Assembly: GCF_026586665.1 (NCBI RefSeq) | Contig: NZ_JAODIY010000008.1 | Coordinates: 62,001 to 126,000 of the forward strand | Source of the DNA: Halovenus rubra | GTDB lineage: Archaea > Halobacteriota > Halobacteria > Halobacteriales > Haloarculaceae | DNA: 64,000 nt | Direction: 5' to 3' | Shown here: one piece after another, positions 1 through 64,000 of the stretch | Layout: the number at the start of each line of letters is the position of its first letter | Position numbering within the stretch: the first letter of the stretch is position 1 | Notes under the pieces: generated by a model | Told to the model about the DNA's origin: nothing | The model's database searches: none | Seen by the model: only the letters and a program-made list of their open reading frames with translations | Made by a program: the position numbers and the translations under genes

Positions 1-10
1 AATCCGACCC

Positions 11-1516
11 TTATAGGTCGTACAGGTCGCTGAACTTGTCGCGGATATACTCGACGAATGGTTCGGCCGACAATGACTGTCCGGTTGCTTTCTCGATGAG
101 ATCCGGCGTTGTGTAGCGCTGGCCGTGCTGGTGGACGTGCTCGGTCATCCACTCTTGAATTGGGTCAAAGTTCTCCTCGCGAACGAGTGCGTCGACATCA
201 AGTTCGTCGCGGATAGCATCGTTGAGTTGTGCGGCGACGACGCTACCGAGCGTGTAGCCGTGGAATGCCGCGAAACCGCTCGTCCAGTGAATATCCTGTA
301 GACAACCTTCACTGTCAGTCTCGGGTCGAACGCCAAGGTACTCGTCCATCTTCTCGTTCCAGACGTGGGGAATCTCGTCTGCCTCGATGTCACCCTCGAC
401 GAACGCACGGCCAATCTCACTCCGGAGAATAATGTGCATGTGGTACGTGAGTTCGTCGGCTTCAACCCGAATACGGTTGTTCGGGTTGATTCGGTTAGCT
501 GCTTCATAGACCTCTTGAACTGTGAGGTCGTCGTGGCCATCGAGGTGGGATTTGAACGTTGGAAGGAACTGTTCCCAGAATGGTTTTGTGCGGCCAATGT
601 GGTTCTCCCAGAACCGTGACTGAGACTCGTGGATACTCATCCGGGCTGACCCAAGCGGCGTGCCATACTCGTCCTGTCGAAGCCCAAGCTGATACGTGGC
701 GTGACCAAATTCGTGGATGGTCGCAGTAAGCGCGTCCATTGGATCAGTCGGTTTGAACCGGGTGGTCACGCGAGCGTCGAACTGGTTGCCGGCCATAAAT
801 GGGTGTGCAGCCGTGTCGAGCCGTCCACGGTTCCGGTCGTAGCCAAGGAAATCGAGTGCGGCTTCGCTGAGAGTCTCTTGATTTTCTTCGGGGTACTCGC
901 CTTCCCACGGGTCTGCAATATCGCTTCCTTCGGTACGTATCTCGTCAATAATCGGCGGAATCTCTTCGCGGAGTGTTTCGAATATCTCTTCGATTGTCTC
1001 CAGAGAAATGTACTGGTGGTCTCCCTCGTACAACACCGTGTACGGACTCTTATCAGGGTCAATGTGCTGGGCCCTCTCGCGCTGGAGGTCACGCATCGTC
1101 TCAAGCCGGGGTGCGAACATCTCGAAGTCATTGTCGGCCTTGGCGTCCTGCCATATCTGCTGGTTTTCGGCCGCAGTCTGGGTGATTTTCTCGTTTAGCT
1201 CTCCAGGAACACTCGCCTCTCGCTCGTAGCTGTTCCGAATCTCGCGGACGTTCGCGCTCTGTTCAGCGTCTAGTTCAGCGTCTTCGAGAGCATCGAGCCA
1301 TTCGCGGACCTCGTCGTCGACAAGCAGTTCGTGACTCGTCGCTGACAACGCGGAAAGTTGCTGTGCTCGGCCTTGTGCGCCGTTTTCGGGCATCATTACC
1401 TGCTGGTCCCAGTTGAGATACATCGAGGCGTACTGGAGGTTCGTCAGCCGCCGGTTTCGTTCGAGCAGCTGATCGTAGGCGGGCAGGGTGTCGGCGTCCG
1501 TTTCGTGTGTCGCCAT
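11..1516 (-). CDS. Carboxypeptidase Taq family metallopeptidase (M32)
   Basis: Zinc carboxypeptidase of family M32, removing C-terminal residues from peptides in the cytoplasm. The zinc motif HEFGH lies near residue 268, followed by the family-typical HESQSRFWEN stretch that carries the third zinc ligand. The 501-residue length matches the family. An ATG 21 bases further upstream is possible, but MATHETDAD fits a haloarchaeal N-terminus better. It is divergent from rfcL and has no obvious operon partner in the window. Family assignment is secure; the physiological substrate is unknown. Confidence 0.93.
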   Translation of the reverse strand: MATHETDADTLPAYDQLLERNRRLTNLQYASMYLNWDQQVMMPENGAQGRAQQLSALSATSHELLVDDEVREWLDALEDAELDAEQSANVREIRNSYEREASVPGELNEKITQTAAENQQIWQDAKADNDFEMFAPRLETMRDLQRERAQHIDPDKSPYTVLYEGDHQYISLETIEEIFETLREEIPPIIDEIRTEGSDIADPWEGEYPEENQETLSEAALDFLGYDRNRGRLDTAAHPFMAGNQFDARVTTRFKPTDPMDALTATIHEFGHATYQLGLRQDEYGTPLGSARMSIHESQSRFWENHIGRTKPFWEQFLPTFKSHLDGHDDLTVQEVYEAANRINPNNRIRVEADELTYHMHIILRSEIGRAFVEGDIEADEIPHVWNEKMDEYLGVRPETDSEGCLQDIHWTSGFAAFHGYTLGSVVAAQLNDAIRDELDVDALVREENFDPIQEWMTEHVHQHGQRYTTPDLIEKATGQSLSAEPFVEYIRDKFSDLYDL

Positions 1517-1762
1517 ATGAATGGTATGAGATAGCAACGCAATAACTTGGGTGGTTTGGTTTCACACCACAAGACAGTGCTGAGATGCAAACAGCGTGGT
1601 GTGTCTAGAAGCGCCAAATGGTTCGATGCAGTCGATTTAGGCATGGACAAACTACGAGAGTATAACTGCGGGCCAGGCTAGGAGGGAACACTCATCACAG
1701 ATAGCCCGCCACGGCGTGGTGCTCCGCAACCACTAAACACGGCTCACTACAAGTAGGTGGCA

Positions 1763-3247
1763 ATGACCGACTGGACGGAGAAATACCGCCCGTCGTCGCT
1801 TGCGGATCTCCGAGGCAACGACAAAGCCAGAGACGCGCTCCAGAAGTGGGCGAGGACGTGGAACGACCACCACGAGGCTGTCGTTCTTCACGGTCCACCC
1901 GGCATCGGGAAAACCTCTGCTGCTCATGCGCTTGCGACAGATCAAGACTGGCCGACCATCGAGTTGAACGCGTCAGATACCCGCACTAAAGACGTCATCG
2001 AACAGGTAGCCGGTGAGGCTGCACGGAGTGGAACCCTTACTGGCGGCGGTGGCGGCCGGCGGCTCGTTATCATGGACGAGGCTGACAACATCCACGGCAA
2101 CGCTGACCGTGGAGGGAGCCGCGCTGTGACGAGTCTCGTTAAGGAGGCAAGTCAGCCGATGGTACTCATCGCAAATGACTACTACGACATGTCAAACGGG
2201 CTGCGAAATGCCTGCCAGGAAATAGAGTTCCGGAGTGTCTCCAAGCGCTCGATTCTCCCCGTTTTGCGAGATATCTGTCGGAAAGAGGAAGTCGAGTTTG
2301 AATCGGACGCACTCGAAGAGATTGCAGAGATGAACAGCGGTGACCTTCGGGGGGCACTCAACGACCTGCAAGCGCTGGCCGATGGACGAGACCGTATCGA
2401 AGCCGACGACGTTGTGACTGGCAAGCGCGACACGACGACCGGCGTCTTCGACTATCTGGATACAGTCATCAAACAGGCTGGGCCACAAGAGGCCCTTGAG
2501 GCAAGTTACGATGTCGACGAGACGCCAGATGACCTTATCAACTGGATTGAGGACAACATGCCCAAAGACTATCACGGCGAGGAACTGGCGGTCGCATATG
2601 AGTTTCTCTCCAACGCTGACCGCTGGCTCGGCCGTGTGCGGGCAACACAAAACTACTCATTCTGGCGCTACGCTGGCGATAACATGACTGCCGGGGTGGC
2701 AGCCGCTCGCCACGAGTCCAAGGGGGGCTGGACACGTTACGGTCCGCCAAGCACTTGGTCAAAGCTGGGTAGGTCACGCGGAACACGGGACAAACGGGAT
2801 TTCATCGCCCGCAAGATAGCCCAGAGCAACGGAACCAGTATGAGTACCGCTCGTCGGGAAATTATGCCCTATCTCGCGGTGATGACCCATCACTGCAAGA
2901 ATCGTGACCTGACCGTTGCAATGGCGGCTCGGTACAAGCTAGAGGCCGAGCACGTCTCGTTTGTGACAGGTAGTGGTGAAAGTACCAACAAAGTTCAATC
3001 CATCGTCGAAGACGCAACCGAACTGCGCGAAGAGATGGCCTCAGAGGGCACAGGAGGAGCGTTCGACCCCGATGAGAGTACAACAACGTCCGAGGATATC
3101 TCGGTAACAGAAGAAGACAGTGAGAGCGCCACAGCCAAGGAAAAAAGCGACGCCAAAGCGACCGATGATGAGACAGGTAGTGGCGAGAAGGGAGCCACCG
3201 ATACCGGAGAGAACGACGGACAGTCCGGTCTCTCGGATTTTATGTAG
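1763..3247 (+). CDS. rfcL: Replication factor C large subunit
   Basis: Large subunit of the archaeal clamp loader, which loads PCNA onto primed DNA using ATP. A Walker A motif (GPPGIGKTS) sits near residue 44 and a Walker B motif (DEADN) near 115, within an AAA+ domain. The C-terminal 80 residues are an acidic, low-complexity tail ending in QSGLSDFM, which fits a PCNA-interacting (PIP) box. No intein interrupts the gene. I chose the ATG giving MTDWTEKYRP; an in-frame GTG two codons upstream is an alternative. The small subunit is not in the window. Confidence 0.95.
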   Translation: MTDWTEKYRPSSLADLRGNDKARDALQKWARTWNDHHEAVVLHGPPGIGKTSAAHALATDQDWPTIELNASDTRTKDVIEQVAGEAARSGTLTGGGGGRRLVIMDEADNIHGNADRGGSRAVTSLVKEASQPMVLIANDYYDMSNGLRNACQEIEFRSVSKRSILPVLRDICRKEEVEFESDALEEIAEMNSGDLRGALNDLQALADGRDRIEADDVVTGKRDTTTGVFDYLDTVIKQAGPQEALEASYDVDETPDDLINWIEDNMPKDYHGEELAVAYEFLSNADRWLGRVRATQNYSFWRYAGDNMTAGVAAARHESKGGWTRYGPPSTWSKLGRSRGTRDKRDFIARKIAQSNGTSMSTARREIMPYLAVMTHHCKNRDLTVAMAARYKLEAEHVSFVTGSGESTNKVQSIVEDATELREEMASEGTGGAFDPDESTTTSEDISVTEEDSESATAKEKSDAKATDDETGSGEKGATDTGENDGQSGLSDFM

Positions 3248-3294
3248 TCCCAAAGAACGCAACGTTATATCAGAAGGGCGTGATAGTGAGAGGT

Positions 3295-3648
3295 ATGTCA
3301 AGTACGCCCGCGGCGACTGTGCGTGAATACTACGAGTTAGTCGACGCAGGGAGATACGACACTCTCGTCGAGTTGTTTGCCACTGACGTACGGTATGAGC
3401 GCCCTGGACAGGACGTAATCGAGGGTCAAGATTCACTCCGACAGTTCTATTTTGATGAGCGGCCGCTCGATGATGGTTCCCACACTCTACACGATGTCGT
3501 GGTCAACGATGAGACAGTCGCCGTCCGTGGGCAGTTCACCGGTATCCAGAACGGTGAATCAGTCTCTTTCGAGTTTGCTGACTTCCACGAGTTTGCCGAC
3601 GGGAAAATTCATCGCAGGTATACGTTTACTGACCGAGACGAAGTCTGA
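3295..3648 (+). CDS. NTF2-like (SnoaL-type) small protein
   Basis: A 117-residue protein with the pattern of the NTF2/SnoaL fold: an N-terminal helix (ATVREYYELVDAGRYDTLVELFATDVRYERPG), then alternating strands ending in FADGKIHRRYTFTD. Such proteins form small cone-shaped dimers that bind or isomerise small molecules; no catalytic residue can be named here. It begins 48 bases after rfcL, so it may be cotranscribed with it. A GTG five codons upstream is possible. Fold assignment is by pattern only; the substrate is unknown. Confidence 0.72.
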   Translation: MSSTPAATVREYYELVDAGRYDTLVELFATDVRYERPGQDVIEGQDSLRQFYFDERPLDDGSHTLHDVVVNDETVAVRGQFTGIQNGESVSFEFADFHEFADGKIHRRYTFTDRDEV

Positions 3649-3663
3649 GCTGGGTCGGTATCG

Positions 3664-4386
3664 TCAGTACCCGTTTCTGACTGTCTTGAGGTCTGAGAGC
3701 AACTTATCAGGACGAGGGACTTCTTGATACGCGCGTTCTATGTAGCCGTCTCGGTTCGCAAGGAGAACTAGATTGACGTGAGTGAAATCAGTATCACCCT
3801 CATCAGGGTTGAGCGGTTCCCCTTGTGAAGAGTTATGACCACCGTGGCCTTTGCCATCTGCTTTCTCGTACGCCTCGAACCCGACACCGAACTCGCCGTT
3901 GATTACCTCATCAGCCCGTTCAGAGCTTTCAGGTCGGAGAATAACCCAGTTCTCTGCCGTCGGGTCAGCACCGTTTTGCTTGGAGAACTTCCGAAGACGT
4001 TCTGTGTCGTCGTACTCCGGATCGAAAGTCGTTGGCATCAACGCAACTTCATCGCTGTACCCTTCTTTTGCGGCATCAACGTGAACGTGGGCGAGTGCAG
4101 CAGTCATCCCGGGGCAGGGACCCGGACAGCGCGTATAGATAAACGTTAGCAGTGTTTCACGCTCTCCAACGAACGCGGCTGTCGACATGTTCTTGTCCTG
4201 GAGTGGTGCCGGAAGTGATACGTCCGGCAGTTTTTCACCGTGTGCTGGATACGCGAGCGCTTCGGGATTAGCGTCCTCAATATACGGTTCATCGAAAACC
4301 GTGTTTGAGTCCTCGCCGCCGATACATCCCGCAACTGCGCCGCCAGCGGAGACGGCTGCAAGCCTTACGAACGTCCGTCGGTCCAT
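3664..4386 (-). CDS. SCO1/SenC-type copper-handling lipoprotein
   Basis: Extracytoplasmic thioredoxin-fold protein of the SCO1/SenC/PrrC family, which delivers copper to or reduces the CuA site of cytochrome oxidase. The N-terminus MDRRTFVRLAAVSAGGAVAGC has a twin-arginine motif and a lipobox, so it is probably a Tat-exported lipoprotein. The metal motif CPGPC (in YTRCPGPCPGM) and the partner histidine in FTHVNLV are present. No oxidase gene is adjacent. It is convergent with the NTF2-like gene and divergent from truD. Confidence 0.9.
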   Translation of the reverse strand: MDRRTFVRLAAVSAGGAVAGCIGGEDSNTVFDEPYIEDANPEALAYPAHGEKLPDVSLPAPLQDKNMSTAAFVGERETLLTFIYTRCPGPCPGMTAALAHVHVDAAKEGYSDEVALMPTTFDPEYDDTERLRKFSKQNGADPTAENWVILRPESSERADEVINGEFGVGFEAYEKADGKGHGGHNSSQGEPLNPDEGDTDFTHVNLVLLANRDGYIERAYQEVPRPDKLLSDLKTVRNGY

Positions 4387-4544
4387 ACTCACGGATTCGG
4401 TTTGCTTTGGTTTACATCTCTTGGTGCGATTCTCGAACCACTGCACTCTTAGGCAATGACAGGGCCGATGCGGCATAGCCAGCGTCGCTGTATTCGATAC
4501 CAGGTGACGACACTGATTTATTCGGTGGGCACTCATCCCGGGTC

Positions 4545-5879
4545 GTGCGCGAGACACAGCCGCTCGAACACGCGGTCGGTATCCGCTACTACATAAGCGA
4601 CAGCGATGGAACTGGCGGCCAACTACGACGCGACCCTGCCGATTTCCGGGTCCGAGAAATAGAGCAATTCGAGGCCGAACCGGTCGACGCCGAGACCGGC
4701 GCGTATCCACATCTGTTGTTCCGAGTGACACTCCGGAACTGGGATACCAACGACTTCGCCCAGCGTTTATCGAACGAACTGGGTATCTCGCGCGAACGAG
4801 TCTCATGGGCAGGCACGAAAGACAAACGCGCAGTCACCACACAACTGTTCAGTGTCGACGGTATCAATGCGAACGACTTACCAGAGTTGTCCGACGTGCG
4901 CTATGATGTCGTTGGCCGAACTGGCCGGCCAATTCTGTTTGGTGACCTTGCCGGAAACGAGTTCGAGGTGACGGTTCGCAACGCAGAAAAACCAGAGTGC
5001 GCCGAACAAACTGTCGGTGAACTTACTGCCTTTGCAGGTCGCGACGCCAGCGAATCACAGACCGTTGGTGTGCCAAACTACTTTGGACAGCAGCGTTTCG
5101 GAAGCAAACGGCCGGTCACTCACGAGGTCGGGCTCGCTATCATCCGTGAAGACTGGGAAGACGCGGTCATGACCTACGTCGGGAATCCAAGCGACCGTGA
5201 ACCCGAAGAGACCCAAACAGCACGTACATTCGCCGAGGAAACACGTAATTGGCAGGCCGCACTCGAGAAGTTCCCCCGAGGCCTTGGCTTCGAACGGTCG
5301 ATGCTGCACGCGCTTGTCGACGGTGACGATACTTCTGCAGATTTCCGCGCTGCACTCGAAACTCTCCCAACAAACCTCCAGCAACTGTTTGTCCACGCTG
5401 CCCAGTCTTACGTCTTCAACCGGATTCTCTCGACACGGCTCGAAAAGGGTCTCCCCTTCGACCAGCCTGTGCAAGGAGATGTCGTTTGCTTCTCCGACAG
5501 CGACACGCCCGACGGAATGGAACTCCCTGATACAGATCGGACACAGCGGGTAAGTGAAGACAGAGTTGACGCTGTGAAGCGACACTGTGAGCGTGGCCGC
5601 GCGTTCGTGACCGCACCACTTGTCGGTACTGACACGACACTTGCCAACGGCAAGCCCGGCGATATCGAGCGGGAAGTACTCGAATCCGTGGGTATCGAGC
5701 CGGACGGGTTTGATCTACCCGAGGAGTTCCATTCGACCGGTGATCGTCGCGCCATCCTTCTCCGGACAACTCTCGAAATCGAGCGTGACCCACTGTGCCT
5801 CTCGTTTCGATTGCCCCGAGGGTCGTACGCAACCGTCATTCTTCGGGAGTTCCTGAAATGTGACCCGGAGTCACTTTAG
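4545..5879 (+). CDS. truD: tRNA pseudouridine(13) synthase TruD
   Basis: Converts U13 of tRNA to pseudouridine. The catalytic aspartate lies in [10 protein letters not shown] (residue about 91), and the TruD hallmark [10 protein letters not shown] occurs near residue 180. The length of 444 residues is typical of the archaeal enzyme with its TRUD insertion domain. The start is a GTG; no in-frame ATG precedes the conserved N-terminus. In several archaea truD sits beside pth2; that gene is not seen here. The DUF2103 gene follows 86 bases downstream on the same strand. Confidence 0.95.
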
Positions 5880-5965
5880 CTTGCCCAGAGAGCACTACCC
5901 CAGCACTGTTGTCGACCATAGCTGAAACACCGGGCTTATCGCGCTCGGTCGCCGTACTGTCTCAT

Positions 5966-6688
5966 ATGGAGTGTCGGCACTGTGCAACGCCACTCGACAG
6001 ACCCGGTGACTACTGCCTCGTCTGTCAGACGGACAACGCCGACACAGCAGTTCTCGAACTCCAGCGCGAGCGTGCGACGGTTACTGTGCTATTCGATGAG
6101 AGTGTCGTGGGCCACCGGACAGTGACGACGACACCCGAGCCGGATGAGGAACAGGTTCGCTCGGAGATACGGTACTTCGCCGGACAGATTGCTGACGATG
6201 TTCGACGGAAACGGCCTGAAGAAATCTACGCTACAGGCGAGCGCGACGTGCTCAGAGAGGTACGTGCACAGCTTCGCTACCCGTTCTACCGTATCGAGGC
6301 CGAAGAACCCGTTCAACACGTGATTGAACGGAAAGGAGAGGCACCCCTAGAGGTCGTCGAGGCCTCGGTCGCAGAGAAGCTTGGTGGCTCACACTCGACA
6401 CTCATCGGTGGCCGGTCCGGACGGGACGTGCTTGAGGTAGTCGCTGGCCACCCACACGTCAAGAAGATAATTCCCGGACCAATCGAAGCCGGTGGGTCTG
6501 GCTCACGCACTGGTGTTCGAGGGAAAGTAACGCGGGCCGATAACACCGGAAACGTACGTCTGTTGCTCCGGGACGGTTCAAGCGTTCAGGAAAACCGCGT
6601 CGTGACGACAGCCAGCGACCGCAAACTCGGGGAGCGAGTCCGCGACGACCTCAACGATGCGCTCAATGAGGCCGGATTTAGCGAGTAA
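5966..6688 (+). CDS. DUF2103-type predicted metal-binding protein
   Basis: Protein of 240 residues. The N-terminus holds two CxxC pairs (CRHC at residues 3-6, CLVC near 17) that should form a zinc ribbon, consistent with the DUF2103 description as metal-binding. The conserved core SHSTLIGGRSGRDVLEVVAGHP-HVKKIIPGPIEAGGS is about 160 residues in. Function is unknown; the proximity to truD and the KH-domain gene hints at RNA metabolism, which is inference. A GTG-initiated extension of 19 residues is possible, but the ATG directly before the zinc ribbon is the natural start. Confidence 0.8.
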   Translation: MECRHCATPLDRPGDYCLVCQTDNADTAVLELQRERATVTVLFDESVVGHRTVTTTPEPDEEQVRSEIRYFAGQIADDVRRKRPEEIYATGERDVLREVRAQLRYPFYRIEAEEPVQHVIERKGEAPLEVVEASVAEKLGGSHSTLIGGRSGRDVLEVVAGHPHVKKIIPGPIEAGGSGSRTGVRGKVTRADNTGNVRLLLRDGSSVQENRVVTTASDRKLGERVRDDLNDALNEAGFSE

Positions 6689-6820
6689 TAGAGTGGGCGA
6701 GCAGGTAGGACAGGCTATCATCCCCAGTAAGTAGCCGGTGTTCGTCTCACGAAGGGATGTCCCACGCTATCGCATTGACCTCCGTGACGATTCGTCAGGT
6801 CATATCGACGCTGGCCCCGG

Positions 6821-6834
6821 CTTTATATATAAAA
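6821..6834 (+). promoter_or_regulatory. TATA-box region of the KH-domain gene
   Basis: An AT-rich TTTATATATAAAA stretch lies about 80 bases before the KH-gene ATG. A second weaker box (ACTTTAAC near 6873) is closer to the -30 position. The 220-base gap between DUF2103 and the KH gene contains nothing else I recognise. Confidence 0.5.
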
Positions 6835-6909
6835 TGGAGTGAAAATGGGGACTGTCGCCCCAGATGGCGAAGAACTTTAACAGTCCTATCACGTACTGTA
6901 CGGTAGATT

Positions 6910-7458
6910 ATGCAGCACGTGAAGATACCCGACGACCGAATCGGGGTTCTTATTGGTGAAGGCGGCGAGACGATGCGCGAAATTGAGGAGCGCGCGGAGG
7001 TCCGTCTCGACATAGACTCCGAGTCAGGGAACGTCCGCGTCGAGAAAGTCGGTGACCCTGTGTTGGGCCTGAATGGCCCCGATATCGTCAAGGCCATCGG
7101 TCGCGGGTTTTCGCCGGACGCCGCACTTACACTGGTAGACGACGATATGATGATGTTCGACATTGTCGATATCGATGCCGCCTCGCGAAACAAAAACGAC
7201 CTGCGTCGTCAGAAAGGACGGCTCATCGGCGAAGATGGCCGAACTCGTGAACTCATGGAAGAACTAACTGGCGCATCGGTCGCCATCTATGGCTCGACGT
7301 TCGGCATCATCGGCGGGCCAAAACAAGTGGCCGCCGTCCGTGAGGCCGCAGAGATGATTCTCGAAGGGGCACCTCACGGTACTGTCTACTCCTTCCTCGA
7401 AGAGAAGCGCAACGAGTTGAAGCACAAAGGGCTGGAGTATCACCCTTACCAGGGCTAA
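6910..7458 (+). CDS. Pno1/Dim2-like KH-domain RNA-binding protein
   Basis: A 182-residue protein with two KH modules, the archaeal relative of eukaryotic Pno1/Dim2, which acts in small-subunit rRNA maturation and has been linked to translation initiation. The RNA-binding GxxG loops are visible in RIGVLIGEGGETM (residues 10-22) and RLIGEDGRTRE (about residues 103-113). The spacing and C-terminus (KHKGLEYHPYQG) match archaeal aDim2. The aIF1A and Rio1 genes that often precede it in archaea are absent here. Confidence 0.9.
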   Translation: MQHVKIPDDRIGVLIGEGGETMREIEERAEVRLDIDSESGNVRVEKVGDPVLGLNGPDIVKAIGRGFSPDAALTLVDDDMMMFDIVDIDAASRNKNDLRRQKGRLIGEDGRTRELMEELTGASVAIYGSTFGIIGGPKQVAAVREAAEMILEGAPHGTVYSFLEEKRNELKHKGLEYHPYQG

Positions 7459-7510
7459 GTCCCGGTCTTAGCGCTTGAGTGTAAATACAGACACCAGCTA
7501 ACAGAGTTAG

Positions 7511-8032
7511 TTATATCGCTCCGGTTGTGATGGTCATGTGTTGCCGGTGTAGTTCGAACCCAACCTTTTCGTAGAACGCAAGTGCTCGGTCGTTGTCAGC
7601 GTCGACCTCAAGTGCGATTTCGGGACAGCCACTCTCCCGCGCGTATTCTGTGGCATGTTCGAGAAGTTCTCGGGCAAGCCCCGTCCCTCGGTGTGATTCT
7701 CGGACATAAATGTCACCAACTTTGAGTCGGTCTGGTCGGTCAAACACTGGCGGGCAGGTATCAACATCAGCTGTGACGAACCCAACGAACTCAGCGTCTA
7801 ACTCGGCCAATGGTGTGGTGGTCGAACTACCCTCGACAGCAATCCATGCTCGGTACGACTCAGATTCGAGCAGGTCGAGACGAAACTCGACTTCTTCATC
7901 GAGGGGGACATCGTCGACAAGTTCATGAGAGTCAACAACAGCTTCGAGGTCACGATGGAACGGGAGCCAGAGTTCTTCGGCAAATCGCTGTGCTGGGGCT
8001 CTCTTGGCAGGAAGATTTCGAATATGAACCAT
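7511..8032 (-). CDS. GNAT-family N-acetyltransferase
   Basis: Acetyl-CoA-dependent acetyltransferase of 173 residues. The acetyl-CoA pyrophosphate loop is RGTGLARELL (Q/RxxGxG/A type, about residues 114-123), after the IYVRESHRGTG motif A strand. The C-terminal motif B (NDRALAFYEKVGFE) is typical of GNATs. The acceptor substrate cannot be deduced. The gene lies only 14 bases from the end of the next gene on the same strand, so the two may be cotranscribed. Confidence 0.9.
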   Translation of the reverse strand: MVHIRNLPAKRAPAQRFAEELWLPFHRDLEAVVDSHELVDDVPLDEEVEFRLDLLESESYRAWIAVEGSSTTTPLAELDAEFVGFVTADVDTCPPVFDRPDRLKVGDIYVRESHRGTGLARELLEHATEYARESGCPEIALEVDADNDRALAFYEKVGFELHRQHMTITTGAI

Positions 8033-8046
8033 ACAGCCACGCTCTC

Positions 8047-8826
8047 TCAGCGGGTAGTAAGTGTTTTCTTATATCGTTTGGCGTGTTTGGCACAGAATTC
8101 TGGTTCCCGGAGTTGTGCTTTGACGACACCGGGCTGTCGGTGCGGGTTCGAGAGTCGACAGCTTGGCTCGTCACAGAACCCTTCGCCCGTCTCGATGTAG
8201 TGAAACGCTTGCAACACGTAGCCTTTCAGTGTCTCAGTTGTTCGAGGGTCGTCTTCGACGAGAAAGTCACCATCAATTGTAGATTCAAGGACTTCTCGTG
8301 GCGGAGTGTCGTTGGACATCAGTGCGTGTTTCTGTTTGGCTTTGTAGTACGCTTCGGGCTTTGCGGGCGCTTCGTACAGTCCAGGAACAGAGATGAGTGC
8401 GGGCTGACCGAGTACGTTGACACGCTTGTGCCAGCGACCGTCGTGGCTCCCCCATGTGCCGACAACCCTGTCGAGAACTGCGATGTGCAGATGGTCGAGG
8501 CCGCGCTCGTCATCGGGGATTCGTGAACCCAGCCGTTGCTGGAGGCCGAGGCCGTCGTAGACGACGCCACCGGCTCGTTCGGGGTGTTCCAGAGCACGTT
8601 CCTCGTAACGGACAATACCCATCATCGTGTTTCCTGTCTCTGGGTCGTTTGGAGAGAGAACGCGTGTCTCCGCGATTTCTGTCGGAAGGTTATCGTCACG
8701 ATAGCGGAGCAGAAACCGGTCACGGACGGTAACGGACACATCAACTCGGTCATCGAGCCACTCGGCAATTGCGTCAGTATCCGCGTTCGTCGTCGGGGCA
8801 CGATACAGTGTCACCTTCTCAACCAT
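8047..8826 (-). CDS. Archaemetzincin-like protein (DUF6775 type) with degenerate active site
   Basis: A 259-residue protein I connect with the haloarchaeal putative-metallopeptidase family DUF6775. Near the C-terminus it keeps the spacing of the archaemetzincin (M54) signature after the zinc site, GxxxCx4Cx(M/L) (here GEGFCDEPSCRL), then a CxxH pair (FCAKH) about 20 residues on. The position of the catalytic HExxH is occupied by AFHYI, so the protease centre looks lost. The start at MVEKVTLYRAPT is supported by homologous-looking N-termini; the open frame extends 35 codons upstream. The role may be structural zinc binding; function is unproven. Confidence 0.65.
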   Translation of the reverse strand: MVEKVTLYRAPTTNADTDAIAEWLDDRVDVSVTVRDRFLLRYRDDNLPTEIAETRVLSPNDPETGNTMMGIVRYEERALEHPERAGGVVYDGLGLQQRLGSRIPDDERGLDHLHIAVLDRVVGTWGSHDGRWHKRVNVLGQPALISVPGLYEAPAKPEAYYKAKQKHALMSNDTPPREVLESTIDGDFLVEDDPRTTETLKGYVLQAFHYIETGEGFCDEPSCRLSNPHRQPGVVKAQLREPEFCAKHAKRYKKTLTTR

Positions 8827-8981
8827 ACTGAGACAGAAGGCGGTCGTTGTCCAAACAGTTGTGATCTCAGTTGTACGTGTGTCCCGTGACATCCTCGATA
8901 CGCGAGACAGTGCCACAGTTGGACCCAACAACTGCAGGAGGCTCCCGAAGCTATATTACTGATTGCGGGTGATGCCGAGAC

Positions 8982-10157
8982 ATGCGCGATGTGTATCTCA
9001 TCGGGGCCGGACAGACTGCCTTTGGCGCGTTCCCCCAGCGCAGCTACAGGGACTTATTCGCCAAAGCCTACCAGCACGCCCGCAAGCGTGTCGACGGCGA
9101 TATCGAGACCAAAGATATTGACGAAGCAGTCGTCGGCTCGCTCGGCGTCGGCGGCCGGCAGCTTGGTCTCTCAGGCCCAGCCGTGACCGAACACGTCGGC
9201 CTGCAGAATATCCCTTGTACGCGGGTCGAAAACGCCTGTGCCGCCGGCGGGTTCGCTGTCCGGCAGGCCGTCCAAGCGATTCGAAGTGGGATGGCTGATG
9301 TGGTCCTAGCCGGTGGCTTCGAGGTAATGTCAGACCTATCAAGCGAAATGACAAAATACTGGCTGGGAGTGAGCGGTGAGACCGAATGGGAGCGGTTGAC
9401 CGGGACGACGTTTTCGGGCGTCTATGCTCAGATGGCAAGTGCGTACCTTGACACCTACGACGCAACCGTCGAAGACCTCTCACGGGTAGCCGTCAAAAAC
9501 CACAAAAACGGCGCGAAGAATCCGAAAGCACACCTCGATTTCGAATGCTCACTGGAGGACGCCGTCGGTGCACCCGAAGTTGCCAATCCGCTCAACCTCT
9601 ATCACTGCTGTCCGACCTCCGATGGCGCGGCGGTCGCGTTGCTGGCGAGTGAAGATGTGGTTGGGGAGTACACCGATGACCGGCTTCGTGTTGCTGGCGT
9701 CGGCGCAGCCAGCGACCACGTTGGCCTCGCCGAGCGTGACAGCTACGTGGGGCTTGCTGCAACCGAGACAGCCGCCCAGACGGCTTACGAACGATCAGGT
9801 GTCGGTCCAGACGACCTCGATTTCGCAGAGATACACGACTGCTTCGCTATCGCAGAGTTGCTCGCCTACGAGGATCTAGACTTCTGTGAGCGCGGTGAAG
9901 CCGCCAAGTTGCTCCGTGAGGGCATCACCGAACCGGATGGCGACCTGCCAGTAAACACCTCAGGGGGACTTAAATCAAAAGGACATCCAATTGGTGCGAC
10001 CGGAACCGGACAGATGGTCGAAGTGTTCGACCAGTTCACCGGGCAGGCAGGTGACCGACAACTCGATTCGCCCCGCTATGGGCTCACACATAATGTGGGC
10101 GGGAGCGGCGGCGCGACAGTTGTTCATGTGTTCGAGAACGAGGGGGTGAAACGATGA
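8982..10157 (+). CDS. Thiolase (acetyl-CoA acetyltransferase-like)
   Basis: Thiolase of 391 residues in the SCP2/archaeal subgroup, catalysing reversible acyl-CoA condensation with acetyl-CoA. The nucleophilic cysteine is Cys86 in VENACAAGGFAV. The other catalytic regions are HDCFAIAE near residue 287 and SKGHPIGATG near 330, where the usual late Cys region becomes NVGGSGG. It overlaps the next gene by four bases (ATGA), implying translational coupling and a shared complex. In archaea a thiolase, HMG-CoA synthase and DUF35 protein form one complex for mevalonate synthesis; this pair looks like a variant of that set. Confidence 0.9.
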   Translation: MRDVYLIGAGQTAFGAFPQRSYRDLFAKAYQHARKRVDGDIETKDIDEAVVGSLGVGGRQLGLSGPAVTEHVGLQNIPCTRVENACAAGGFAVRQAVQAIRSGMADVVLAGGFEVMSDLSSEMTKYWLGVSGETEWERLTGTTFSGVYAQMASAYLDTYDATVEDLSRVAVKNHKNGAKNPKAHLDFECSLEDAVGAPEVANPLNLYHCCPTSDGAAVALLASEDVVGEYTDDRLRVAGVGAASDHVGLAERDSYVGLAATETAAQTAYERSGVGPDDLDFAEIHDCFAIAELLAYEDLDFCERGEAAKLLREGITEPDGDLPVNTSGGLKSKGHPIGATGTGQMVEVFDQFTGQAGDRQLDSPRYGLTHNVGGSGGATVVHVFENEGVKR

Positions 10158-11605
10158 GTGTAACAGAAGACACTCGACTCGCAGCTATCGAGGCTGTCGG
10201 TACCTACATCCCGCGCTACCGACTTTCGGCCGATGTCGTCACGGAGGCGTGGGGGCAGTTCCACGGTGCTGGTATCTCCGAGACGGCCGTTCCCGCCGCC
10301 GATGAGGATACGCTCACAATGGGGTACGAAGCTGCAACACGAGTGCTCGACGCGAGCGATATCGACCCTACAACAATCGACGGTCTGTTCGTTGGAACGA
10401 CAACACCGCCAACCGAGGAGGAAGCGATGGGGCCACGTCTTGCCAGCATGCTGGGTCTTGGTGAGGAAACGAAAACACGACAGTTCACTGGCAGCACACG
10501 TGCCGGCGTAGAGGCACTGCTTGCTGGTTCTCAGCGAGCAAAGCGCCGGACACTGGTTATCGCGACTGACGCTCCCCGCGGTGCGCCAGACGACGAACAG
10601 GAGCATGCAGGTGGCGCTGGCGCAGCCGCCGCAGTTCTCGGACCTTCAGGTGCCGGTCAGTTGCCAGAGCACGCGGAGTATGTTGAAGTTTATCCCGGAA
10701 CGCGGTTTCGCTCGGCTGGCTCGACGGAGACAACTGGACTTGGCATCACCGAGTACGACAGAAGTGCGTTCATCGAAACGGTCACCAAAGCCACGGCAGC
10801 GCTTGACAGCGACCCGACAGATGCCGACGCCGTTGCCCTGCAGTCACCGAACGGAAAGCTCCCATACCGTACAGCAGGTGAACTTGGGGTCGAAACTGAG
10901 ACAATCCAGCAGGGAACGGTCGTCCATGCTATCGGCGACACCGGTACAGCAGGTCCACTACTCGGTCTGGCCAGTGCCCTCACAGCAGGAGCCAATCGCG
11001 TGCTGTTACTCGGGTACGGCTCCGGCGGCAACGCAACTGCGCTGACAGTTGTTGACGAAGGAATCGAGGTTGCCTCGACACCGATCGATGAGATGGAAAC
11101 GGTCGGCCTCTCGTACGGAGAGTACCTTCGACTGCGCGGCGAGATTACGGCCGGCGAACCAGCAGGTGGCGGCGCGTATGTGAGCGTGCCGAGCTGGAAG
11201 CGGACGATTCCACAGCGACACCGGCTTGTAGCCGGTCGCTGTCCCGACTGTGGTGTGCTCTCTTTTCCGCCGACCGGGGCTTGTCCCGGCTGTGGCGCAC
11301 TCGTCGACTACGAGCCGGCTGAACTGCCTGGGACCGGTACGGTCGAAGCCGTAACCGCAATTGGACAGGGTGGCGCACCACCGGAGTTCGTTGAACAGCA
11401 GGCCAAAAGTGGGCCATATGTCAGCGCCGTTGTCGCACTCGACGGTACTGAAGGGTCCGAAACAGTCTCTATTCCAGCGCAGGTTGTTAGTGTCGACCCA
11501 GAGGAGGTGGCTATTGGCGACCGCGTCACTGCAACAGTCCGGCGTCTCTACACGCAAGAAGACGTTACCCGATATGGGTTCAAAATGCAGCCGACAGATC
11601 GATGA
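10154..11605 (+). CDS. HMG-CoA-synthase-like protein fused to a DUF35 zinc-ribbon/OB domain
   Basis: A 483-residue fusion. Residues 1-330 resemble HMG-CoA synthase/KAS III. Residues 345-475 are a DUF35 module with a zinc ribbon (CPDCG and CPGCG near 358-378) and an OB-fold. The catalytic Cys of archaeal HMG-CoA synthase (xCxAG) is replaced in FTGSTRAGVEA (residues 111-121), and the catalytic His of the HQPNG motif is replaced in LQSPNGKLP. So it probably does not condense acyl-CoA itself. Coupled to the upstream thiolase, it may act as scaffold or acyl-CoA-binding partner (inference). Not the standard mevalonate-pathway synthase. Confidence 0.82.
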   Translation: MSVTEDTRLAAIEAVGTYIPRYRLSADVVTEAWGQFHGAGISETAVPAADEDTLTMGYEAATRVLDASDIDPTTIDGLFVGTTTPPTEEEAMGPRLASMLGLGEETKTRQFTGSTRAGVEALLAGSQRAKRRTLVIATDAPRGAPDDEQEHAGGAGAAAAVLGPSGAGQLPEHAEYVEVYPGTRFRSAGSTETTGLGITEYDRSAFIETVTKATAALDSDPTDADAVALQSPNGKLPYRTAGELGVETETIQQGTVVHAIGDTGTAGPLLGLASALTAGANRVLLLGYGSGGNATALTVVDEGIEVASTPIDEMETVGLSYGEYLRLRGEITAGEPAGGGAYVSVPSWKRTIPQRHRLVAGRCPDCGVLSFPPTGACPGCGALVDYEPAELPGTGTVEAVTAIGQGGAPPEFVEQQAKSGPYVSAVVALDGTEGSETVSIPAQVVSVDPEEVAIGDRVTATVRRLYTQEDVTRYGFKMQPTDR

Positions 11606-11617
11606 GGCAAACGGAAG

Positions 11618-13591
11618 TTACGTCTGCCATGGGTTGGCATGCTCGACGCCAGTGATTTCGAACCGAGCACCACCATCAGCTCCCGCGGTTATTTTGAGGT
11701 CCCAGTCGTGAGCATCAACGATGGTTTCGACGATGTAGAGGCCAAATCCAGTTCCCTCCGTCGAAGTTGAGTAGCCGGCGTCGAGTACGTCGTTGCGTTC
11801 GTCGGGTGGAATTCCCTGCCCGTCGTCTTCGAGGTAGAATCCGTCGGGGAGGTTGCCAACAGTAACCGTCACTGCAGAATCAGCCTGGTCAGTACAGTCT
11901 GTTCCAGTGTGTGAATCGGATGACTCCGCAGTCGGTTGTTGTGACTCGGCGGGCCCAACGCCGTGTTCGACGGCGTTGCGGATAAGATTTTCAAACAGTC
12001 GCTGGAGTCGTTGCCTGTCTGCATAGATTTCGCGTTCAGTATCGGCAACGAGTGTCAGTGTACCTGTTTCTCCAGTCTCTTGGCACTGTTCAAGTACCGA
12101 GGGCAACGAGACGGCAGTAATATCGAGTGCAGTATCACCCTGCCGGGCGAGTGTCAACAGGTCAGTGATGATAGCTTCTATCCTGTTGTGAGAGCGTTCG
12201 ATACGCTCAAAGTGCTCACTGTCGTACTCCGCTTGAACAAGTTCGAGGTGTGTAGTTGCAGCATTCAACGGGTTCCGGAGGTCATGGGAGACAATACTGG
12301 CAAACTCTTCGAGACGCTGGTTTTGCTGTTCCAGTTCCTCGCGGTACTCTCGTTGCCCGATTTCGTAACTGACCCAGCGCGACGCAAGTTCGACAAACGT
12401 CCGCTCGCCGTCGGTAAAATCCCGATTCCGGGGCTGGTCCGATGCAAAACAGAGTGTCCCGTAGAGTTCGTCGTTGGTTATGACTTTCCCACCGATATAA
12501 CAACCGAGTTCGAACACCTCGTAGGCCGGGTCATCCTCCCACCCCTCGTTGGGAGTATCTGACACCGCAAGCAGTTCATCCACCTCGATGGTTCGCCTGC
12601 AGTAGGACTCTTCTAGCGGGCATTTCTCGCCGGGTTGGAGCAACTCGTGGTCGCCCCGCGAGGAGATAATCGTCTGTTCGTCCTCGGTAATCTGAGTAAG
12701 AAACCCGAACGGGAGGTCAAGACGTCGGGAACCAAGCTCGAGAATCCGATTGAGTCGGCGTTCAAAGGAGAGGTCGTTGTCCGACCCAAGGACATAGAGG
12801 TCATGAAGCACCTCGATGGTCTCCTCCAGTTCCGTGGTTGCTCGTCGTTTATTTGTGATATCGTTGAAAAAGACCGAGAGACCACTCTCAGAAGGATATG
12901 CTGTGACTTCGAACCAGTTATCGAGGTGTTCGTAGTACTCTTCGAAGGAAACAGTCTCACCGGATGAGAGTGCCTGTTTGTATTTTTCGTGAAACGTCGT
13001 TCCGGTGATATCTGGAATTTCCTCTACGAGAGGGCGGCCCTGTAGTTCTTCAACTGTGAGTGTTTCACCAATTGCCTCACAGATGATTTCAAGGCCTCGA
13101 TCGTTGAGATACGTGAACCGTTGGTCCCGGTCAAGCGCAAAAAACGCATCGTTAACCCTATCGAGAAGATCAGTTTGTGTCTGTGCTTTCTTGAAAATCT
13201 GGTCGCTAAGGTTGGTCAGCTCGATACCGACGTACTGGTTGTTGTCTGACGGTAGCGGCGACAGAGTGACAGCAGTTGGTCTGTGGTTCCCGCTGCTGTC
13301 TTCGATAATCCACTCGGTTTTCTGTGGGTTGCCAGTCGCCGCCTCCTGAACAGAGGTTCTGGCATCGGTTTGTGTGCCCGGCGAGAGACGCGATGCCAAC
13401 TCGGTAATCGAGCAGCCAGTGAGACCGACAGGCGAAAGCTCAAACAGTTCGCAGGCTGCATCGTTACAGTCTAATATTGCATCTGCTTTCGCATCGTAGA
13501 CCACAACCGCAGTCTCCAATGAACGGTAGACTTGGCGGGCAAGTGTCGCCTCTATTTGCTGTCCCTTGTCACCGCTCTGTTCTTCACCCAT
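11618..13591 (-). CDS. Multi-sensor histidine kinase (PAS-PAS-GAF-HisKA-HATPase)
   Basis: Cytoplasmic sensor kinase of 657 residues without membrane segments. The order is an N-terminal PAS (AVVVYDAKADAILDCNDAACELF, about 30-55), a second PAS (about 140-250), a GAF domain (about 265-415), HisKA with the phospho-acceptor in VSHDLRNPLN (about 440), and a HATPase with the N-box NLIRNAVEHG and G-box GTGFGLYIVE. The last 20 residues resemble the other kinase at 34.9 kb (both end GARFEITGVE). No response regulator is adjacent, as is common for haloarchaeal bat-like kinases. The signal is unknown. Confidence 0.93.
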   Translation of the reverse strand: MGEEQSGDKGQQIEATLARQVYRSLETAVVVYDAKADAILDCNDAACELFELSPVGLTGCSITELASRLSPGTQTDARTSVQEAATGNPQKTEWIIEDSSGNHRPTAVTLSPLPSDNNQYVGIELTNLSDQIFKKAQTQTDLLDRVNDAFFALDRDQRFTYLNDRGLEIICEAIGETLTVEELQGRPLVEEIPDITGTTFHEKYKQALSSGETVSFEEYYEHLDNWFEVTAYPSESGLSVFFNDITNKRRATTELEETIEVLHDLYVLGSDNDLSFERRLNRILELGSRRLDLPFGFLTQITEDEQTIISSRGDHELLQPGEKCPLEESYCRRTIEVDELLAVSDTPNEGWEDDPAYEVFELGCYIGGKVITNDELYGTLCFASDQPRNRDFTDGERTFVELASRWVSYEIGQREYREELEQQNQRLEEFASIVSHDLRNPLNAATTHLELVQAEYDSEHFERIERSHNRIEAIITDLLTLARQGDTALDITAVSLPSVLEQCQETGETGTLTLVADTEREIYADRQRLQRLFENLIRNAVEHGVGPAESQQPTAESSDSHTGTDCTDQADSAVTVTVGNLPDGFYLEDDGQGIPPDERNDVLDAGYSTSTEGTGFGLYIVETIVDAHDWDLKITAGADGGARFEITGVEHANPWQT

Positions 13592-13934
13592 GGTATATTA
13601 TAGCAAATCTGCACTGAAAAGCCTATTTCTCGTCGAGACAGAATGGGTTGACCCGAGACTGTCTCTCACTGAGAGAGATCGGTAGTGAGAAACAGAGAGT
13701 GTCGGTATGGTCTATGACGGCCATACTCAGGTTTGGAATGAAACTGTCATTGGCGACCTGTTCGGGACCCGTCACTCCAAGTGTAGGTCTTACAACTGCA
13801 CAGGAAACGTTTGCTCTACGATTTTGCCTCTGGGAAGTCTCGGCGTCGGCGTGGCGAATCTTGACGTGAAACTCAGCCGAGATGGGCGACAAGCGCTACG
13901 GGCTGATTACGGTCCCGGTCGACGCGTTCCGCAC
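13592..13934. other. Intergenic stretch without recognised content
   Basis: The 343 bases between the kinase start and the thiolase stop show no convincing gene. The short open frames on both strands lack conserved-looking sequence. A few short GAGAGA/TCTCTC inverted repeats occur near 13662-13685. The stretch should hold the kinase promoter. Confidence 0.5.
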
Positions 13935-15065
13935 TCAGGGGCGTTCGAAGACCACCGCAACTCCCTGTCCGAAGCCGACACACATCGTCGCCAGCCCGTA
14001 CCGCTCCTCGCGTCGGCAAAGTTCGTGTAGCAGTGTCGTCGTGATTCGTGCGCCAGAACAACCAAGCGGGTGGCCAAACGCGATTGCGCCGCCGTTGACG
14101 TTCAGTCGGTCGTCGGGAATCCCGAGTTCGTGCTGGCAGTAGAGGCTCTGGGATGCGAAGGCCTCGTTTAGTTCCACGAGGTCGAGGTCATCGACCGAGA
14201 GGTTAGTTCCTTCGAGGGCTTTTTGTGTAGCCGGGACTGGACCAGTCCCCATAACGCGCGGGTCGACACCAGCGACGCCGCGGGAACAAATCCGGGCGAG
14301 CACGTCAAGATCATGCTCACGGGCATAGGTCTCGCTGGTGACGAGCAGTCCGGCAGCACCATCAGTCAGCGGCGAGGCGTTGCCCGGCGTGACCGTCCCC
14401 TGCTCGTCGTCGGCAAACACCGTCGGCAGGTCTGCAAGCGCGTCCATCGACGTCGACTCACGGGGTCCTTCATCAGTCTCGATTATCCCGTTGTCAGTCT
14501 CGACAGGAACGATTTCGTCGTCAAGCCGGCCGGAGTCGCGTGCCTCAACAGCTCGCTTGTGTGATTGGAGCGCGAATTTGTCCTGCTCTTTCCGGACGAT
14601 ATTGTGCTCCCGTGCAACCCGCTCAGCAGTTGCTCCCATCGGCAACTCGTCGGCGTCGTAGCGCTCTTCGATACTCGGGTGGAGCCAGTCTGAGAATGGA
14701 ATCCGGCTCATGTGCTCGACGCCAGCCACAGGGTAGACCTCTCCGTCCCCTGTCTCGATAGCGCGGGCGGTGTCGACGAGCGTCGTCAGCGACGAGCCAC
14801 AGAGTCGGGTCAGCGTCGCCCCTGGGACCGATTCGGGGAACCCGCCTGCAAGCAACGACTGCCGGGCAAGGTTACGCCCCTGTTCGTTTTCTTGGTTGGC
14901 ACAGCCAAGGCGAAAGTCGTCCCACTCCTTGGCGGGAACGCCGGTGCGGTCTTCGAGCGCCGAGAGAACCGTCCCAACGAGATCTTCAGGATATGTTTCC
15001 GCAAGCCCGCCGTCTTTCCGTGTCTGTGGCGTCCGGACTGCGTCGACGATGACTGCATTGTTCAT
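13935..15065 (-). CDS. Thiolase family protein (acetyl-CoA C-acyltransferase)
   Basis: Classical thiolase of 376 residues, either degrading 3-ketoacyl-CoA or forming acetoacetyl-CoA. The nucleophilic Cys is in [12 protein letters not shown] (about residue 85). The C-terminal catalytic motifs are [19 protein letters not shown] and [13 protein letters not shown]. It differs clearly from the thiolase at 9 kb, which lacks the CxG C-terminal motif. The ATG at [13 protein letters not shown] is the family start; the open frame runs further up without homology. It lies after the two MATE genes on the same strand, but 165 bases separate it from them and a TATA-like run precedes it. Confidence 0.93.
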
Positions 15066-15160
15066 CAGCCGTAATTGATGAGTTGCCACTGAGTAAATTT
15101 CGATTCGCAGGTCCCAGGCAGCCGCCACGGTACCGTGTGTCCAGACACCGTCTTCTGTAC

Positions 15161-15187
15161 TGTTTTTGTTAAAACACAATATATACA
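15161..15187 (-). promoter_or_regulatory. Putative thiolase promoter with inverted repeat
   Basis: On the minus strand an AT-rich TGTATATATTGTG stretch (about 15175-15187) can serve as TATA box, roughly 115 bases before the thiolase ATG. Directly beside it is TGTTTT-TGTT-AAAACA (15161-15176), a perfect 6-bp inverted repeat that could be a regulator site. This implies a long 5' leader rather than a leaderless transcript. Confidence 0.35.
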
Positions 15188-15230
15188 CAGAAGAAGGCGG
15201 CTCTTGTCGTCGTCTATCGAGAGGTAGCCA

Positions 15231-16628
15231 TTAGCCGTCAGTTGAGACGCTCCCTCTCTTTTCCATCATATCGGTTGCTCGTGTCGCCCAATCACCGTAC
15301 TGGAATCCCACGATAACGACACACAGCGCCGAGAGATAATAGAGGAAGATACCAACATAAATGCCAAAGACGCCCCAGCCGAGGACAACGCTTGTAAGAT
15401 ACGAGAAGCCGAGATAGAACACCAGAAGGCCGATTGTCCGGGCGATAAAGGGCGTCGTGGTGTCGCTACCGCCCTGAAGTGCGCCCGAAAGAGTAACGTA
15501 CATGACTGTCGCTGGTGCGGTGACACCGTATGTGAACGCAAAGCCAGCAGCAACAGGAAGTGTATCGGGGTCGTCAGTGAACAATCCGGCGAGCGGTTCG
15601 GCGAACACCGCCAACAAAACCCCAATTGAACCAACAGTGACGAGACCAAGAGCAGCAGTCGCCCACCCATCGTAGCGGGCTTGCTCGGGGTCACCGTCAC
15701 CGAGGCCTTGTCCGACGACGATGCTGGCACCTGTATTGAGTCCGCGGCCCAGTGGACTTGTTACCTGTTGGTAGACACGCCGGCCAATCTGGTAGGCACC
15801 GTTGACATCGGCACCAAACGAGAACAACAACGCATTGAACGGGAACTCGATGATGGTCGCGACCATCCCCTCGACTACTTTTGGAGCCGAAACAACGAGC
15901 AATTGCTTAGCGACAACAAGCTGACGCGGGTATACAAAGTTTGCTTCGGCCCAGTCCGTCGCGATTGCGAACACGAACGCGGTCGCTGTGAACACGTTTC
16001 CAAGAGCCGTCGCGACGCCAACACCGACGATTTCGAGACGTGGAGCACCCAGTAATCCAAGTCCCAGAATCAGCGAGAAGACGATATTGAACCCATTCGA
16101 GAGTAGATTGACGTACATCGGGGTCCGCGTGTCGCCCGTTCCTTGGAGCGCGCGCGCACCGATGAGAGCAACGTGTCTGGCAGGCGCAGTGGCAAAAATC
16201 AACGCGAGATAGGTGCCACCAAGCTGTGCAACATCCGCCACTTCACTTTTATCAGCCCAGATACCCAGAACTGCAATCGCCTGTTCGCCAAACAACAACC
16301 CAAACAGAACAAACGGAATGCCGGTAAGGAAACCAAGCAACAGCGCCTGTGTGATTGCCTCGTCCCGGTTAGCTGTCGCGTCGCTCCCGGTATCCTGACT
16401 CGAAAGTGCAATCGCCCCGGCTCCAAGCCCTAAGCCGATACGTAGGGGAAGTCGAGCATAGAGGTCTGCAAGCCCAATCGCAGCGACTGCAAGCGGCGAA
16501 AACTGTGCCGTAATAAAAATATCAGTCGTCCGCATCAGCGTCCGGGACACTTGTTCGACCATTACTGGCCAAGAGAGAGATGCGACCCGCTTCCAGAGCG
16601 CAAACAGACGATTTCGGTCAACGCTCAC
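15231..16628 (-). CDS. MATE family efflux transporter
   Basis: Integral membrane protein of 465 residues with about 12 hydrophobic segments. It has the MATE pattern SLSWPVMVEQVSRTLMRTTDIFI at the N-terminus, repeated halfway as SAPKVVEGMVATIIEFPFNALLF. MATE proteins export cationic drugs or metabolites with a Na+ or H+ gradient. The start is a GTG. It follows the other MATE gene by 45 bases, suggesting one transcript and possibly a cooperating pair. The substrate is unknown. Confidence 0.92.
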   Translation of the reverse strand: MSVDRNRLFALWKRVASLSWPVMVEQVSRTLMRTTDIFITAQFSPLAVAAIGLADLYARLPLRIGLGLGAGAIALSSQDTGSDATANRDEAITQALLLGFLTGIPFVLFGLLFGEQAIAVLGIWADKSEVADVAQLGGTYLALIFATAPARHVALIGARALQGTGDTRTPMYVNLLSNGFNIVFSLILGLGLLGAPRLEIVGVGVATALGNVFTATAFVFAIATDWAEANFVYPRQLVVAKQLLVVSAPKVVEGMVATIIEFPFNALLFSFGADVNGAYQIGRRVYQQVTSPLGRGLNTGASIVVGQGLGDGDPEQARYDGWATAALGLVTVGSIGVLLAVFAEPLAGLFTDDPDTLPVAAGFAFTYGVTAPATVMYVTLSGALQGGSDTTTPFIARTIGLLVFYLGFSYLTSVVLGWGVFGIYVGIFLYYLSALCVVIVGFQYGDWATRATDMMEKRGSVSTDG

Positions 16629-16673
16629 GGGCGTCCACCACCGCGGGCAAGTGGTTCCATGCCCAGAACAGTC

Positions 16674-18338
16674 TCAGTCATCATCTTTGTGTGGTGGCGG
16701 AGTACTCGCCTCATCGGCTGGGACGGACCCATCGTCTGGCGGGCGGTCAGCCTCACTGTCGCTAGCATCTGGACGGTATGCCTCGCTTATCTCCATCCAC
16801 TTGTTTGTCCGGAACCGCCAGTAGTTGATTGCTGCCGGAACTGCTGTTTCTGAGACAAATGCAAGATAGAGTCCCCAAAGACCGAGCGTTGGAAGGACGA
16901 CTTCCGGTGTCGTAACGTCGACAACTGGGAACGTTATCGACGGAATATCACCGCCGGCACCGAGATACGCCAGCGGGATTGAGCCACCGTACTGTCCAAT
17001 AAACTGGCTAACAAACGGAACGCGAGTGTCGCCACTGGCATCAAGCGGTCCGGCCGAAGCCCCCGAGACCCCCTGAAAGAGAATCGCGAAACAGGCGGCA
17101 TAAACGAGGTCTCGCGCAATTGGAATCTCTGGGTTAGTTGGGGCATCCGCGAAGAACGTAACGAGTTGCTCTGCAGAGACTGCAACAAGAATCGCCGATA
17201 CGAGATACGTTGCAACAGCAAAGCGGATGATGTCGTGGCCGTAGGACTCGGCCTCGCGCTCGTTGTCCTGACCGAGAGCCTGACCGACGAGGCTGGAAGA
17301 CGCCAGCCCGAACCCCCAGCCGGGAGAGTTCATCACGCCCCAGATACGGCGGGCGATAACCCAGCCAGCAACCGTATTCTTGCCGAAGATATCGAGGATT
17401 GCGAGCATTGGGAACTGGAAGGTGGTCCAGACGAGGTTGCGGAGCATCACCGGTGTCCCGATTTCGACGATATCCCGAATCATTGCGGGGTTTGTGTAGT
17501 TGCCAAAGGCGGCGAGTTCAACTGGGAACTCACCCACGCCAGGGAATCGCCCCCAGACGAGGCCGAGCGCGAACGCCGTGGTGGCAGCGACATTCGATAA
17601 GACAGTTCCCATTGCTGCGCCAGCGACGCCCCACCCAAAGCCAAAGATGAACAATGCGTTGAGGGCGATGTTGGCGACCGCGCCACCTGCACGAACCTGC
17701 ATCGCAGTGTAGGCATCGTCACAACCAACGAGTGCACGACTCCCAACGAGGTTGAGTGCCGCAAAGGGGATACCGAGGCCGACAACCTTGAGATACGTTG
17801 CTCCTTGGTCGAGTGCTTCCTCGTTGCTGGTCAGCACCGATATCAGCTGTTCGGGGAACAGCCAGAAGGTAACAGAGAGTGGCACAGTAGTAACGACTGC
17901 AAGAAACACACTTGCCCGGATTGCCTCGCCGAGTTCGCCGTAGGCATCGGCACCAAACCGCTGTGAGACAAGCGCGATTGTTCCCCCAGCAACACCACCG
18001 CCAAGCGAGAATGCTAGCCCCCAAAACGGGCTGGCAAACCCGACACCGTTGACCGCCGAGGTGCCGACAGCGACGCCGACCATTGCCACATCGACGGCGT
18101 TTTTCGACATGCGGGCAATACCTGTGGCGACGCGTGGCCAGGCAAGTTCGGTCGTCTTTTTGGCTCGCTGACGGTCGATAAGTCCGATTCGTGCAAGCCC
18201 CAACCCAATCCAGAGAATCCCGAGACGAACAGGGTTGGGAAAGCGGTCAAGAAGCCAGCGGCTCACGCGTTGGATCGGTTCCACGATGTGGGCGACGACC
18301 CAGACCAGTAGCGACGAAATTGGCGGTGGTACGTTCAT
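16674..18338 (-). CDS. MATE family efflux transporter (longer paralogue)
   Basis: Second MATE-type exporter, 554 residues. An N-terminal extension of about 80 residues holds one extra hydrophobic segment (ISSLLVWVVAHIVEPIQ), and a hydrophilic, acidic C-terminal tail of about 50 residues follows the last helix. The core NAVDVAMVGVAVGTSAVNGVGF and its repeat TPVMLRNLVWTTFQFPMLAILDIFG mark the two pseudo-symmetric halves. It sits 100 bases after the TetR gene and before the first MATE gene, so it is likely under TetR control. The substrate is unknown. Confidence 0.92.
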   Translation of the reverse strand: MNVPPPISSLLVWVVAHIVEPIQRVSRWLLDRFPNPVRLGILWIGLGLARIGLIDRQRAKKTTELAWPRVATGIARMSKNAVDVAMVGVAVGTSAVNGVGFASPFWGLAFSLGGGVAGGTIALVSQRFGADAYGELGEAIRASVFLAVVTTVPLSVTFWLFPEQLISVLTSNEEALDQGATYLKVVGLGIPFAALNLVGSRALVGCDDAYTAMQVRAGGAVANIALNALFIFGFGWGVAGAAMGTVLSNVAATTAFALGLVWGRFPGVGEFPVELAAFGNYTNPAMIRDIVEIGTPVMLRNLVWTTFQFPMLAILDIFGKNTVAGWVIARRIWGVMNSPGWGFGLASSSLVGQALGQDNEREAESYGHDIIRFAVATYLVSAILVAVSAEQLVTFFADAPTNPEIPIARDLVYAACFAILFQGVSGASAGPLDASGDTRVPFVSQFIGQYGGSIPLAYLGAGGDIPSITFPVVDVTTPEVVLPTLGLWGLYLAFVSETAVPAAINYWRFRTNKWMEISEAYRPDASDSEADRPPDDGSVPADEASTPPPHKDDD

Positions 18339-18438
18339 GGATAGTTTCGACTCGTTACCGACGGCAACATCATATGAACCGGAGGAAACCGCCTCAGTGG
18401 GCTACCATACAACTGTTGCTGTCAGGGTTTTCGGAGTG

Positions 18439-19089
18439 TTAGTCGTGGACTGATTCGACTGCCTCGTCGAGTGTCGGGCGCTCGACGCCAGATTTCAACA
18501 GCGGATCAACGAGTTGTTCAATCGCCTGCTGGGCTACCGTTTGGGTGTAAGCCTCCCCATCGAGGGCACGGTCGTTGAGAGTTATCTGTCGCGTTCGTGC
18601 GCCGTCGAGCATGGCGACAAACAGCGCTGCGGTCTCCTCGACATCAACGGGTTCGAAGGCCTTCTCCTCGATGCCGTCTTCGAGGATATCGATGAGTGCC
18701 GCACGAAGCAGGTCGTCACTGCGTTGCAGTGATTCCCGAATTCGTTCATTGAACGGTCCTTGGGGACGCATCTCCAACAGTGCAAGATGGAACGAAACGC
18801 GCTCGGTGTCGTCGGGCGTAAACACGAACCGGGCAATAAACTCGACGAGTCGGTCGGCGGGTGGCAGGTCCGATGCGTCGATTTTCTCCTCAAAGTTGCC
18901 GAGCATCCGTTCGAGGAATCCTACCATCAGGTCCTCTTTGGTGTCGTAATGGTAGTGCAACAGAGATTTACTTTTCTCACACTCATCGGCAATATCCTGC
19001 ATCGTCAGCGCGGCGTACCCGTGGTCACAGAGGGCTCTGTATACCCCGTCGAGTATTTCATCGGTGACTTCAGGGTCCTCCTCGCTCAT
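18439..19089 (-). CDS. TetR/AcrR family transcriptional regulator
   Basis: A 216-residue repressor. The N-terminal HTH (DEILDGVYRALCDHGYAALTMQDIADECEKSKSLLHYHYDTKEDLM) is classic TetR; the remaining 160 residues form the ligand-binding all-helical domain. A perfect 20-bp palindrome directly abuts the start codon and is the obvious autoregulatory operator. Position between an MFS exporter upstream and two MATE exporters downstream suggests control of multidrug export in response to an unknown ligand. Confidence 0.94.
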   Translation of the reverse strand: MSEEDPEVTDEILDGVYRALCDHGYAALTMQDIADECEKSKSLLHYHYDTKEDLMVGFLERMLGNFEEKIDASDLPPADRLVEFIARFVFTPDDTERVSFHLALLEMRPQGPFNERIRESLQRSDDLLRAALIDILEDGIEEKAFEPVDVEETAALFVAMLDGARTRQITLNDRALDGEAYTQTVAQQAIEQLVDPLLKSGVERPTLDEAVESVHD

Positions 19090-19120
19090 TGACTGACTAG
19101 TCAGTCAAGGAGTCTAAAAT
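19089..19120 (-). promoter_or_regulatory. tetR promoter and 20-bp palindromic operator
   Basis: TTGACTGACTAGTCAGTCAA at 19089-19108 is a perfect palindrome that includes the first base of the tetR start codon. A TATA-like GATTTTAGA on the minus strand (about 19112-19120) lies some 26 bases before the ATG, as expected for a leaderless transcript. Binding here would cover the transcription start. The size and symmetry fit a TetR dimer-of-dimers or dimer site. Confidence 0.75.
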
Positions 19121-19136
19121 CACTTACGACATCCAG

Positions 19137-20438
19137 TCACCCAACAAACGGAATCGTCCGCTGTGGTGTAATAACTTCCTCAACCTGAGTCAAAGCAAGC
19201 ACGACGCCAAGAGCAGCGAGGAACGCTGCAAAGGCGAAAGGAACAACAAAACCCAACTCAACAAGAAAGCCCGAGAGAAGCGGTCCGAAAGCGACGCCGA
19301 AGCCAAACGCCATCGTCAGCACAGACAGCGTCGACCCCGAGCGGTCCTCGGGTGCGAGGTCACCAGCGAGCGCAAGCGCAGGCGCAAACACCATTGCACC
19401 CGCAGCGCCTTGGAAAAAGCGTGCAAAGAACATGAGCCACGGGTTCGGAATGACACCCCATAGCAGCGTCGTACTGGGAATAATCCCCTGTACAAGCGTC
19501 GTCGGGACAAGCAAGATAGTTCCAAAGAGGATGAACACCCGACGGCCATAGAAATCAGTTGCGCGGCCAATGGGTGCCTGCAGTAGTATCTGTGCCAGAA
19601 CGAAAGCAGAGAACTGGAGGCCGAACATCTGTGGACCTTGGTCAAGTTTCGTGTTGACGATATCACCGAGCGTGGCAAAGACGGCGATGCCGACGGCCAT
19701 AAAAAAGGAGATAACACCGAGCGTGAACACAGGGTCGAGCAACTGCTCTCCGGATTGGTCGAACACAGAAATACCGCCGGAATCGGTGGTCTCAACCTCT
19801 CTTGTCTCGATATCTGGGTCCCGGATAAGGATGAAGACGAGTACCAGTGCGAGTGATGCCGTCAAGGCGGCAAAATAAAATGCGGCGTCGAACCCAGTAA
19901 TCGTCACATCGACGAGCGGGAGCGTGTACGGTCCGGCTCCGACGACGCCGCCAGCCGCGATTGGCCCAGTCCCAAACCCGACTAGTCGGAACGTGTTGTA
20001 CGTACCCATGTTCCCGCCGCGGTTACCCTCCTCGGCAAGGTCATTAACCAGTGCGACGGTCGTCGGGATGATGAATGCGCCGGCGATGCCCTGTAGAACA
20101 CGGAGTCCGATGAGATGCCAGTAGGTCCCGGCCAACGAGTACGAGAAACTTGCAGTGGCAATGAGCACGAGACCGAAGAGAACGAAAATCTTCCGGCGCC
20201 CGGTCCGGTCTGAGAGCCGGCCGGTAAAGGGCTGAAGTGGGCTGTTGACAAAGCCAAACAGCGAGAGGATGATTCCGGTGATGGCGACCTCAGTTAGGCC
20301 AAATGTGTTGCCAGTGACAAACTCGCTTGAAATGAACAGCGGCAAGACGACGATGAGAAACGAGTTTCCGACTGATTCCGACATCCGGGCAAGCGCCAGC
20401 GCGAGGACTTGTGGGTTGACGCCAAACGGGTTTTTCAT
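19137..20438 (-). CDS. MFS transporter
   Basis: Major facilitator exporter of 433 residues with 12 predicted membrane segments. Motif A occurs in both halves: GRLSDRTGRRK after TM2 and GRATDFYGRRV after TM8. The drug:H+ antiporter-like GLRVLQGIAGAFIIPTTVAL is in the N-terminal half. I chose the ATG MKNPFGVNPQ; a TTG three codons upstream is unlikely. It is upstream of tetR on the same strand, with 47 bases between them that hold the tetR promoter. The substrate is unknown. Confidence 0.9.
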   Translation of the reverse strand: MKNPFGVNPQVLALALARMSESVGNSFLIVVLPLFISSEFVTGNTFGLTEVAITGIILSLFGFVNSPLQPFTGRLSDRTGRRKIFVLFGLVLIATASFSYSLAGTYWHLIGLRVLQGIAGAFIIPTTVALVNDLAEEGNRGGNMGTYNTFRLVGFGTGPIAAGGVVGAGPYTLPLVDVTITGFDAAFYFAALTASLALVLVFILIRDPDIETREVETTDSGGISVFDQSGEQLLDPVFTLGVISFFMAVGIAVFATLGDIVNTKLDQGPQMFGLQFSAFVLAQILLQAPIGRATDFYGRRVFILFGTILLVPTTLVQGIIPSTTLLWGVIPNPWLMFFARFFQGAAGAMVFAPALALAGDLAPEDRSGSTLSVLTMAFGFGVAFGPLLSGFLVELGFVVPFAFAAFLAALGVVLALTQVEEVITPQRTIPFVG

Positions 20439-20551
20439 CGTGAACAAGAAGAGAGTATGACGATCATATGTGACAGATCACCGTTACGTACATCGACATG
20501 TCATTGGGTTAGAGTCGGACCACAATATTGTTGTGATTGCAAAACCCGAAG

Positions 20552-20899
20552 TCACTGGTCGCTGGGGTGGCTCCACCAGTCGTCGAACCGCCGTGCGAGC
20601 GGGCTCTGGTCGAGGCCGAGTTTCTGATACAGATGGCGTCTGAGGATGTTGATACAGAAGGGGACAATACCGAGCAGGAAGCCGTAGTCGGAAAGGAGAT
20701 GGGTGTCTCCGACGGCGAGCAGACCGAGACTGACGACGCCGATGCCGAAAACGACGAACCAGAGGGACAGATGCAGCCAAAAGAGGGCCGCTGCCTGTCT
20801 GCGCTGTGCCGCTGTATAAAGCCGGTGTTCGTACAACGCAACGGGGCTAACGACAAGACAAGCGAATCCGAGATAGGCTATCAGTGCGGGAGACAGCAT
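20552..20899 (-). CDS. Small membrane protein of unknown function
   Basis: Protein of 115 residues with three hydrophobic segments: ALIAYLGFACLVVSPVAL, LFWLHLSLWFVVFGIGVVSLGLL and YGFLLGIVPFCINIL. The C-terminus is polar. No family recognised. The start at MLSPALIAYLG is supported by an ATTTTAAG box on the minus strand about 28 bases upstream, which lies inside the end of the preceding gene. So it may have its own leaderless transcript or be cotranscribed with that gene. Confidence 0.65.
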   Translation of the reverse strand: MLSPALIAYLGFACLVVSPVALYEHRLYTAAQRRQAAALFWLHLSLWFVVFGIGVVSLGLLAVGDTHLLSDYGFLLGIVPFCINILRRHLYQKLGLDQSPLARRFDDWWSHPSDQ

Positions 20900-20924
20900 A
20901 GATACCGATTTGACGGGTATCCTC

Positions 20925-21251
20925 TTAAAATTGATACCGGCGGTCGTCGTTTTGCTGTGCCTGTGGGAACTGACCACCAGTCATCTCTTGGAGCGTCATC
21001 CCCGAGAGATACTCGTCGTAGGTCACGTCGTGGCTTTGTCGGAGATTGAAATCAAGTTTGCCAGTCTCAACAGTGCTCTGGAAAAGCAGATGGACCGCCC
21101 GGCGAACCAGTTCGTCAGTCTCCTCTGGTTCGAGAGCGGTTTCGAGCATTGCGAGTTCGTTTCGGGTCTCTCTATCGAGTGTGACATCGAGTTCTTCGCC
21201 AATGTCGCTATACTCCGCTTCAACAGTCTCTGTCAGTTCCTCAAGACTCAT
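20925..21251 (-). CDS. Conserved haloarchaeal protein of unknown function
   Basis: An acidic 108-residue protein beginning MSLEELTETVEAEYSDIGEELDVTLD. It looks all-helical in its first 80 residues and ends in a Gln/Asp-rich tail. I recall closely similar short proteins in many haloarchaea but know no function. It has no membrane segment. It ends 25 bases before the small membrane protein gene on the same strand. Confidence 0.7.
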   Translation of the reverse strand: MSLEELTETVEAEYSDIGEELDVTLDRETRNELAMLETALEPEETDELVRRAVHLLFQSTVETGKLDFNLRQSHDVTYDEYLSGMTLQEMTGGQFPQAQQNDDRRYQF

Positions 21252-21353
21252 ATCGTGAGGTAACGTTGTCCGACCCAAACCGTTTTCGACCCAACAGCCG
21301 TAGTAGGCAGTTCAGAGCATGAGCTTTTCAGGGGTGCAGGCGAAACGTCACCA

Positions 21354-22121
21354 ATGACAGTCGCCCACACTGACGTTACAATCGACTGGTATGGGAACGC
21401 GACAATTCGTCTTGAAGGGGACGGAACGGTCATCTATTTCGACCCCGGGCGTTACGGCGTTCTGACCGGAGAGTGGGAAAGCAATAATGAGCACACAGCC
21501 AACGCACATCCTTCCGGGCCAGCCCAACAACCCGCTGATGCAGACCTTGTCTGCATCACTCACGTCCATCACTACGACCCCGACGGCATCGAGCGCGTTG
21601 CTGACGGCGACACGACAGTTGTTGCCTTCGACGGTATGAATATACGCGGAAGTTCGCGCGACCTGCCGCGGCTAGTGGACTTGCCACACACTGTCGTCGA
21701 GTTGGGGATGGAAGACGAAGCAGTTCTCGCTGACCAACCGGTATGGACGGTACCTGCATACAACGACCCTGATGGGCCACGGACGCGTCCGGACGGTACG
21801 CCGTTCCATCCGGAAGGCCGGGGTTGTGGATATCTGCTATCAGTTGGCGGGACACGAGTCTTTTGGCCGGGCGATTCCGACGTATTAGACGGTCACGACC
21901 AACTCGATGTCGACGTGTTTCTCCCGCCCATCGGGGGCACGACGACGATGGACCGCCACGAGGCCGCCGACCTTGCCGTGGCGCTTGACCCGGAGCTTGT
22001 GGTCCCAATTCACTACAACACGTTTGCTGCGCTGGAGACAGATTCACGCGCATTCGCCACAGACGTGGCATCTCAGGGAATAGCAGTTGCACTCGATGAA
22101 AAAGACCTGCCCCGTATCTAA
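21354..22121 (+). CDS. MBL-fold metallo-hydrolase (UlaG-like)
   Basis: A 255-residue zinc hydrolase of the metallo-beta-lactamase superfamily. The core motif is THVHHYDPDG (HxHxxD, about residue 64-73). Later metal ligands lie in FWPGDSDV (about 167-174) and VVPIHYNTF (about 220). The N-terminal strand pair (IDWYGNATIRLEGDGTVIYFDPG) is typical of the UlaG-like branch. The substrate is not predictable; no neighbour gives a clue. Confidence 0.88.
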   Translation: MTVAHTDVTIDWYGNATIRLEGDGTVIYFDPGRYGVLTGEWESNNEHTANAHPSGPAQQPADADLVCITHVHHYDPDGIERVADGDTTVVAFDGMNIRGSSRDLPRLVDLPHTVVELGMEDEAVLADQPVWTVPAYNDPDGPRTRPDGTPFHPEGRGCGYLLSVGGTRVFWPGDSDVLDGHDQLDVDVFLPPIGGTTTMDRHEAADLAVALDPELVVPIHYNTFAALETDSRAFATDVASQGIAVALDEKDLPRI

Positions 22122-22124
22122 GCG

Positions 22125-22781
22125 TCAGAACGCGCGGTCGCCCTCATGAGCCATCGTTACCGACTCCATCTCGCGGATTTCTTCGACATCGAGTTTATCG
22201 ATGAGGTTGACGAACGCGCCAGGGTCAGGGACAAGAAAAACACGCAGTTGGAACTCAGTGTCTCGGTCACGGAGATCGACAACCGAGTCGAGGACAATAG
22301 ACAATGAGTCGGTCTGGATGTGTGAGAGCGTTTTGTCCGCAATTTTTTCTGCATCAGAGTGTTCTAGTTCGGGCGTCTCCATGTTGATGGTCGTCCCGAG
22401 CGTGTTTGCGATACCGTCAATAAACCCGGATGTGAGGATGTTACACATTTCTTGAAGTGCACTCTCATGCATGTGATTGAGTGTCTCGTTCTCGACGGGT
22501 TGTCCGGTCATGTGGCCCGCTATCTCGTGGGCTGTCCGGTCGCCAAAGGTCATGAGAAAGACGCCGTATGGAGCTTCAGTAAGACGGATGTTGGTATGAT
22601 AGTACGTTCCTTCCCCGATTTCTCGGGGGATATCACTGGGCTCAACAAACGAAAGGCTCTTAATCTGGATATCCGCCTGGATATCGGCCATCGTCGAAAG
22701 CGATTCGGTAACGTTTTTCGCTCCGTGTTGAATGAGCTTCCCGATGATAGTGAGTTTCCGGATATCGATCAGGATTGGCAT
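22125..22781 (-). CDS. cheC: CheC-type chemotaxis phosphatase
   Basis: A 218-residue CheC-family protein, which dephosphorylates CheY-P. One full active-site signature is visible in SALQEMCN...P (S-x3-E-x2-N with P 23 residues on) in the first half. The equivalent N-terminal site (LIQHGAKN) has lost the Glu and Asn. Standard CheC has two such sites, so this may have a single active centre. The start MPILIDIRKL matches haloarchaeal CheC N-termini. No other chemotaxis or archaellum gene is in the window, so this is an orphan copy. Confidence 0.8.
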   Translation of the reverse strand: MPILIDIRKLTIIGKLIQHGAKNVTESLSTMADIQADIQIKSLSFVEPSDIPREIGEGTYYHTNIRLTEAPYGVFLMTFGDRTAHEIAGHMTGQPVENETLNHMHESALQEMCNILTSGFIDGIANTLGTTINMETPELEHSDAEKIADKTLSHIQTDSLSIVLDSVVDLRDRDTEFQLRVFLVPDPGAFVNLIDKLDVEEIREMESVTMAHEGDRAF

Positions 22782-22880
22782 TGAGGTGTAGTATCCAATC
22801 ATAGGGATTAGTGTTTACGGCCACAGTATCGCAACTGATAGGCGGGATTGAGCGGTTCCAACCCCCGTAGCGATAGCTTC

Positions 22881-23567
22881 ATGTCTAGGTCGGTCGATGT
22901 ATCTGTAATGTACCTTACAGAGACAGCACAGCGATATCTCCGCGCAACGGGACCAGAACACGACGAGATACAGGCAGACATGGCTGGCGTTGCCGACGAA
23001 GAAGGGTTCCCAATTATTGGTCCCGACGCTGGCGGCCTGTTGCGGACGCTTGCCGCGATGACACGGGCCACATCCGTCTTCGAGTTCGGCTCGGGGTTTG
23101 GTTACTCGGCATACTGGTTTTTGCAAGGTATGCCGGCAGACGGTGAAATCGTCTTGACGGAGTTCGATACGGACGAACTTACGATGGCTGAAGAGTTTTT
23201 CAAGCGAGCCGGATTAACTGAGCGAGCTCATTTCGAGGACGGCGATGCGATGGAGACGATTAATGAGTACGATGGCCCCTTCGACGTGGTCCTTATTGAT
23301 CATCAAAAAGAGCGGTACGCTGATGCCTTTAATGCTGTCCGCGAGGACCTGCGTGTCGGGTCGGTCGTGGTCGCGGACAACTTGATGCGGGGTCCAATCG
23401 ATATCGAGGACCTACTTGCATACTTCGAGTCAGGCGAGGCACTCCCCGATAATAAGAGTATGCACGGTGTCGCTGACTACGTCGAGACAGTACGGGCTAC
23501 AAGCGGGTTCCAGACGACAGTCGTCCCGGTTGGGAGCGGGCTATCGCTTACGGTGCGAGTTGAGTAA
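22881..23567 (+). CDS. SAM-dependent O-methyltransferase (class I, COMT/caffeoyl-CoA type)
   Basis: About 228 residues. The SAM-binding motif I is VFEFGSGFGYSAYWF, acidic residues for the ribose follow in LTEFDTDE, and motif IV is DVVLIDHQKERY with metal-binding Asp typical of the cation-dependent O-methyltransferase 3 family (VVVADNLMRG). The start is uncertain: ATGs at 22881 and 22908 and a GTG-initiated longer form are all possible, and none has a clear TATA box at the right distance. The substrate is unknown. Confidence 0.85.
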   Translation: MSRSVDVSVMYLTETAQRYLRATGPEHDEIQADMAGVADEEGFPIIGPDAGGLLRTLAAMTRATSVFEFGSGFGYSAYWFLQGMPADGEIVLTEFDTDELTMAEEFFKRAGLTERAHFEDGDAMETINEYDGPFDVVLIDHQKERYADAFNAVREDLRVGSVVVADNLMRGPIDIEDLLAYFESGEALPDNKSMHGVADYVETVRATSGFQTTVVPVGSGLSLTVRVE

Positions 23568-23647
23568 CTGCTTGAATGGGTGTTATATTAATAAATGTCT
23601 GATCCGTTGGGGTAACGTTTAATCACCTGCACCGAGACCAGAGATGT

Positions 23648-24172
23648 ATGACGGATACAGTCGACTCCGAGACGGTATCGGTCGAACTTGACGAAGAGTT
23701 GCTGGCAGAAATCGAGGATCGGTACGAAGACCTCGGCTACGCTAGCGTCGAAGCAGTCTTCGAGCATGCGGCAGTCGATGCCGTCAGGCACCCAGAGTTC
23801 GACCGAAGTGACCTGCGGGCGATGTTGACCAGCGAAGTAGAAATTCAGGAGGAGCGGCTGTTCACTAGTGAGACAGTGACTGGCGATATCGGCGTCGAGC
23901 GGCCCGACATCGACGCAAATGCCTGGGACTGGATGTTAACAGAGACAGCAGTTGACGACCTCAATCGCCGTGACGACTACGCAAAAGAGCGTATCGTCAC
24001 AGAACTTGACGCACTCGTCAGCGGCGAGTGGCGCAATCCGACGGAGGATTTAGACGACCTTGCCGAAGCACCACACGATAAACTGCTCATCGGTCCGTTC
24101 CGTCTGGGTTGTCGTGTTGACCACGAAAAGCAACTGCTGTACGTGCTCCATATCCGGATGCGCGGGAGTTAA
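23648..24172 (+). CDS. Single-chain RHH-antitoxin-like and RelE/ParE-like fusion
   Basis: A 174-residue protein. The N-terminal part (ETVSVELDEELLAEIEDRYEDLGYASVEAVFEHA) has the strand-helix-helix pattern of ribbon-helix-helix DNA-binding antitoxins. The C-terminal 80 residues (LTETAVDDLNRRDDYAKERIVTELDALV...KLLIGPFRLGCRVDHEKQLLYVLHIRMRG) match haloarchaeal RelE/ParE-type toxins, including the G-x-x-R-L-G-C-R-V-D strand. Both modules lie in one open frame. A box GTTTAATC about 26 bases before the ATG suggests a leaderless transcript. Whether it acts as a self-neutralised toxin or a regulator is unknown. Confidence 0.72.
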   Translation: MTDTVDSETVSVELDEELLAEIEDRYEDLGYASVEAVFEHAAVDAVRHPEFDRSDLRAMLTSEVEIQEERLFTSETVTGDIGVERPDIDANAWDWMLTETAVDDLNRRDDYAKERIVTELDALVSGEWRNPTEDLDDLAEAPHDKLLIGPFRLGCRVDHEKQLLYVLHIRMRGS

Positions 24173-24198
24173 GCTAACGGAGTACCCAGCGCTTACGG

Positions 24199-24210
24199 TT
24201 CTTTTTTGCG
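24199..24210 (+). terminator. Poly-T terminator
   Basis: A T6 run (24202-24207) 30 bases after the RHH-RelE-like gene, in the expected position for a haloarchaeal T-tract terminator. No strong hairpin precedes it. Confidence 0.4.
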
Positions 24211-24344
24211 GCCGAAATACATCTCAGGGCTTGAGACACCGGTAGACGCAGTGTACGGACTATCAGTGATGACAAAAGTTGGATTCACTGTTGGCCTCTC
24301 ACTTTGAGGGATTATACGACCGAAAGAGAGTAGCAGGGTTAGGA

Positions 24345-24392
24345 TTAGACTAGTCTAAACTGTGGTTTTGATGATAACTATTATATTATTTG
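24345..24392 (+). promoter_or_regulatory. Metal-ABC operon operator (TTAGACTAGTCTAA) and TATA box
   Basis: A perfect 14-bp palindrome TTAGACTAGTCTAA lies at 24345-24358. It is followed by an AT-rich TATTATATTATTTG (24379-24392) that can be the TATA box, about 25-30 bases before the start codon of the substrate-binding protein. The palindrome has the size and TTAG...CTAA ends seen in DtxR-family sites, and a DtxR/SirR gene ends this operon. I infer metal-dependent repression. Confidence 0.7.
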
Positions 24393-24413
24393 TCCTATCA
24401 ACACCAAACGACG

Positions 24414-25484
24414 ATGAAAGATCGAAGCAAACCAATCTCGACGGATCGATACTCACGAAGACGTGTCCTCGCGTCAGGTGCCGGCGCTCTCGCAGCCGGT
24501 GTTGCCGGCTGTTCAGGTCTGGTGACCACCTCTGATACCGAGGAAACTCCAGAGGACGGTCCGTCGGTTACAGTCGCATCGTTTTTCAGTTTCTATGATT
24601 TCGCACGCCAGGTTGTCGATGGGACACCTCTCCAGGTTGAGAACCTCGTTCCGACGGGGTTACATGGCCACGGCTGGCAACCGAATGCATCAGTTACAGA
24701 ACGAATCATCGAAGCAGATGCGTTTCTTCACGTTGGCCCGGGATTCCAGCCATGGGCTGATCGTGCAATTAAGACGCTCAAAGCTGACGATATCGATACA
24801 CAGTTGATAGATGCACGTGAGGATGTCGAACTACTTGGACTTGCTGCGTCGCTCGACCCCGATGAGGAAGGCGTCGGTGAACAGCAAGGGAAGGACCCAC
24901 ACTTCTGGCTCGACCCACAACGCGCAAAGAAAGCAATCGATAACATCGCAGACGGCCTGGTCGAGCTTGCACCGGAGCATGAATCAGCGTTCCGAGACAA
25001 CGCCACAGCTTACAAATCCGAAACAATCGATCAGATTGACGCAGATTACCGGAAGATTTTCGATTCTGCTGACCGCGATGTTGTGCAGTTGGCGGCACAC
25101 AATGCCTTCCAGTATATCGGCGCGCGCTATGGCGTCGAGATGCGCCCGCTTGTCACCAACCTAGCCGCAACTGGTGACGTTGCACCAGATGACATCACGC
25201 AGGCACAGGAAGTTATCGAAGAAAATGAGATTCAGTACATCGCAAACGGTGTGTTTGAGGCGCGCCGCCCAGCCGTCCAGCTGATCGAAGAGACCCAGGC
25301 AGAGGCATACTTCCCTGTGACACCGTACGCTGGTGTGCGTGAGAATTGGGTTGAGAATGATTGGGGGTATGAAGAAATTGCTTACAACATCAACATGCCA
25401 ACCTTCGAAGTTATTCTTGGGAACAAACAGCCCGCCGAGGCAGGTCCCGACGGCTGGGCCAATACGTGGAGGAATTTCAAATGA
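24414..25484 (+). CDS. Metal ABC transporter substrate-binding lipoprotein (ZnuA/TroA family)
   Basis: Cluster A-1 solute-binding protein of 356 residues that captures Mn2+ or Zn2+ outside the cell. The N-terminus has SRRRVLASGAGALAAGVAGC, a Tat motif and lipobox. Metal-ligand regions are present: GLHGHGWQP near residue 85, DPHFWLDP near 160, AAHNAFQYIGARYG near 225, and the late YFPVTPYAG. The His-rich loop of many ZnuA proteins is missing, which leans towards manganese. It overlaps the ATPase gene by four bases. Confidence 0.92.
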   Translation: MKDRSKPISTDRYSRRRVLASGAGALAAGVAGCSGLVTTSDTEETPEDGPSVTVASFFSFYDFARQVVDGTPLQVENLVPTGLHGHGWQPNASVTERIIEADAFLHVGPGFQPWADRAIKTLKADDIDTQLIDAREDVELLGLAASLDPDEEGVGEQQGKDPHFWLDPQRAKKAIDNIADGLVELAPEHESAFRDNATAYKSETIDQIDADYRKIFDSADRDVVQLAAHNAFQYIGARYGVEMRPLVTNLAATGDVAPDDITQAQEVIEENEIQYIANGVFEARRPAVQLIEETQAEAYFPVTPYAGVRENWVENDWGYEEIAYNINMPTFEVILGNKQPAEAGPDGWANTWRNFK

Positions 25485-26266
25485 GTACACATACAGAACG
25501 TGAAACGACGACCGACCAGACTGCTGCCAGTCACAGCCAACTCATCGAGGTTACAGATGTTAACTTCGGATACACCGCAACACCTGTTGTCAGGGATATC
25601 TCGCTCCAGATAGAGGCTGGTGAGTATGTCGCTATAGTTGGCCCGAATGGCTCAGGTAAATCGACGTTGATGAAACTGATGATGGGGCTGGTTAAACCAG
25701 ACGAAGGGAGAATCCGGCTGTTCAGTGAGCCAGCACACAAGTTCGATGACGGCTCTCGAATCGGATACGTCGCCCAGCATGCAAGTGCTTCCAAAGAGAT
25801 GCCGATTACTGTCCGAGAGGTCATAAAGATGGGACGGTTCCCACATATCGGGTTCGGACGGCTGTCAGCGGCGGACTGGGAAATTGTCGATCAGGCACTT
25901 GAAACAGTTGGTATGTCAGCGTTCGCGAACCGTCGAGTAACGAACCTATCGGGTGGGCAGCGTCAGCGCGCATTCATCGCACGGGCACTTGCGAGTGAAG
26001 CCGATCTACTCGTGCTTGACGAACCAACTGTCGGTGTCGATGCCGAATCAGTCGAAGCGTTTTATGACTTGTTGGAGGCGCTCAACGATGAGGGTATCAC
26101 AATCTTGCTCATCGAGCATGACCTGAGTGCTGTCACTAACCACGCCGAGCGCGTTGTCTGTCTGAACGGTCAGATACATTTCGATGGACCGACAGAGGCG
26201 TTCGTCGAGAGCGATGCGCTTGTACAGGCGTTTGGAACAGCAGCTGCTGGATTGGGTGGGGTCTAA
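25481..26266 (+). CDS. Metal ABC transporter ATP-binding protein (ZnuC/MntB-like)
   Basis: ATPase of 261 residues powering metal import. Walker A GPNGSGKST, Q-loop AQHAS, signature LSGGQRQR, Walker B LLVLDEPTVGVD and H-loop LLIEHD are all intact. The start ATG overlaps the TGA of the binding-protein gene. Its own stop codon directly abuts the permease ATG, so the three genes are translationally linked. Confidence 0.95.
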   Translation: MSTHTERETTTDQTAASHSQLIEVTDVNFGYTATPVVRDISLQIEAGEYVAIVGPNGSGKSTLMKLMMGLVKPDEGRIRLFSEPAHKFDDGSRIGYVAQHASASKEMPITVREVIKMGRFPHIGFGRLSAADWEIVDQALETVGMSAFANRRVTNLSGGQRQRAFIARALASEADLLVLDEPTVGVDAESVEAFYDLLEALNDEGITILLIEHDLSAVTNHAERVVCLNGQIHFDGPTEAFVESDALVQAFGTAAAGLGGV

Positions 26267-27283
26267 ATGATCGACGTACTCGCAATGCCTCTCCAGACTG
26301 GTGGACTCGACGCGCTACTTGGGCCGCTGTACTGGTTCCTTGAGTTGTGGTCGGGCGTGCTGACGTGGCTCGCGAAGATAGCAGACATCAGAATGATTCA
26401 AGAGCAGAATGCGTTCATGCATCGTGCGTTCCTCGTAGGAATCTGTATTGGTGTTATGGCGCCACTAATCGGAACATTCCTCGTCCACCGCCAGCTTGCG
26501 CTTATTGGCGATGCACTTGCCCATACTGCGTTTGCTGGTGTTGCAATCGGCTTATTCCTCAACTCGGTCATCAATCTTGGCGTCACACCATATCTGACCG
26601 CCGTAGTTGTCGCGATGATTGCGGCGCTGTTGATCGAGGTCATATCAGAGGCGACTGATGCATACAACGATGTCTCGATGGCAATTGTCCTCTCGACAGG
26701 GTTTGCGCTGGGAACGACACTTATCAGTATCAATGCTGGCGGACTGACTGTGAGTGTTGAGCGATACCTCTTTGGAAATCTCTCGACGGTTACCCCACAG
26801 GCTGCTGCAATTCTGTTGGTGTTGTTTGCGATCGTTATCGGTGTCGTTGGACTTACACGCAATCAGCTCCTGTATGTCACATTTGATGAGACTGCTGCAG
26901 CAGTGTCCGGCCTCCCAGTGAACTGGTATAACCGGATTATGGTGATGCTTACTGCACTTGTCGTCGTTGGCGCGATGCAGATTATGGGTGTTATTCTCGT
27001 TGCAGCAATGTTGGTCGTCCCAGTTGCTGGAGCATCACAGGTGTCTCGAAGTTTCAACGAAGCAGTACTCGTCTCGGTCATTCTCGCAGAGATCTCTGTA
27101 ATCGTTGGTATTGCGTTTGCCTACCATCTCGGTGCGACTGCTGGTGGCATCGTCGTCTTAGTCGCCGTCACGCTCTATACGGGTGCTGTCGTTGTCGGAA
27201 AACTACAGACGGTATATGGCGATAATTCAATGCCGGAGATGGGGAGTATCAATGCAAACGAGACTGAGTCAGCTGCAGATTAA
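26267..27283 (+). CDS. Metal ABC transporter permease (ABC-3 family)
   Basis: Membrane subunit of 338 residues with about eight or nine hydrophobic segments, of the ZnuB/MntC ABC-3 family. Recognisable stretches are HRAFLVGICIGVMAPLIGTFLVHRQLALIGDALAHTAFAGVAIG in the first half and GAMQIMGVILVAAMLVVPVAGA in the second. It starts immediately after the ATPase stop. The regulator gene follows after about 50 bases. Confidence 0.95.
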   Translation: MIDVLAMPLQTGGLDALLGPLYWFLELWSGVLTWLAKIADIRMIQEQNAFMHRAFLVGICIGVMAPLIGTFLVHRQLALIGDALAHTAFAGVAIGLFLNSVINLGVTPYLTAVVVAMIAALLIEVISEATDAYNDVSMAIVLSTGFALGTTLISINAGGLTVSVERYLFGNLSTVTPQAAAILLVLFAIVIGVVGLTRNQLLYVTFDETAAAVSGLPVNWYNRIMVMLTALVVVGAMQIMGVILVAAMLVVPVAGASQVSRSFNEAVLVSVILAEISVIVGIAFAYHLGATAGGIVVLVAVTLYTGAVVVGKLQTVYGDNSMPEMGSINANETESAAD

Positions 27284-27335
27284 CTGTACGTCGAAACCGC
27301 AGGCGCACACGCGATGTGTGGATACAACAGAACCA

Positions 27336-28040
27336 ATGAACAAACCCAACCAACGATCCGCGGATGGACACGAAGACGGCGTAACCATAACGCCAAAAAT
27401 GGAGGACTACCTTCGACGGATTTACCGACTCCAACAGGAGTCAGAGGGTCGGGTGTCGAACTCGAATCTCGCGGAAACACTCGATGTCACTCGAGCCACC
27501 GTAACGAGTATGCTTGATACGCTCTCAAGTCGTGGGTTGATTGACTGGCAACGATATCGTCCAGTACGGCTGACAGCCAAAGGAGAAGCCACGGCACTAC
27601 AGGTCCTTCGAAGACATCGTCTCGTCGAAACAATGCTTGCTGAGTTGTTCGGGTACGCACTCAGTGAAGTCGACGCCGAAGCCGACGTCTTAGAACATCA
27701 CATCAGTTCCCGGCTCTGCCAGACAATCGAGCAGGAGTTGGGAATGCCACAGACCGATCCTCACGGTGACCCGATACCAGACAGCGATCTCGACATCGAC
27801 CGGACGACAGATGTGAGTTCGTTGCCCACGGTTGCGGAGTCCTCGACTGTCGAGGTAACACGGCTTCTCTCACAAGACGAGGAGATTCTCGAATACCTTG
27901 TCTCACTGGGAATCGAGCCGGGAAAGACGCTCTCACTCGACGAGATAACACCGATTGGGATGATTACTGTTACGGTCGAATCGACGGCCAGACAGGCGAA
28001 TTTGCCACGACGGATTGCCTCGCACGTGCTGGTCAAGTAA
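27336..28040 (+). CDS. DtxR/SirR family metal-dependent regulator
   Basis: A 234-residue regulator. The N-terminal winged helix (MEDYLRRIYRLQQESEGRVSNSNLAETLDVTRATVTSML) is followed by the dimerisation/metal domain (RRHRLVETMLAELFG...DVLEHHISSRL), which carries the conserved His/Glu metal ligands. An SH3-like FeoA domain is at the C-terminus. As the last gene of the importer operon it probably represses this operon when Mn2+ or Fe2+ is plentiful, through the palindrome ahead of the binding-protein gene (inference). The start MNKPNQRS is chosen because the longer open frame overlaps the permease. Confidence 0.92.
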   Translation: MNKPNQRSADGHEDGVTITPKMEDYLRRIYRLQQESEGRVSNSNLAETLDVTRATVTSMLDTLSSRGLIDWQRYRPVRLTAKGEATALQVLRRHRLVETMLAELFGYALSEVDAEADVLEHHISSRLCQTIEQELGMPQTDPHGDPIPDSDLDIDRTTDVSSLPTVAESSTVEVTRLLSQDEEILEYLVSLGIEPGKTLSLDEITPIGMITVTVESTARQANLPRRIASHVLVK

Positions 28041-28088
28041 GGACATCCAAACGTCTCACTTTGGTGGCATCGTCGCTGGAAAGACGCG

Positions 28089-28784
28089 TTACTCCTCGCC
28101 AGCGTCAAACTCGTGGCCACAGTCAGGACAGGTTACCTCGTCGTGGCGTAGCTCAACGCTGTGTTCACGCACGTCACGCATCACTTCTGAGATGCGGTCT
28201 TCTGCTTCGAGTTCTTCCTCGACGGTGAGGTCGACGCCTTCGACTTCCAGTAAAAACTTCGCTACTTCGGTCGCCTCGTACATTACATCGTCGAGTTCCT
28301 CGGCAGTAAAGAAGTCACACATCGCTCCATAGAGGAAAGTGGCCCCGGCCATCCGTACCTTCTCTTCGAAGGAGCTCCGGGCCTGGTTGACCGCCTGTGG
28401 CGAATAGGTGTCGGTCATGAATGGGACGAGATGAGGAAGGTTCTCGCCAATTTTCGTCATTTCGACACCAGTCTCAGTACGGAAATCGGCACATAGCCTT
28501 GCGATTGCCCACTCGCGTGCAGTAATATAGCTCCGCTCACGGAGAAAATCGTTGGCCCGGTCATAAGTACTTCCGTCGATTTTTGTGAACTTCTCGTACT
28601 TTCTTACATCTTCAGGTATGTCGGTTTCAGTTATCTCGGACCCGGACGGCACGGTGTCAGATTCATCGACACCGAGGTCGGCACGGGCGTCGCTGTCGAC
28701 TGGCTTGTCTTCTGTCTTCGAGCCCGGCGATGTCTCCTTGTTGTCGCCCGTCGGTTTCTCCGACGGCGCGGGGTCGTCTGCCAT
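28089..28784 (-). CDS. DUF5806 family haloarchaeal protein
   Basis: A 231-residue protein. The first 65 residues are acidic and low in complexity. The core RKYEKFTKIDGSTYDRANDFLRERSYITAREWAIARLCADF, continuing to EATEVAKFLLEVEGVDL, is what I know as DUF5806, a helical family conserved in haloarchaea. The last residues contain CPDCGHEFDAGEE, half of a zinc ribbon. Function unknown; convergent with the SirR gene. Confidence 0.8.
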   Translation of the reverse strand: MADDPAPSEKPTGDNKETSPGSKTEDKPVDSDARADLGVDESDTVPSGSEITETDIPEDVRKYEKFTKIDGSTYDRANDFLRERSYITAREWAIARLCADFRTETGVEMTKIGENLPHLVPFMTDTYSPQAVNQARSSFEEKVRMAGATFLYGAMCDFFTAEELDDVMYEATEVAKFLLEVEGVDLTVEEELEAEDRISEVMRDVREHSVELRHDEVTCPDCGHEFDAGEE

Positions 28785-28948
28785 GCTCGACCCTGCGAGC
28801 GCCGGCAGAAAAAGCGTGTCGCCCCGAGAAATAGTCGTTGTTGTGAGATGAGATTGTACTGTTATAATAACGGAGAGCAGGGTCTACAGCTTCGGTGTGT
28901 TAAGACTGTCTTTGACAGTGTGTGAAGCCTTTTATGTAATTACTGACG

Positions 28949-29227
28949 CTACCACCGAACGTCGAAGCCGTCCTCACCTTGTGGCTCCTCATGGGAGACG
29001 TCCACCTCGTCGACGCGAGCGGCTGAACTCCCTTCATCACAGAACTCAACCATCGCGTCGACATCATCCACAGGACCTTCGAACACCGCCTCGACACGAC
29101 CATCGTCGAGGTTTCGTACCCAGCCGTTGACTCCATATTCGCGGGCGGTATCCCGAGTTGTTGCACGGAAGTAGACACCCTGTACTTTGCCGGAGACGTA
29201 GACGTGTGCTCGTATGTGTTCGGTCAT
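28949..29227 (-). CDS. acyP: Acylphosphatase
   Basis: A 92-residue acylphosphatase, hydrolysing acyl phosphates. The phosphate-binding loop VQGVYFRATT with catalytic Arg, and the Asn in GVNGWVRNLDDGRVEAVFEG, are intact. Length is typical. The start MTEHIRAHVYVSG matches the family; the upstream in-frame extension overlaps the glycosylase gene and has no homology. Lies 55 bases from the end of the glycosylase gene on the same strand. Confidence 0.96.
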   Translation of the reverse strand: MTEHIRAHVYVSGKVQGVYFRATTRDTAREYGVNGWVRNLDDGRVEAVFEGPVDDVDAMVEFCDEGSSAARVDEVDVSHEEPQGEDGFDVRW

Positions 29228-29282
29228 ACTAAACAGTTCACGCGGAAGCTTGAAAATGGTACAGGCTCGGGCCACAACCGGC

Positions 29283-30194
29283 CTACCCGGATAGTTCGTC
29301 GCCACCGCCGTTGCGCAGGAAATGAAAGACGTACGTCTGTGTGTAGCCAGCGTATTCGCCACCGAGCGCATCGCGAATCGCACGGGACGTTTCAGTGTAG
29401 TTTCCACGGTCACATTTAGGGAAATACTCCTCGATTGTCTGGCGAATCCATGTATCGAGTGGGACCGCTTCGAGGTAATTAAGCGAGAACAAGAGGATAC
29501 AATCAGCTACCTTGTCACCGACCCCGACGAACTCGGTGAGTGCCTCTCGCGCCTCCTCGTAGGGGTTTCCGCGAACATCGAGAGGCGTCCCGTCAGTAAC
29601 GAGTTCAGCCGAGCGTTGGACGTACGGTGCGCGGTACCCAAGTGAGAGGTCGCGTAATTCTGCTTCAGTCCCAGCCGCAAGTTGCTCAGGGGTTGGATAG
29701 GCGTGATAGGTCGACCCGTCGAACGAGACCGGCGTCCCAAACTCAGTCCGTATCGACTGCTGCATCTCTTGGATACGGGAGACACGCATCTGGGCCGAGC
29801 AGATAAACGAGATGAGCGTCCCGAATGGTGGGTCATTGACAAGACGCAGCCCAGGGTAGCTATCGTAGGCCCGCTCGATGAGTTCGTCGTCCGGCGCAGT
29901 CGAGCGAATTGCGTCAAGGTCGTCATCGAGACGGAGGCGGCGCGACAGTATCGGCTCCGCGTCGATAGTCGATTGCCATTCGAGACCACCGTCGTGCTGA
30001 CGAGCACGAATGACAGCAGGTTCATCAGACACACGAGTGGTTGTCAGATACCACTTACTTCCGCCGTGCTGTGTCTCGTCGGCGTAGTCCTCGCCATCTT
30101 CGCGCCACCAGAGATACGACTGCCCGCTTTCGAGAGTCGATTGGAGATCGAACGCGCTTGGTAGCGACGATAGCTCGATGCGTCCTTGTTCCAT
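29283..30194 (-). CDS. OGG1-type 8-oxoguanine/3-methyladenine DNA glycosylase
   Basis: Base-excision glycosylase of 303 residues with the HhH-GPD fold. The helix-hairpin-helix motif LTEFVGVGDKVADCILLF supplies the catalytic Lys (GDK). The GPD-type aspartate follows in LEAVPLDTWIRQTIEEYF. The N-terminal domain (SSLPSAFDLQSTLESGQSYLWW) has the FDLxxTLxxGQxFxW signature of OGG1 proteins. No C-terminal FeS cluster. The start MEQGRIELSSLP is preferred over longer forms. Confidence 0.92.
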   Translation of the reverse strand: MEQGRIELSSLPSAFDLQSTLESGQSYLWWREDGEDYADETQHGGSKWYLTTTRVSDEPAVIRARQHDGGLEWQSTIDAEPILSRRLRLDDDLDAIRSTAPDDELIERAYDSYPGLRLVNDPPFGTLISFICSAQMRVSRIQEMQQSIRTEFGTPVSFDGSTYHAYPTPEQLAAGTEAELRDLSLGYRAPYVQRSAELVTDGTPLDVRGNPYEEAREALTEFVGVGDKVADCILLFSLNYLEAVPLDTWIRQTIEEYFPKCDRGNYTETSRAIRDALGGEYAGYTQTYVFHFLRNGGGDELSG

Positions 30195-30312
30195 CGTCAC
30201 AATCGGAGGGTGGCAGCATCTTGTGAGTTTCGGGTTGTCTGTATTCCTGGTTCCTGAAAGCTGGGAAACATACGGGCTAACCTTCATATTACTTGGTCAT
30301 CAAAATATAGAT

Positions 30313-30837
30313 ATGAACTGCAGAGTTGTCGTCGAAGCGGCTGTCCCCGTATACGACGTTGGATCCTCAGACGAAGCGGTCCGAATTGCCATCTCGAAGA
30401 CAGGCAAGATGCTGAATCCGGACCTCAATTACGTCGAAATAAACATGGGCGAGCGGACTTCCCCTTCAGGTGAGGAGTTGCCACCCGCGTTTATTGCAGC
30501 TGATGAAGCCCTCGTTGCACTCGAGTTGGAGATGACAGTGTTCAACGTCGAACGCGAAGAACACGCATCTCGAATTGCCCGCAAAGAGATTGGGCAACTT
30601 CTCAAAGATATCCCGCTCGACGTGCTCGAAATCGAAGTACTCGAAGATGACGAAGATGACGAAGATGACGATGAAGACGATGAGACAGAGACAACCGATG
30701 AAAGTGAGGCCAGCGATGACGGAGGAGACGAGGACGACCACACCGAGGAGACAGACAGTGAGACGACTGTGACACCGGATACTGGCGATGCCGACGACGA
30801 AGTTCTCCCTGAGTTTGAGGAACTCATCGACGAATGA
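30313..30837 (+). CDS. DUF555 (UPF0212) family protein with acidic tail
   Basis: A 174-residue protein. The first 110 residues are the archaeal DUF555 domain (VVVEAAVPVYDVGSSDEAVRIAISKTGKMLNPDLNYVEI); the last 65 are almost entirely Asp, Glu, Thr and Ser, with tandem GATGACGAA codons at the DNA level. The tail is probably disordered and of recent repeat origin. A CATATTACTT box about 27 bases upstream implies a leaderless transcript. Function unknown. Confidence 0.88.
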   Translation: MNCRVVVEAAVPVYDVGSSDEAVRIAISKTGKMLNPDLNYVEINMGERTSPSGEELPPAFIAADEALVALELEMTVFNVEREEHASRIARKEIGQLLKDIPLDVLEIEVLEDDEDDEDDDEDDETETTDESEASDDGGDEDDHTEETDSETTVTPDTGDADDEVLPEFEELIDE

Positions 30838-30998
30838 CCGAAACTTAAAAGGCGCAATTCGCTGTCGAGGGCAAGACACGACTCATTCTCTGCAGACGCT
30901 CATCGACACGAAACAGCAGCTATCGACCGCAAAGACCGCAAACTGCTGTAGCGGTTGCTGGGACGGTATCAACTCACGACGACAGAGTTCGATAGAAA

Positions 30999-31235
30999 TT
31001 AGTCGGCAGCGGCCGAAACAGGCTCGGTCTCTTCAGACGTCATTTCGGATGTGATATCTCGTGCAATAGCAAAAACAGCTTCTTTGTGGTCTGTTTTTGA
31101 CTTGTGAATTGATGTTGGTTGCACACCGAGAGAAAGGTATTCGTCGTGATCGACGTCGTCTCCAGTTTTTTCTTCGTAATGATTCTGTACCTGGGCGAGG
31201 AGACCGTGAAGGTGGATAAGCTCCTGCTTTTTCAT
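30999..31235 (-). CDS. UPF0058 family protein
   Basis: A 78-residue protein beginning MKKQELIHLHGLLAQVQNHYE, the signature of UPF0058, a small helical family widespread in haloarchaea with no known function. The region HDEYLSLGVQPTSIHKSKTDHKEAVFAIARDI is also typical. A perfect inverted repeat lies upstream beside a TATA-like box. It is convergent with the DUF555 gene. Confidence 0.9.
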   Translation of the reverse strand: MKKQELIHLHGLLAQVQNHYEEKTGDDVDHDEYLSLGVQPTSIHKSKTDHKEAVFAIARDITSEMTSEETEPVSAAAD

Positions 31236-31257
31236 GGTCGTCTTACCATATAGACTG

Positions 31258-31284
31258 GAGGGTTATAATGGTACTCTGAGTACC
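31258..31284 (-). promoter_or_regulatory. Palindrome upstream of the UPF0058 gene
   Basis: GGTACTC-T-GAGTACC at 31270-31284 is a perfect 7-bp-arm inverted repeat. It abuts an ATTATAACC box (minus strand, about 31261-31269), which lies about 30 bases before the UPF0058 start. A regulator bound here would meet the transcription factor B recognition site. The regulator is unknown. Confidence 0.5.
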
Positions 31285-31466
31285 GTTAACATACTTACCC
31301 AAAAAATGGCCCTTTCAGCCTCCATCCCGCCAGTGTGTCCCAAGAACTCCGGAACTGTTTCGAAAGCGCATCCTCTGCGAGATTGTATAATATTATATAG
31401 GTTTTTATGATTTCAGAGCATTTATTTTGTTGGGTTATGACTTTTAGTAATACAATTGAGTGTGCG

Positions 31467-32819
31467 TTATCCCTCGTACTCGTGGACGGCTTCGTAGACA
31501 CGCTCAGTTCCCCACTTGATGGTCTCGACAGGGACGCGTTCGTCGCCGCTGTGAACGAGGTCGAGGAAGGGCAACTCATCGAGTTGCATCGGAATGAACC
31601 CGTAGCTCTGGACACCAACCTGAGCGAGGTGTCTCCCATCAGTCGCCCCCGCCATCAACAGTGGGATTGAGACACCGCCAGTTTCCGCTTCGAGTATCTC
31701 GCCGAACTCTTCGAACATCTCGAGGTCGGCAGCGGGTGGACCAGGATCGAAGCGGACGACTTCGAACTCTGGATCACTGTTCGTCAACCCACGCAGTTCC
31801 TGTATCACGTCTTCGGGCTTCTGTCCCGGGACGAGCCGACAGTCAAGGAATACCGTGACTTCCTCGGGAACGACGTTTTCTTTATCACCACCCTCGACAA
31901 TAGTCGGATTGGCTGTATTGTGGAGGAGGGCATCGAACATCTTCGTCTCTACATCCATCGCGTCGAGTACATTGTCAGTTTGTTCGGGGTCTAACAACGC
32001 TTGGAACTGCTCGGCTTGCTCAGGTGGGACGGCGTCGGCAAGTGATTCGAACATTTCCTCGGCGGAAGATGTGATATGGACTGGGAGGCGCTCGCGGTCG
32101 ACTGTCTCGACAAACGACGCCATCTGTCCCATGGCTGTCTTCTCGTGTGGGAACGAAGCATGACCGCTGTTGCCACGGAAGGTTGCTTCTAGCCAACAGA
32201 CCTGCTTCTCGTTAACCTGGATAGGGTACGTGTCGACGCCGGCGAGGTCGAGATTGAAGCCGCCAAACTCGCCGATTGCGTGGTCGATATCGGTGAATAG
32301 TTCAGGATGTTCGTCGACGAGGTAGCCGAGGCCGTCGTCGCCACCGGCTTCCTCGTCGGAGACAGCGAGCAAGTGAACGTCGCCTGGCGGCTGTTCATCC
32401 TCGGCAGCGAGCCTGAGAAACGTCGCAAGAAACATTGCAACACCGGATTTCATATCGAGCGTTCCGCGGCCCCATACGTGGCTATCTTCGATGATGCCCT
32501 CGAAGGGATCGTGTGTCCAGTCTTGACCGGCTACGGGGACGACATCCACATGTCCATAAAGCAAGAGTGGCGACCCATCGCCACCAGAAACCGTTGCCGT
32601 CAGGTTCGGCCTTTCAGGGTCACGGGCGTAGGTCGCATAATCGATACCGTATGCTTCGAGCAACTCCCCAATCCAGTCAATACAGGCTTTCTCGTTGCCC
32701 GGTGGATTGACTGTCTCGAACCGAATCAAGTCTTGGAGCAACTCGACCGGTCGCTCGTGTGCGTCAGTCGAGACGAGCGGGTCACGTGGCCCGACTGCCT
32801 TCGCGTCATTCTCTGACAT
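31467..32819 (-). CDS. M20/M25/M40 family zinc hydrolase
   Basis: A 450-residue aminoacylase/carboxypeptidase-like enzyme. Metal-binding and catalytic motifs are intact: GHVDVVP (about residue 98), GTLDMKSG (about 126-133) and SDEEAGGDDG (about 159). The dimerisation domain is in the middle (RGNSGHASFPHEKTAM). Members remove N-acyl groups or split dipeptides; the substrate cannot be told. About 230 AT-rich bases separate its end from UPF0058. Divergent from the RNA methyltransferase. Confidence 0.93.
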   Translation of the reverse strand: MSENDAKAVGPRDPLVSTDAHERPVELLQDLIRFETVNPPGNEKACIDWIGELLEAYGIDYATYARDPERPNLTATVSGGDGSPLLLYGHVDVVPVAGQDWTHDPFEGIIEDSHVWGRGTLDMKSGVAMFLATFLRLAAEDEQPPGDVHLLAVSDEEAGGDDGLGYLVDEHPELFTDIDHAIGEFGGFNLDLAGVDTYPIQVNEKQVCWLEATFRGNSGHASFPHEKTAMGQMASFVETVDRERLPVHITSSAEEMFESLADAVPPEQAEQFQALLDPEQTDNVLDAMDVETKMFDALLHNTANPTIVEGGDKENVVPEEVTVFLDCRLVPGQKPEDVIQELRGLTNSDPEFEVVRFDPGPPAADLEMFEEFGEILEAETGGVSIPLLMAGATDGRHLAQVGVQSYGFIPMQLDELPFLDLVHSGDERVPVETIKWGTERVYEAVHEYEG

Positions 32820-32912
32820 GGGAGTACGTCGCAGCCGGGAGGCTATAAATCACACTCACTGTAGACGTGTCGTTCCGAAACCGACAAACCACCGACAAGC
32901 AAACGAAAGGCA

Positions 32913-33821
32913 ATGAGCGTATTGGAGCGGTACGAACCGCTCGTAGACGATATGGCGGCGTTACGGGCGGCCTGTGAGCGACCGTTGCCGCCTGTGGTCC
33001 GGGTGAACAGTATCAAGACAACGACTGAGCGGGCACAGCAGGCGCTCGCCGATGAGGGTATCGAATACGAGCAGGCGGAGTGGCATCCCGGCCTATTTCG
33101 GCTGCCTAACGACCAGCCGGGGACGAACTGGCCGTACGTCAACGGCTGGCTCCACGGACAAGAGGAGGTGTCGGCGCTTCCGGCGCGCGTGCTCGACCCA
33201 CAGCCTGGCGAGCGTATCTGGGATGCGTGTGCGGCCCCGGGAAGCAAGACGACACAGTTGGCTGCGCTGATGGATGATACCGGACTTGTCGTCGCGACGG
33301 ACAACAATCTTGGCCGGATCTCCGCGCTCCGTTCGAACACGGAACGCCTCGGCGTGACGAACGTTGCGGTCACACGCGAAGACGCCAGAAACCACTCGCT
33401 CAAGCCCTTTGGCTCGGAATCGTACGACCATGCCCTTGCCGATGTTCCCTGTTCCTGTGAAGGGACGGTGCGCAAAAACCCCGACACGTTAGACGAGTGG
33501 ACACTCGAACACGTACATGGTATCGCCGGGGTCCAACGGGCGATTCTTGGCCGCGCTATCGAGGTGACACGGCCCGGTGGCACCGTTGTCTACTCGACGT
33601 GTACGTTTGCGCCCGAAGAAAACGAAGCGGTACTTGACCACGCGCTTGCCGAGTACCCTTGTCGCATCGTTGACTTTGAATGTCCGCTCGAAGCCAGAGC
33701 CGGCATCACCGAGTGGCAAGACGAGAGTTTCGACGAGTCGGTCACCCGCGCAAAACGTATCTACCCCCACCACAATGACAGCGGCGGCTTCTTTTGTGCA
33801 AAACTGGAGGTGACCGAGTAA
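32913..33821 (+). CDS. RsmB/NOP2/Sun family RNA (cytosine-5) methyltransferase
   Basis: A 302-residue m5C methyltransferase acting on tRNA or rRNA. SAM motif I is DACAAPGSKTTQ. The proton-donor/catalytic Cys pair appears as DVPCSC (motif IV) and YSTCTF (motif VI), and KNPD occurs between them. The N-terminal RNA-recognition segment is PPVVRVNSIKTT. No PUA domain is attached, but a gene encoding a PUA-like RsmF-type domain begins at its last base, so the two subunits probably act together. Confidence 0.93.
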   Translation: MSVLERYEPLVDDMAALRAACERPLPPVVRVNSIKTTTERAQQALADEGIEYEQAEWHPGLFRLPNDQPGTNWPYVNGWLHGQEEVSALPARVLDPQPGERIWDACAAPGSKTTQLAALMDDTGLVVATDNNLGRISALRSNTERLGVTNVAVTREDARNHSLKPFGSESYDHALADVPCSCEGTVRKNPDTLDEWTLEHVHGIAGVQRAILGRAIEVTRPGGTVVYSTCTFAPEENEAVLDHALAEYPCRIVDFECPLEARAGITEWQDESFDESVTRAKRIYPHHNDSGGFFCAKLEVTE

Positions 33822-34327
33822 TGGCCAACGAAAACGAGGGTGAGCGATTTGACCGACTCCCGGCAACTGAAGCCGAGCGCGTCGTTGAGGGGCGGCCAAC
33901 CCGCCCGGCGGTAGTTGCGTGGTTCGAGGAACGGCTGGGTATCGACTCCGCGGTGTTCGAGCCGTATTCTTTTTGGGAGCGTGGCTCGGGGAAAATCTGG
34001 GCCTTCCGTGGCGAGGTCGAATCGCCGGTCGAAATTCAAGGCCTCGGCATGACTGCCCTGCGAACCCGCGGCGAACACTGGAAACCGACACTTGAAGCGG
34101 TCCAGCGCTTTGGTGCACACGCCACGAAGAACTGTGTTGAACTCACAGCGGAGCAAGCTCGACGCTTTTTCGCCGGCCAAGACCAGGAACTCGACTGGGA
34201 AGGCGACTGGGGGTATCTCATCGTTATGCACGAGATTGCCGGCGAGCAAGAGCCACTTGGGGTCGGTCTCTACACCTACGGCGAACTCAAGTCGATGGTC
34301 CCGAAGGGACGCCAGCGCGAGCTCTGA
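33821..34327 (+). CDS. PUA-like (RsmF C-terminal type) protein, partner of the RNA methyltransferase
   Basis: A 168-residue protein whose ATG shares its A with the TAA of the methyltransferase gene. The C-terminal half (WGYLIVMHEIAGEQEPLGVGLYTYGELKSMVPKGRQREL) follows the pattern GYvLvxxxGxPLGxGxxxxxxxKnxyPKGxR of the RNA-binding domain at the C-terminus of RsmF/Nop2 methyltransferases. I infer a separately encoded RNA-binding subunit. No catalytic motif is visible. Confidence 0.72.
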   Translation: MANENEGERFDRLPATEAERVVEGRPTRPAVVAWFEERLGIDSAVFEPYSFWERGSGKIWAFRGEVESPVEIQGLGMTALRTRGEHWKPTLEAVQRFGAHATKNCVELTAEQARRFFAGQDQELDWEGDWGYLIVMHEIAGEQEPLGVGLYTYGELKSMVPKGRQREL

Positions 34328-34656
34328 GTCCGGACTGTGGGCTCTCCGAGCCAGCATACTGCCTCGGTTACAACTGGACCGACATCGACTTCTTATTGGT
34401 CGAATTTCCTTGCTTGCGTTGCTTGCAGCGAGAACTCTCCCGATAAAAACGTGGGTGACCAATGCCGATGGCTCGCCACGCAGTTCCCCGTCGTCGATGG
34501 GCCGTCTCGCCTCGCTCAACGACTGCTTGCAGGCCGTACCACTCAATACAGAAGATGCATGTATTGCAGTGGCTGACTAGGTATCCGCTATCGGTCAGGA
34601 AACCAGTACAGGATGGAGAGAGTTAGTTCAACACCCCACTGGAACTGAGCAGGCTC
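34328..34656. other. Intergenic stretch, no recognised gene
   Basis: Open frames of 70-80 codons exist on the plus strand, but I recognise no family and none has a convincing promoter or start. Together with the neighbouring inverted-repeat element this may be decayed mobile DNA. Nothing firmer can be said. Confidence 0.4.
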
Positions 34657-34766
34657 ATACTGGTGGCTGTAATTCTTTTACTCACTGGTCTTTGATCTGC
34701 TGGACTGCAGCAACTCTCTTCACGAATTTGCCGTTCAAATCTTCACGTACTTACAGCCACCAGTAT
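34657..34766. mobile_element. MITE-like element with 16-bp perfect terminal inverted repeats
   Basis: ATACTGGTGGCTGTAA at 34657-34672 is repeated in perfect reverse complement at 34751-34766, enclosing 78 bases that cannot encode a protein. Total length is 110 bp. The arms are too far apart for a terminator hairpin. Size, non-coding interior and perfect arms fit a miniature inverted-repeat transposable element mobilised by an insertion sequence with the same ends. No clear target duplication is visible at the borders. Confidence 0.55.
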
Positions 34767-34866
34767 CAGTCGTGTTACTCTGGAATTAGAGTTCGGACGT
34801 GACAACAGATATTCTCGCTCAGCGAGGATTATTTACGTATTGTAGTTGATTATATACCAGAGCAAG

Positions 34867-36564
34867 ATGGTGTTCAGCCCACAACTGGTGGGGAGTGTTC
34901 AGATCCTTGCAGGGATGGTAGCCCTGATCCTCCTGAAACCAGCTGTCGATAACTTCGACAAACCCGGCAGTCGAGGGTACGCCGTCTTCACCGCTGGGGT
35001 TGGGTTGTGGATGTTCGGACTTGCGATTCCGAAGTTTACTATGGAGTATAGAGTTACCGTGAGTGGCTTTCATTTTCTAATACTTGGCACTGAACTTGCG
35101 GTAGCAGGATGGTTGTTGCTGGCGCTCTCTGTCACCGACTATGTGAATCATATCCGGCAGACGGCAATCGGACTCGGCGCTGGAATCTTTCTTTTGCAAT
35201 TGCTACTCTGGACGAATCACGTCCACCAGTTTCTGTACACGCCAGGTTCCGGAGTCACTGCAGGGGTCGTTCATAACGTGGATACAGTGGTTATGAACAC
35301 GTTTGGGTGGTGGTGGGTCCATACAACTGCGAGCTATCTGTGTGGGTTGACTGGTGAGGCACTCCTCATACGTGGGGCCATCCGCTCAACGGGAATCCGT
35401 CGTAAACAGTTCGCCTGGCTTTCATTCATCGCCGTTCCAATCCTCCCGGCAAGCATCGTGTCCACGTTTGGAATCTTCAATCTCCCGTACAATGTTTCAT
35501 CGGTCGGGTTTTTACTCGCAGTCCCAATCCTGGCTGTGGTGCTGTTTCGAGCCCGGTTTCTGGATATTGTGCCGGTAGCCAGGCGGACAGTAATGGACGA
35601 GATGGATGCTGCGATAATCACACTCGACAGACACTCCCGCGTTGTCGATGCGAACGAGCGCGCTCGTAAATTGTTCGACAACGACCCGGGATATGTCGGC
35701 ACGCCTGCAGACGAGTTCTTCGAGTCTGGGTTTGATGAAATGCTCGAACGGTTCAGCGACGAGGACGACGTCGAATCCGAGATAACGATCACAAACAACG
35801 GCCGGGAACGATATTTTGCTGTGTCCAGATCGCCAGTCGGTACCTCCCCAGAGCATGGAAGCATTATATTACTTCATGATATCACACCGCAAAAACGACG
35901 AGAACAGGAGCTTGAAGCGACGAAACAGTCCCTCGAACAGTCAAATGAGAAACTTAACAAGTTCGCCAGCACGGTGTCTCATGACCTCCGGAATCCTCTC
36001 AACGTCGCTCAGCTACGTCTCGACCTCGCACAGACGGAAGCTCAGAGTGAGAATGAGCACCTTGTCGCTGTAGAAGAGGCTCATGAACGGATGGAATCTT
36101 TGATTGGGGATCTCTTGGTGCTCGCGCGCCAGGGAGACGTAATTGAAGAAAAAGGCGCTGTTGACGTTACTACGCTCGCAGAGAACACTTGGCAGAACAT
36201 ATCAACAGCAGAGGCAACACTCGTAGTTGAGACTGCCCAGACGATTCGTGCTGACTCACCGCGCCTACAAGAACTGCTGGAGAACCTGTTTCGGAATGCG
36301 GTCGAGCATGGTGGTGAGGAGGTGGTTGTAACTCTAGGAGAGATGGCCGATGGCTTCTATGTTGCCGATGACGGCCCCGGAGTCTCGGTCGAGCACCGCG
36401 GTGACGTGTTTGATTCCGGATACTCAAGCGCCGATGATGGGACGGGATTCGGACTGAACATCGCCCAAGAAATTGCCGGCGCTCATGGGTGGGAGATCTG
36501 TCTCACCGATAGCAAGAGCGACGGAGCACGGTTTGAGATTACCGGGGTTGAAGTTATTGATTAA
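34867..36564 (+). CDS. Membrane histidine kinase (7TM-PAS-HisKA-HATPase)
   Basis: Sensor kinase of 565 residues. The first 225 residues carry seven hydrophobic segments, the histidine-kinase 7TM sensor module of archaea. Then come a PAS domain (IITLDRHSRVVDANERARKLF, about 260), a short coiled coil (EQELEATKQSLEQSNEKLN), HisKA with VSHDLRNPLNVAQ, and HATPase with N-box NLFRNAVEHG and G-box GTGFGLNIA. An ATG seven codons upstream is possible. The catalytic half resembles the soluble kinase at 11.6 kb. No response regulator is adjacent. Confidence 0.92.
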   Translation: MVFSPQLVGSVQILAGMVALILLKPAVDNFDKPGSRGYAVFTAGVGLWMFGLAIPKFTMEYRVTVSGFHFLILGTELAVAGWLLLALSVTDYVNHIRQTAIGLGAGIFLLQLLLWTNHVHQFLYTPGSGVTAGVVHNVDTVVMNTFGWWWVHTTASYLCGLTGEALLIRGAIRSTGIRRKQFAWLSFIAVPILPASIVSTFGIFNLPYNVSSVGFLLAVPILAVVLFRARFLDIVPVARRTVMDEMDAAIITLDRHSRVVDANERARKLFDNDPGYVGTPADEFFESGFDEMLERFSDEDDVESEITITNNGRERYFAVSRSPVGTSPEHGSIILLHDITPQKRREQELEATKQSLEQSNEKLNKFASTVSHDLRNPLNVAQLRLDLAQTEAQSENEHLVAVEEAHERMESLIGDLLVLARQGDVIEEKGAVDVTTLAENTWQNISTAEATLVVETAQTIRADSPRLQELLENLFRNAVEHGGEEVVVTLGEMADGFYVADDGPGVSVEHRGDVFDSGYSSADDGTGFGLNIAQEIAGAHGWEICLTDSKSDGARFEITGVEVID

Positions 36565-36749
36565 TGTATCTGCAGGTGTCGTCGCCGGTTTCAGGATACG
36601 CTGGTTTACAACAGACGTGGCCTCTCTTTTCGACCCAGTCCAAATATTGTTTTTATGGGATGGTTTCCGCAGCGCTCAGTCGACACCGCTACTGAGCAGC
36701 TATTCCGTCACAATGCCAGCACAAACACATGCCGTGGCTGCCCTGCTGA

Positions 36750-38276
36750 CTACCGCTCTCTGACTGTGCCACCGCTCAACCCCTCCCACTCGACTCCATA
36801 ACCTAGATGCCCAAGGACCGCGCTTGTCTCCGAGCAACCATACTCCTCAAGCACGCCCTCGACGGCCGCGAGTGACAGACCAGGCGTTATCTCTTCGCTG
36901 ATAGTGTCGAGTACGGCTGGCCTGAGGAGTGTCCCACCAACGCGCTCGTGGTCGGGGAAGGCCATGTCCTCAATAGCTTGTTTGCTCACCCCGTACTCAT
37001 CCGAGAGCGCGGCTAGAGTTACCACGTCGGCCTCGGGGTGGAGTACATCGGGAAGTGTTTGGGCAGCATCGGCCTGTAGTTGCTCCTCGTAGCGTCGGAG
37101 CGCGTTCCGTACGTCCTTGATGCGGACGCTTCCTGAGTAGGGGATTGCGCGGTGGTCACGGTCCTCGATTTCTTCACCAACGCCGAGACTCTCGTCGACT
37201 GCGACGAGTAACTCAACGTCCATGACTTCCTCAAGACGAGTCAATTTCTTCTCGACGTAGTCGGGAGTCCAGAAACCCATAATCTCGAAGTAGACACGGA
37301 AATCACCGAAATCGTAGTCGAGCGCGAAGTCGGGGATAACGACGTGCTCGCCAGCCGCGACCGCATCAGGCTCGCGGACGAGTGTCCAGTCGAGATCCAG
37401 TGACTCGAAACGGCGGGCGAACTCTGCTTCGATGCCACTGTCGTAGGTGACCTCGGTCACCGGATCGACGCCCGGAACGGTCACGTCCCCGTCTGTGAGT
37501 ACAAGATTGCGCTCGGTGCCTCGGTCGTCGACAGTCGCCTCCAGTCGCCACTCGGTGGTTTTGGCGACAGTCCTGAGCAGGCGGGCGAACCGCGTGCCGT
37601 ACCGGCGGGTCTTTTTGAACAGTGCGTCTGGGCCGGTGACGACGATTTCCCGGTCGTTGTCCGCGACACTCCGGCGCTCGCTCTCAGGGAGGCGGCGGAT
37701 TTCGTAGAGCAGTCGAAGACGCTTGAGCGCGGAGACGACGGTCTTCGGGTCGCTCGACCGGATTCGCACCTCGGTCGCGTCGAACAGCGCCGTCTGGGCG
37801 AGCGAGAGGTTGTACTGCTCGACGAGTTCGGCTGGCGACCACCGGGAGTCGACCTCGGCGAGAACCTCACGTGATTCGAGGTCGGCATACAGCGACCCCT
37901 CGACAGACTCGGGTGTCGCGTCGAGTTGCTGTGCCACCCGGTCGAGTGCCGCCATCCGCTCGGCCTCCGTAACGACACCGACAGCCTCGCTGGCGGCGAA
38001 GGCCGCCTCCCGCGCTCGTTCCGGGTCGATTGGAGATTGTACCTCCCAGGTCGCCTCGCGGTCGAGGAGTTTCGCAAACCCACGGACAAGTTTAAAATCG
38101 TCGCTCTCGCGTTCGATAGTAGAGAGTGTCTCCCGGAGCGTCTCCCGTTGCTCACCGACATGGCCCTGATAACAGCCGATGACGCGCGCGGCTATCTGTT
38201 CGTGGCTCTCGTCGGCAAACTGAGGCCGATAACCGCCGCCATGCCGGGAGACACGCAGGAGTTCTTTGGTCAGCAT
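36750..38276 (-). CDS. DUF790 / Bax1-like nuclease
   Basis: A 508-residue member of DUF790, the Bax1 family of archaeal nucleases that bind the XPB helicase and cut DNA in repair. The PD-(D/E)xK-type core is visible in VVIPDFALDYDFGDFRVYFEIMGFWTPDYVEKKL (about residues 315-350). The C-terminal helix-turn-helix-like stretch (LAALSDEYGVSKQAIEDMAFP) follows. In most archaea it is next to the XPB gene, which is not present on either side here. Confidence 0.88.
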   Translation of the reverse strand: MLTKELLRVSRHGGGYRPQFADESHEQIAARVIGCYQGHVGEQRETLRETLSTIERESDDFKLVRGFAKLLDREATWEVQSPIDPERAREAAFAASEAVGVVTEAERMAALDRVAQQLDATPESVEGSLYADLESREVLAEVDSRWSPAELVEQYNLSLAQTALFDATEVRIRSSDPKTVVSALKRLRLLYEIRRLPESERRSVADNDREIVVTGPDALFKKTRRYGTRFARLLRTVAKTTEWRLEATVDDRGTERNLVLTDGDVTVPGVDPVTEVTYDSGIEAEFARRFESLDLDWTLVREPDAVAAGEHVVIPDFALDYDFGDFRVYFEIMGFWTPDYVEKKLTRLEEVMDVELLVAVDESLGVGEEIEDRDHRAIPYSGSVRIKDVRNALRRYEEQLQADAAQTLPDVLHPEADVVTLAALSDEYGVSKQAIEDMAFPDHERVGGTLLRPAVLDTISEEITPGLSLAAVEGVLEEYGCSETSAVLGHLGYGVEWEGLSGGTVRER

Positions 38277-38444
38277 AGCAACGACTCCGGTCAGTAGGAT
38301 AAAAAGCGATGTGGCACTACTGGACGAGCAGTGCCGGATACGTCGCGGTCGAAAACCCTAACACAGGCCCGGTTACGGAGGGCGCTGGTAAGAAGTGCCG
38401 GTGACGAAGTTGGAATGTCGTTCCCCAACGAAATGCATGTGTAG

Positions 38445-39722
38445 ATGACTCGGGTCACTGCTGAAACCGTCTCACTGGGCGAGTTTACGTTCGAGTGTGG
38501 TGAGACAATTCCTGACCTCAAGGTTGCCTACGAGGCCTACGGAGAGTTCGAAGGGGCCACCACGCGGGGAAACTCTACGGAAGACCAGACAGAATCAGAA
38601 AGTAACGCTGTCCTCGTCTGTCACGCGCTCACCGGAAGCCAAAACGTCGCCGACATCGGTGACACCGACGCCGGTCAGACCGGGCAGGCGGCAGCCTGGT
38701 GGCACGATATCGTCGGTCCCAACAAGCCAATCGATACCGACCAGTATTATGTAGTCTGTGCGAACGTTCCAGGCTCGTGTTATGGCTCGTCGGGGCCAGC
38801 CAGCGAAGCGCCAACGGGACGAGCGGCCGACGACCACGGCCGCTGGGGACCTGCATTTCCACCGGTGACAGTCGGAGACTGGACGCGAGCACAGCGCCAA
38901 CTTCTCGACTATCTCGGAGTTGATAAGTTGCACGCAGTCGTTGGTGGAAGTGTCGGCGGAATGAACGCCCTAGAGTGGAGTGCTCGCTATCCCGAGTCTG
39001 TGGACCGCGTTGGGGCAATCGCAACGGCACCGCGACTCGACACGCAGTGTCTAGGCATGGATGCAGTGGCCCGTCGAGCAATCCGATCTGATGCGAACTG
39101 GAACGGCGGCAACTACTACGACGAGCAGCCCCCGCGCGACGGGTTGGCGTTAGCGCGACAGCTTGGTCACATCATGTACCTCTCAAAGGAGTCGATGGAC
39201 CGCAAGTTTGGTCGCCGCGAAGCAGATGGGCAGGGCGATGGTCACGAGTTTCCTGCGGACTCAGCACGCGAGCGGTTTGCCTACCGCGACGTGGAATCAT
39301 ACCTCGATTATCAGGCTGCCTCGTTTGTCAAGCGCTTCGACGCGAACGCCTACCTGTACCTGACCCGTGCGATGGACGATTACGACCTCGCTGCGGGCCG
39401 TGGTTCTGACGTTGAGGCCCTATCGGCGTTCGATGGCGAGGCCCTCATACTCTCGTTTACCGGGGATTGGCATTTCACTGTTGACCAGGCCGACCGCCTT
39501 GCAGCGGCTTTCCGGGAGAACGATACACCCGTGACCCACGAAACCGTCGAGTCTGACCACGGCCACGATGCGTTCCTCATCGAACCCGAGAATGTCGGCC
39601 CGCCACTTGCAGGCCTCCTCGGCAAAGACGGAGATGGCCAAGCAGGATGTGACTGCCACAGCGAGCGTGTCGATACAGAGGAGCTTACCTGCCCAACAGC
39701 AAAAACAAACGAGCGCCAGTAA
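38445..39722 (+). CDS. metX: Homoserine O-acetyltransferase
   Basis: Acetylates homoserine in methionine synthesis. Alpha/beta-hydrolase fold of 425 residues. The nucleophile elbow is [12 protein letters not shown] (Ser about residue 168), the late Asp lies in the [11 protein letters not shown] region, and the His in [10 protein letters not shown]. The oxyanion-side motif [13 protein letters not shown] is present. The last 30 residues are a polar tail with several Cys. It lies 181 bases before metY, the reverse of the more common metY-metX order. Confidence 0.94.
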
Positions 39723-39903
39723 ACTACCCCACCCTACTCGCTCACCGCTAACGCGGTTCGCTTCTTGAGGAAGGGGACTTAGCGCCTGCGTTTAATTAAA
39801 CACTACCAACTCGACGTATCGGCACCTTGTGCCAGTTGCCTTCGACTGCGGCAGTTCCTGACAGGGAAGCTGTACTTAGGTGGTGTCGGGTCGAAATGAA
39901 TGT

Positions 39904-41196
39904 ATGCCACAGCAAGAAGACACGTATGGCTTCGACACTCGGTCAGTTCATGCGGGAACCGACCCCGACCCTTCAACAGGTGCACGCGCACCGGCAATAC
40001 ACCAGACGACCTCTTTCGTGTTCGACGACCCCGACCACGCGGCGCGATTATTTGCACTCGAAGAAGAGGGGTTCATCTACTCACGGCTATTGAATCCGAC
40101 GGTCAAGCAACTCGGCGACAGACTCGCCGACCTCGAAGGTGGTGTCGGTGCTGTCCCAACCAGTTCCGGCATGGCGGCGTTTGATCTCGTGAACTTTCTG
40201 CTGACATCGGCCGGTGACAATATCGTCTCTGCGAAAGCGCTCTACGGTGGCACGTATACTTACCTGACCCACACTGTTGAGCGGCGGGGCGTGACGACAC
40301 GGTTTGTCGATACGCTCGATTACGAAGCCTACGAGGAGGCCATCGACGAGGACACCGCGTACGTCCACATCGAAACGCTCGGTAACCCGGCACTCACCAC
40401 GCCGGACATCGAGCGCGTTGCCGACATCGCACACGAAAACGGCGTGCCACTGTTCGTCGACAACACCTTTGCGACGCCCGCACTCTGTCGGCCACTGGAA
40501 CACGGCGCGGACATCATCTGGGAGTCAACGACAAAATGGATTCATGGAGCCGGCTCGACGGTGGGTGGTGTCGTCGTCGACGGTGGCTCATTCCCCTGGG
40601 AAGAACACGCCGAGAAATATCCCGAGCTCGCACAGGATAACCCCGCCTACCACGGCGTCAACTTCGCTGAGCGGTTCGGTGACGCCGCACTTACCTTCGC
40701 CGCAATCGGCCGTGGCACCCGAAGTCTAGGAAATGCACAGGCACCCTTCGACGCCTGGGTCACGCTGCAAAAGCTCGAATCGTTCCCGCTCCGGGTCGAA
40801 CGCCACGCCGAGAACGCACTAACCGTCGCGGAGTATCTCGACGAACACCCTGACGTTGCGTGGGTATCTTATCCCGGCTTGTCCGACCACGAGACACATG
40901 AGGAGGCAAGCGAGTACCTCGACGGCGGGTACGGTGGCATGGTAACGTTCGGTCTCGGTGACTTCGAAACCGCAAAAGATGCCGTAGGTAACACCGAGCT
41001 TGCGTCGTTGCTCGCAAACGTCGGCGACGCCAAAACGCTCGTTATCCATCCCGCCTCAACGACCCATCAGCAACTCACTGAGGAAGAACAACTCGCTGCT
41101 GGCGTCAAACCAGATATGATTCGTCTCTCGGTTGGTATCGAGGACCCAGCAGATATCATCGCCGACCTTAGCCAGGCTATCGAGACTGCAAACTGA
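39904..41196 (+). CDS. metY: O-acetylhomoserine sulfhydrylase (PLP-dependent)
   Basis: Makes homocysteine from O-acetylhomoserine and sulfide. A 430-residue Cys/Met-metabolism PLP enzyme: YSRLLNPTVKQL binds the cofactor phosphate, VPTSSGMAA follows, and the Schiff-base lysine is in ESTTKWIHGAGSTVGG (about residue 208). The start MPQQEDTYGFDTRSVHAG is family-typical, with an ACTTAGG box about 27 bases upstream. The 181-base gap from metX contains a TTTAATTAAA palindrome at 39791-39800, so metY may also have its own promoter. Confidence 0.94.
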   Translation: MPQQEDTYGFDTRSVHAGTDPDPSTGARAPAIHQTTSFVFDDPDHAARLFALEEEGFIYSRLLNPTVKQLGDRLADLEGGVGAVPTSSGMAAFDLVNFLLTSAGDNIVSAKALYGGTYTYLTHTVERRGVTTRFVDTLDYEAYEEAIDEDTAYVHIETLGNPALTTPDIERVADIAHENGVPLFVDNTFATPALCRPLEHGADIIWESTTKWIHGAGSTVGGVVVDGGSFPWEEHAEKYPELAQDNPAYHGVNFAERFGDAALTFAAIGRGTRSLGNAQAPFDAWVTLQKLESFPLRVERHAENALTVAEYLDEHPDVAWVSYPGLSDHETHEEASEYLDGGYGGMVTFGLGDFETAKDAVGNTELASLLANVGDAKTLVIHPASTTHQQLTEEEQLAAGVKPDMIRLSVGIEDPADIIADLSQAIETAN

Positions 41197-41202
41197 GTGT
41201 AG

Positions 41203-42960
41203 TCAGTCGTTGGTATCCCACATTACGCCGGGATTAGTCACAGCTCCGTTCGCAGCAGACCCAAAGTCACGGACGTACTTTGCCAGAACGCCGTGTTCGT
41301 AGGCTGGGTCAGGCGCGTCGCAGTCGGCCAGCCTTTCTTCGAGCTCCGCGTCGGTGAGGTCGACCGATAGCTTCCGGTTTGGAATGTCCACAGTCACGGT
41401 ATCATCGTCTTCAACAGCAGCAATTGGACCGCCGACGTACGCTTCGGGGGCAACATGTCCAATCATCGGTCCGCGGGTTGCACCCGAGAAACGACCATCA
41501 GTAAGCAGCGCAACATCATCCTCGTGGCCCTGACCGACGACAGCAGCGGTGACGCCAAGCATCTCACGCATCCCCGGCCCGCCACATGGTCCCTCGTTGC
41601 GGATGACGATGACATCGCCGCTCTCAATGTGACCCTCCTGAACGTAGGCCATTGCCGCCTCCTCGCTCTCGAAGACGCGAGCCGGCCCTTCGTGGTGGAA
41701 TGTCTCGTCTTCACCAGTCACTTTTAGCACACTTCCGTCAGGAGCAAGATTGCCCGAAAGAATCTTGATTGCTCCTTCGGCCTGTTTTGGCTCGTCAACG
41801 GTGTACAGCCACTCCTCGTCGATTTCCTCGTCTGTCGGAAGACGGCCCTCAGATTCGAGGTGAGCAATTTCCTCGGCAATCGTTCGGCCCGTGACCGTCA
41901 ACGCGTCACCGTGAATCAGGTCAGCATCGAGTAGCCGCCGGAGAACGACCGGGACGCCACCGACTTCGTGGAGGTCGTTCATAACATGGACGCCGCCGGG
42001 TTGTAAGTCAGCAATCTTTGGTGTCTGACGGCTGATTTCGTCGAATCGCTCTATCGAGAGGTCGATTCCTGCCTCGGCACCAAGAGCAAGCAAGTGAAGA
42101 ACCCCGTTGGTCGAGCCACCGACAGCAACCTGCAAGGCGATGGCGTTTTCAAACGATTCTCGTGAAAGGAAGTCGCTTGGGCGGCGCTGTTCCTGAATTA
42201 CCTCGACGGCAAGTTCGCCAGACCGGCGGGCCACCTCATACCGCTTTTTGCCCTCGGCGGGTGGCGATGCGCTTCCGAGTGGGGCAAACCCGAGTGCCTC
42301 GCTAATCGAAGCCATCGTATTGGCGGTGAACATCCCGCCACAGGAGCCAGCGCCGGGACAAGCGTTGCGTTCCATCTCTTCGAGTTCGTCCTCGGACATC
42401 TCGCCCTGTGCGACCGCGCCAACTCCCTCGAAGACGTTTTGCACCGTAATCTCGCGGCCCTCGTGTTCGCCGGGCATAATAGAGCCACCGTAGAGAAACA
42501 CTGAGGGGAGGTTCGTCCGAATCGCTGCCATCAGCATGCCGGGCAGGTTCTTGTCACAGCCGGCCACCGTCACCAACCCATCCAGACGCTCTCCGAATGC
42601 AACCAGTTCGACCGAGTCAGCGATTATCTCCCGAGAGATAAGCGAGGCACGCATTCCTTCGGTCCCCATCGAAATCGCATCAGAGATGGTGATGGTTCCG
42701 AACTCGATGGGCATCCCGCCAGCCTCGTCGGCACCGTCGTAGGCACTCTCGGCAACATCGTCAAGGTGGACGTTACACGGCGTGATATCCGCCGCCGGGT
42801 TAGCGATGCCGACCATCGGCGAAGAGAGGTCATCATCGTCGTAATCCATCGCGCGAAACATCGCCCGATGCGGGGCGCGCTCAGTCCCTTCGGTCACGTC
42901 GTTGCTCGGTAATTCCGGGTCTTTACTACGGTCGTCTTGATGTGTGGGTTGCTCACTCAT
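41203..42960 (-). CDS. ilvD: Dihydroxy-acid dehydratase
   Basis: Dehydrates dihydroxy-isovalerate and dihydroxy-methylvalerate in valine and isoleucine synthesis, using an iron-sulfur cluster. A 585-residue IlvD. Cluster/active-site cysteines are in [21 protein letters not shown] and [18 protein letters not shown]. It is divergent from leuA with about 110 bases between. A GAGGAG Shine-Dalgarno lies four bases before the ATG, so it is translated from a leadered transcript, unlike many neighbours. Confidence 0.96.
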
Positions 42961-42963
42961 TGG

Positions 42964-43015
42964 CTCCTCGTTGTCCCGGGGGGACTTAAGCGGTGGGACA
43001 ATACGTTAAATGGTA
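42964..43015 (-). promoter_or_regulatory. ilvD leader with alternative hairpins and Shine-Dalgarno
   Basis: On the minus strand the order is a TATA-like ATTTAACG (about 43005-43012), TTGTCCC (42995-43001), GTCCC (42981-42985), then GGGACAA (42971-42977) next to the GAGGAG ribosome site. GGGAC can pair either with the near GTCCC or with the far TTGTCCC, so two exclusive hairpins are possible beside the ribosome site. Alternatively the outer arms are a protein operator. The transcription start is not known, and one starting near 42983 would exclude the far arm. Confidence 0.35.
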
Positions 43016-43037
43016 TCATATGGTGTGTTAAGGATAG

Positions 43038-43046
43038 TTTTATATA
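43038..43046 (+). promoter_or_regulatory. leuA TATA box
   Basis: TTTTATATA centred about 25 bases before the ATG at 43067, consistent with a leaderless leuA transcript starting at or next to that ATG. Confidence 0.65.
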
Positions 43047-43066
43047 CCTGCACCTACGCTGTACAG

Positions 43067-44291
43067 ATGCTTATGGCTTACAACGAGGATACGTCGGCGA
43101 CCCCGGCGGATCGAGTTCTTCCAGGGAACAACTACTAACTCCCTCAGTCAAGACGTACGAATTTTCGACACCACACTGCGTGACGGTGAGCAAACGCCAC
43201 GGACATCGTTCTCGTACGAGAATAAACGCCAGATAGCGGCGCAACTCGACGAGATGGGTACCCATGTCATCGAGGCAGGGTTCCCGGTCAACAGCGATGA
43301 CGAGTTTGAGGCGGTCCGTGACATCGCCGCGGCAACTTCGACCACAGTCTGTGGTCTCGCCCGCGTAGTGGAAAATGACATCGAGGCGGCCCTCGATAGC
43401 GGCGTCGATATGGTCCACGTGTTCGTGTCGACCAGTGACGTACAACTCGAGGACTCGATGCACGCAACTAGGACAGAAGCGAAACAACAAGCTGTCGAGT
43501 CAATCACGCGAGTTGTCGAGGCCGGCGCAGAATGCATGTTCTCGCCGATGGACGCCACCCGAACCGATGAGGAATTCCTGTCCGATATCGTCAACGCGGC
43601 TGCCGATGCCGGTGCGGACTGGATAAATGTGCCCGATACCTGTGGTGTCAGTACACCTGAGCGGTTCCAGGCACTCGTCGCAGATGTCGTCGACGCCAGC
43701 GGCGACGCTCGTGTGGACGTTCACACTCACGATGACTTCGGGCTGGCGACGCCAAATGCACTTGCAGGCTACAGGGGCGGTGCGAGTCAGGCACAGGTCT
43801 CGGTCAATGGTATCGGCGAACGCGCTGGCAACGCGGCCTACGAAGAGGTCGTTATGGGGCTTGAATCGTTGTACGATGTCGATACCGGTATCGATACCAC
43901 ACAGATTGCTGACCTGTCCAAGACAGTCGAGGAGCAGTCGGCAGTCCCAGTGCCGGGGAACAAACCTGTTGTCGGTGACAACGCCTTTGCTCACGAGAGC
44001 GGCATCCATGCGGCCGGTGTCATCGAGAACAGCGAGACGTTCGAGCCCGGCGTGATGACTCCAGACATGGTCGGTGCAGAACGCGAATTCGTCCTCGGTA
44101 AACACACCGGCACGCATTCGGTGCGTAAGCGACTCGAAGATGTTGGGTTCGAACCCACTGACGAGGAGGTACGGTCGGTGACACAGAAGGTCAAAGAAAG
44201 CGGTGTCTCGGCTGGCCACGTCACCGATACCGACTTAGAGAGGTTTGCCCACGAGGTCGATATCACCCGCCACGAGGAGGTCCGCGTTTAG
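43067..44291 (+). CDS. leuA: 2-isopropylmalate synthase, frame disrupted near the N-terminus
   Basis: First enzyme of leucine synthesis. The conserved body runs from RIEFFQGT and RIFDTTLRDGEQTP through HTHDDFGLATPNA to GKHTGTHSVRKRL. No ATG, GTG or TTG opens that frame before residue Met at 43254, which lies beyond the catalytic DTTLRDGEQ. The promoter-proximal ATG (43067, or 43073) starts a different frame, MLMAYNEDTSATPADR, which stops at 43136. Removing one C from the CCCC run at 43101-43104 joins the two as ...DTSATRRIEFFQG, giving about 405 residues. So there is a one-base insertion, real or a sequencing error. It lacks the long C-terminal regulatory domain of bacterial LeuA. A citramalate synthase role is less likely but cannot be excluded. 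Confidence 0.82.
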
Positions 44292-44423
44292 AGCGATGCA
44301 TCGGCCATACAGCAGCGATAACGGGCAGATACCGCTGTCTGGTTCGAGGAAAGCGATGTTGGACGCCTGTCGTGGTGGGTGGTCCAACCGTTTTGGGGAG
44401 CTACAGCGACAGACTCGAAACTG

Positions 44424-44432
44424 TTATATATC
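44424..44432 (+). promoter_or_regulatory. TATA box of the ilvB leader
   Basis: TTATATATC centred 28 bases before the ATG of the leader peptide, exactly the spacing of haloarchaeal leaderless promoters. The mRNA should therefore begin at the leader-peptide start codon. Confidence 0.7.
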
Positions 44433-44455
44433 GCGGCAACAGGAAAGATGTAGTA

Positions 44456-44533
44456 ATGAGACGGACCGCTGGCACCACGGCAATCAACGCCGCCAGCGGT
44501 ATTGCTTTCCTCGGTATTATTGTAGGGGCATAG
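44456..44533 (+). CDS. Putative leader peptide of the ilv-leu operon
   Basis: A 25-codon open frame starting MRRTAGTTAINAASG and ending IAFLGIIVGA, with four Ile, one Leu and one Val. A TATA box 28 bases ahead places the transcription start on its ATG. Its codons 4-6 and 13-15 form the arms of a perfect 9-bp stem (44465-44473 with 44492-44500). Its Val23-stop codons form the 5' arm and loop of a terminator-like hairpin. The peptide precedes ilvB by 71 bases and is in a different frame. I infer a sensing peptide for branched-chain amino acids; there is no homology evidence. Confidence 0.7.
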   Translation: MRRTAGTTAINAASGIAFLGIIVGA

Positions 44534-44559
44534 CCCCTACACTACCTTCTCCTTTATTA
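44522..44559 (+). terminator. Attenuator-like hairpin and pyrimidine tract before ilvB
   Basis: GTAGGGGC-ATA-GCCCCTAC (44522-44540) is a perfect 8-bp stem with a 3-base loop, followed by ACTACCTTCTCCTTTATTA. The leader peptide's TAG stop sits at loop and stem (44531-44533). A ribosome stalled on the preceding Ile-Ile-Val codons (44516-44524) would cover the 5' arm and prevent the hairpin, so this can act as a conditional terminator. Confidence 0.65.
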
Positions 44560-44604
44560 CCCCGACCGCATCGTCACCAAGCAACAGCCACAGCAGATAG
44601 ACAC

Positions 44605-46437
44605 ATGGACAGGACAGCACAGGAGCAACGACCTGCCAGCAAGCGGGCAGGCACAGACGGACACGAACAGAACGACTCAACGGTTGAGGATGCACCAGCA
44701 CCTGAGACAACAGCAGGCGAGCGTCCAGGGGCCGACGGAGTCGAAACAGGAGCTGATGCGGTTGTCGCGGCGCTAGAAGCCGCCGGCGTCGAGCATCTCT
44801 TTGGTGTTCAGGGCGGGGCAATCATGCCCGTGTACGACGCACTCTACGAGCACGATCAGTTGCGTCACATCACGATGGCACACGAGCAGGGCGCAGCACA
44901 CGCAGCGGACGCGTACGGCATTGTTGCGGGCGAGCCGGGGGTCTGTCTCGCCACATCTGGACCAGGGGCGACAAACCTCGTCACTGGAATCGCCGACGCA
45001 AGCATGGATTCGGACCCACTCCTCGCGTTGACCGGGCAAGTTCCAACGGAGTTTGTCGGAAGCGACGCGTTTCAGGAAACGGATACGACCGGCGTCACAC
45101 AGCCAGTGACAAAACACAACAGCTTCGCACAGGACTCCGAGACAGTTGGCAATGAAGTGGGGACGGCATGGGCACTGGCCAACGATGGACGGCAGGGGCC
45201 AACGCTGGTCGACCTCCCAAAAGATATCACGCTTGGTGAGACGACCAGCAAGCCAGACACCCCAGAGACACCAGATACCTACAGCCCGCCAGAACACGCA
45301 GACGACGTAGTTGTCGCGGCCGCGACAGAGGCACTAGAAGCGGCACAGCGTCCAGTGATTCTCGCCGGCGGCGGCGTCATCAAAGGCGAAGCGAGTGACC
45401 GCCTTAGAGCATTCGCTCGCGACTACAAGATTCCAGTCGTCACGACGATGCCGGGATTGGGGTCGTTCCCCGAGGACGACCCGCTGTCGATGGGTATGGC
45501 CGGAATGCACGGCACAGGGTATGCCAACCTTGCGCTGGCGAACGCCGATTTCCTGCTGGGCGTCGGCACACGCTTTGACGACCGACTGACCGGTGGCGTC
45601 GATACGTTCGCGCCCGACGCCGAGGTTGCTCACATCGATATCGACCCTGCCGAGATGAGCAAAAACATCTTCACAGAGTATCCGCTGGTCGGCGATGCAC
45701 ACCAAGTCCTCACCCAACTTGACGATGGAATACAGACTGCGCCTGACTGTGAGGAATGGCGTGAAACCTGCGAGGAGTGGGTCGATACGTACTCACTCGA
45801 CTACGAGATGCCCGAAGACGACCCACTCAAACCGGAGTACGTCGTCGAGATGGCAGATACGGTGACACCAGACGAGACGATTGTCACGACAGGCGTCGGC
45901 CAACACCAGATGTGGGCCTGCCTGTTTTGGGAGTACACCGAACCCCGGACATGGGTGTCGAGTCACGGACTCGGTACGATGGGTTATGGCCTGCCCGCCG
46001 CCATCGGCGCGAAGGTCGCCGCACCCGAGAAAGAGGTCGTCTGTTTCGACGGCGATGGGTCGTTTCTGATGACAATCCAGTCGCTGTCGGTTGCAGTTCG
46101 TGAAAACCTTGATATCACTGTCGTCGTCTTAAACAACGAGGCAATCGGGATGGTTCGGCAGTGGCAAGACGGCTTCTTCGATGGCCGACACATGGCCTCG
46201 GAGTACGGCTGGGTTCCCGAGTTCGACACGTTGGCCGAAGCCTTCGGCGCTCGTGGGTTCCGCCTCGATGACACCGATGCTGTCGAAGCGACACTACAGG
46301 CAGCGCGTGAGTACGATGGCCCGTCGGTTGTCGACGCCCATATCGACCCTGAGGAGAACGTCTACCCGATGGTTCCAAGCGGCGGTGACAATGCCCGCTT
46401 TGCACTGAACGAAACACAGTTGGAGGGGTTAGAATGA
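44605..46437 (+). CDS. ilvB: Acetolactate synthase large subunit
   Basis: ThDP enzyme making acetolactate or acetohydroxybutyrate from pyruvate, the committed step for Val/Leu/Ile. A 610-residue protein. The catalytic Glu lies in MAHEQGAAHAADAYG (about residue 95), the FAD region follows, and the ThDP motif is FDGDGSFLMTIQSLSVAVRENLDITVVVLNNE (GDG...NN). The first 50 residues are a polar haloarchaeal extension. I chose the ATG at 44605; upstream in-frame sequence has no family resemblance. It overlaps ilvN by four bases and is preceded by the attenuator-like leader. Confidence 0.95.
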   Translation: MDRTAQEQRPASKRAGTDGHEQNDSTVEDAPAPETTAGERPGADGVETGADAVVAALEAAGVEHLFGVQGGAIMPVYDALYEHDQLRHITMAHEQGAAHAADAYGIVAGEPGVCLATSGPGATNLVTGIADASMDSDPLLALTGQVPTEFVGSDAFQETDTTGVTQPVTKHNSFAQDSETVGNEVGTAWALANDGRQGPTLVDLPKDITLGETTSKPDTPETPDTYSPPEHADDVVVAAATEALEAAQRPVILAGGGVIKGEASDRLRAFARDYKIPVVTTMPGLGSFPEDDPLSMGMAGMHGTGYANLALANADFLLGVGTRFDDRLTGGVDTFAPDAEVAHIDIDPAEMSKNIFTEYPLVGDAHQVLTQLDDGIQTAPDCEEWRETCEEWVDTYSLDYEMPEDDPLKPEYVVEMADTVTPDETIVTTGVGQHQMWACLFWEYTEPRTWVSSHGLGTMGYGLPAAIGAKVAAPEKEVVCFDGDGSFLMTIQSLSVAVRENLDITVVVLNNEAIGMVRQWQDGFFDGRHMASEYGWVPEFDTLAEAFGARGFRLDDTDAVEATLQAAREYDGPSVVDAHIDPEENVYPMVPSGGDNARFALNETQLEGLE

Positions 46438-47090
46438 GTCAGGGCGAACTCCCCGGCGACGCACCCCAAGAGCGGACCACACCCGACGGGGAACGGACCA
46501 CGCAGGGAATCCCCGTCGAGAACGCCGACCGGACACCACACGAACCCAAACGAGCGGTGTTGTCGGCGCTAGTCAAGCACGAACCCGGTGTCCTCGCCGA
46601 GGTGTCGGGACTGTTCAGCCGCCGGCAGTACAACATCGAATCGCTGACCGTCGGACAGACAATCGACGACAACCTCGCCAGAATGACAATTGTTGTCGAG
46701 GAAAGTCGCCCGAACATCGACCAAGTCAAAAAGCAGCTCGAAAAGCGCATCCCTGTGATTTCCGTTCGGGAGCTTGACGACGCGGTCCAGCGCGAGCTGG
46801 TCATCGTGAAAGTAAACGGCGATAGTCCAGACCAGGTCAATGCAATCACAGAGATGTACAACGGACAGACACTGGATGCTGGACCACGGTCGATTACGGT
46901 CGAGATAACGGGCGATGAACAGCGAATTGACGCCGCAATCGACGCCTACCGCCAGTTCGATATTCGTGAAATTACCCGGACGGGGTACGCTGCCCTTGCC
47001 CGCGGTGAGGCACCGACAGCACAGGTTACGGAACCAAATCAAGCGCCGACAGAGGCGCAAGTTCAGACGGAGACAATCGCAGATGACTGA
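46434..47090 (+). CDS. ilvN: Acetolactate synthase small (regulatory) subunit
   Basis: A 218-residue regulatory subunit giving valine feedback inhibition. The ACT domain is [35 protein letters not shown] (about residues 40-75), followed by the conserved C-terminal dimerisation half ([33 protein letters not shown]). It overlaps ilvB by ATGA and ilvC by eight bases, so the three are translationally coupled. Confidence 0.95.
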
Positions 47091-48105
47091 CGAATTCACC
47101 ACAACAGTATACACTGACAGCGACGCAGAGAGTGCACAGCTTGCGAACAAGACGGTCGCGGTACTCGGGTACGGGAGCCAGGGACACGCCCACGCACAGA
47201 ACCTCGACGACAGCGGCGTCGACGTGGTTGTCGGTCTGCGTCCCTCGTCACGGTCGCGTGAACACGCAAAAGACGATGGACTCCGCGTCGCTACACCGGC
47301 CGATGCGGCCGCCGAGGCAGATATCGTCGTCATGCTTGTCCCCGATACGGTACAGCCGTCGGTCTACGAGACGGTCGCACCCGAACTCGACCCCGGTGAC
47401 ACACTCCAGTTTGCCCATGGTTTCAACGTCCACTACGGGCAAATCGAGCCACCAGAGGACGTCAACGTGACGATGGTCGCACCGAAGGGGCCGGGCCATC
47501 TGGTTCGGCGAACCTACGAGCGTGGCGAAGGTACCCCCGGCCTGTTCGCAGTCTATCAGGACGCGACGGGCGAGGCGAGCGCCCAGGCGCTTGCCTACGC
47601 ACAAGCAATCGGCTGCACCCGTGCGGGCGTCATCGAGACGACATTCCGTGAGGAGACCGAAACTGACCTCTTCGGTGAACAAGCGGTGCTCTGTGGAGGC
47701 GTTACCGACCTCGTCAAAGCAGGGTACGAGACACTGGTCGACGCTGGCTACTCCCCAGAGATGGCGTATTTCGAGTGTCTAAACGAACTCAAGCTTATTG
47801 TCGACTTGCTGTACGAAGGTGGCCACATGGAGATGTGGAACTCGGTCTCTGACACCGCCGAGTACGGCGGTCTGACACGTGGCGAAGATGTAGTCGACAG
47901 AGAGGCGATGGAAGCGATTCTCGACGGCGTCCAGTCGGGCGAGTTTGCCCGAGAGTGGATTTCGGAGAATCAGGCAAATCGGCCAGCTTACAAGCAGTAC
48001 AGGCACGCCGAGCAGAACCACGAGATAGAGGAGGTTGGGGACCGACTGCGCGAACTCTTCGCGTGGGGCGAAGAGTCAAAAGAGCCGGCCCCAGCGGACG
48101 ATTGA
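47083..48105 (+). CDS. ilvC: Ketol-acid reductoisomerase
   Basis: Converts acetolactate to dihydroxy-isovalerate. A class I enzyme of 340 residues. The Rossmann motif is [15 protein letters not shown]. The cofactor-specificity loop [11 protein letters not shown] contains Arg and Ser residues suited to NADPH. The knotted C-terminal domain carries the Mg ligands in [11 protein letters not shown] and [14 protein letters not shown]. The ATG lies eight bases inside the end of ilvN. Confidence 0.96.
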
Positions 48106-48140
48106 CACACAAACGACTGTAGAGACAACCAACACAACGA

Positions 48141-48449
48141 ATGACAGAGACAAACACCACGACAGAAGACAGAGAGACAGTGCAGAAACCAACCCGAGAC
48201 GACGGCCAGCCGATGAAAATGAAAGAGATGGACCACACACCGCCGGTCGATGGGACGCGGCGGGTGTTTGAACGTGCCAACGAAGGCCACTCGGCACGAG
48301 CCGATGGCGGACAGCACGCCGCTGACGAGACAGAGACAGACGGTGAATTTACCCAGAAAATGAAAGAGATAGACCACACACCGCCAGTCGATGGTCCAAA
48401 CCGGACCTTCGAACGCGGAACAGAAGAAACAGATGTAAAAAATGAGTGA
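48141..48449 (+). CDS. Small haloarchaeal protein with duplicated KMKExDHTPPVDG motif
   Basis: A 102-residue hydrophilic protein lying in the operon between ilvC and leuC, overlapping the leuC start by eight bases. It contains the same motif twice: KMKEMDHTPPVDGTRRVFER (about residues 25-45) and KMKEIDHTPPVDGPNRTFER (about 73-92). The two are nearly identical at DNA level, so a recent internal duplication is likely. I recall single-copy DHTPP...FERG proteins in other haloarchaea; function unknown. Its place suggests a role with the leucine enzymes, perhaps as assembly or regulatory factor (inference). Confidence 0.82.
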   Translation: MTETNTTTEDRETVQKPTRDDGQPMKMKEMDHTPPVDGTRRVFERANEGHSARADGGQHAADETETDGEFTQKMKEIDHTPPVDGPNRTFERGTEETDVKNE

Positions 48450-49890
48450 GGGGACACTGTACGACACGGTCTGGGACGCTCACCGGGTAACAACGCTCCC
48501 AAACGGGCAAGACCAGCTGTTCGTCGGGCTTCACCTTATCCATGAGGTGACGAGCCCGCAAGCGTTTTCGATGCTCAACGAGCGGGGGATGGAAGTCGCC
48601 CGTCCGGACCTGACGCTGGGTACTGTCGACCATATCGTCCCGACCGACGACCGGTCCCGCCCGTACGCTGACGACGCCGCCGAAGAGATGATGCAGGCCC
48701 TAGAGGCAAACGCCGAGGATGCAGGTATCGACCTGCTGGACCCGACAACTGGTAATCAGGGGATTGTCCACGTTGTCGGGCCAGAACAGGGACTTACACA
48801 ACCCGGCAAGACAATCGTCTGTGGCGACTCTCATACGGCGACACACGGTGCTTTCGGCGCACTAGCCTTTGGCATCGGTACCTCCCAGATTCGGGATGTT
48901 CTTGCGACGGGCACGATTGCGATGGATAAAAAAGCAGTCCGCAAAGTCGAGGTGACAGGAGAGTTGGGTGTGGCCGTCACCGCGAAAGACGTTATTCTGG
49001 AGATTATTCGACGGCTTGGCACCGACGGCGGCGTTGGCTACGTGTACGAGTACGCCGGCGAGGCCATCGAGGCCCTCGACATGGCCGGTCGAATGAGTCT
49101 CTGTAACATGTCTATCGAAGGCGGGGCACGAGCTGGCTACGTCAACCCTGACGAGACGACCTACGAGTGGCTCAAAACAACCGAATACTTCACCGAGAAC
49201 CCCGATGAGTTTGACCGACTCCGGCCATACTGGGAGTCAATTCGAAGCAACGCGGATGCCGAGTATGACGACGTTATCACCATCGACGGTGGAGAGTTAG
49301 AGCCGGTCGTCACCTGGGGGACGACACCCGAACAGGGTGTCGGTATTACCGAACCGATTCCCAAGCCAACGGCGCTACAGGAAGACAAGCAGGCGCGTGC
49401 GCGCGACGCACAGACACACATTGGTGTCGAGCCGGGTGAGACGATGGAGGGGTACGCGGTCGACGTAGCTTTCCTTGGTTCGTGTACTAACGCGCGACTC
49501 CCCGATATCCGGCGGGCGGCCCGAGTCGTCGAAGGCAAACACGTCCACGAGGACGTACGCGCACTGGTCGTCCCCGGGAGCCAGCGCGTCAGTGCCGCGG
49601 CTGAGGCCGAAGGACTGCGTGACGTGTTCGTCAACGCTGGCTTCGAGTGGCGCGAGCCCGGCTGTTCGATGTGTCTCGCGATGAATGACGATCAGTTGGT
49701 CGGCGACGAGGTGTGTGCCTCCTCTTCGAACCGAAACTTCGTCGGCCGTCAGGGAAGCTCGTCAGGTCGGACCGTCCTGATGAACCCCTCGATGGTCGCT
49801 GGGGCTGCCATTACCGGCGAGGTGACCGACGTTCGTGACCTCTCGACAGATGACGATACGGTCGGCTCCCAGCCGGGGGTGTCGGCATGA
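48442..49890 (+). CDS. leuC: 3-isopropylmalate dehydratase large subunit
   Basis: Aconitase-family large subunit of 482 residues, isomerising 2- to 3-isopropylmalate together with LeuD. The FeS cysteines are in FLGSCTNARLPD (about residue 348) and GCSMCLAMN (about 410). The substrate motif CGDSHTATHGAFGALAFGIGTS is intact. It overlaps the preceding small gene by eight bases and leuD by four. Confidence 0.96.
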   Translation: MSEGTLYDTVWDAHRVTTLPNGQDQLFVGLHLIHEVTSPQAFSMLNERGMEVARPDLTLGTVDHIVPTDDRSRPYADDAAEEMMQALEANAEDAGIDLLDPTTGNQGIVHVVGPEQGLTQPGKTIVCGDSHTATHGAFGALAFGIGTSQIRDVLATGTIAMDKKAVRKVEVTGELGVAVTAKDVILEIIRRLGTDGGVGYVYEYAGEAIEALDMAGRMSLCNMSIEGGARAGYVNPDETTYEWLKTTEYFTENPDEFDRLRPYWESIRSNADAEYDDVITIDGGELEPVVTWGTTPEQGVGITEPIPKPTALQEDKQARARDAQTHIGVEPGETMEGYAVDVAFLGSCTNARLPDIRRAARVVEGKHVHEDVRALVVPGSQRVSAAAEAEGLRDVFVNAGFEWREPGCSMCLAMNDDQLVGDEVCASSSNRNFVGRQGSSSGRTVLMNPSMVAGAAITGEVTDVRDLSTDDDTVGSQPGVSA

Positions 49891-50513
49891 GCGACAGCGT
49901 TGCAGTTCCGTCAGTAACAGACGTTTCGGGGACTGGTCTGCCGTTGCGAGGGAACGACATCGATACCGACCAGATTATTCCGGCCCGGTTCCTGAAGGTT
50001 GTCACCTTCGATGGTCTTGGACAGTTCGCCTTCTTTGACCAGCGATACGACGAAAAAGACAATCCAACAGACCACCCGATGAACCAGCCACAGTACGAGA
50101 ATGCCACTGTACTGGTCGTCAACTCCAATTTCGGTTGTGGCTCCTCGCGGGAGCATGCCCCACAGGCGCTGATGCGCTGGGGAATCGATGCCATCATCGG
50201 CGAGAGTTTCGCCGAGATATTCGCGGGCAACTGTCTTTCGCTTGGGATTCCAACAGTGACAGCAAGCGCGGAGGCGATTGTGGCGCTTCAGGACTGGGTC
50301 GAGGCACACCCCACCGGCGATATCTCGGTAGATATAGAGGAGGAAACGATTAGCTACGGGGAGTCAACAGCTATCGATGCAACCGTCGACGAGGGCCAGC
50401 GGAAGGCACTAGTCGAGGGCATTTGGGACACGACGGCACTCATGCAGTCAAACCAGCAGGCAATCGAGACGACGGCTTCGGAGTTGCCGTATATCGGTGG
50501 AGGAAAGTCATGA
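49887..50513 (+). CDS. leuD: 3-isopropylmalate dehydratase small subunit
   Basis: Swivelling-domain partner of LeuC, 208 residues. The family motifs [16 protein letters not shown] near the N-terminus and [15 protein letters not shown] near residue 74 are intact. It overlaps both neighbours by four bases. The length and the FAD-free swivel domain match the bacterial-type LeuD. Confidence 0.95.
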
Positions 50514-51493
50514 GCCACGAGGTCGCCGTTGTCCCCGGAGACGGCATCGGCCGGGAGGTTGTCCCTGCCGCTGTCGACGTGTTGAAGACGCTTGATGTGT
50601 CGCTGTCGTTCGTCCACAGCGAAGCTGGCGACAAAACGAAATCCCAGCGGGGCAAGGCACTTCCCGATGAGACGCGTGAGGCTGTCGCCGACGCGGACGT
50701 GACGCTGTTTGGCGCAGCAGGGGAAACAGCAGCGGACGTGATACTTCCGTTGCGGTCGGTTGTCAACTCGTATGTAAACGTGCGGCCAGTACGTGCATAC
50801 CCGGGTGTCGATGCTGTCGCCCCCAAGACGGACCTCGTTTTTGTCCGCGAGAATACAGAAGGCGTCTACTCAGGCATCGAAAGCGAAGTCGCCGACGGCG
50901 TGCGGACGCTGACCCGCGTTGTGACCGAGACAGCGTCGAAAGCAGTTGCCAGCTTTGGCTTTGAGTACGCGAATCACAACGGGTACGAGCAGGTCACGGT
51001 CGCTCACAAAGCGAATGTGATGCGCGAGACGGACGGCCTCTTTCTCGATGCTGTCGAACGCGTCGGAGCGAACCGAAACGCGTCCTATAACACCGAACTT
51101 ATGGATGCGCTGGCGATGGAACTGGTCATGCATCCCGAAGAGTACGGCGTCATCATCTGCCCGAACCTTGCGGGTGATGTCCTCTCGGACCTCGGGGCAG
51201 GACTGGTCGGTGGCCTCGGTCTGTTGCCTTCGGCAAATATCGGAGAGGAGAACGCTCTATTCGAGCCAGTCCATGGGACGGCACCTGACATCGCTGGAAC
51301 GGGTGTCGCAAACCCAGCAGCGACAATTCTCTCTGCGGCCCTGTTGCTCGAATATCTGGGTCACGACGAGGAGAGTACCCGTGTTCGTCAGGCCGTCGAA
51401 GCTGTGCTTGCTGACGGTCCACACACGCCAGATCTCGGTGGGACGGCATCAACCGAATCGGTCCGAGATGCTGTTATCGCTCGGCTGACCTAG
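50510..51493 (+). CDS. leuB: 3-isopropylmalate dehydrogenase
   Basis: Oxidative decarboxylase completing the leucine-specific branch. A 327-residue isocitrate/isopropylmalate dehydrogenase. Motifs are [15 protein letters not shown] at the N-terminus, [11 protein letters not shown], the catalytic Lys in [15 protein letters not shown], and [20 protein letters not shown] with the metal-binding Asp. [18 protein letters not shown] is the cofactor site. Together with ilvB-C and leuC-D it completes the operon. Confidence 0.95.
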
Positions 51494-51552
51494 CTGTTCG
51501 TCTTGTGTTGTGTATTTGCGTATATCGACAGACAGTCCTACCAGCTCAGTCG

Positions 51553-51579
51553 CTAAAATATATTTTAGATAACATATTT
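51553..51579 (+). promoter_or_regulatory. AT-rich palindrome and TATA box before the proteasome pair
   Basis: CTAAAATATATTTTAG at 51553-51568 is a perfect 16-bp palindrome. A CATATTTC box (about 51573-51580) lies some 27 bases before the ATG at 51603, suggesting a leaderless transcript. The palindrome overlaps the position expected for the TFB element, so it may be an operator or an extended promoter. Confidence 0.55.
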
Positions 51580-51602
51580 CCCCCAACAGCCCGTTGTTAC
51601 TC

Positions 51603-52304
51603 ATGATGTACGAATCACGGTTTGAGACCGACGAGCGGTTCGAACGAGAGACCGTTGGCTCAATTGAGCGGACGACAGCATATGAGACCAACGAGGCCGA
51701 TGGGCCAACCTACAAGACGGGAACGACTATCGTGGCTCTGGCTGCAGCAGACGGCGTTGTGATGGGGGCTGACAAACGGATGAGTCTTGGTGGGCGGTTT
51801 ACCGCCAGCAAAGACGTCGAGAAACTCTCGCAGGTCCACTCGACCGCGACGATGGCAATCTCCGGTGCGGTCGGCCCGGCACAGCAGTTGCTCGACTCTC
51901 TACAGGCCGAGGCCAGTCTCTACCGGACCCGCCACGGCGAACCGATGAGCATGAAGGCACTCTCGAAGACCACAGGCCACCTCGTTCGAGGACTGCCAGT
52001 CCAACCGCTGCTTGGTGGTGTCGACGAGACGGGCGGCCACGTCTTTGAACTCGATGGCAGCGGAAGCGTTATCGAAGACAGCTACGCCGCGGGTGGGAGC
52101 GGAATGCAGACTGCCTATGGCCTTCTCGAAGGCCGGATGGAGCCACAGCTCTCGGTTTCCGAGGCGACAGATGTAGCAACCGACGCGGTGCTGGCCGCAA
52201 GCGAACGAGATACAGCGAGCGGGAACGGCGTGACCATCGCAACTATAACCAGAGAGGGCGTCCAAATCGGTGATGTGACCGATATGAACGGAGGTGCGAG
52301 CTGA
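51603..52304 (+). CDS. Proteasome beta-subunit-like protease (divergent paralogue)
   Basis: A 20S proteasome beta subunit of 233 residues. The propeptide should be cleaved before TTIVALAAADG, exposing the nucleophilic Thr. The Asp of GADKR and the Lys of SKDVEKL complete the active site, and Ser in GGSGMQTAYG supports it. Compared with the main haloarchaeal PsmB (TTTVGIxxxEGVVLATDxRASMG), it is divergent (MGADKRMSLGG), so I take it as a paralogue. It overlaps the alpha gene by one base. ATGs at 51603 and 51606 are equally possible. Confidence 0.85.
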   Translation: MMYESRFETDERFERETVGSIERTTAYETNEADGPTYKTGTTIVALAAADGVVMGADKRMSLGGRFTASKDVEKLSQVHSTATMAISGAVGPAQQLLDSLQAEASLYRTRHGEPMSMKALSKTTGHLVRGLPVQPLLGGVDETGGHVFELDGSGSVIEDSYAAGGSGMQTAYGLLEGRMEPQLSVSEATDVATDAVLAASERDTASGNGVTIATITREGVQIGDVTDMNGGAS

Positions 52305-53014
52305 TGGAGCCGAACAACCAGCAGGCCTACGACCGGGGAAGTACGATTTTCTCTCCGGATGGCCGACTCTACCAGGTTGAGTACGCCCGCGAGGCCGTAG
52401 AACGGGGCGGACCAACGGTGGGAGTGACAACCGAGGATAGCGTGGTATTCGCGTCGTATGGAAACGCCCGGTCGTCACTGGTGGTGCCAGAGAGCATCGA
52501 AAAGCTGCGAGATATCGACGGACAGCTTGGTATCGCGACGGCTGGTCACGTCGCTGACGGCCGTAGGCTTGTCGAGTACGGCCGGCGATTTGCTCACCAA
52601 GAGCAACTCCGGTACGATGAACAGCCAGGCGTCGAAACCGTCTCGAAGGCACTCGCCGATTTCGTTCAGGAATCGACACAGGTCGGCGGAACCCGCCCGT
52701 TCGGTGCCGCAGTCCTCGTAGGTGGGTTCGTCGAGACGCCACGGCTTTACGGGGTCGACCCCTCGGGGACACCAACCGAGTGGGCAGCAACCGCGATTGG
52801 AAAAGACAGCGGCGACATCCGAGAGTCCCTCGAAGCCGAGTACGAGACGGGACTCGACGAGCACTCAGGGCTAAAAGTCGCCGTGCGCGCGCTAGCATCT
52901 GAGGACCGCGAGCTGACAAGCGAGACACTCGACGTGGCTGTGACCCGCGAAAGTGGGTTCGAGCCCTTCGGGAGTGAAAAACAGGAAACACTGCTTGAGG
53001 AAACAGAGTTCTGA
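52304..53014 (+). CDS. Proteasome alpha subunit (divergent paralogue)
   Basis: An alpha subunit of 236 residues. The alpha signature YDRGSTIFSPDGRLYQVEYAREAV is intact at the N-terminus, and the pocket Lys region IEKLRDID and the Gly of ATAGHVADGRRL are kept. The stretch ASYGNARSSLV replaces the usual AxDKRxxSxL. Alpha rings gate substrate entry and dock the PAN/Cdc48 ATPase. The direct overlap with the beta gene implies a dedicated beta-alpha core particle, perhaps stress-specific (inference). Confidence 0.88.
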   Translation: MEPNNQQAYDRGSTIFSPDGRLYQVEYAREAVERGGPTVGVTTEDSVVFASYGNARSSLVVPESIEKLRDIDGQLGIATAGHVADGRRLVEYGRRFAHQEQLRYDEQPGVETVSKALADFVQESTQVGGTRPFGAAVLVGGFVETPRLYGVDPSGTPTEWAATAIGKDSGDIRESLEAEYETGLDEHSGLKVAVRALASEDRELTSETLDVAVTRESGFEPFGSEKQETLLEETEF

Positions 53015-53044
53015 CGGTCGCCGAAAACAGGTTGTTTGAGCAGA

Positions 53045-53284
53045 TTAGGAGTGTGCCAGTCCAAGTCGCTGTGTGAGTCTATCTTTGGTGACGCGGAGCG
53101 ATGCATTGAGAGCAATCAGGCCGACTACGGCCGCCCAAAGCCCGATAAACAGTTTGCCGCCGCTTAGGAACAGGTAGCTTTTGTATTCAAACAGGAACCC
53201 GAGTCCGGCAAACAGCGTCGCCATAACAGTGTATAGGCCTGTTAGGGCAAACGGAAGTAGTAAGTCGAATGCTTCTTCGTACAT
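53045..53284 (-). CDS. Small membrane protein
   Basis: A 79-residue protein with two or three hydrophobic segments (LLPFALTGLYTVMATLFAGLGFLF and LFIGLWAAVVGLIALNASL) and a charged C-terminus (RVTKDRLTQRLGLAHS). I recognise no family. It is convergent with the proteasome alpha gene, 30 bases away, and has a TTATCTTTATAA box about 25 bases before its ATG. Confidence 0.65.
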   Translation of the reverse strand: MYEEAFDLLLPFALTGLYTVMATLFAGLGFLFEYKSYLFLSGGKLFIGLWAAVVGLIALNASLRVTKDRLTQRLGLAHS

Positions 53285-53358
53285 GCAATGATATAGAACA
53301 GTTTATCTTTATAACGTTGTTGGCTGCGGTGTCATACAGTCACAATCACGACACAAAG

Positions 53359-54348
53359 TTAGGCTGCAGCGTCGTCGCCACGCTCACCTGATTCGGTTGG
53401 GACATCAGTCGCGTCGGCGGGTGCGCTGGCGTCCTCAGACCGTCGGCGGTGTTCGTGGACGGCTCCGTCACCGCCAATAAACAGTTCGAGCACCTCGTCG
53501 TCAAGTTGGGTCTGAACGAGCAGACACCACGGCTCCGTCGAGAGCACGCGCTCGCGCCATTCAGGTCCAGCGTTCCAGACTGGGCGCTCTGTGATGTTCT
53601 GTCCATGGTCATCATAGAAAGAGACAACTGCCGGGTGGTCGAGTACCGACAGCGTTGCCGGACAGTCAAAGCTAGCCGGACAGCGGGTACACGAACAGGC
53701 AAGCTGTGCTGTCAGGGGGTCCCCGTTGGCCCCGTCTGACCCCACGAGTTCCGGGCTCGTCTCGACAGACCCACCACAGTCGGGACAGACGCCGTCGACA
53801 AACGTACGGATACGGTTTCTGTGGTAGGTATCAAGTGCCCCTGGAAGGTCGTCCTCGTCACGGATATGTCCGCTCGGCGGGAACGATAATCGCATCACTG
53901 ACTCTCCACAGCCACTACAGGCAACCTCTGCAGTACTCCGCGATACCGAAAGCGTCAGTGCCCCTTCGTGACAGAGCGGGCAGGGCTCAGAGAGTGTGAC
54001 CGCGTCGTGGTCGACGCCACGAGTAAACTCCCCGGAGACGACTGTGCGTGCAGCCTCTCGGCCAGCAGCAGTCAGCTCCCAGCGCTCGTCGGCTCGCTGG
54101 CGGACGAACCGGTCGTCGAGTTGCCGAAGGTGATAGGCAAATCCCGCAGAGGTGTCGCTGTCGCTGGCCTCAAACAGTGTCGAGAACGAGCACGGACCGT
54201 CAGCAGTCAACAAGCGGAGGATATCCACGCGAGCTTTGTTGCCTAGCTGCTGGAATGCCGCCGCAGGTGTCGGGTGAAGCTCCGTCGCCGAGTCGACACT
54301 ACTTCCGGGAGGAAGCAGCGAATCATCAGATGCCGGGCCTCCAGTCAT
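53359..54348 (-). CDS. Winged-helix regulator with zinc ribbons
   Basis: A 329-residue haloarchaeal protein. An ArsR-like winged helix (FQQLGNKARVDILRLLTADGPCSFSTLFEAS) lies at residues 30-100. It is followed by two zinc-binding clusters: CPLC...CSGC about residues 122-147 and CPDC...CSCTRC about 187-220. A C-terminal alpha/beta region (WCLLVQTQLDDEVLELFIGGDGAVHEHRR) resembles an output or ligand domain. A DNA-binding role is likely; the target is unknown. Divergent neighbours give no clue. Confidence 0.8.
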   Translation of the reverse strand: MTGGPASDDSLLPPGSSVDSATELHPTPAAAFQQLGNKARVDILRLLTADGPCSFSTLFEASDSDTSAGFAYHLRQLDDRFVRQRADERWELTAAGREAARTVVSGEFTRGVDHDAVTLSEPCPLCHEGALTLSVSRSTAEVACSGCGESVMRLSFPPSGHIRDEDDLPGALDTYHRNRIRTFVDGVCPDCGGSVETSPELVGSDGANGDPLTAQLACSCTRCPASFDCPATLSVLDHPAVVSFYDDHGQNITERPVWNAGPEWRERVLSTEPWCLLVQTQLDDEVLELFIGGDGAVHEHRRRSEDASAPADATDVPTESGERGDDAAA

Positions 54349-54420
54349 TGCAGTAACCTTGGCTTCGGTAAATAAGGATTTGTTGGCTACGGCAGCCTCC
54401 GTATCTTGTGGCTATGACCG

Positions 54421-55788
54421 TTACAACTCGCCCAGCCAGTCGGCGAAGTCGCCAGTAAGGAAATCAACGTAGTCGAGAATGCCAAGCCAGAGAGAGACCA
54501 GTAACACGGCGATAACGGGGATACGAACCAGCCAGACCCAGGTTGGCCCGAGCGGTCCAAGGTCGCCGACTCCATTTTCGAGTTCTTCGAGTGCCTCATC
54601 GGACCAGCCCCATGAGACATAGACGGAGATAAGTAACGCTCCAAGAATCAGCAAAATCCCGTCCATGAGTCCGTCGTACAGCGAGAGCAGGACGATATCG
54701 TAGGCGGGCGCCAAGCCGAGGACAAAAAGCAGTGCACAGACAAGGACCGTCGCCCGGAGTCGCGGAATGTCGTGTTCGTCAACCGCATAAGAGACGACGA
54801 CCTCGGTAAGGCTAATCGCACTGGACAGCGCCGCGATAATAACTGTGCCAAAGAAGACCGCTCCCGCAACCCCACCAAGCGAAAGGTCGCCAAAGGCCGC
54901 TGACAGACTCACGAAAATAGCACCCGGACCGGGTTCGCCGGGGTCGACACCTGCAGAGAACAGAATGGGAAACACGATAAGCCCCACAAGCACCGCAATA
55001 ACCGTATCAAAGCAGATGATTATCGCGCCGTCAGTGGCGAGATTTCTGTCTTCATCGATATAGGAAGCATAGGTAATCATGATACCAAATCCAAGCGAGA
55101 GCGTAAAGAAAGCCTGACCGGCCGCAGCCGGGAGAATCGAGGTCCAGTCAGCCATAATCCGACCGAGGTCGGGCGAGAGATAAAACGAGTAGCCTTCACT
55201 AGCCCCCGATAGCGTCGACGCCCAAGCAGCCAGACCGAGCACGATAGCGATGATTGCCGGGACCATCACCTTGACTGCGAGTTCGATACCGCGCCGGATG
55301 CCCAAGCCGACGATGGCGATGATAGCGAGCAAAAAGAGGCCATGAAGGGCCATCGCTTCGAGCCCAGACGACAGTTGTCCGAACTGTTCGCCTGCGGCGG
55401 CAATATCTGCTTTGTACCCGTCCTGCAGACCAAGCACTGTATAACGAATTGTCCACCCAGCGATGACGCTGTAGTAAGACATGATGACGAACGTCGTGAC
55501 GACAAACACCCAGCCGACGTACTTCCAGATTCCGTGCCCAATTTCACGCATCGCGCCAACGGGGTTACGGTCGGTTTTGCGCCCGATGACGAATTCGACA
55601 AGTATCGCTGGAAAGCCCACGATACCGATGAAAAGCAAGTAGACGAGCAGGAATCCTGCCCCACCGTTTTCCCCTGTGATAAACGGGAACCGCCAGATGT
55701 TCCCGAGACCGACAGCACTTCCCACTGCTGCCAGAATAAATGCCACTCTGGTCGACCACCCCTCTCGTTTAGACGGTTGTTCCGACAT
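54421..55788 (-). CDS. Sodium-dependent transporter (NSS/SNF family)
   Basis: Na+-coupled amino-acid-type symporter with about 12 membrane segments over 455 residues. The NSS signature GSAVGLGNIWRFPFITGENGGAGF in TM1 carries the Na+/substrate site residues. Other typical stretches are GRKTDRNPVGAM and ILPAAAGQAFFTLSLGFGIMITYASYI (TM6-like unwound region). The start MSEQPSKREGW is preferred over one nine codons upstream. Downstream of the methylaspartate cluster on the same strand, but with a 190-base gap. The substrate is unknown. Confidence 0.93.
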   Translation of the reverse strand: MSEQPSKREGWSTRVAFILAAVGSAVGLGNIWRFPFITGENGGAGFLLVYLLFIGIVGFPAILVEFVIGRKTDRNPVGAMREIGHGIWKYVGWVFVVTTFVIMSYYSVIAGWTIRYTVLGLQDGYKADIAAAGEQFGQLSSGLEAMALHGLFLLAIIAIVGLGIRRGIELAVKVMVPAIIAIVLGLAAWASTLSGASEGYSFYLSPDLGRIMADWTSILPAAAGQAFFTLSLGFGIMITYASYIDEDRNLATDGAIIICFDTVIAVLVGLIVFPILFSAGVDPGEPGPGAIFVSLSAAFGDLSLGGVAGAVFFGTVIIAALSSAISLTEVVVSYAVDEHDIPRLRATVLVCALLFVLGLAPAYDIVLLSLYDGLMDGILLILGALLISVYVSWGWSDEALEELENGVGDLGPLGPTWVWLVRIPVIAVLLVSLWLGILDYVDFLTGDFADWLGEL

Positions 55789-55979
55789 ATTCAGTCGTGT
55801 ACGGACGGTACTCAAGAAAGTTCCGTAATGAGTCGAGAACGGGACTCATTCAGTCTCACACGGTGCTATGTTTCATCGTGTAGCCCTGTTTTGAATAGTT
55901 TCGTATGGGTCAAACAGATTGTACGAGTCGGAGAAATCGTGTGACTTGTCTACAGCCCCTGTGACCAGCGCGACCAGTT

Positions 55980-57011
55980 CTAGAGTTCGACCGCTCTGGT
56001 TCGGTCAAGAAGCGCGGCGTCGTAGTACTCACCGGTCTGCGAGGGGTGTGTATCGTCGATAGCCCGGACCGTCGCGACCGTGTTGGCGAAGTTCTTGTAG
56101 GTCGCTTCATCGACCATCTGGCCGTTGATAATGACCGCGCCAGTCCCGTCGCGTTTGGCGTCGTTGAACTGTTCGATATTTCCAACTGCCCGGTCGAGTT
56201 CATCGGCGGTTGGCATGTGAATACGGTTTGCCTGCGCGGTCTGTTTAGGATGAAGTGACCACGAGCCATCGAAGCCGATGCGTGCCTCGTGTTCGATCTG
56301 GTCGGCGTAGCCGGGTGCATTGTAGTAGGTGACGCCCGCTCGTTTGTCAAACAGTCGGTCAAACGGACCACCAATAGCAACGATTCCACCGGCTGATGCT
56401 TCGTTCGATAGCCGTTCAAGCACACCGTTCCAGCGTGGGCGCTCGTTGTCCATCGCCCGCCCTCCAAGGTCCGCCGTGTAGTCGACAGGACCGAAGACAA
56501 ACGCCCCGAGACGGTCGTTTTCGCCGAGTTGTGCAATCGTATGAAGGTCCGACACCGCGGCCGCCGTCTCGACAATAATCGCAACCTCGATTGACCCGTC
56601 ATCATAGCCGTGTTCGCGTTCAGCCTCTGCAACGGCACGGTTGGCTGCTTCGACATCAGCTAAACGGCCAACTTTCGGCACAACAATTCCATCCAACTGG
56701 TCGCCGACCTGCCCGACAAGCGTCGTAATTTGTTCACGACCCCGCTTTCGTAACCGCTTGCTGTCGTGAGCCCACTCGATTCGTGGCCAGATTTCGCCAC
56801 CGAATGACGGCGCAAGTGTTGACAGGCGGTCGACGGTGTTCTCGATAGCCTCGGCTTTCATCTCCGGTGCGGTCCCGTCCTCGATATCCGGAACGAGCCA
56901 GTCGGGTGCCTCAAATCCCTCAGCAGTGAGGCCAGATTCGAGGTACTTCGCCGAATTCTCCTTGGGAACGGCGGCCGGTGCAGTTTGGAACGTGCGACAG
57001 AGTCGTGTCAT
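55980..57011 (-). CDS. citE: Beta-methylmalyl-CoA lyase (HpcH/HpaI/CitE family)
   Basis: Splits beta-methylmalyl-CoA into propionyl-CoA and glyoxylate in the methylaspartate cycle. A 343-residue CitE-type TIM barrel. The metal-ligand Glu/Asp are in VPDIEDGTAPEMK, AIIVETAAAV and FGPVDYTADLGG. The C-terminal SLHPKQTAQANRIHMPT is the CoA-binding region of the family. It is the last gene of mutS-mutE-mal-mch-citE, 18 bases after mch. Context fixes the assignment over a citrate-lyase role. Confidence 0.9.
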   Translation of the reverse strand: MTRLCRTFQTAPAAVPKENSAKYLESGLTAEGFEAPDWLVPDIEDGTAPEMKAEAIENTVDRLSTLAPSFGGEIWPRIEWAHDSKRLRKRGREQITTLVGQVGDQLDGIVVPKVGRLADVEAANRAVAEAEREHGYDDGSIEVAIIVETAAAVSDLHTIAQLGENDRLGAFVFGPVDYTADLGGRAMDNERPRWNGVLERLSNEASAGGIVAIGGPFDRLFDKRAGVTYYNAPGYADQIEHEARIGFDGSWSLHPKQTAQANRIHMPTADELDRAVGNIEQFNDAKRDGTGAVIINGQMVDEATYKNFANTVATVRAIDDTHPSQTGEYYDAALLDRTRAVEL

Positions 57012-57029
57012 GGTGTGAAGTTGTCTGTT

Positions 57030-58118
57030 TCAATCACGGGTACGGTCGATGAGTGCTGTACGAGTCCCCGAGTAAACGGGCCGCCTGTCGCCGGTGAAAG
57101 CGACGTGTTCGAACGTGACAGCGCCGGCACGTGGCGGCCCACGGTCACCATCGGCATCGACGACGTGGGTGAACCCAAAGACGGTGTCGCCGGCAGTCAC
57201 AAAGTCGTGGAAACGCTCGTCCTCGTAACGGAGTTCGTGGTATGTCTGCTCGTCCGAGCGGGCATGGCCCAGCGCGACCGAGCGGGTGACATCACCGTAC
57301 GCAACGGGTTCACTGGATGGCGAGTCGGCCATCGCGGCTGCGTTATGATGTTGGCGGGCAGTGTTCAGCGTCGCCAGCGGGAGCGTTGCGACCATCACAT
57401 CATCCATCGTGCGTCCGCGCTCGTGTTGATATGCAACTGTTGCATCCTGGCCAGCGGCACGGTCGAGAGCTTCCTGAAAGTGCTCGAATGCTGTCCCTTT
57501 GGGCGTGAGAAACGTCTCTGGGAGGTCGACAACTGAGTCAGCTGTTCGGTCCGACGAGTCAGGGCTATCGTCAGTCGCTCTGGAATCCCCACCGTCGGTA
57601 GCCGCCTGCTCACGGCGTGGTATCATGTTCGTCCGTTCGTAGGATACAAGCACTTCGCCGGAGTTGGCGTCGATGCCTTTACTCTCCCAGGTGACAATCC
57701 CGTATGCCGGCCGCGACGAGGAAATCTGGGTCGCCGTGACAGTTGATTCGACCCGCAGTTGTGTTCCGGGAGCGACACCGTGTTCGTGATACTGGACATC
57801 GTCCCGACCAAGAAAGTATCCGCCTTTCTCGCTCAGGTCTTCGACCGATGGGCCCATCACGCAGGCCAACAGGTAGTCCGGGTGAATCGGCGGTTTATCG
57901 AAGCCACGGGTGTTTGCAGCGTCCGGCCGCCAGTAAGCCGGGTCGTGGTTGAGCGTCTGGCTCATCCACTGTTCGTTGCCGTGTCGAGTCAGACGAAGCC
58001 CCGGCGTGTGTTCAATGTGTTCGCCCTCATCGAAGTCCTCGAAGTAGTTGCCCTTCTCGCGGACATCGGCACGGTCAAGCGCCGCGCCGAATGTCTCAGG
58101 GTCAGTCCAATCAGTCAT
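57030..58118 (-). CDS. mch: Mesaconyl-CoA hydratase
   Basis: Hydrates mesaconyl-C1-CoA to beta-methylmalyl-CoA. A 362-residue double hot-dog (MaoC-like) protein: FEDFDEGEHIEHTPGLRLT starts the first hot-dog, and GYFLGRDDVQYHEHGVAPG and GHARSDEQTYHELRYE are hydratase-like segments. A low-complexity Asp/Ser linker of about 30 residues (about 180-210) joins the halves. It overlaps mal by eight bases. The start MTDWTDPETFG is preferred; the longer frame intrudes into mal. Confidence 0.9.
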   Translation of the reverse strand: MTDWTDPETFGAALDRADVREKGNYFEDFDEGEHIEHTPGLRLTRHGNEQWMSQTLNHDPAYWRPDAANTRGFDKPPIHPDYLLACVMGPSVEDLSEKGGYFLGRDDVQYHEHGVAPGTQLRVESTVTATQISSSRPAYGIVTWESKGIDANSGEVLVSYERTNMIPRREQAATDGGDSRATDDSPDSSDRTADSVVDLPETFLTPKGTAFEHFQEALDRAAGQDATVAYQHERGRTMDDVMVATLPLATLNTARQHHNAAAMADSPSSEPVAYGDVTRSVALGHARSDEQTYHELRYEDERFHDFVTAGDTVFGFTHVVDADGDRGPPRAGAVTFEHVAFTGDRRPVYSGTRTALIDRTRD

Positions 58119-59382
58119 TGAGGGCTGCCTCCGGACTCTGTGGCTTCTCTCGTGCCAAGGTACGTCGCATCTCGTTTGTGACAATCATGTATCCCTCATC
58201 GAAACCCATTCCGGGCTTGGCAAGCAGTTGTGCGGCATTAGTAGCAAGTGCAACATGAGCACAGGCCCGGGCTGAGACCGCCGTTTCGTTGCAGGTTCCG
58301 CCTAGGTAGGCCCGTGTGTCAGTTCCCTTACACTCCATGACAGCCCGGGCACTGCGATGGAGGCCACCAAGGTCAGGTGTTTTCACCTGCACTACGTCCG
58401 CAGCACCGGCGTCAACGAATGCACAAACGTCTTCGAGGGTGTTACACCACTCGTCGGCTACGATATCCACATCGACTCCAGCAGTCGCAAGTCCCTCACG
58501 AAGCTCGGTCATCGACTCGATTTGTGCGGTGTGTCCACCAGCGTCCATTGGCCCCTCAACCTGAAGCGAGAACGGCGCTGCCGCTTTACAGAGACGACCG
58601 AAGTAGCTAGTGACTTCAGCACGGTCGTAGGGAGGTCCAAACAGTTCGCCAATCAGACCGTACACATCGACGTGGAACCGAGGATTGTACTCCGCCGAAC
58701 CGACGTCTCGTGCACGGTCTGAGAGCCACTGGAGGTACTCGACAAGCCCCTCGCCATCTGTCCCGAGTTTCTCCTCACTGTTGAACAGACCATGAGGGAG
58801 GACTGGGACGCCTTTCAGGAGCATCTTTTCGGCGTTTTGATATCTGTCATCGCCGGACTGCCCGAAGACGGGTACCGGCTCAGTCGCTGGGTCCACATCA
58901 AGTTCGTCGGCGAGAACAGCTGTCGGTGTAACCCGTCGAGCATGAGCAGCCGCGAATAGGAGCGCTTGTGAAACGCCGTACCTGACAGCGGTATGCAATT
59001 TCTCACCATCGCTACGCTGGCCCGGTAGTTCCTCAATAGCGGTCGCGTTGTCGAGGAATGCGTCGGGGTCACAGCCGACGAGTCTGTCTGTGACTGTTCG
59101 TTCAACGACCGGCACGTAATCAGCGGCACGAAACAGTGGATCACGACCCCCAGTGCCAGAATACTGGACTGCCCCACAGTCACCCCGGATGGCCGTTCCA
59201 TCCGAGAGTTCCAGTTCTACCAGAAGCGCCTCGCCGGCCTGACGGACAGCATCAAACCCATCAGTAACGGGGTCGCCTGCGTAGCCAAAACCGTCTTCCG
59301 ATGCGCCGGCCTTGATTGCACGCTGGTCGTCGAAATAAAACCCCGAAACGCCCGGAACGGCCCGAACTGACTCAATCTGCAT
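58111..59382 (-). CDS. mal: Methylaspartate ammonia-lyase
   Basis: Eliminates ammonia from 3-methylaspartate to give mesaconate. A 423-residue enolase-superfamily barrel. The metal ligands are Asp in FHVDVYGLIG, Glu in LQVEGPMDAGG and Asp in DIVADEWCN. The catalytic Lys is in VVQVKTPDLGGLH. The start MQIESVRAVPGVSGFYFDDQRAIKAG matches the family. It overlaps mutE by 11 bases and mch by eight. Confidence 0.95.
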   Translation of the reverse strand: MQIESVRAVPGVSGFYFDDQRAIKAGASEDGFGYAGDPVTDGFDAVRQAGEALLVELELSDGTAIRGDCGAVQYSGTGGRDPLFRAADYVPVVERTVTDRLVGCDPDAFLDNATAIEELPGQRSDGEKLHTAVRYGVSQALLFAAAHARRVTPTAVLADELDVDPATEPVPVFGQSGDDRYQNAEKMLLKGVPVLPHGLFNSEEKLGTDGEGLVEYLQWLSDRARDVGSAEYNPRFHVDVYGLIGELFGPPYDRAEVTSYFGRLCKAAAPFSLQVEGPMDAGGHTAQIESMTELREGLATAGVDVDIVADEWCNTLEDVCAFVDAGAADVVQVKTPDLGGLHRSARAVMECKGTDTRAYLGGTCNETAVSARACAHVALATNAAQLLAKPGMGFDEGYMIVTNEMRRTLAREKPQSPEAALND

Positions 59383-60874
59383 CACCTTCACCCCCAATTG
59401 TGTCGGTACCGTCAGTGGCCCGACCCGACTCTTCAGAGTCACTCTCGCTGGCTGTCGGACGACCAATCAGTTTGCCGTCACTAATTGCGTCGACATCGTC
59501 TGCGACCATGCGGAACGAACGCGAACGGCCTTCGGTACGAGCGCGTTCGTCGAGACGAGCGTCGTGGATATCCCTGATTTCTTGGTCGACTGCAAGGTCG
59601 CCCCACTGGAGTATCCGGACTCGTCCATCATCGTCACGCGCCGGGAGAACATCAGCCTTGGCGCTGTCGCTGGGTGCGAAGGGAACATCCAGCGCACCCG
59701 AGTTGAACGCTGCGACAACACCGCGTGCCACGTCGCCGTCGCCGTGGTCAAAGACTGCGTCTAGCAGCGACCGGGCAGTCCGTTCGATTAGTTCCTGTTC
59801 TTTGTCGATGCCATCAATGATTATCTCCTGTTCGGCCATCATATCAATAAGCTGTCTCGTCGTTCGCAAGCCAGCGGCGTTTGCTTCCTGTGTTGGAACC
59901 CCCTGGAACTCCTGTGGTGATTTGGTTATCACTTTATCAGGTTGTGCCAGCGCCGCCGTTGCGCCGCCGAGTCCAATGACGCCGTTGGCCCGCGCTTCGT
60001 CGGGCGGGAACCCGCCCATCCACTCGTGGAAAACCGTCGTGACGACCACGTCGTTTGGCAGATATTCCTCGCCCAGTTCCCGAAGCGCCCGGAGTGCGGC
60101 AACATCTTGAACGACGTTTCCGACTTGGCCATACCCTAGCGTGAGCGAGCGGACGCCCTGTGTTGCCGCGAGCAGTCCTTCAACGACCATCACTGCGATG
60201 GCGATAGACGGTGGGACGAGCGTCCCGGTTAGGGGCCCAAACGGTTCGCGGTTAATCCGGACTCCGCGTTTCGTGTACGCGCCACAGAGGCGGTCGATAA
60301 ACTGCCAGTGTTCGATTGTCTCTTTGAGGTCGTGTTCTTTGGTGTAGGGAATGTTGTACGAAATTGGGCCACCCTCAAAGCTCTGGAACCCCCCAGCAAG
60401 TGTGATGATTGCAAGCAGGCGGGCGTCAGGGGTTCCGTGGCGGACCTCAATCGGTGCATCGACTGCCTCAACTAGTTCACGACAAGCTTCGACGCCGTGA
60501 TTCACCGCGGGGAAACCATTGAGCGTGTCTTCACCGGATTCACGGGCTTCCTCCAGTCCTCGCTGGGCCTTTTCGTACTCGTTGTCCCGGGTATAGGAGT
60601 CGATTGTCGTCGGCAATAGGTCTGCACCGCCCTCCTTGTCGAGATACCTGAGCAGTTCGGTCTGGTCGTCAAGACAGGGCACGCCAGCACGCGGCTGAAG
60701 AAGTGGCTGGTCGGCCGATTCGAGAGCATCCGCAAATCGTTTGGTTGTCGGGAGTGACTCGTGGTAGGCAATAGCCGACTCGAACTCTGCATCTGCGCCG
60801 GTCGGCCATCGCTCTCTCAGCGCTGATTCGACCTCAATCAACTCTTCATCGGGGATGCGTTCGTCGCGAAGCAT
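59372..60874 (-). CDS. mutE: Glutamate mutase epsilon subunit
   Basis: Catalytic subunit of the B12-dependent mutase converting glutamate to 3-methylaspartate. A 500-residue TIM barrel. Typical regions are QPRAGVPCLDDQTELLRYL, substrate arginines in VRHGTPDARLLAII, and GGPISYNIPYTKEHDL. A C-terminal 40-residue acidic tail is a haloarchaeal extension. It follows mutS after 45 bases. Together with MutS it opens the methylaspartate route of acetate assimilation. Confidence 0.95.
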   Translation of the reverse strand: MLRDERIPDEELIEVESALRERWPTGADAEFESAIAYHESLPTTKRFADALESADQPLLQPRAGVPCLDDQTELLRYLDKEGGADLLPTTIDSYTRDNEYEKAQRGLEEARESGEDTLNGFPAVNHGVEACRELVEAVDAPIEVRHGTPDARLLAIITLAGGFQSFEGGPISYNIPYTKEHDLKETIEHWQFIDRLCGAYTKRGVRINREPFGPLTGTLVPPSIAIAVMVVEGLLAATQGVRSLTLGYGQVGNVVQDVAALRALRELGEEYLPNDVVVTTVFHEWMGGFPPDEARANGVIGLGGATAALAQPDKVITKSPQEFQGVPTQEANAAGLRTTRQLIDMMAEQEIIIDGIDKEQELIERTARSLLDAVFDHGDGDVARGVVAAFNSGALDVPFAPSDSAKADVLPARDDDGRVRILQWGDLAVDQEIRDIHDARLDERARTEGRSRSFRMVADDVDAISDGKLIGRPTASESDSEESGRATDGTDTIGGEGDAD

Positions 60875-60919
60875 CTACGCTCCCTCGGGGTTGTGGTCTC
60901 CGCGTTCGTCGGAGAACAT

Positions 60920-61366
60920 TTAGCTATTCATCCTGACCCGTTGGGTCTCAGGTTCGGCTGTCCTGTGGTCTAGGTCACGTTCGAGCGCGCTGACGACGGC
61001 TGATGGGTCTGTTTCAGCGTCGAACACGCGGTTGAAGCCAAGCTCCCGGAAGTGCTCGCGAGTATCGTCCCAGTCGTCCTGTCCGACCGAGAGGTTGCCA
61101 CCGATGTACGTGACTGCGTCGCACTCTGTGTCCGCGAGTTGTTTATGAAGTCCCTGACAGTCCTGTCTTGCGTGCCCGTACAGTGACGATACAAGCACCG
61201 CCCCAGTGTCGTGTTTCTGTGCCGCCGAAACGAACTCGTCTTTCGAAGTCTGGACTCCCAGGTTCTTCACGTCGAACCCGGCAGCCGAAAGCGCCTGTTC
61301 GAGGATTGTGATTCCGACGACGTGGGCGTCGGACCCTATCACACCGAGGATGACTGTCTGTCCCAT
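60920..61366 (-). CDS. mutS: Glutamate mutase sigma subunit (B12-binding)
   Basis: Cobalamin-binding subunit of glutamate mutase, 148 residues (not the mismatch-repair MutS). The base-off/His-on motif DAHVVG (DxHxxG) is at about residues 13-18, followed by SSLYGHARQD and IGGNLSVG for the nucleotide tail. The start MGQTVILGVIGSDAHVVG is family-typical. First gene of the minus-strand cluster; its promoter shares the AT-rich gap with divergent mct. Confidence 0.95.
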   Translation of the reverse strand: MGQTVILGVIGSDAHVVGITILEQALSAAGFDVKNLGVQTSKDEFVSAAQKHDTGAVLVSSLYGHARQDCQGLHKQLADTECDAVTYIGGNLSVGQDDWDDTREHFRELGFNRVFDAETDPSAVVSALERDLDHRTAEPETQRVRMNS

Positions 61367-61392
61367 GTGGGTATCGTATCCGAGAATCTCCA

Positions 61393-61496
61393 CCATAATA
61401 AATATAATGATTATTCATTATAGTTTGGTAGAGAGTCTCAAACCCAAACATACAACACTTTCAGGAAATATAATGAATAATAGGGAACTTTTTTTA
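61393..61496. promoter_or_regulatory. Divergent promoter region between mutS and mct
   Basis: This AT-rich gap contains ATAATGA-TTAT-TCATTAT (61404-61421), a perfect 7-bp inverted repeat. The 11-mer AAATATAATGA occurs twice in direct orientation (61400-61410 and 61466-61476). On the minus strand ATATTTATTAT (61393-61405) can be the mutS TATA box. A T7 run at 61489-61495, 25-30 bases before the mct ATG, can be its box. The repeated site suggests one regulator coordinating both directions. Confidence 0.5.
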
Positions 61497-61519
61497 CAGG
61501 CCGTGACTGACGGGAATGT

Positions 61520-62713
61520 ATGAGTGCGCTGTCGGACCTGCGGGTTGTTGATTTGACGCAGGTGCTGGCCGGGCCGTACTGTACGATGTTGTTGGCGGAT
61601 ATGGGTGCAGATGTAGTAAAAGTCGAACGGCCGGGTGGTGACCTCATCCGCTCGAACCCGCCGTTTGTCGATAGTTCAGATAACGAGGCCTACGGTGGCT
61701 ACTTTCAGAGTGTTAACCGGGGAAAGCAGTCCTTGGAACTGGATTTCGGTGATGAAAGTGACCGCGAAGACTTTCTATCACTCGTCGAAACGGCTGACAT
61801 CGTCGTTGAGAATTACCGTGCCGGCACGATGGAGTCATTCGATCTTGGCTATGAACGACTCCGTGAACGTAACCCACAACTCATCTACTCGTCAATCCGC
61901 GGGTTCGGTGACCCCAGAACAGGTGAAACTGACCGGCAGGGACAGCCCTCCTTCGACCTGATTGCCCAAGCATTGGGTGGTGTCATGGAAACGACCGGCC
62001 AATCCGACGGGCCGCCAACGAAAGTTGGGCCGGGAGTTGGTGACCTCTTTACGGCCGTGCTCAACGCTGTGGGCATCCTCGCCGCAGTTCATTACCGTGA
62101 ACGAACGGGTGAAGGCCAGTACGTCGACACTGCAATGTACGACGCGATGGTTTCGATGTGTGAGCGGACAGTCTATCAGTACTCGTACACAGGAGACGCG
62201 CCGTCCCGTCAAGGGAACGCCCATCCGACTCTGTTTCCTTACAACGCGTTCGCGACGGCTGACGGTTACGTCGTCATCGCGGCGTTTTCGGATGGACACT
62301 GGCGTAGCCTCTGTCAAGAGATGAACCGACCGGATCTGGTTGCCGACTATCCGACCGCATCGGATCGTCTGGCCGAGCGCGACATGTTGCGACGTGAGAT
62401 TGCAGAGTGGACGCAGTCTCGGTCATCGGCTGCGGTCATCGACGTGCTCAGAGGGACAGTTCCGGTCGCACCCGTCCAAGACACGAGTGATATCTTCGAC
62501 GACCCACACATCCAAGACCGCGACATGCTCACGAACGTCGAACAGCCGGGGGCCGACCACGAGGTGACTATCGCTGGCTCCCCTATCAAGATGAGCGAGA
62601 CACCGCCGTCAGTCGAAGGCCGTGCTCCACTTCTGGACGAACACCGCGAAGAGCTCCTCAACTCATTGGAAGCCAAAAACACAGACGCAGGACACGCCGG
62701 GAGTGACGACTGA
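61520..62713 (+). CDS. mct: CoA transferase family III, probable succinyl-CoA:mesaconate CoA-transferase
   Basis: A CaiB/BaiF-type CoA transferase of 397 residues. The N-terminus LRVVDLTQVLAGPYCTMLLADMGADVVKVERPGGD and the catalytic Asp region (PSFDLIAQALGGVMETTG) are typical. Its divergent placement beside the methylaspartate genes fits Mct, which activates mesaconate with CoA from succinyl-CoA. Family membership is certain; the substrate is inferred from context. The C-terminal 15 residues are polar. Confidence 0.9.
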   Translation: MSALSDLRVVDLTQVLAGPYCTMLLADMGADVVKVERPGGDLIRSNPPFVDSSDNEAYGGYFQSVNRGKQSLELDFGDESDREDFLSLVETADIVVENYRAGTMESFDLGYERLRERNPQLIYSSIRGFGDPRTGETDRQGQPSFDLIAQALGGVMETTGQSDGPPTKVGPGVGDLFTAVLNAVGILAAVHYRERTGEGQYVDTAMYDAMVSMCERTVYQYSYTGDAPSRQGNAHPTLFPYNAFATADGYVVIAAFSDGHWRSLCQEMNRPDLVADYPTASDRLAERDMLRREIAEWTQSRSSAAVIDVLRGTVPVAPVQDTSDIFDDPHIQDRDMLTNVEQPGADHEVTIAGSPIKMSETPPSVEGRAPLLDEHREELLNSLEAKNTDAGHAGSDD

Positions 62714-62881
62714 AACGATAGCTAGCATCTCTCATTGCTGTTTATTGAACACTCAAAGCGAATGTTTGTGATTCAACGTGTGGAGACAGTCGCGGCCGAA
62801 AACGAATGCAATTCTGTCTCATGACCGGGACTCACACCGTATCGGACGGTTTTTACTCTTTCATCGTGTAGCACTGGTTGA

Positions 62882-63874
62882 ATGATATCGAAGGGCTGTG
62901 AACAGTGTGCGGAAGGAGGCAAGATGGTGATGTTTGTCTATGGCTACTGTGACCAGCGCGACTGTTTTTACTGTCCGCTTGGCGAGAACCGCAAGAACGT
63001 GACCGACGTGTACGCCAACGAGCGGAAGGTCGAATCCGACGAGGATGTTATCGCAGAAGCCAAACGGATGGACGCACTCGGGACCTCGATAACCGGGGGC
63101 GAGCCACAGGAAGTGCTTGACCGAACGTGTCGTTATCTCAGTTTGCTTAAAGACGAATTTGGCGAGGAACACCACACGCATCTCTACACCGGTATCACTG
63201 GTGGCCGTGAGAACATGCGCCGCCTTGCAGAGGCAGGTCTAGATGAGATTCGGTTCCACCCGCCCTTCGAGCAGTGGGGCGACCTCCACGGGACAGAGTG
63301 GGAAGATATCCTCTACATCGCTCGTGAGGAAGGGCTAGTTCCTGCCTTCGAGATTCCGGGTATCCGCGCCGAAGAAGAGTTCCTACAGTTCCTCGATGAG
63401 GGGGCTGCTGACTACTGTAATATCAACGAGTTCGAGATGAGCGACGGTAACTTCCGGCGAATGCAAGAGGAAGGTTTCGAGCGCAAAGAAGGACACATGA
63501 GCGCCGTGGAGGGGAGCCATGAAATCCTCGACGTGATGGGCGACCACGAAAAAGTCTACTTCTGTACCTCCGTGTTCAAGGACGCCGCCCAGCACCGCAA
63601 TCGGATGAAGCGGATGGCTCAAAACGTACGGCGACCGTTCGACGAAGTGACCGAAGATGGTACGCTCGTCTACGGCAAGGCATGGACTACTGCCCAGCGC
63701 CTTGACGAACTCGGCGTCCCAGCGGAGTACTACGCTGTCAAATCAGACCACGTTGAGGTTGCCTGGTGGCTCCTCGAAGAGATGCTCGATGATGGCGACA
63801 TCGACGAAGGCGAAATAATCGAACAGTATCCAACTGTCGATGGGACTGTTGTCGAGCGGACACCGCTGGCGTAG
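62882..63874 (+). CDS. Radical SAM protein with Cx4Cx2C cluster motif
   Basis: A 330-residue radical SAM enzyme. The cluster motif is in YGYCDQRDCFYCPLG: Cys-x4-Cys-x2-Cys, one residue longer than the usual Cx3Cx2C. The GGE motif for SAM is in TSITGGEPQEVLD, and later barrel strands are recognisable (LYTGITGG, EIRFHPPFEQW, PAFEIPGI). An N-terminal CEQCAEGG adds two Cys. I recall haloarchaeal homologues with the same CDQRDCFYC spacing. A TTTTTACTC box about 27 bases ahead implies a leaderless mRNA. Reaction unknown. Confidence 0.85.
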   Translation: MISKGCEQCAEGGKMVMFVYGYCDQRDCFYCPLGENRKNVTDVYANERKVESDEDVIAEAKRMDALGTSITGGEPQEVLDRTCRYLSLLKDEFGEEHHTHLYTGITGGRENMRRLAEAGLDEIRFHPPFEQWGDLHGTEWEDILYIAREEGLVPAFEIPGIRAEEEFLQFLDEGAADYCNINEFEMSDGNFRRMQEEGFERKEGHMSAVEGSHEILDVMGDHEKVYFCTSVFKDAAQHRNRMKRMAQNVRRPFDEVTEDGTLVYGKAWTTAQRLDELGVPAEYYAVKSDHVEVAWWLLEEMLDDGDIDEGEIIEQYPTVDGTVVERTPLA

Positions 63875-64000
63875 AAACACCGGATAAAACGGAGCGAGGG
63901 CCGTGTTTTTGCTGTAGAAGCGTCGAACGTAACTGCGCTGTCTGGTAATCTAAACCGAGTTTACACGTCGATTACCCAGTTAACTCGTGTAACGCCATGG
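63875..64000. other. Window end, no gene seen
   Basis: The last 126 bases follow the radical SAM gene. A short T5 run (63905-63909) may end its transcript. No further coding frame can be supported. Confidence 0.4.

Follow-up and report, generated by a model that had tools for sequence, protein, structure and literature searches.

The window analysed here, a stretch of 64,000 nucleotides from Halovenus rubra, encodes at 23648–24172 on its forward strand a single protein in which an antitoxin-like ribbon-helix-helix (RHH) domain is joined to a toxin domain of the RelE fold. As read from its sequence, we hold with moderate confidence that this is a domesticated, self-capped RelBE that represses no operon and probably cleaves nothing. 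The frame runs from an ATG at 23648 to a TAA ending at 24172 – 174 codons plus the stop, with no stop codon inside – and the 174-residue product, P0001, is present in a single copy in the host assembly (3.57 Mb, haloarchaeal) according to a search of its own genome. Three parts follow one another on the forward strand. Residues 8–49 (23669–23794) form the RHH domain, delimited by profile alignment to separate antitoxins; residues 50–90 (23795–23917) form a linker and neutralising tail homologous to the C-terminal part of separate antitoxins; and residues 91–174 (23918–24169) form the RelE-fold domain, which is matched by profile and by structure.

As a single query, P0001 matched the Pfam family RHH_1 at 14 bits, below the cut-off of 20.5, and matched no RelE family of Pfam or NCBIfam. 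Its best Pfam match, POTRA, was taken as chance, as was a match to a PDB ‘lysozyme’ (5i8l), which consisted of one short segment hit three times over in a repetitive chain. Among the five fusion proteins described below, four match ParE_toxin (PF05016, best 1e-4). When the alignment of the five was compared with profiles of separate proteins by hhalign, residues 90–174 matched the toxins (99.9%, 52% identity) and residues 8–87 the antitoxins (99.4%, 38% identity). P0001 itself scored 97.7 bits against the profile of 27 separate toxins and 58.7 bits against that of 38 separate antitoxins; the best of 1000 shuffled versions of P0001 scored 11.6 and 6.0 bits, respectively. ParE_toxin is matched by 8 of 9 representatives of the separate toxins, and RHH_1 by 6 of 7 representatives of the separate antitoxins. 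Among solved structures, the toxin profile finds RelE of Thermus, of M. tuberculosis and of E. coli, and the antitoxin profile finds NikR through its RHH domain (PDB, 3e-6). An earlier note on this DNA had proposed that RHH and RelE-like domains share one polypeptide, and these matches to both halves, far above shuffles and within one frame, bear it out. Because the frame is single in all five fusions, the gene is not a two-gene type II RelBE operon. Sequence homologous to RHH proteins and a toxin domain of the RelE/ParE (BECR) fold are combined in one gene, as in a fused mono-gene module.

The model of full-length P0001 is of moderate confidence (pLDDT 66, pTM 0.59). The model of residues 91–174 superposes on solved RelE proteins, most closely on M. 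tuberculosis RelE2 (3g5o; Z 8.3, rmsd 1.7, 70 residues aligned) and RelE1 (9g12; Z 8.3, rmsd 2.6, 76 aligned), and also on an archaeal RelE (1wmi; Z 7.5, rmsd 2.8, 78 aligned) and on E. coli RelE (4fxe; Z 7.4, rmsd 3.3, 79 aligned). The antitoxin tail, residues 71–90, is among the more confidently modelled parts, as it might be if it were packed on the RelE core. The structure prediction that the earlier note had proposed as a check thus supported the C-terminal half; for the N-terminal half it gave two helices (16–25 and 34–47) and no strand, in a monomer model built from five sequences of a fold that needs a dimer. Residues 1–90 modelled alone had a pLDDT of 61. No RHH chain was among the nine Foldseek matches of this model (best E 3.6), although a monomer from five sequences cannot show an RHH dimer, and VIA-align gave Z up to 3.7 for the same monomer. 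The RHH identity of the N-terminal half rests on sequence.

Relatives with the same fusion and split versions were both found, in the search that the earlier note had suggested: five fusions in Halovenus, and two-gene relatives across Halobacteria. Full-length or near-full-length relatives of P0001 occur in Halovenus aranensis (79%), Halovenus salina (77%), a Halovenus MAG (69%) and a Halobacteriales MAG (68%). Full-length, uninterrupted fusions were present in 5 of 18 genomes of the genus, and the same five were the only ones among 146 genomes of the family. The search of the class, in a sample of 391 genomes that contained three of the five fusion genomes, found matches in 206, mostly as two separate adjacent genes. 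Across these searches of 18, 146 and 391 genomes, the fusion was seen only in the genus Halovenus. A scan of viral contigs with the alignments of separate toxins and of fusions found no relative, and none turned up in phage records.

The five fusions form one clade (support 100/100) with a long stem of 0.89 changes per site. In the RpoB tree four of the five hosts form one clade (100/99); the fifth (G394, an incomplete genome) had no RpoB match. A tree of DUF5806 from 17 genomes left the branching of the fusion hosts unresolved. Two neighbours are shared: an O-methyltransferase-like gene (22908–23567, forward strand) lies upstream of the fusion in four of the five genomes, and a DUF5806 gene (28089–28784, reverse strand) lies downstream in four of the five. 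Given the single fusion clade, the host clade in RpoB and the common neighbours, it is most likely that the gene arose once and was then inherited vertically.

The surroundings of the gene vary in other respects. In the window the fusion and the DUF5806 gene are separated by an operon for metal ABC transport (24390–28040), which includes a DtxR-type/FeoA regulator; three other fusion loci (L001–L003) showed no such operon at the corresponding place and have DUF5806 near the fusion. An ORF of about 800 residues is found immediately 5’ of the fusion in L001 (1378–3891) and L002 (1476–3893), in the latter between the fusion and the methyltransferase gene.

All five fusion genes are intact and, judged from their substitutions, under purifying selection. 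For the gene as a whole, dN/dS between pairs ranges from 0.09 to 0.29; these values are approximate, as several pairs are close to saturation at synonymous sites. The pooled pN/pS, uncorrected, is 0.34 (0.24–0.45) in the RHH, 0.38 (0.27–0.51) in the antitoxin tail and 0.21 (0.14–0.29) in the RelE half – every 95% interval lies below 0.52.

The two-gene modules of Halobacteria resemble the fusion in homology along both halves, in gene order, and in a promoter at equal distance from the start codon. They differ in that antitoxin and toxin are two genes, the DNA-contact residues are intact, an RGGDAY tail is present and, among the close relatives, an operator motif lies upstream; they also occur on plasmids. 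NCBI annotates the relatives found on plasmids as ‘type II toxin-antitoxin system RelE/ParE family toxin’ and ‘ribbon-helix-helix domain-containing protein’. Of 27 two-gene pairs, 24 have overlapping genes, with the toxin in another frame. Two pairs (L008 and L009) have antitoxin and toxin in the same frame with one stop codon between them, an arrangement that is a possible intermediate toward fusion. Antitoxin and toxin likewise share a frame in L010, with a single stop at the junction, and the toxin of L008 has no ATG ahead of its first conserved residues. In another genome (G424) eight module matches lie on contigs 1, 2 and 4, three of them on a single contig with equal scores, which looks like recent multiplication.

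Two further in-frame joinings were seen, neither of which belongs to the Halovenus fusion clade. In genome G309 (L016, 1318–1779), an in-frame deletion of independent origin has removed the neutralising tail of the antitoxin, so that an intact RHH runs straight into an intact, tail-bearing RelE toxin; the operator motif is retained. A plasmid of Haloarcula litorea (NZ_CP119780.1; L091, 923–1411) encodes a ‘hypothetical protein’ of 162 residues in which a degraded antitoxin, its RHH largely gone, is fused in frame to a RelE toxin.

RelBE of E. coli and RelBE1 and RelBE2 of M. tuberculosis (4fxe, 9g12, 3g5o) share with the fusion the RelE fold (Z 7.4 to 8.3) and the logic of an RHH antitoxin with a wrapping tail; they differ in being separate proteins, in carrying a C-terminal helix with its Tyr, and in autorepression through DNA binding, which has been shown for E. 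coli. EzeT, a single-chain zeta toxin of E. coli, has a toxin fold different from that of RelE. Its layout is alike, with an N-terminal antitoxin and a C-terminal toxin in one chain, but EzeT is toxic after removal of its N-terminus (PMC4803016), whereas the Halovenus fusion is missing the catalytic Tyr. Fused genes of the RelE/ParE superfamily of toxin-antitoxin systems, 195 in number and including ParD-ParE and RHH-YoeB, have been described (PMC11980606), with antitoxin and BECR-fold toxin in one polypeptide and the antitoxin first in several families. Table 2 of that paper has no RHH-RelE class, its main text has no words beginning haloarchae or Halobacteria, and no loss of both the DNA-contact residues and the catalytic tail was found described in those parts of it. 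Solo and re-used homologues of toxins and antitoxins have also been discussed (PMC2701414). A literature search by title and abstract found nothing on the Halovenus fusion. Fused RelE/ParE modules are thus already published, and the Halovenus RHH-RelE fusion is a variant among them.

The RelE half has lost residues and a tail that its two-gene relatives carry. Residues were counted in 27 distinct toxins, a set that excluded L016, interrupted or incomplete toxins, and rows with fewer than 80 residues after the WxW motif (including L023). The tail tyrosine is present in 27 of 27 separate toxins and in none of the five fusions, in which the rest of the tail is also missing; the suspicion that the protein stops early and lacks the catalytic tail was therefore correct. 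Arg147, found in 26 of the 27, is Leu in all five fusions; Leu108 (27 of 27) is Arg in all five, and Lys119 (27 of 27) is lost in four. In P0001, M171 is a substitution as well. K145, R152 and R172 are kept in all five fusions and align with the E. coli RelE residues that we take to be K54, R61 and R81. The charge of the RelE core in the fusions, −3 to −7, is inside the range of the two-gene toxins (−8 to +4).

The catalytic set of RelE (equivalents of K54, R61, R81 and Y87) is thus incomplete in all five fusions, for want of the Tyr, which is critical for catalysis in E. coli RelE (PMC3507626). In M. tuberculosis RelE1, changing R60, R65, R85 or Y89 to Ala harmed toxicity, and R61A had little or no impact (PMC12620021). 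These four residues match the E. coli-type set, and the fusions keep the equivalents of three of them, the exception being the Tyr. With K145, R152 and R172 invariant, some RNA activity remains conceivable, but the fusion probably cleaves RNA no longer.

One alternative is a conditional single-chain toxin, comparable to EzeT and other fused modules, in which the antitoxin part holds the RelE part inactive in cis until a trigger such as a virus protein cleaves or displaces the antitoxin part. In its favour, the fusions retain the antitoxin tail, the K54, R61 and R81 equivalents are invariant, purifying selection is strongest on the RelE half, and functional fused modules have been reviewed (PMC11980606, PMC4803016). 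Against this, the tail with the catalytic Tyr is missing from every fusion and present in every separate toxin counted, and no conserved in-frame start-like codon that could give a separate toxin product lies directly ahead of the toxin part; a conditional toxin seems unlikely. The earlier note’s idea of a self-neutralised toxin fares in the same divided way: the neutralising tail has been retained, but with the catalytic Tyr gone little may remain to neutralise.

The kept tail could instead serve as a decoy against addiction, with the fusion acting as an antitoxin in trans by binding related mobile RelE toxins. None of the five fusion genomes carries the close two-gene module, against 3 of the 13 other genomes of the genus, a difference too small to carry meaning when many of the genomes are incomplete. 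The tail, moreover, should already be occupied by the RelE domain of its own chain, and we regard such a decoy as distinctly unlikely.

The RHH half has changed at the positions that would touch DNA. Residues were counted in all 38 distinct separate antitoxins recognised by script and in the five fusions. Asn11 is present in 36 of the 38 antitoxins and in no fusion (Ser in P0001); Arg13, also in 36 (the remaining two have Lys), is Glu or Ala in all five fusions (Glu in P0001). Arg34, Arg39 and Arg43 are invariant among the 38; in the fusions Arg34 is kept once (Val in P0001), Arg39 is Glu in all five, and Arg43 is kept in none (Val in P0001). The net charge of the RHH is −8 to −11 in the fusions, compared with −4 to +1 in the 38 separate relatives. 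A model of DNA-bound RelB from E. coli has S3, D5 and R7 on the strand contacting bases and S28 on helix 2 contacting the backbone (PMC2812701). By pattern, without an alignment, R13 corresponds to RelB R7 and S33 to RelB S28. The polar or basic residues expected to read bases from the strand, N11 and R13, are lost in all five fusions, and the fusion appears to have lost the grip of its RHH on DNA. S33 on helix 2 is kept in all five, which counts against a full loss of DNA binding, and the hydrophobic core is partly kept.

The control region has changed too. A core-promoter-like element, GTAACGTTTAAT (23612–23623, forward strand), lies as far from the ATG as its counterpart does in two-gene operons, in an alignment made by eye. 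Close two-gene relatives have a GTAA-TATA-like element followed by ACACANNTTCAACAC just 5’ of the start codon; at the corresponding site of the P0001 locus (23624–23643, forward strand) this motif is absent. It was found at 26 of 28 two-gene loci with antitoxins of the TVN/TVQ type (25 by script and L026 by eye; L016 is among the 26, and L010 and L044 are the two without it). The motif was found at none of the five fusions (four by script, and L004 by eye on 140 bases) and with none of 11 other separate antitoxins that have different strand motifs. From its position and conservation, ACACANNTTCAACAC is a putative operator. The palindromic site that the earlier note proposed to look for upstream of 23648 did not appear: 23550–23700 holds no palindrome or inverted repeat of at least 7 bases. 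With the RHH residues lost and the motif absent in all five fusions, the sequence speaks against autorepression.

A DNA-binding regulator with a changed target would accord with the RHH homology, the kept S33 and the partly kept core. Such a regulator is improbable in view of R13 replaced by Glu or Ala and R39 by Glu in every fusion, R43 lost in every fusion, the strongly negative RHH, and the lack of an inverted repeat within 23550–23700. The proposal that the toxin fold now serves as a regulator, if by that a DNA-binding one is meant, is not supported: residues that read bases or lie on helix 2 are lost, and so is the operator motif of close two-gene relatives. That the gene is a decaying remnant of a toxin-antitoxin operon, as residues lost on both halves and the long stem might suggest, is very improbable given a frame intact in all five genomes, a pN/pS far under 1 in RHH, tail and RelE half alike, and the common neighbours and single clade.

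The favoured reading, a domesticated and self-capped RelBE, would begin in the ancestor of one Halovenus clade, where the antitoxin and toxin of a haloarchaeal relBE-type operon would have become a single frame. The resulting protein may dimerise through its RHH scaffold, with the antitoxin tail permanently capping the RelE core of its own chain, and would neither repress its own promoter nor act as a normal toxin. Inhibition of RelE by RelB works through displacement of the C-terminal helix, the one bearing the catalytic Tyr87 (PMC3507626). With that part gone from the fusion and the antitoxin tail permanently attached, the simplest reading is that the protein is locked in the neutralised state – an RHH dimer that would have no grip on DNA and would be made without autorepression.

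Since both activities are apparently lost and the gene has been kept intact, the evidence suggests that the fusion was given a new job. Its present role is most likely to bind RNA, the ribosome or a partner protein without cleavage. The invariant basic trio of the RelE part points to contact with RNA or the ribosome, or with the protein’s own tail. It is possible, though we put this forward tentatively, that the gene is an exapted, non-toxic one, in which a self-capped RelE scaffold binds the ribosome or RNA through its retained Lys/Arg patch without cleavage and the RHH dimer is off DNA. If so, it would offer a clear example from the archaea of how a mobile toxin-antitoxin module became a fixed chromosomal gene of a clade. 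The path can be traced from two-gene relatives, through same-frame pairs with one stop, to a fused clade with a retained gene seemingly without both of its defining activities, and it brings the question of toxin-antitoxin domestication within reach of experiments on a few proteins in a laboratory haloarchaeon.

Follow-up and report, generated by a model that had tools for sequence, protein, structure and literature searches.

Upstream of ilvB, both in the window (i.e., the whole 64-kb stretch of DNA that was analyzed) and across the class Halobacteria, we identified a short open reading frame (ORF) that ends in Ile and Val codons placed directly at an RNA hairpin. Ribosome stalling at these codons probably controls the ilvB-led operon of Halobacteria; we put the probability of this reading at about 0.7. 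Its sensor part, an amino-acid-sensing leader, is strongly supported by the sequence comparison and very likely correct, and we lean slightly towards transcription termination, rather than translation, as the output. The observation itself is real, lies far beyond chance and, judged by its conservation, is functional.

The bacterial ribosome footprint reaches approximately 12–15 nt ahead of the A site. With a bacterial-like footprint, a ribosome waiting at the Ile or Val codon would cover the 5′ arm of the hairpin at these codons (hairpin 2). When Ile- and Val-tRNA are charged, the ribosome would reach the stop codon and leave, hairpin 2 would fold, and expression would stop early, most likely through termination at an exposed G-poor tract, with archaeal FttA/aCPSF1 perhaps acting as the termination factor. 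When Ile- or Val-tRNA is scarce, the ribosome would stall on Ile-Val and hairpin 2 would stay open; the stalled ribosome would keep RNA polymerase coupled, and transcription would reach ilvB. A second short ORF (uORF2) is nearly free of Ile, Leu, and Val, so ribosomes could reach ilvB during starvation. Because a stalled ribosome would cover the 5′ arm and a released ribosome would free it, the state of hairpin 2 should track the charging of Ile- and Val-tRNA; we infer this dependence of folding on ribosome position from the geometry. An earlier note on this DNA had proposed that a stalled ribosome masks the 5′ arm, and the conserved hairpin at the control codons is consistent with such a placement.

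The Leader ORF in the Window

The window contains, at ~41–51.5 kb, the genes ilvD, leuA, ilvB, ilvN, ilvC, and leuC/D/B of a haloarchaeal genome, and the leader element is placed between leuA and ilvB. The gene proposed to be regulated is the right one, since a Haloferax volcanii transposon mutant in ilvB1 (HVO_1508) requires Val, Leu, and Ile (PMC4300041). The features of the element are:

44416–44420, + strand: BRE, CGAAA, identified by direct sequence reading
44424–44431, + strand: TATA box, TTATATAT, 32–25 nt ahead of the leader ATG
44456–44533, + strand: leader ORF, MRRTAGTTAINAASGIAFLGIIVGA, with ATG at 44456, 25 codons, and TAG at 44531–44533
44465–44473 with 44492–44500, + strand: stem 1, ACCGCTGGC, 9 bp, within the leader ORF
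44516–44524, + strand: control codons ATT ATT GTA (Ile-Ile-Val), adjoining the 5′ arm of hairpin 2 and reaching into it
44521–44541, + strand: hairpin 2, TGTAGGGGC/ATA/GCCCCTACA, 9 bp, loop at 44530–44532
44534–44563, + strand: G-free C/U/A-rich tract, 30 nt, taking in the 3′ arm of hairpin 2
44605–46437, + strand: ilvB, encoding the acetolactate synthase large subunit, start ATG at 44605

Direct reading of the sequence confirmed the TATA box, the ATG at 44456, and the 25-codon frame described in the earlier note, as well as the perfect 9-bp pairing of stem 1; the pyrimidine-rich tail described there is also present, with no G across 44534–44563. The second hairpin, previously given as 8 bp at 44522–44540, exists and is in fact 9 bp long (44521–44541). 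Its 5′ arm had been described as beginning at the Val codon after two Ile codons (44516–44521); the arm does overlap the Val codon (44522–44524) and begins at 44521. The stop codon, which had been assigned to the loop, has its first two bases there, and the third, G, is the first base of the 3′ arm.

The haloarchaeal promoter consensus has been reported as TTWT/CGAAA (PMC4983044). Across loci, AA of the BRE at −37/−36 from the leader ATG was found in 81–86% and TTAT at −32 to −29 in 83–92%. This promoter spacing is fixed across loci. From the position of BRE and TATA box in the window, transcription is predicted to begin at the leader start codon (ATG 44456) or no more than 5 nt away, yielding the leaderless mRNA that had been suggested previously. 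For a possible alternative start, from the TTTATTA near 44552–44553, relatives do not retain a TATA box (A at ≤10% at the matching positions), and a sigma-70 promoter scan of the window region gave no match. Folding of the 150-nt window leader exceeded that of dinucleotide shuffles (z = −3.3; 1/200), and when both strands of the window were searched for short ORFs that are TATA-spaced and have either amino-acid runs or an [ILV]VG end, the leader was the sole match.

A separate observation concerns leuA, which has no clear start in the window (43068–43200); here, a TATA-spaced 23-codon ORF, MLMAYNEDTSATPADRVLPGNNY, overlaps, in another frame, the sequence that codes for the LeuA N-terminus (RIEFFQG...VRIFDTTLRDGEQTPRTSF). 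This position may therefore hold either a frameshift or one more short leader ORF.

Distribution of the ilvB Leader

An unbiased set of 79 loci was fetched across Halobacteria by ilvB homology, so that loci were not selected for carrying the motif. A leader ORF at the fixed BRE/TATA distance was found in 75 of these loci (73 under a strict filter, plus the Leu-Val leader of L192 and the rearranged leader of L211, both clear by eye). The peptide end and both stems are conserved in relatives, which answers the check that the earlier note had proposed. All 30 family loci contain a short ORF ending in IVGA or IVGAx at the same position, and elsewhere in the class the leader was present in 45/49 genomes, which had mostly been picked for absence of the exact motif. 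In a pattern search, the exact motif was found in 233 of 391 class genomes, representing 57 of 86 genera, with approximately one occurrence per genome and a reversed control near zero. A strict 18-base pattern yielded 118 matches among 84,980 species; 116 of these are haloarchaeal, nearly all directly 5′ of ilvB, and named hosts include Haloarcula japonica, Halomicrobium katesii, Haloquadratum, Halobellus, Natrialba, Natrinema, and Natronococcus. The two bacterial exact-pattern matches, in Oscillospiraceae (L127) and Cytophagales (L129), were judged to be due to chance. Outside the class, 393 genomes of the phylum gave five non-haloarchaeal matches, about the number of control matches; the two of these that were read at the locus level (L229 and L230) look like chance. 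No match was obtained for the element in Rfam at E-values up to 1, or for the leader peptides in Pfam and NCBIfam.

Four of the 79 ilvB-anchored loci have no leader: L217, a single genome within one genus, and L226, L227, and L228, which represent three early-branching lineages. In these three lineages, a coding region that appears to be the end of leuA reaches directly to ilvB; the combination of a missing leader and a coding region abutting ilvB suggests that the leader arose when ilvB acquired its own promoter.

The Region between Hairpin 2 and ilvB

In 178 distinct loci, G makes up 0–6% at most positions from +1 to +13 past the core of the hairpin 2 3′ arm, and 15% at +7; a core rich in pyrimidines spans approximately +8 to +16 past the arm. 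TTTT is present at 0–40 nt in 56/188 loci, as compared to 9/188 at 40–80 nt; a conserved U-tract was not found, TTTTT being present within 40 nt of hairpin 2 in only 7/188 loci. An intrinsic-terminator scan of the window region gave no terminator-like match, and no conserved antiterminator (2:3 pairing) was found in the ilvB leader, where the freed 3′ arm is without a common partner. These results do not support the bacterial-type intrinsic terminator put forward in the earlier note. Hairpins can matter for haloarchaeal termination, since termination in an H. volcanii reporter reached 59% with a hairpin motif (PMC7237163); in addition, archaeal polarity has been attributed to FttA, and it has been proposed that FttA and the ribosome exclude each other on RNA polymerase (PMC12548453, PMC11616081). 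Hairpin 2 and the G-poor C/U tract also speak for termination as the output.

A uORF2 of ~20 codons is located between hairpin 2 and ilvB in 189 of the 206 loci with a placed ilvB start, and its stop codon overlaps the ilvB start as ATGA in 141/158 loci. Ile, Leu, and Val make up 1.9% of uORF2, as compared to 8–10% in other frames and 19% in the operon proteins, and 113 of 158 uORF2s contain none of these residues; T occupies 3.2% of second codon positions, as compared to 8.7% of first and 11.2% of third positions. A low share of Ile, Leu, and Val (7.8%) is also seen in the first 40 residues of IlvB. This avoidance fits a part that would need to be translated during starvation. The window has no separate uORF2; here, ilvB from ATG 44605 opens with ~45 residues that hold a single Ile, Leu, or Val (~44605–44739) and may represent a uORF2 fused in frame.

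The ATGA overlap also bears on an alternative output, in which stalling at Ile-Val alters folding or ribosome traffic such that uORF2, and then ilvB via the ATGA, are translated, while transcription always reads through. Translational control of this kind would agree with the termination-reinitiation coupling that PMC12548453 cites as established in H. volcanii, and with the lack of a conserved U-tract terminator. However, when hairpin 2 was masked as it would be by a stalled ribosome, predicted accessibility changed by only 0.016 at the uORF2 start and 0.024 at the ilvB start, and neither start offers the freed 3′ arm a conserved partner. Sequestration of the starts by the freed 3′ arm is therefore not supported, and we consider translational control as a whole unlikely, if still a serious contender.

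Control Codons and Leader Peptide

As in an attenuator, a short ORF with codons for the operon's own amino acids is found upstream of ilvB; its end, a branched-chain residue and then Val (Ile-Val in nearly every locus), directly abuts the 5′ arm of the GC-rich hairpin 2. The Val codon is GTA in all 218 motif-positive loci, a codon that accounts for only 17 of 220 Val codons (8%) in six genes of the operon region. Comparison supports the Ile/Val control codons named in the earlier note. Base pairing does not account for the invariance of GTA, since this codon lacks full pairing in 169/218 loci, with a fully matching TAC on the 3′ side in 49/218. The codon before Val is ATT in 60, ATC in 12, and GTA (Val) in one of the 73 strict ilvB-anchored loci, and CTC (Leu) in L192; the residue at this position is always branched-chain (i.e., Ile, rarely Val or Leu). 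The share of Ile, Leu, and Val in the six codons before Ile is 26–60%, as compared to mostly 5–19% further upstream.

The leader stop overlaps the loop or the 3′ arm of hairpin 2 in 67 of the 73 strict loci and is located just 3′ of hairpin 2 in the other six. In one clade (L183–L186, L188, and L189), the leader runs past the hairpin and stops shortly after it (IVGAPTPRI and similar), indicating that a stop codon in the loop is not essential.

IVGA is the commonest C-terminal motif of the leader peptides, and nascent-peptide arrest, in which this end would stall the ribosome on a free branched-chain amino acid in a TnaC-like manner (TnaC responding to Trp), could be considered. However, Gly-Ala becomes GV, GG, GPA, or RA along with the stem, conservation does not extend to the residues upstream, and the peptide of some leaders continues five residues beyond the hairpin. 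Codons and RNA are thus kept and the peptide is not, which makes arrest by the nascent peptide highly improbable.

Conservation of Hairpin 2 and Stem 1

Stalling at codons, rather than peptide arrest, would act through hairpin 2, and the pairing of this stem is kept across genera by compensatory changes, with the Gly and Ala codons varying along. Stem variants include GGGGT/ATCCCC and GGGGT/ACCCC (IVGV), GGGCC/GGCCC (IVGPA), CGGGCC/GGCCCG (IVRAR), and GGGGCG/CGCCCC. Because a MAFFT alignment of hairpin 2 puts the loop gaps wrongly, pairs were counted in a register fixed by the core; two-sided changes were found at 4/6 pairs, in a count that is circular for the four core pairs and not for the flanking pairs. 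The predicted pairing probability of hairpin 2 without a ribosome averages 0.94.

Stem 1 is kept in position, with arms that differ by clade (CGCTGGC/GCCAGCG, CGCGCT/AGCGCG, and CGACGGC/GCCGTCG), and the ORF part of 182 distinct leaders folds with a mean z of −1.34 (63% below −1). MAFFT and RNAalifold on 32 family leaders gave no consensus structure, since codon-length indels misalign stem 1; in place of RNAalifold, stem 1 was assessed by counting the stated structure and by folding each sequence. Covariation of stem 1 in the family set was 0.142, as compared to 0.082 ± 0.014 for shuffled sets (0/500), and a slide by one codon (+3) still gave 0.112 because of one-codon indels; the family statistics for stem 1 are thus moderate. 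In a second clade, two-sided changes were found at 4/9 consensus pairs. The covariation that the earlier note had proposed looking for is therefore present, as compensatory changes, in both stems.

At the DNA level, the arms of hairpin 2 form a dyad, GTAGGGGC-n-GCCCCTAC, which is almost single-copy per genome and always adjoins ilvB, and could in principle be an operator bound by a repressor or by a regulator of the Lrp type, with the ORF being incidental. Neither the constant half-site spacing nor the equal half-sites of an operator were found: spacing varies with the loop, and the sides are unequal (GTA is invariant, vs a matching TAC in only 49/218 loci). Unequal sides and a variable loop argue against an operator, as does the location of the repeat downstream of the start site and always in one frame, after Ile-Val and with an in-frame stop, leaving an operator only a very slight chance. 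There is next to no chance that the leader, although a real and conserved ORF, serves to make a small protein that functions in trans, since only its last codons, which coincide with the hairpin, are conserved and its length varies (mostly 19–37 codons).

Cognate Leaders Upstream of pheS and trpS

Since uORFs before pheS and a tryptophan-tRNA ligase gene have been tabulated for H. volcanii (PMC4983044, Table 2), the regions upstream of aminoacyl-tRNA synthetase genes were read as well. In 18/30 genomes, or 21/30 by a looser rule (L237–L266), pheS follows a TATA-spaced ORF whose peptide terminates in GFGFFF or a similar sequence. The start region of this leader, CCGAACCC, pairs with the Phe-codon region, GGGTTCGG, and a compensatory pair (CCGAATCCC/GGGATTCGG) was found; stems beat shuffles at 5% in 17/21 leaders. 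At 11 loci (L268–L276, L279, and L285), trpS is preceded by ORFs whose WRW-type codons fall in a hairpin loop, and the stem of this hairpin folds better than shuffles in all 11. The arms of this stem have changed yet remain paired (GTCCACTTCC/GGAAGTGGAC, GTCCGCTTCC/GGAAGCGGAC, and CTATCTACTCCC/GGGAGTGGATAG), and strand 2 can alternatively pair with a downstream U/C-rich strand. The genome of the window itself has MVSDPHSRCFAREVAITRGFGFFVF before pheS (L237) and VLSTPVADSWRWRFRQGVDSIAT before trpS (L269).

Under one strict rule, IVG leaders were found at 30/30 ilvB loci, Phe leaders at 18/30 pheS loci, and Trp leaders at 8/30 trpS loci; the same rule found no Phe or Trp leaders at trpC, trpD, hisG, leuS, or ileS loci, and cognate leaders were not found before any of these five genes. 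One unrelated IVG-type ORF was seen at hisG under the strict rule.

A general archaeal form of ribosome-mediated attenuation, with leaderless cognate-codon ORFs at ilvB, pheS, and trpS, ribosome release followed by FttA/aCPSF1-dependent termination at a G-poor tract instead of a bacterial intrinsic terminator, and a uORF2 nearly free of Ile, Leu, and Val that would keep the ilvB start open to translation under starvation, is a tentative extension of these findings, to which we give slightly less than an even chance. If true, the class-wide case would mean that archaeal transcription-translation coupling is tight enough for regulation, FttA-type termination would gain a physiological regulatory target, and the logic of attenuation would work on leaderless mRNAs. 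H. volcanii, for which reporters, auxotrophs, and maps of transcription start sites and 3′ ends exist, is a ready host for testing.

Comparison with Known Systems

Leader-peptide attenuation is a textbook bacterial mechanism. In the trp, phe, ilv, and leu operons of E. coli, ribosome-mediated transcription attenuation uses control codons that specify the amino acids supplied by the operon itself, and the position of the ribosome decides the folding. The haloarchaeal ilvB leader shares such control codons, and the trpS leader resembles the E. coli trp attenuator in its strand 1:2 vs strand 2:3 pairing. The ilvB leader differs from the E. coli systems in that no 2:3 antiterminator and no intrinsic terminator were found and that the codons would occlude the hairpin directly. 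In TnaC, stalling depends on free Trp together with the nascent peptide, and Rho is the termination factor. As in TnaC-type attenuation, a ribosome stalled on the ilvB leader could shield a downstream C-rich, G-poor factor-loading site; in contrast to TnaC, codons appear to weigh more than the peptide, and FttA is no more than a candidate factor.

In the openly accessible literature searched, no archaeal leader-peptide attenuator was found. Hairpin and T-stretch terminators have been described in H. volcanii, where they were not linked to leader peptides or amino acids (PMC7237163). Among the H. volcanii uORFs in long 5′ UTRs, the pheS and tryptophan-tRNA ligase entries match our Phe and Trp leaders; however, codon content, structure, and regulation are not discussed there, and ilvB is not in that table (PMC4983044, Table 2).

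The closest parallels in layout are the actinobacterial ilvB attenuators of Corynebacterium, Mycobacterium, and Streptomyces, in which a short ORF with Ile, Val, and Leu codons overlaps a terminator hairpin followed by poly-U before ilvB; trpS and leuS leaders have also been predicted in some Streptomyces (PMC1262725, PMC11857589). A result from Streptomyces coelicolor calls for caution regarding codon-based control in an ilvB leader by analogy, since codon changes in a look-alike leader did not alter regulation (PMC1262725). While the actinobacterial hairpins have poly-U runs and bacterial terminators or antiterminators, the haloarchaeal element has an archaeal host, an apparently leaderless ORF behind a TATA box and BRE, a G-poor C/U/A tract, and uORF2. 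Bacterial-style leader-peptide control in archaea, with a sensor that is well supported by comparative sequence evidence, would thus be new here, as would a uORF2 nearly free of Ile, Leu, and Val and the cognate leaders of pheS and trpS.
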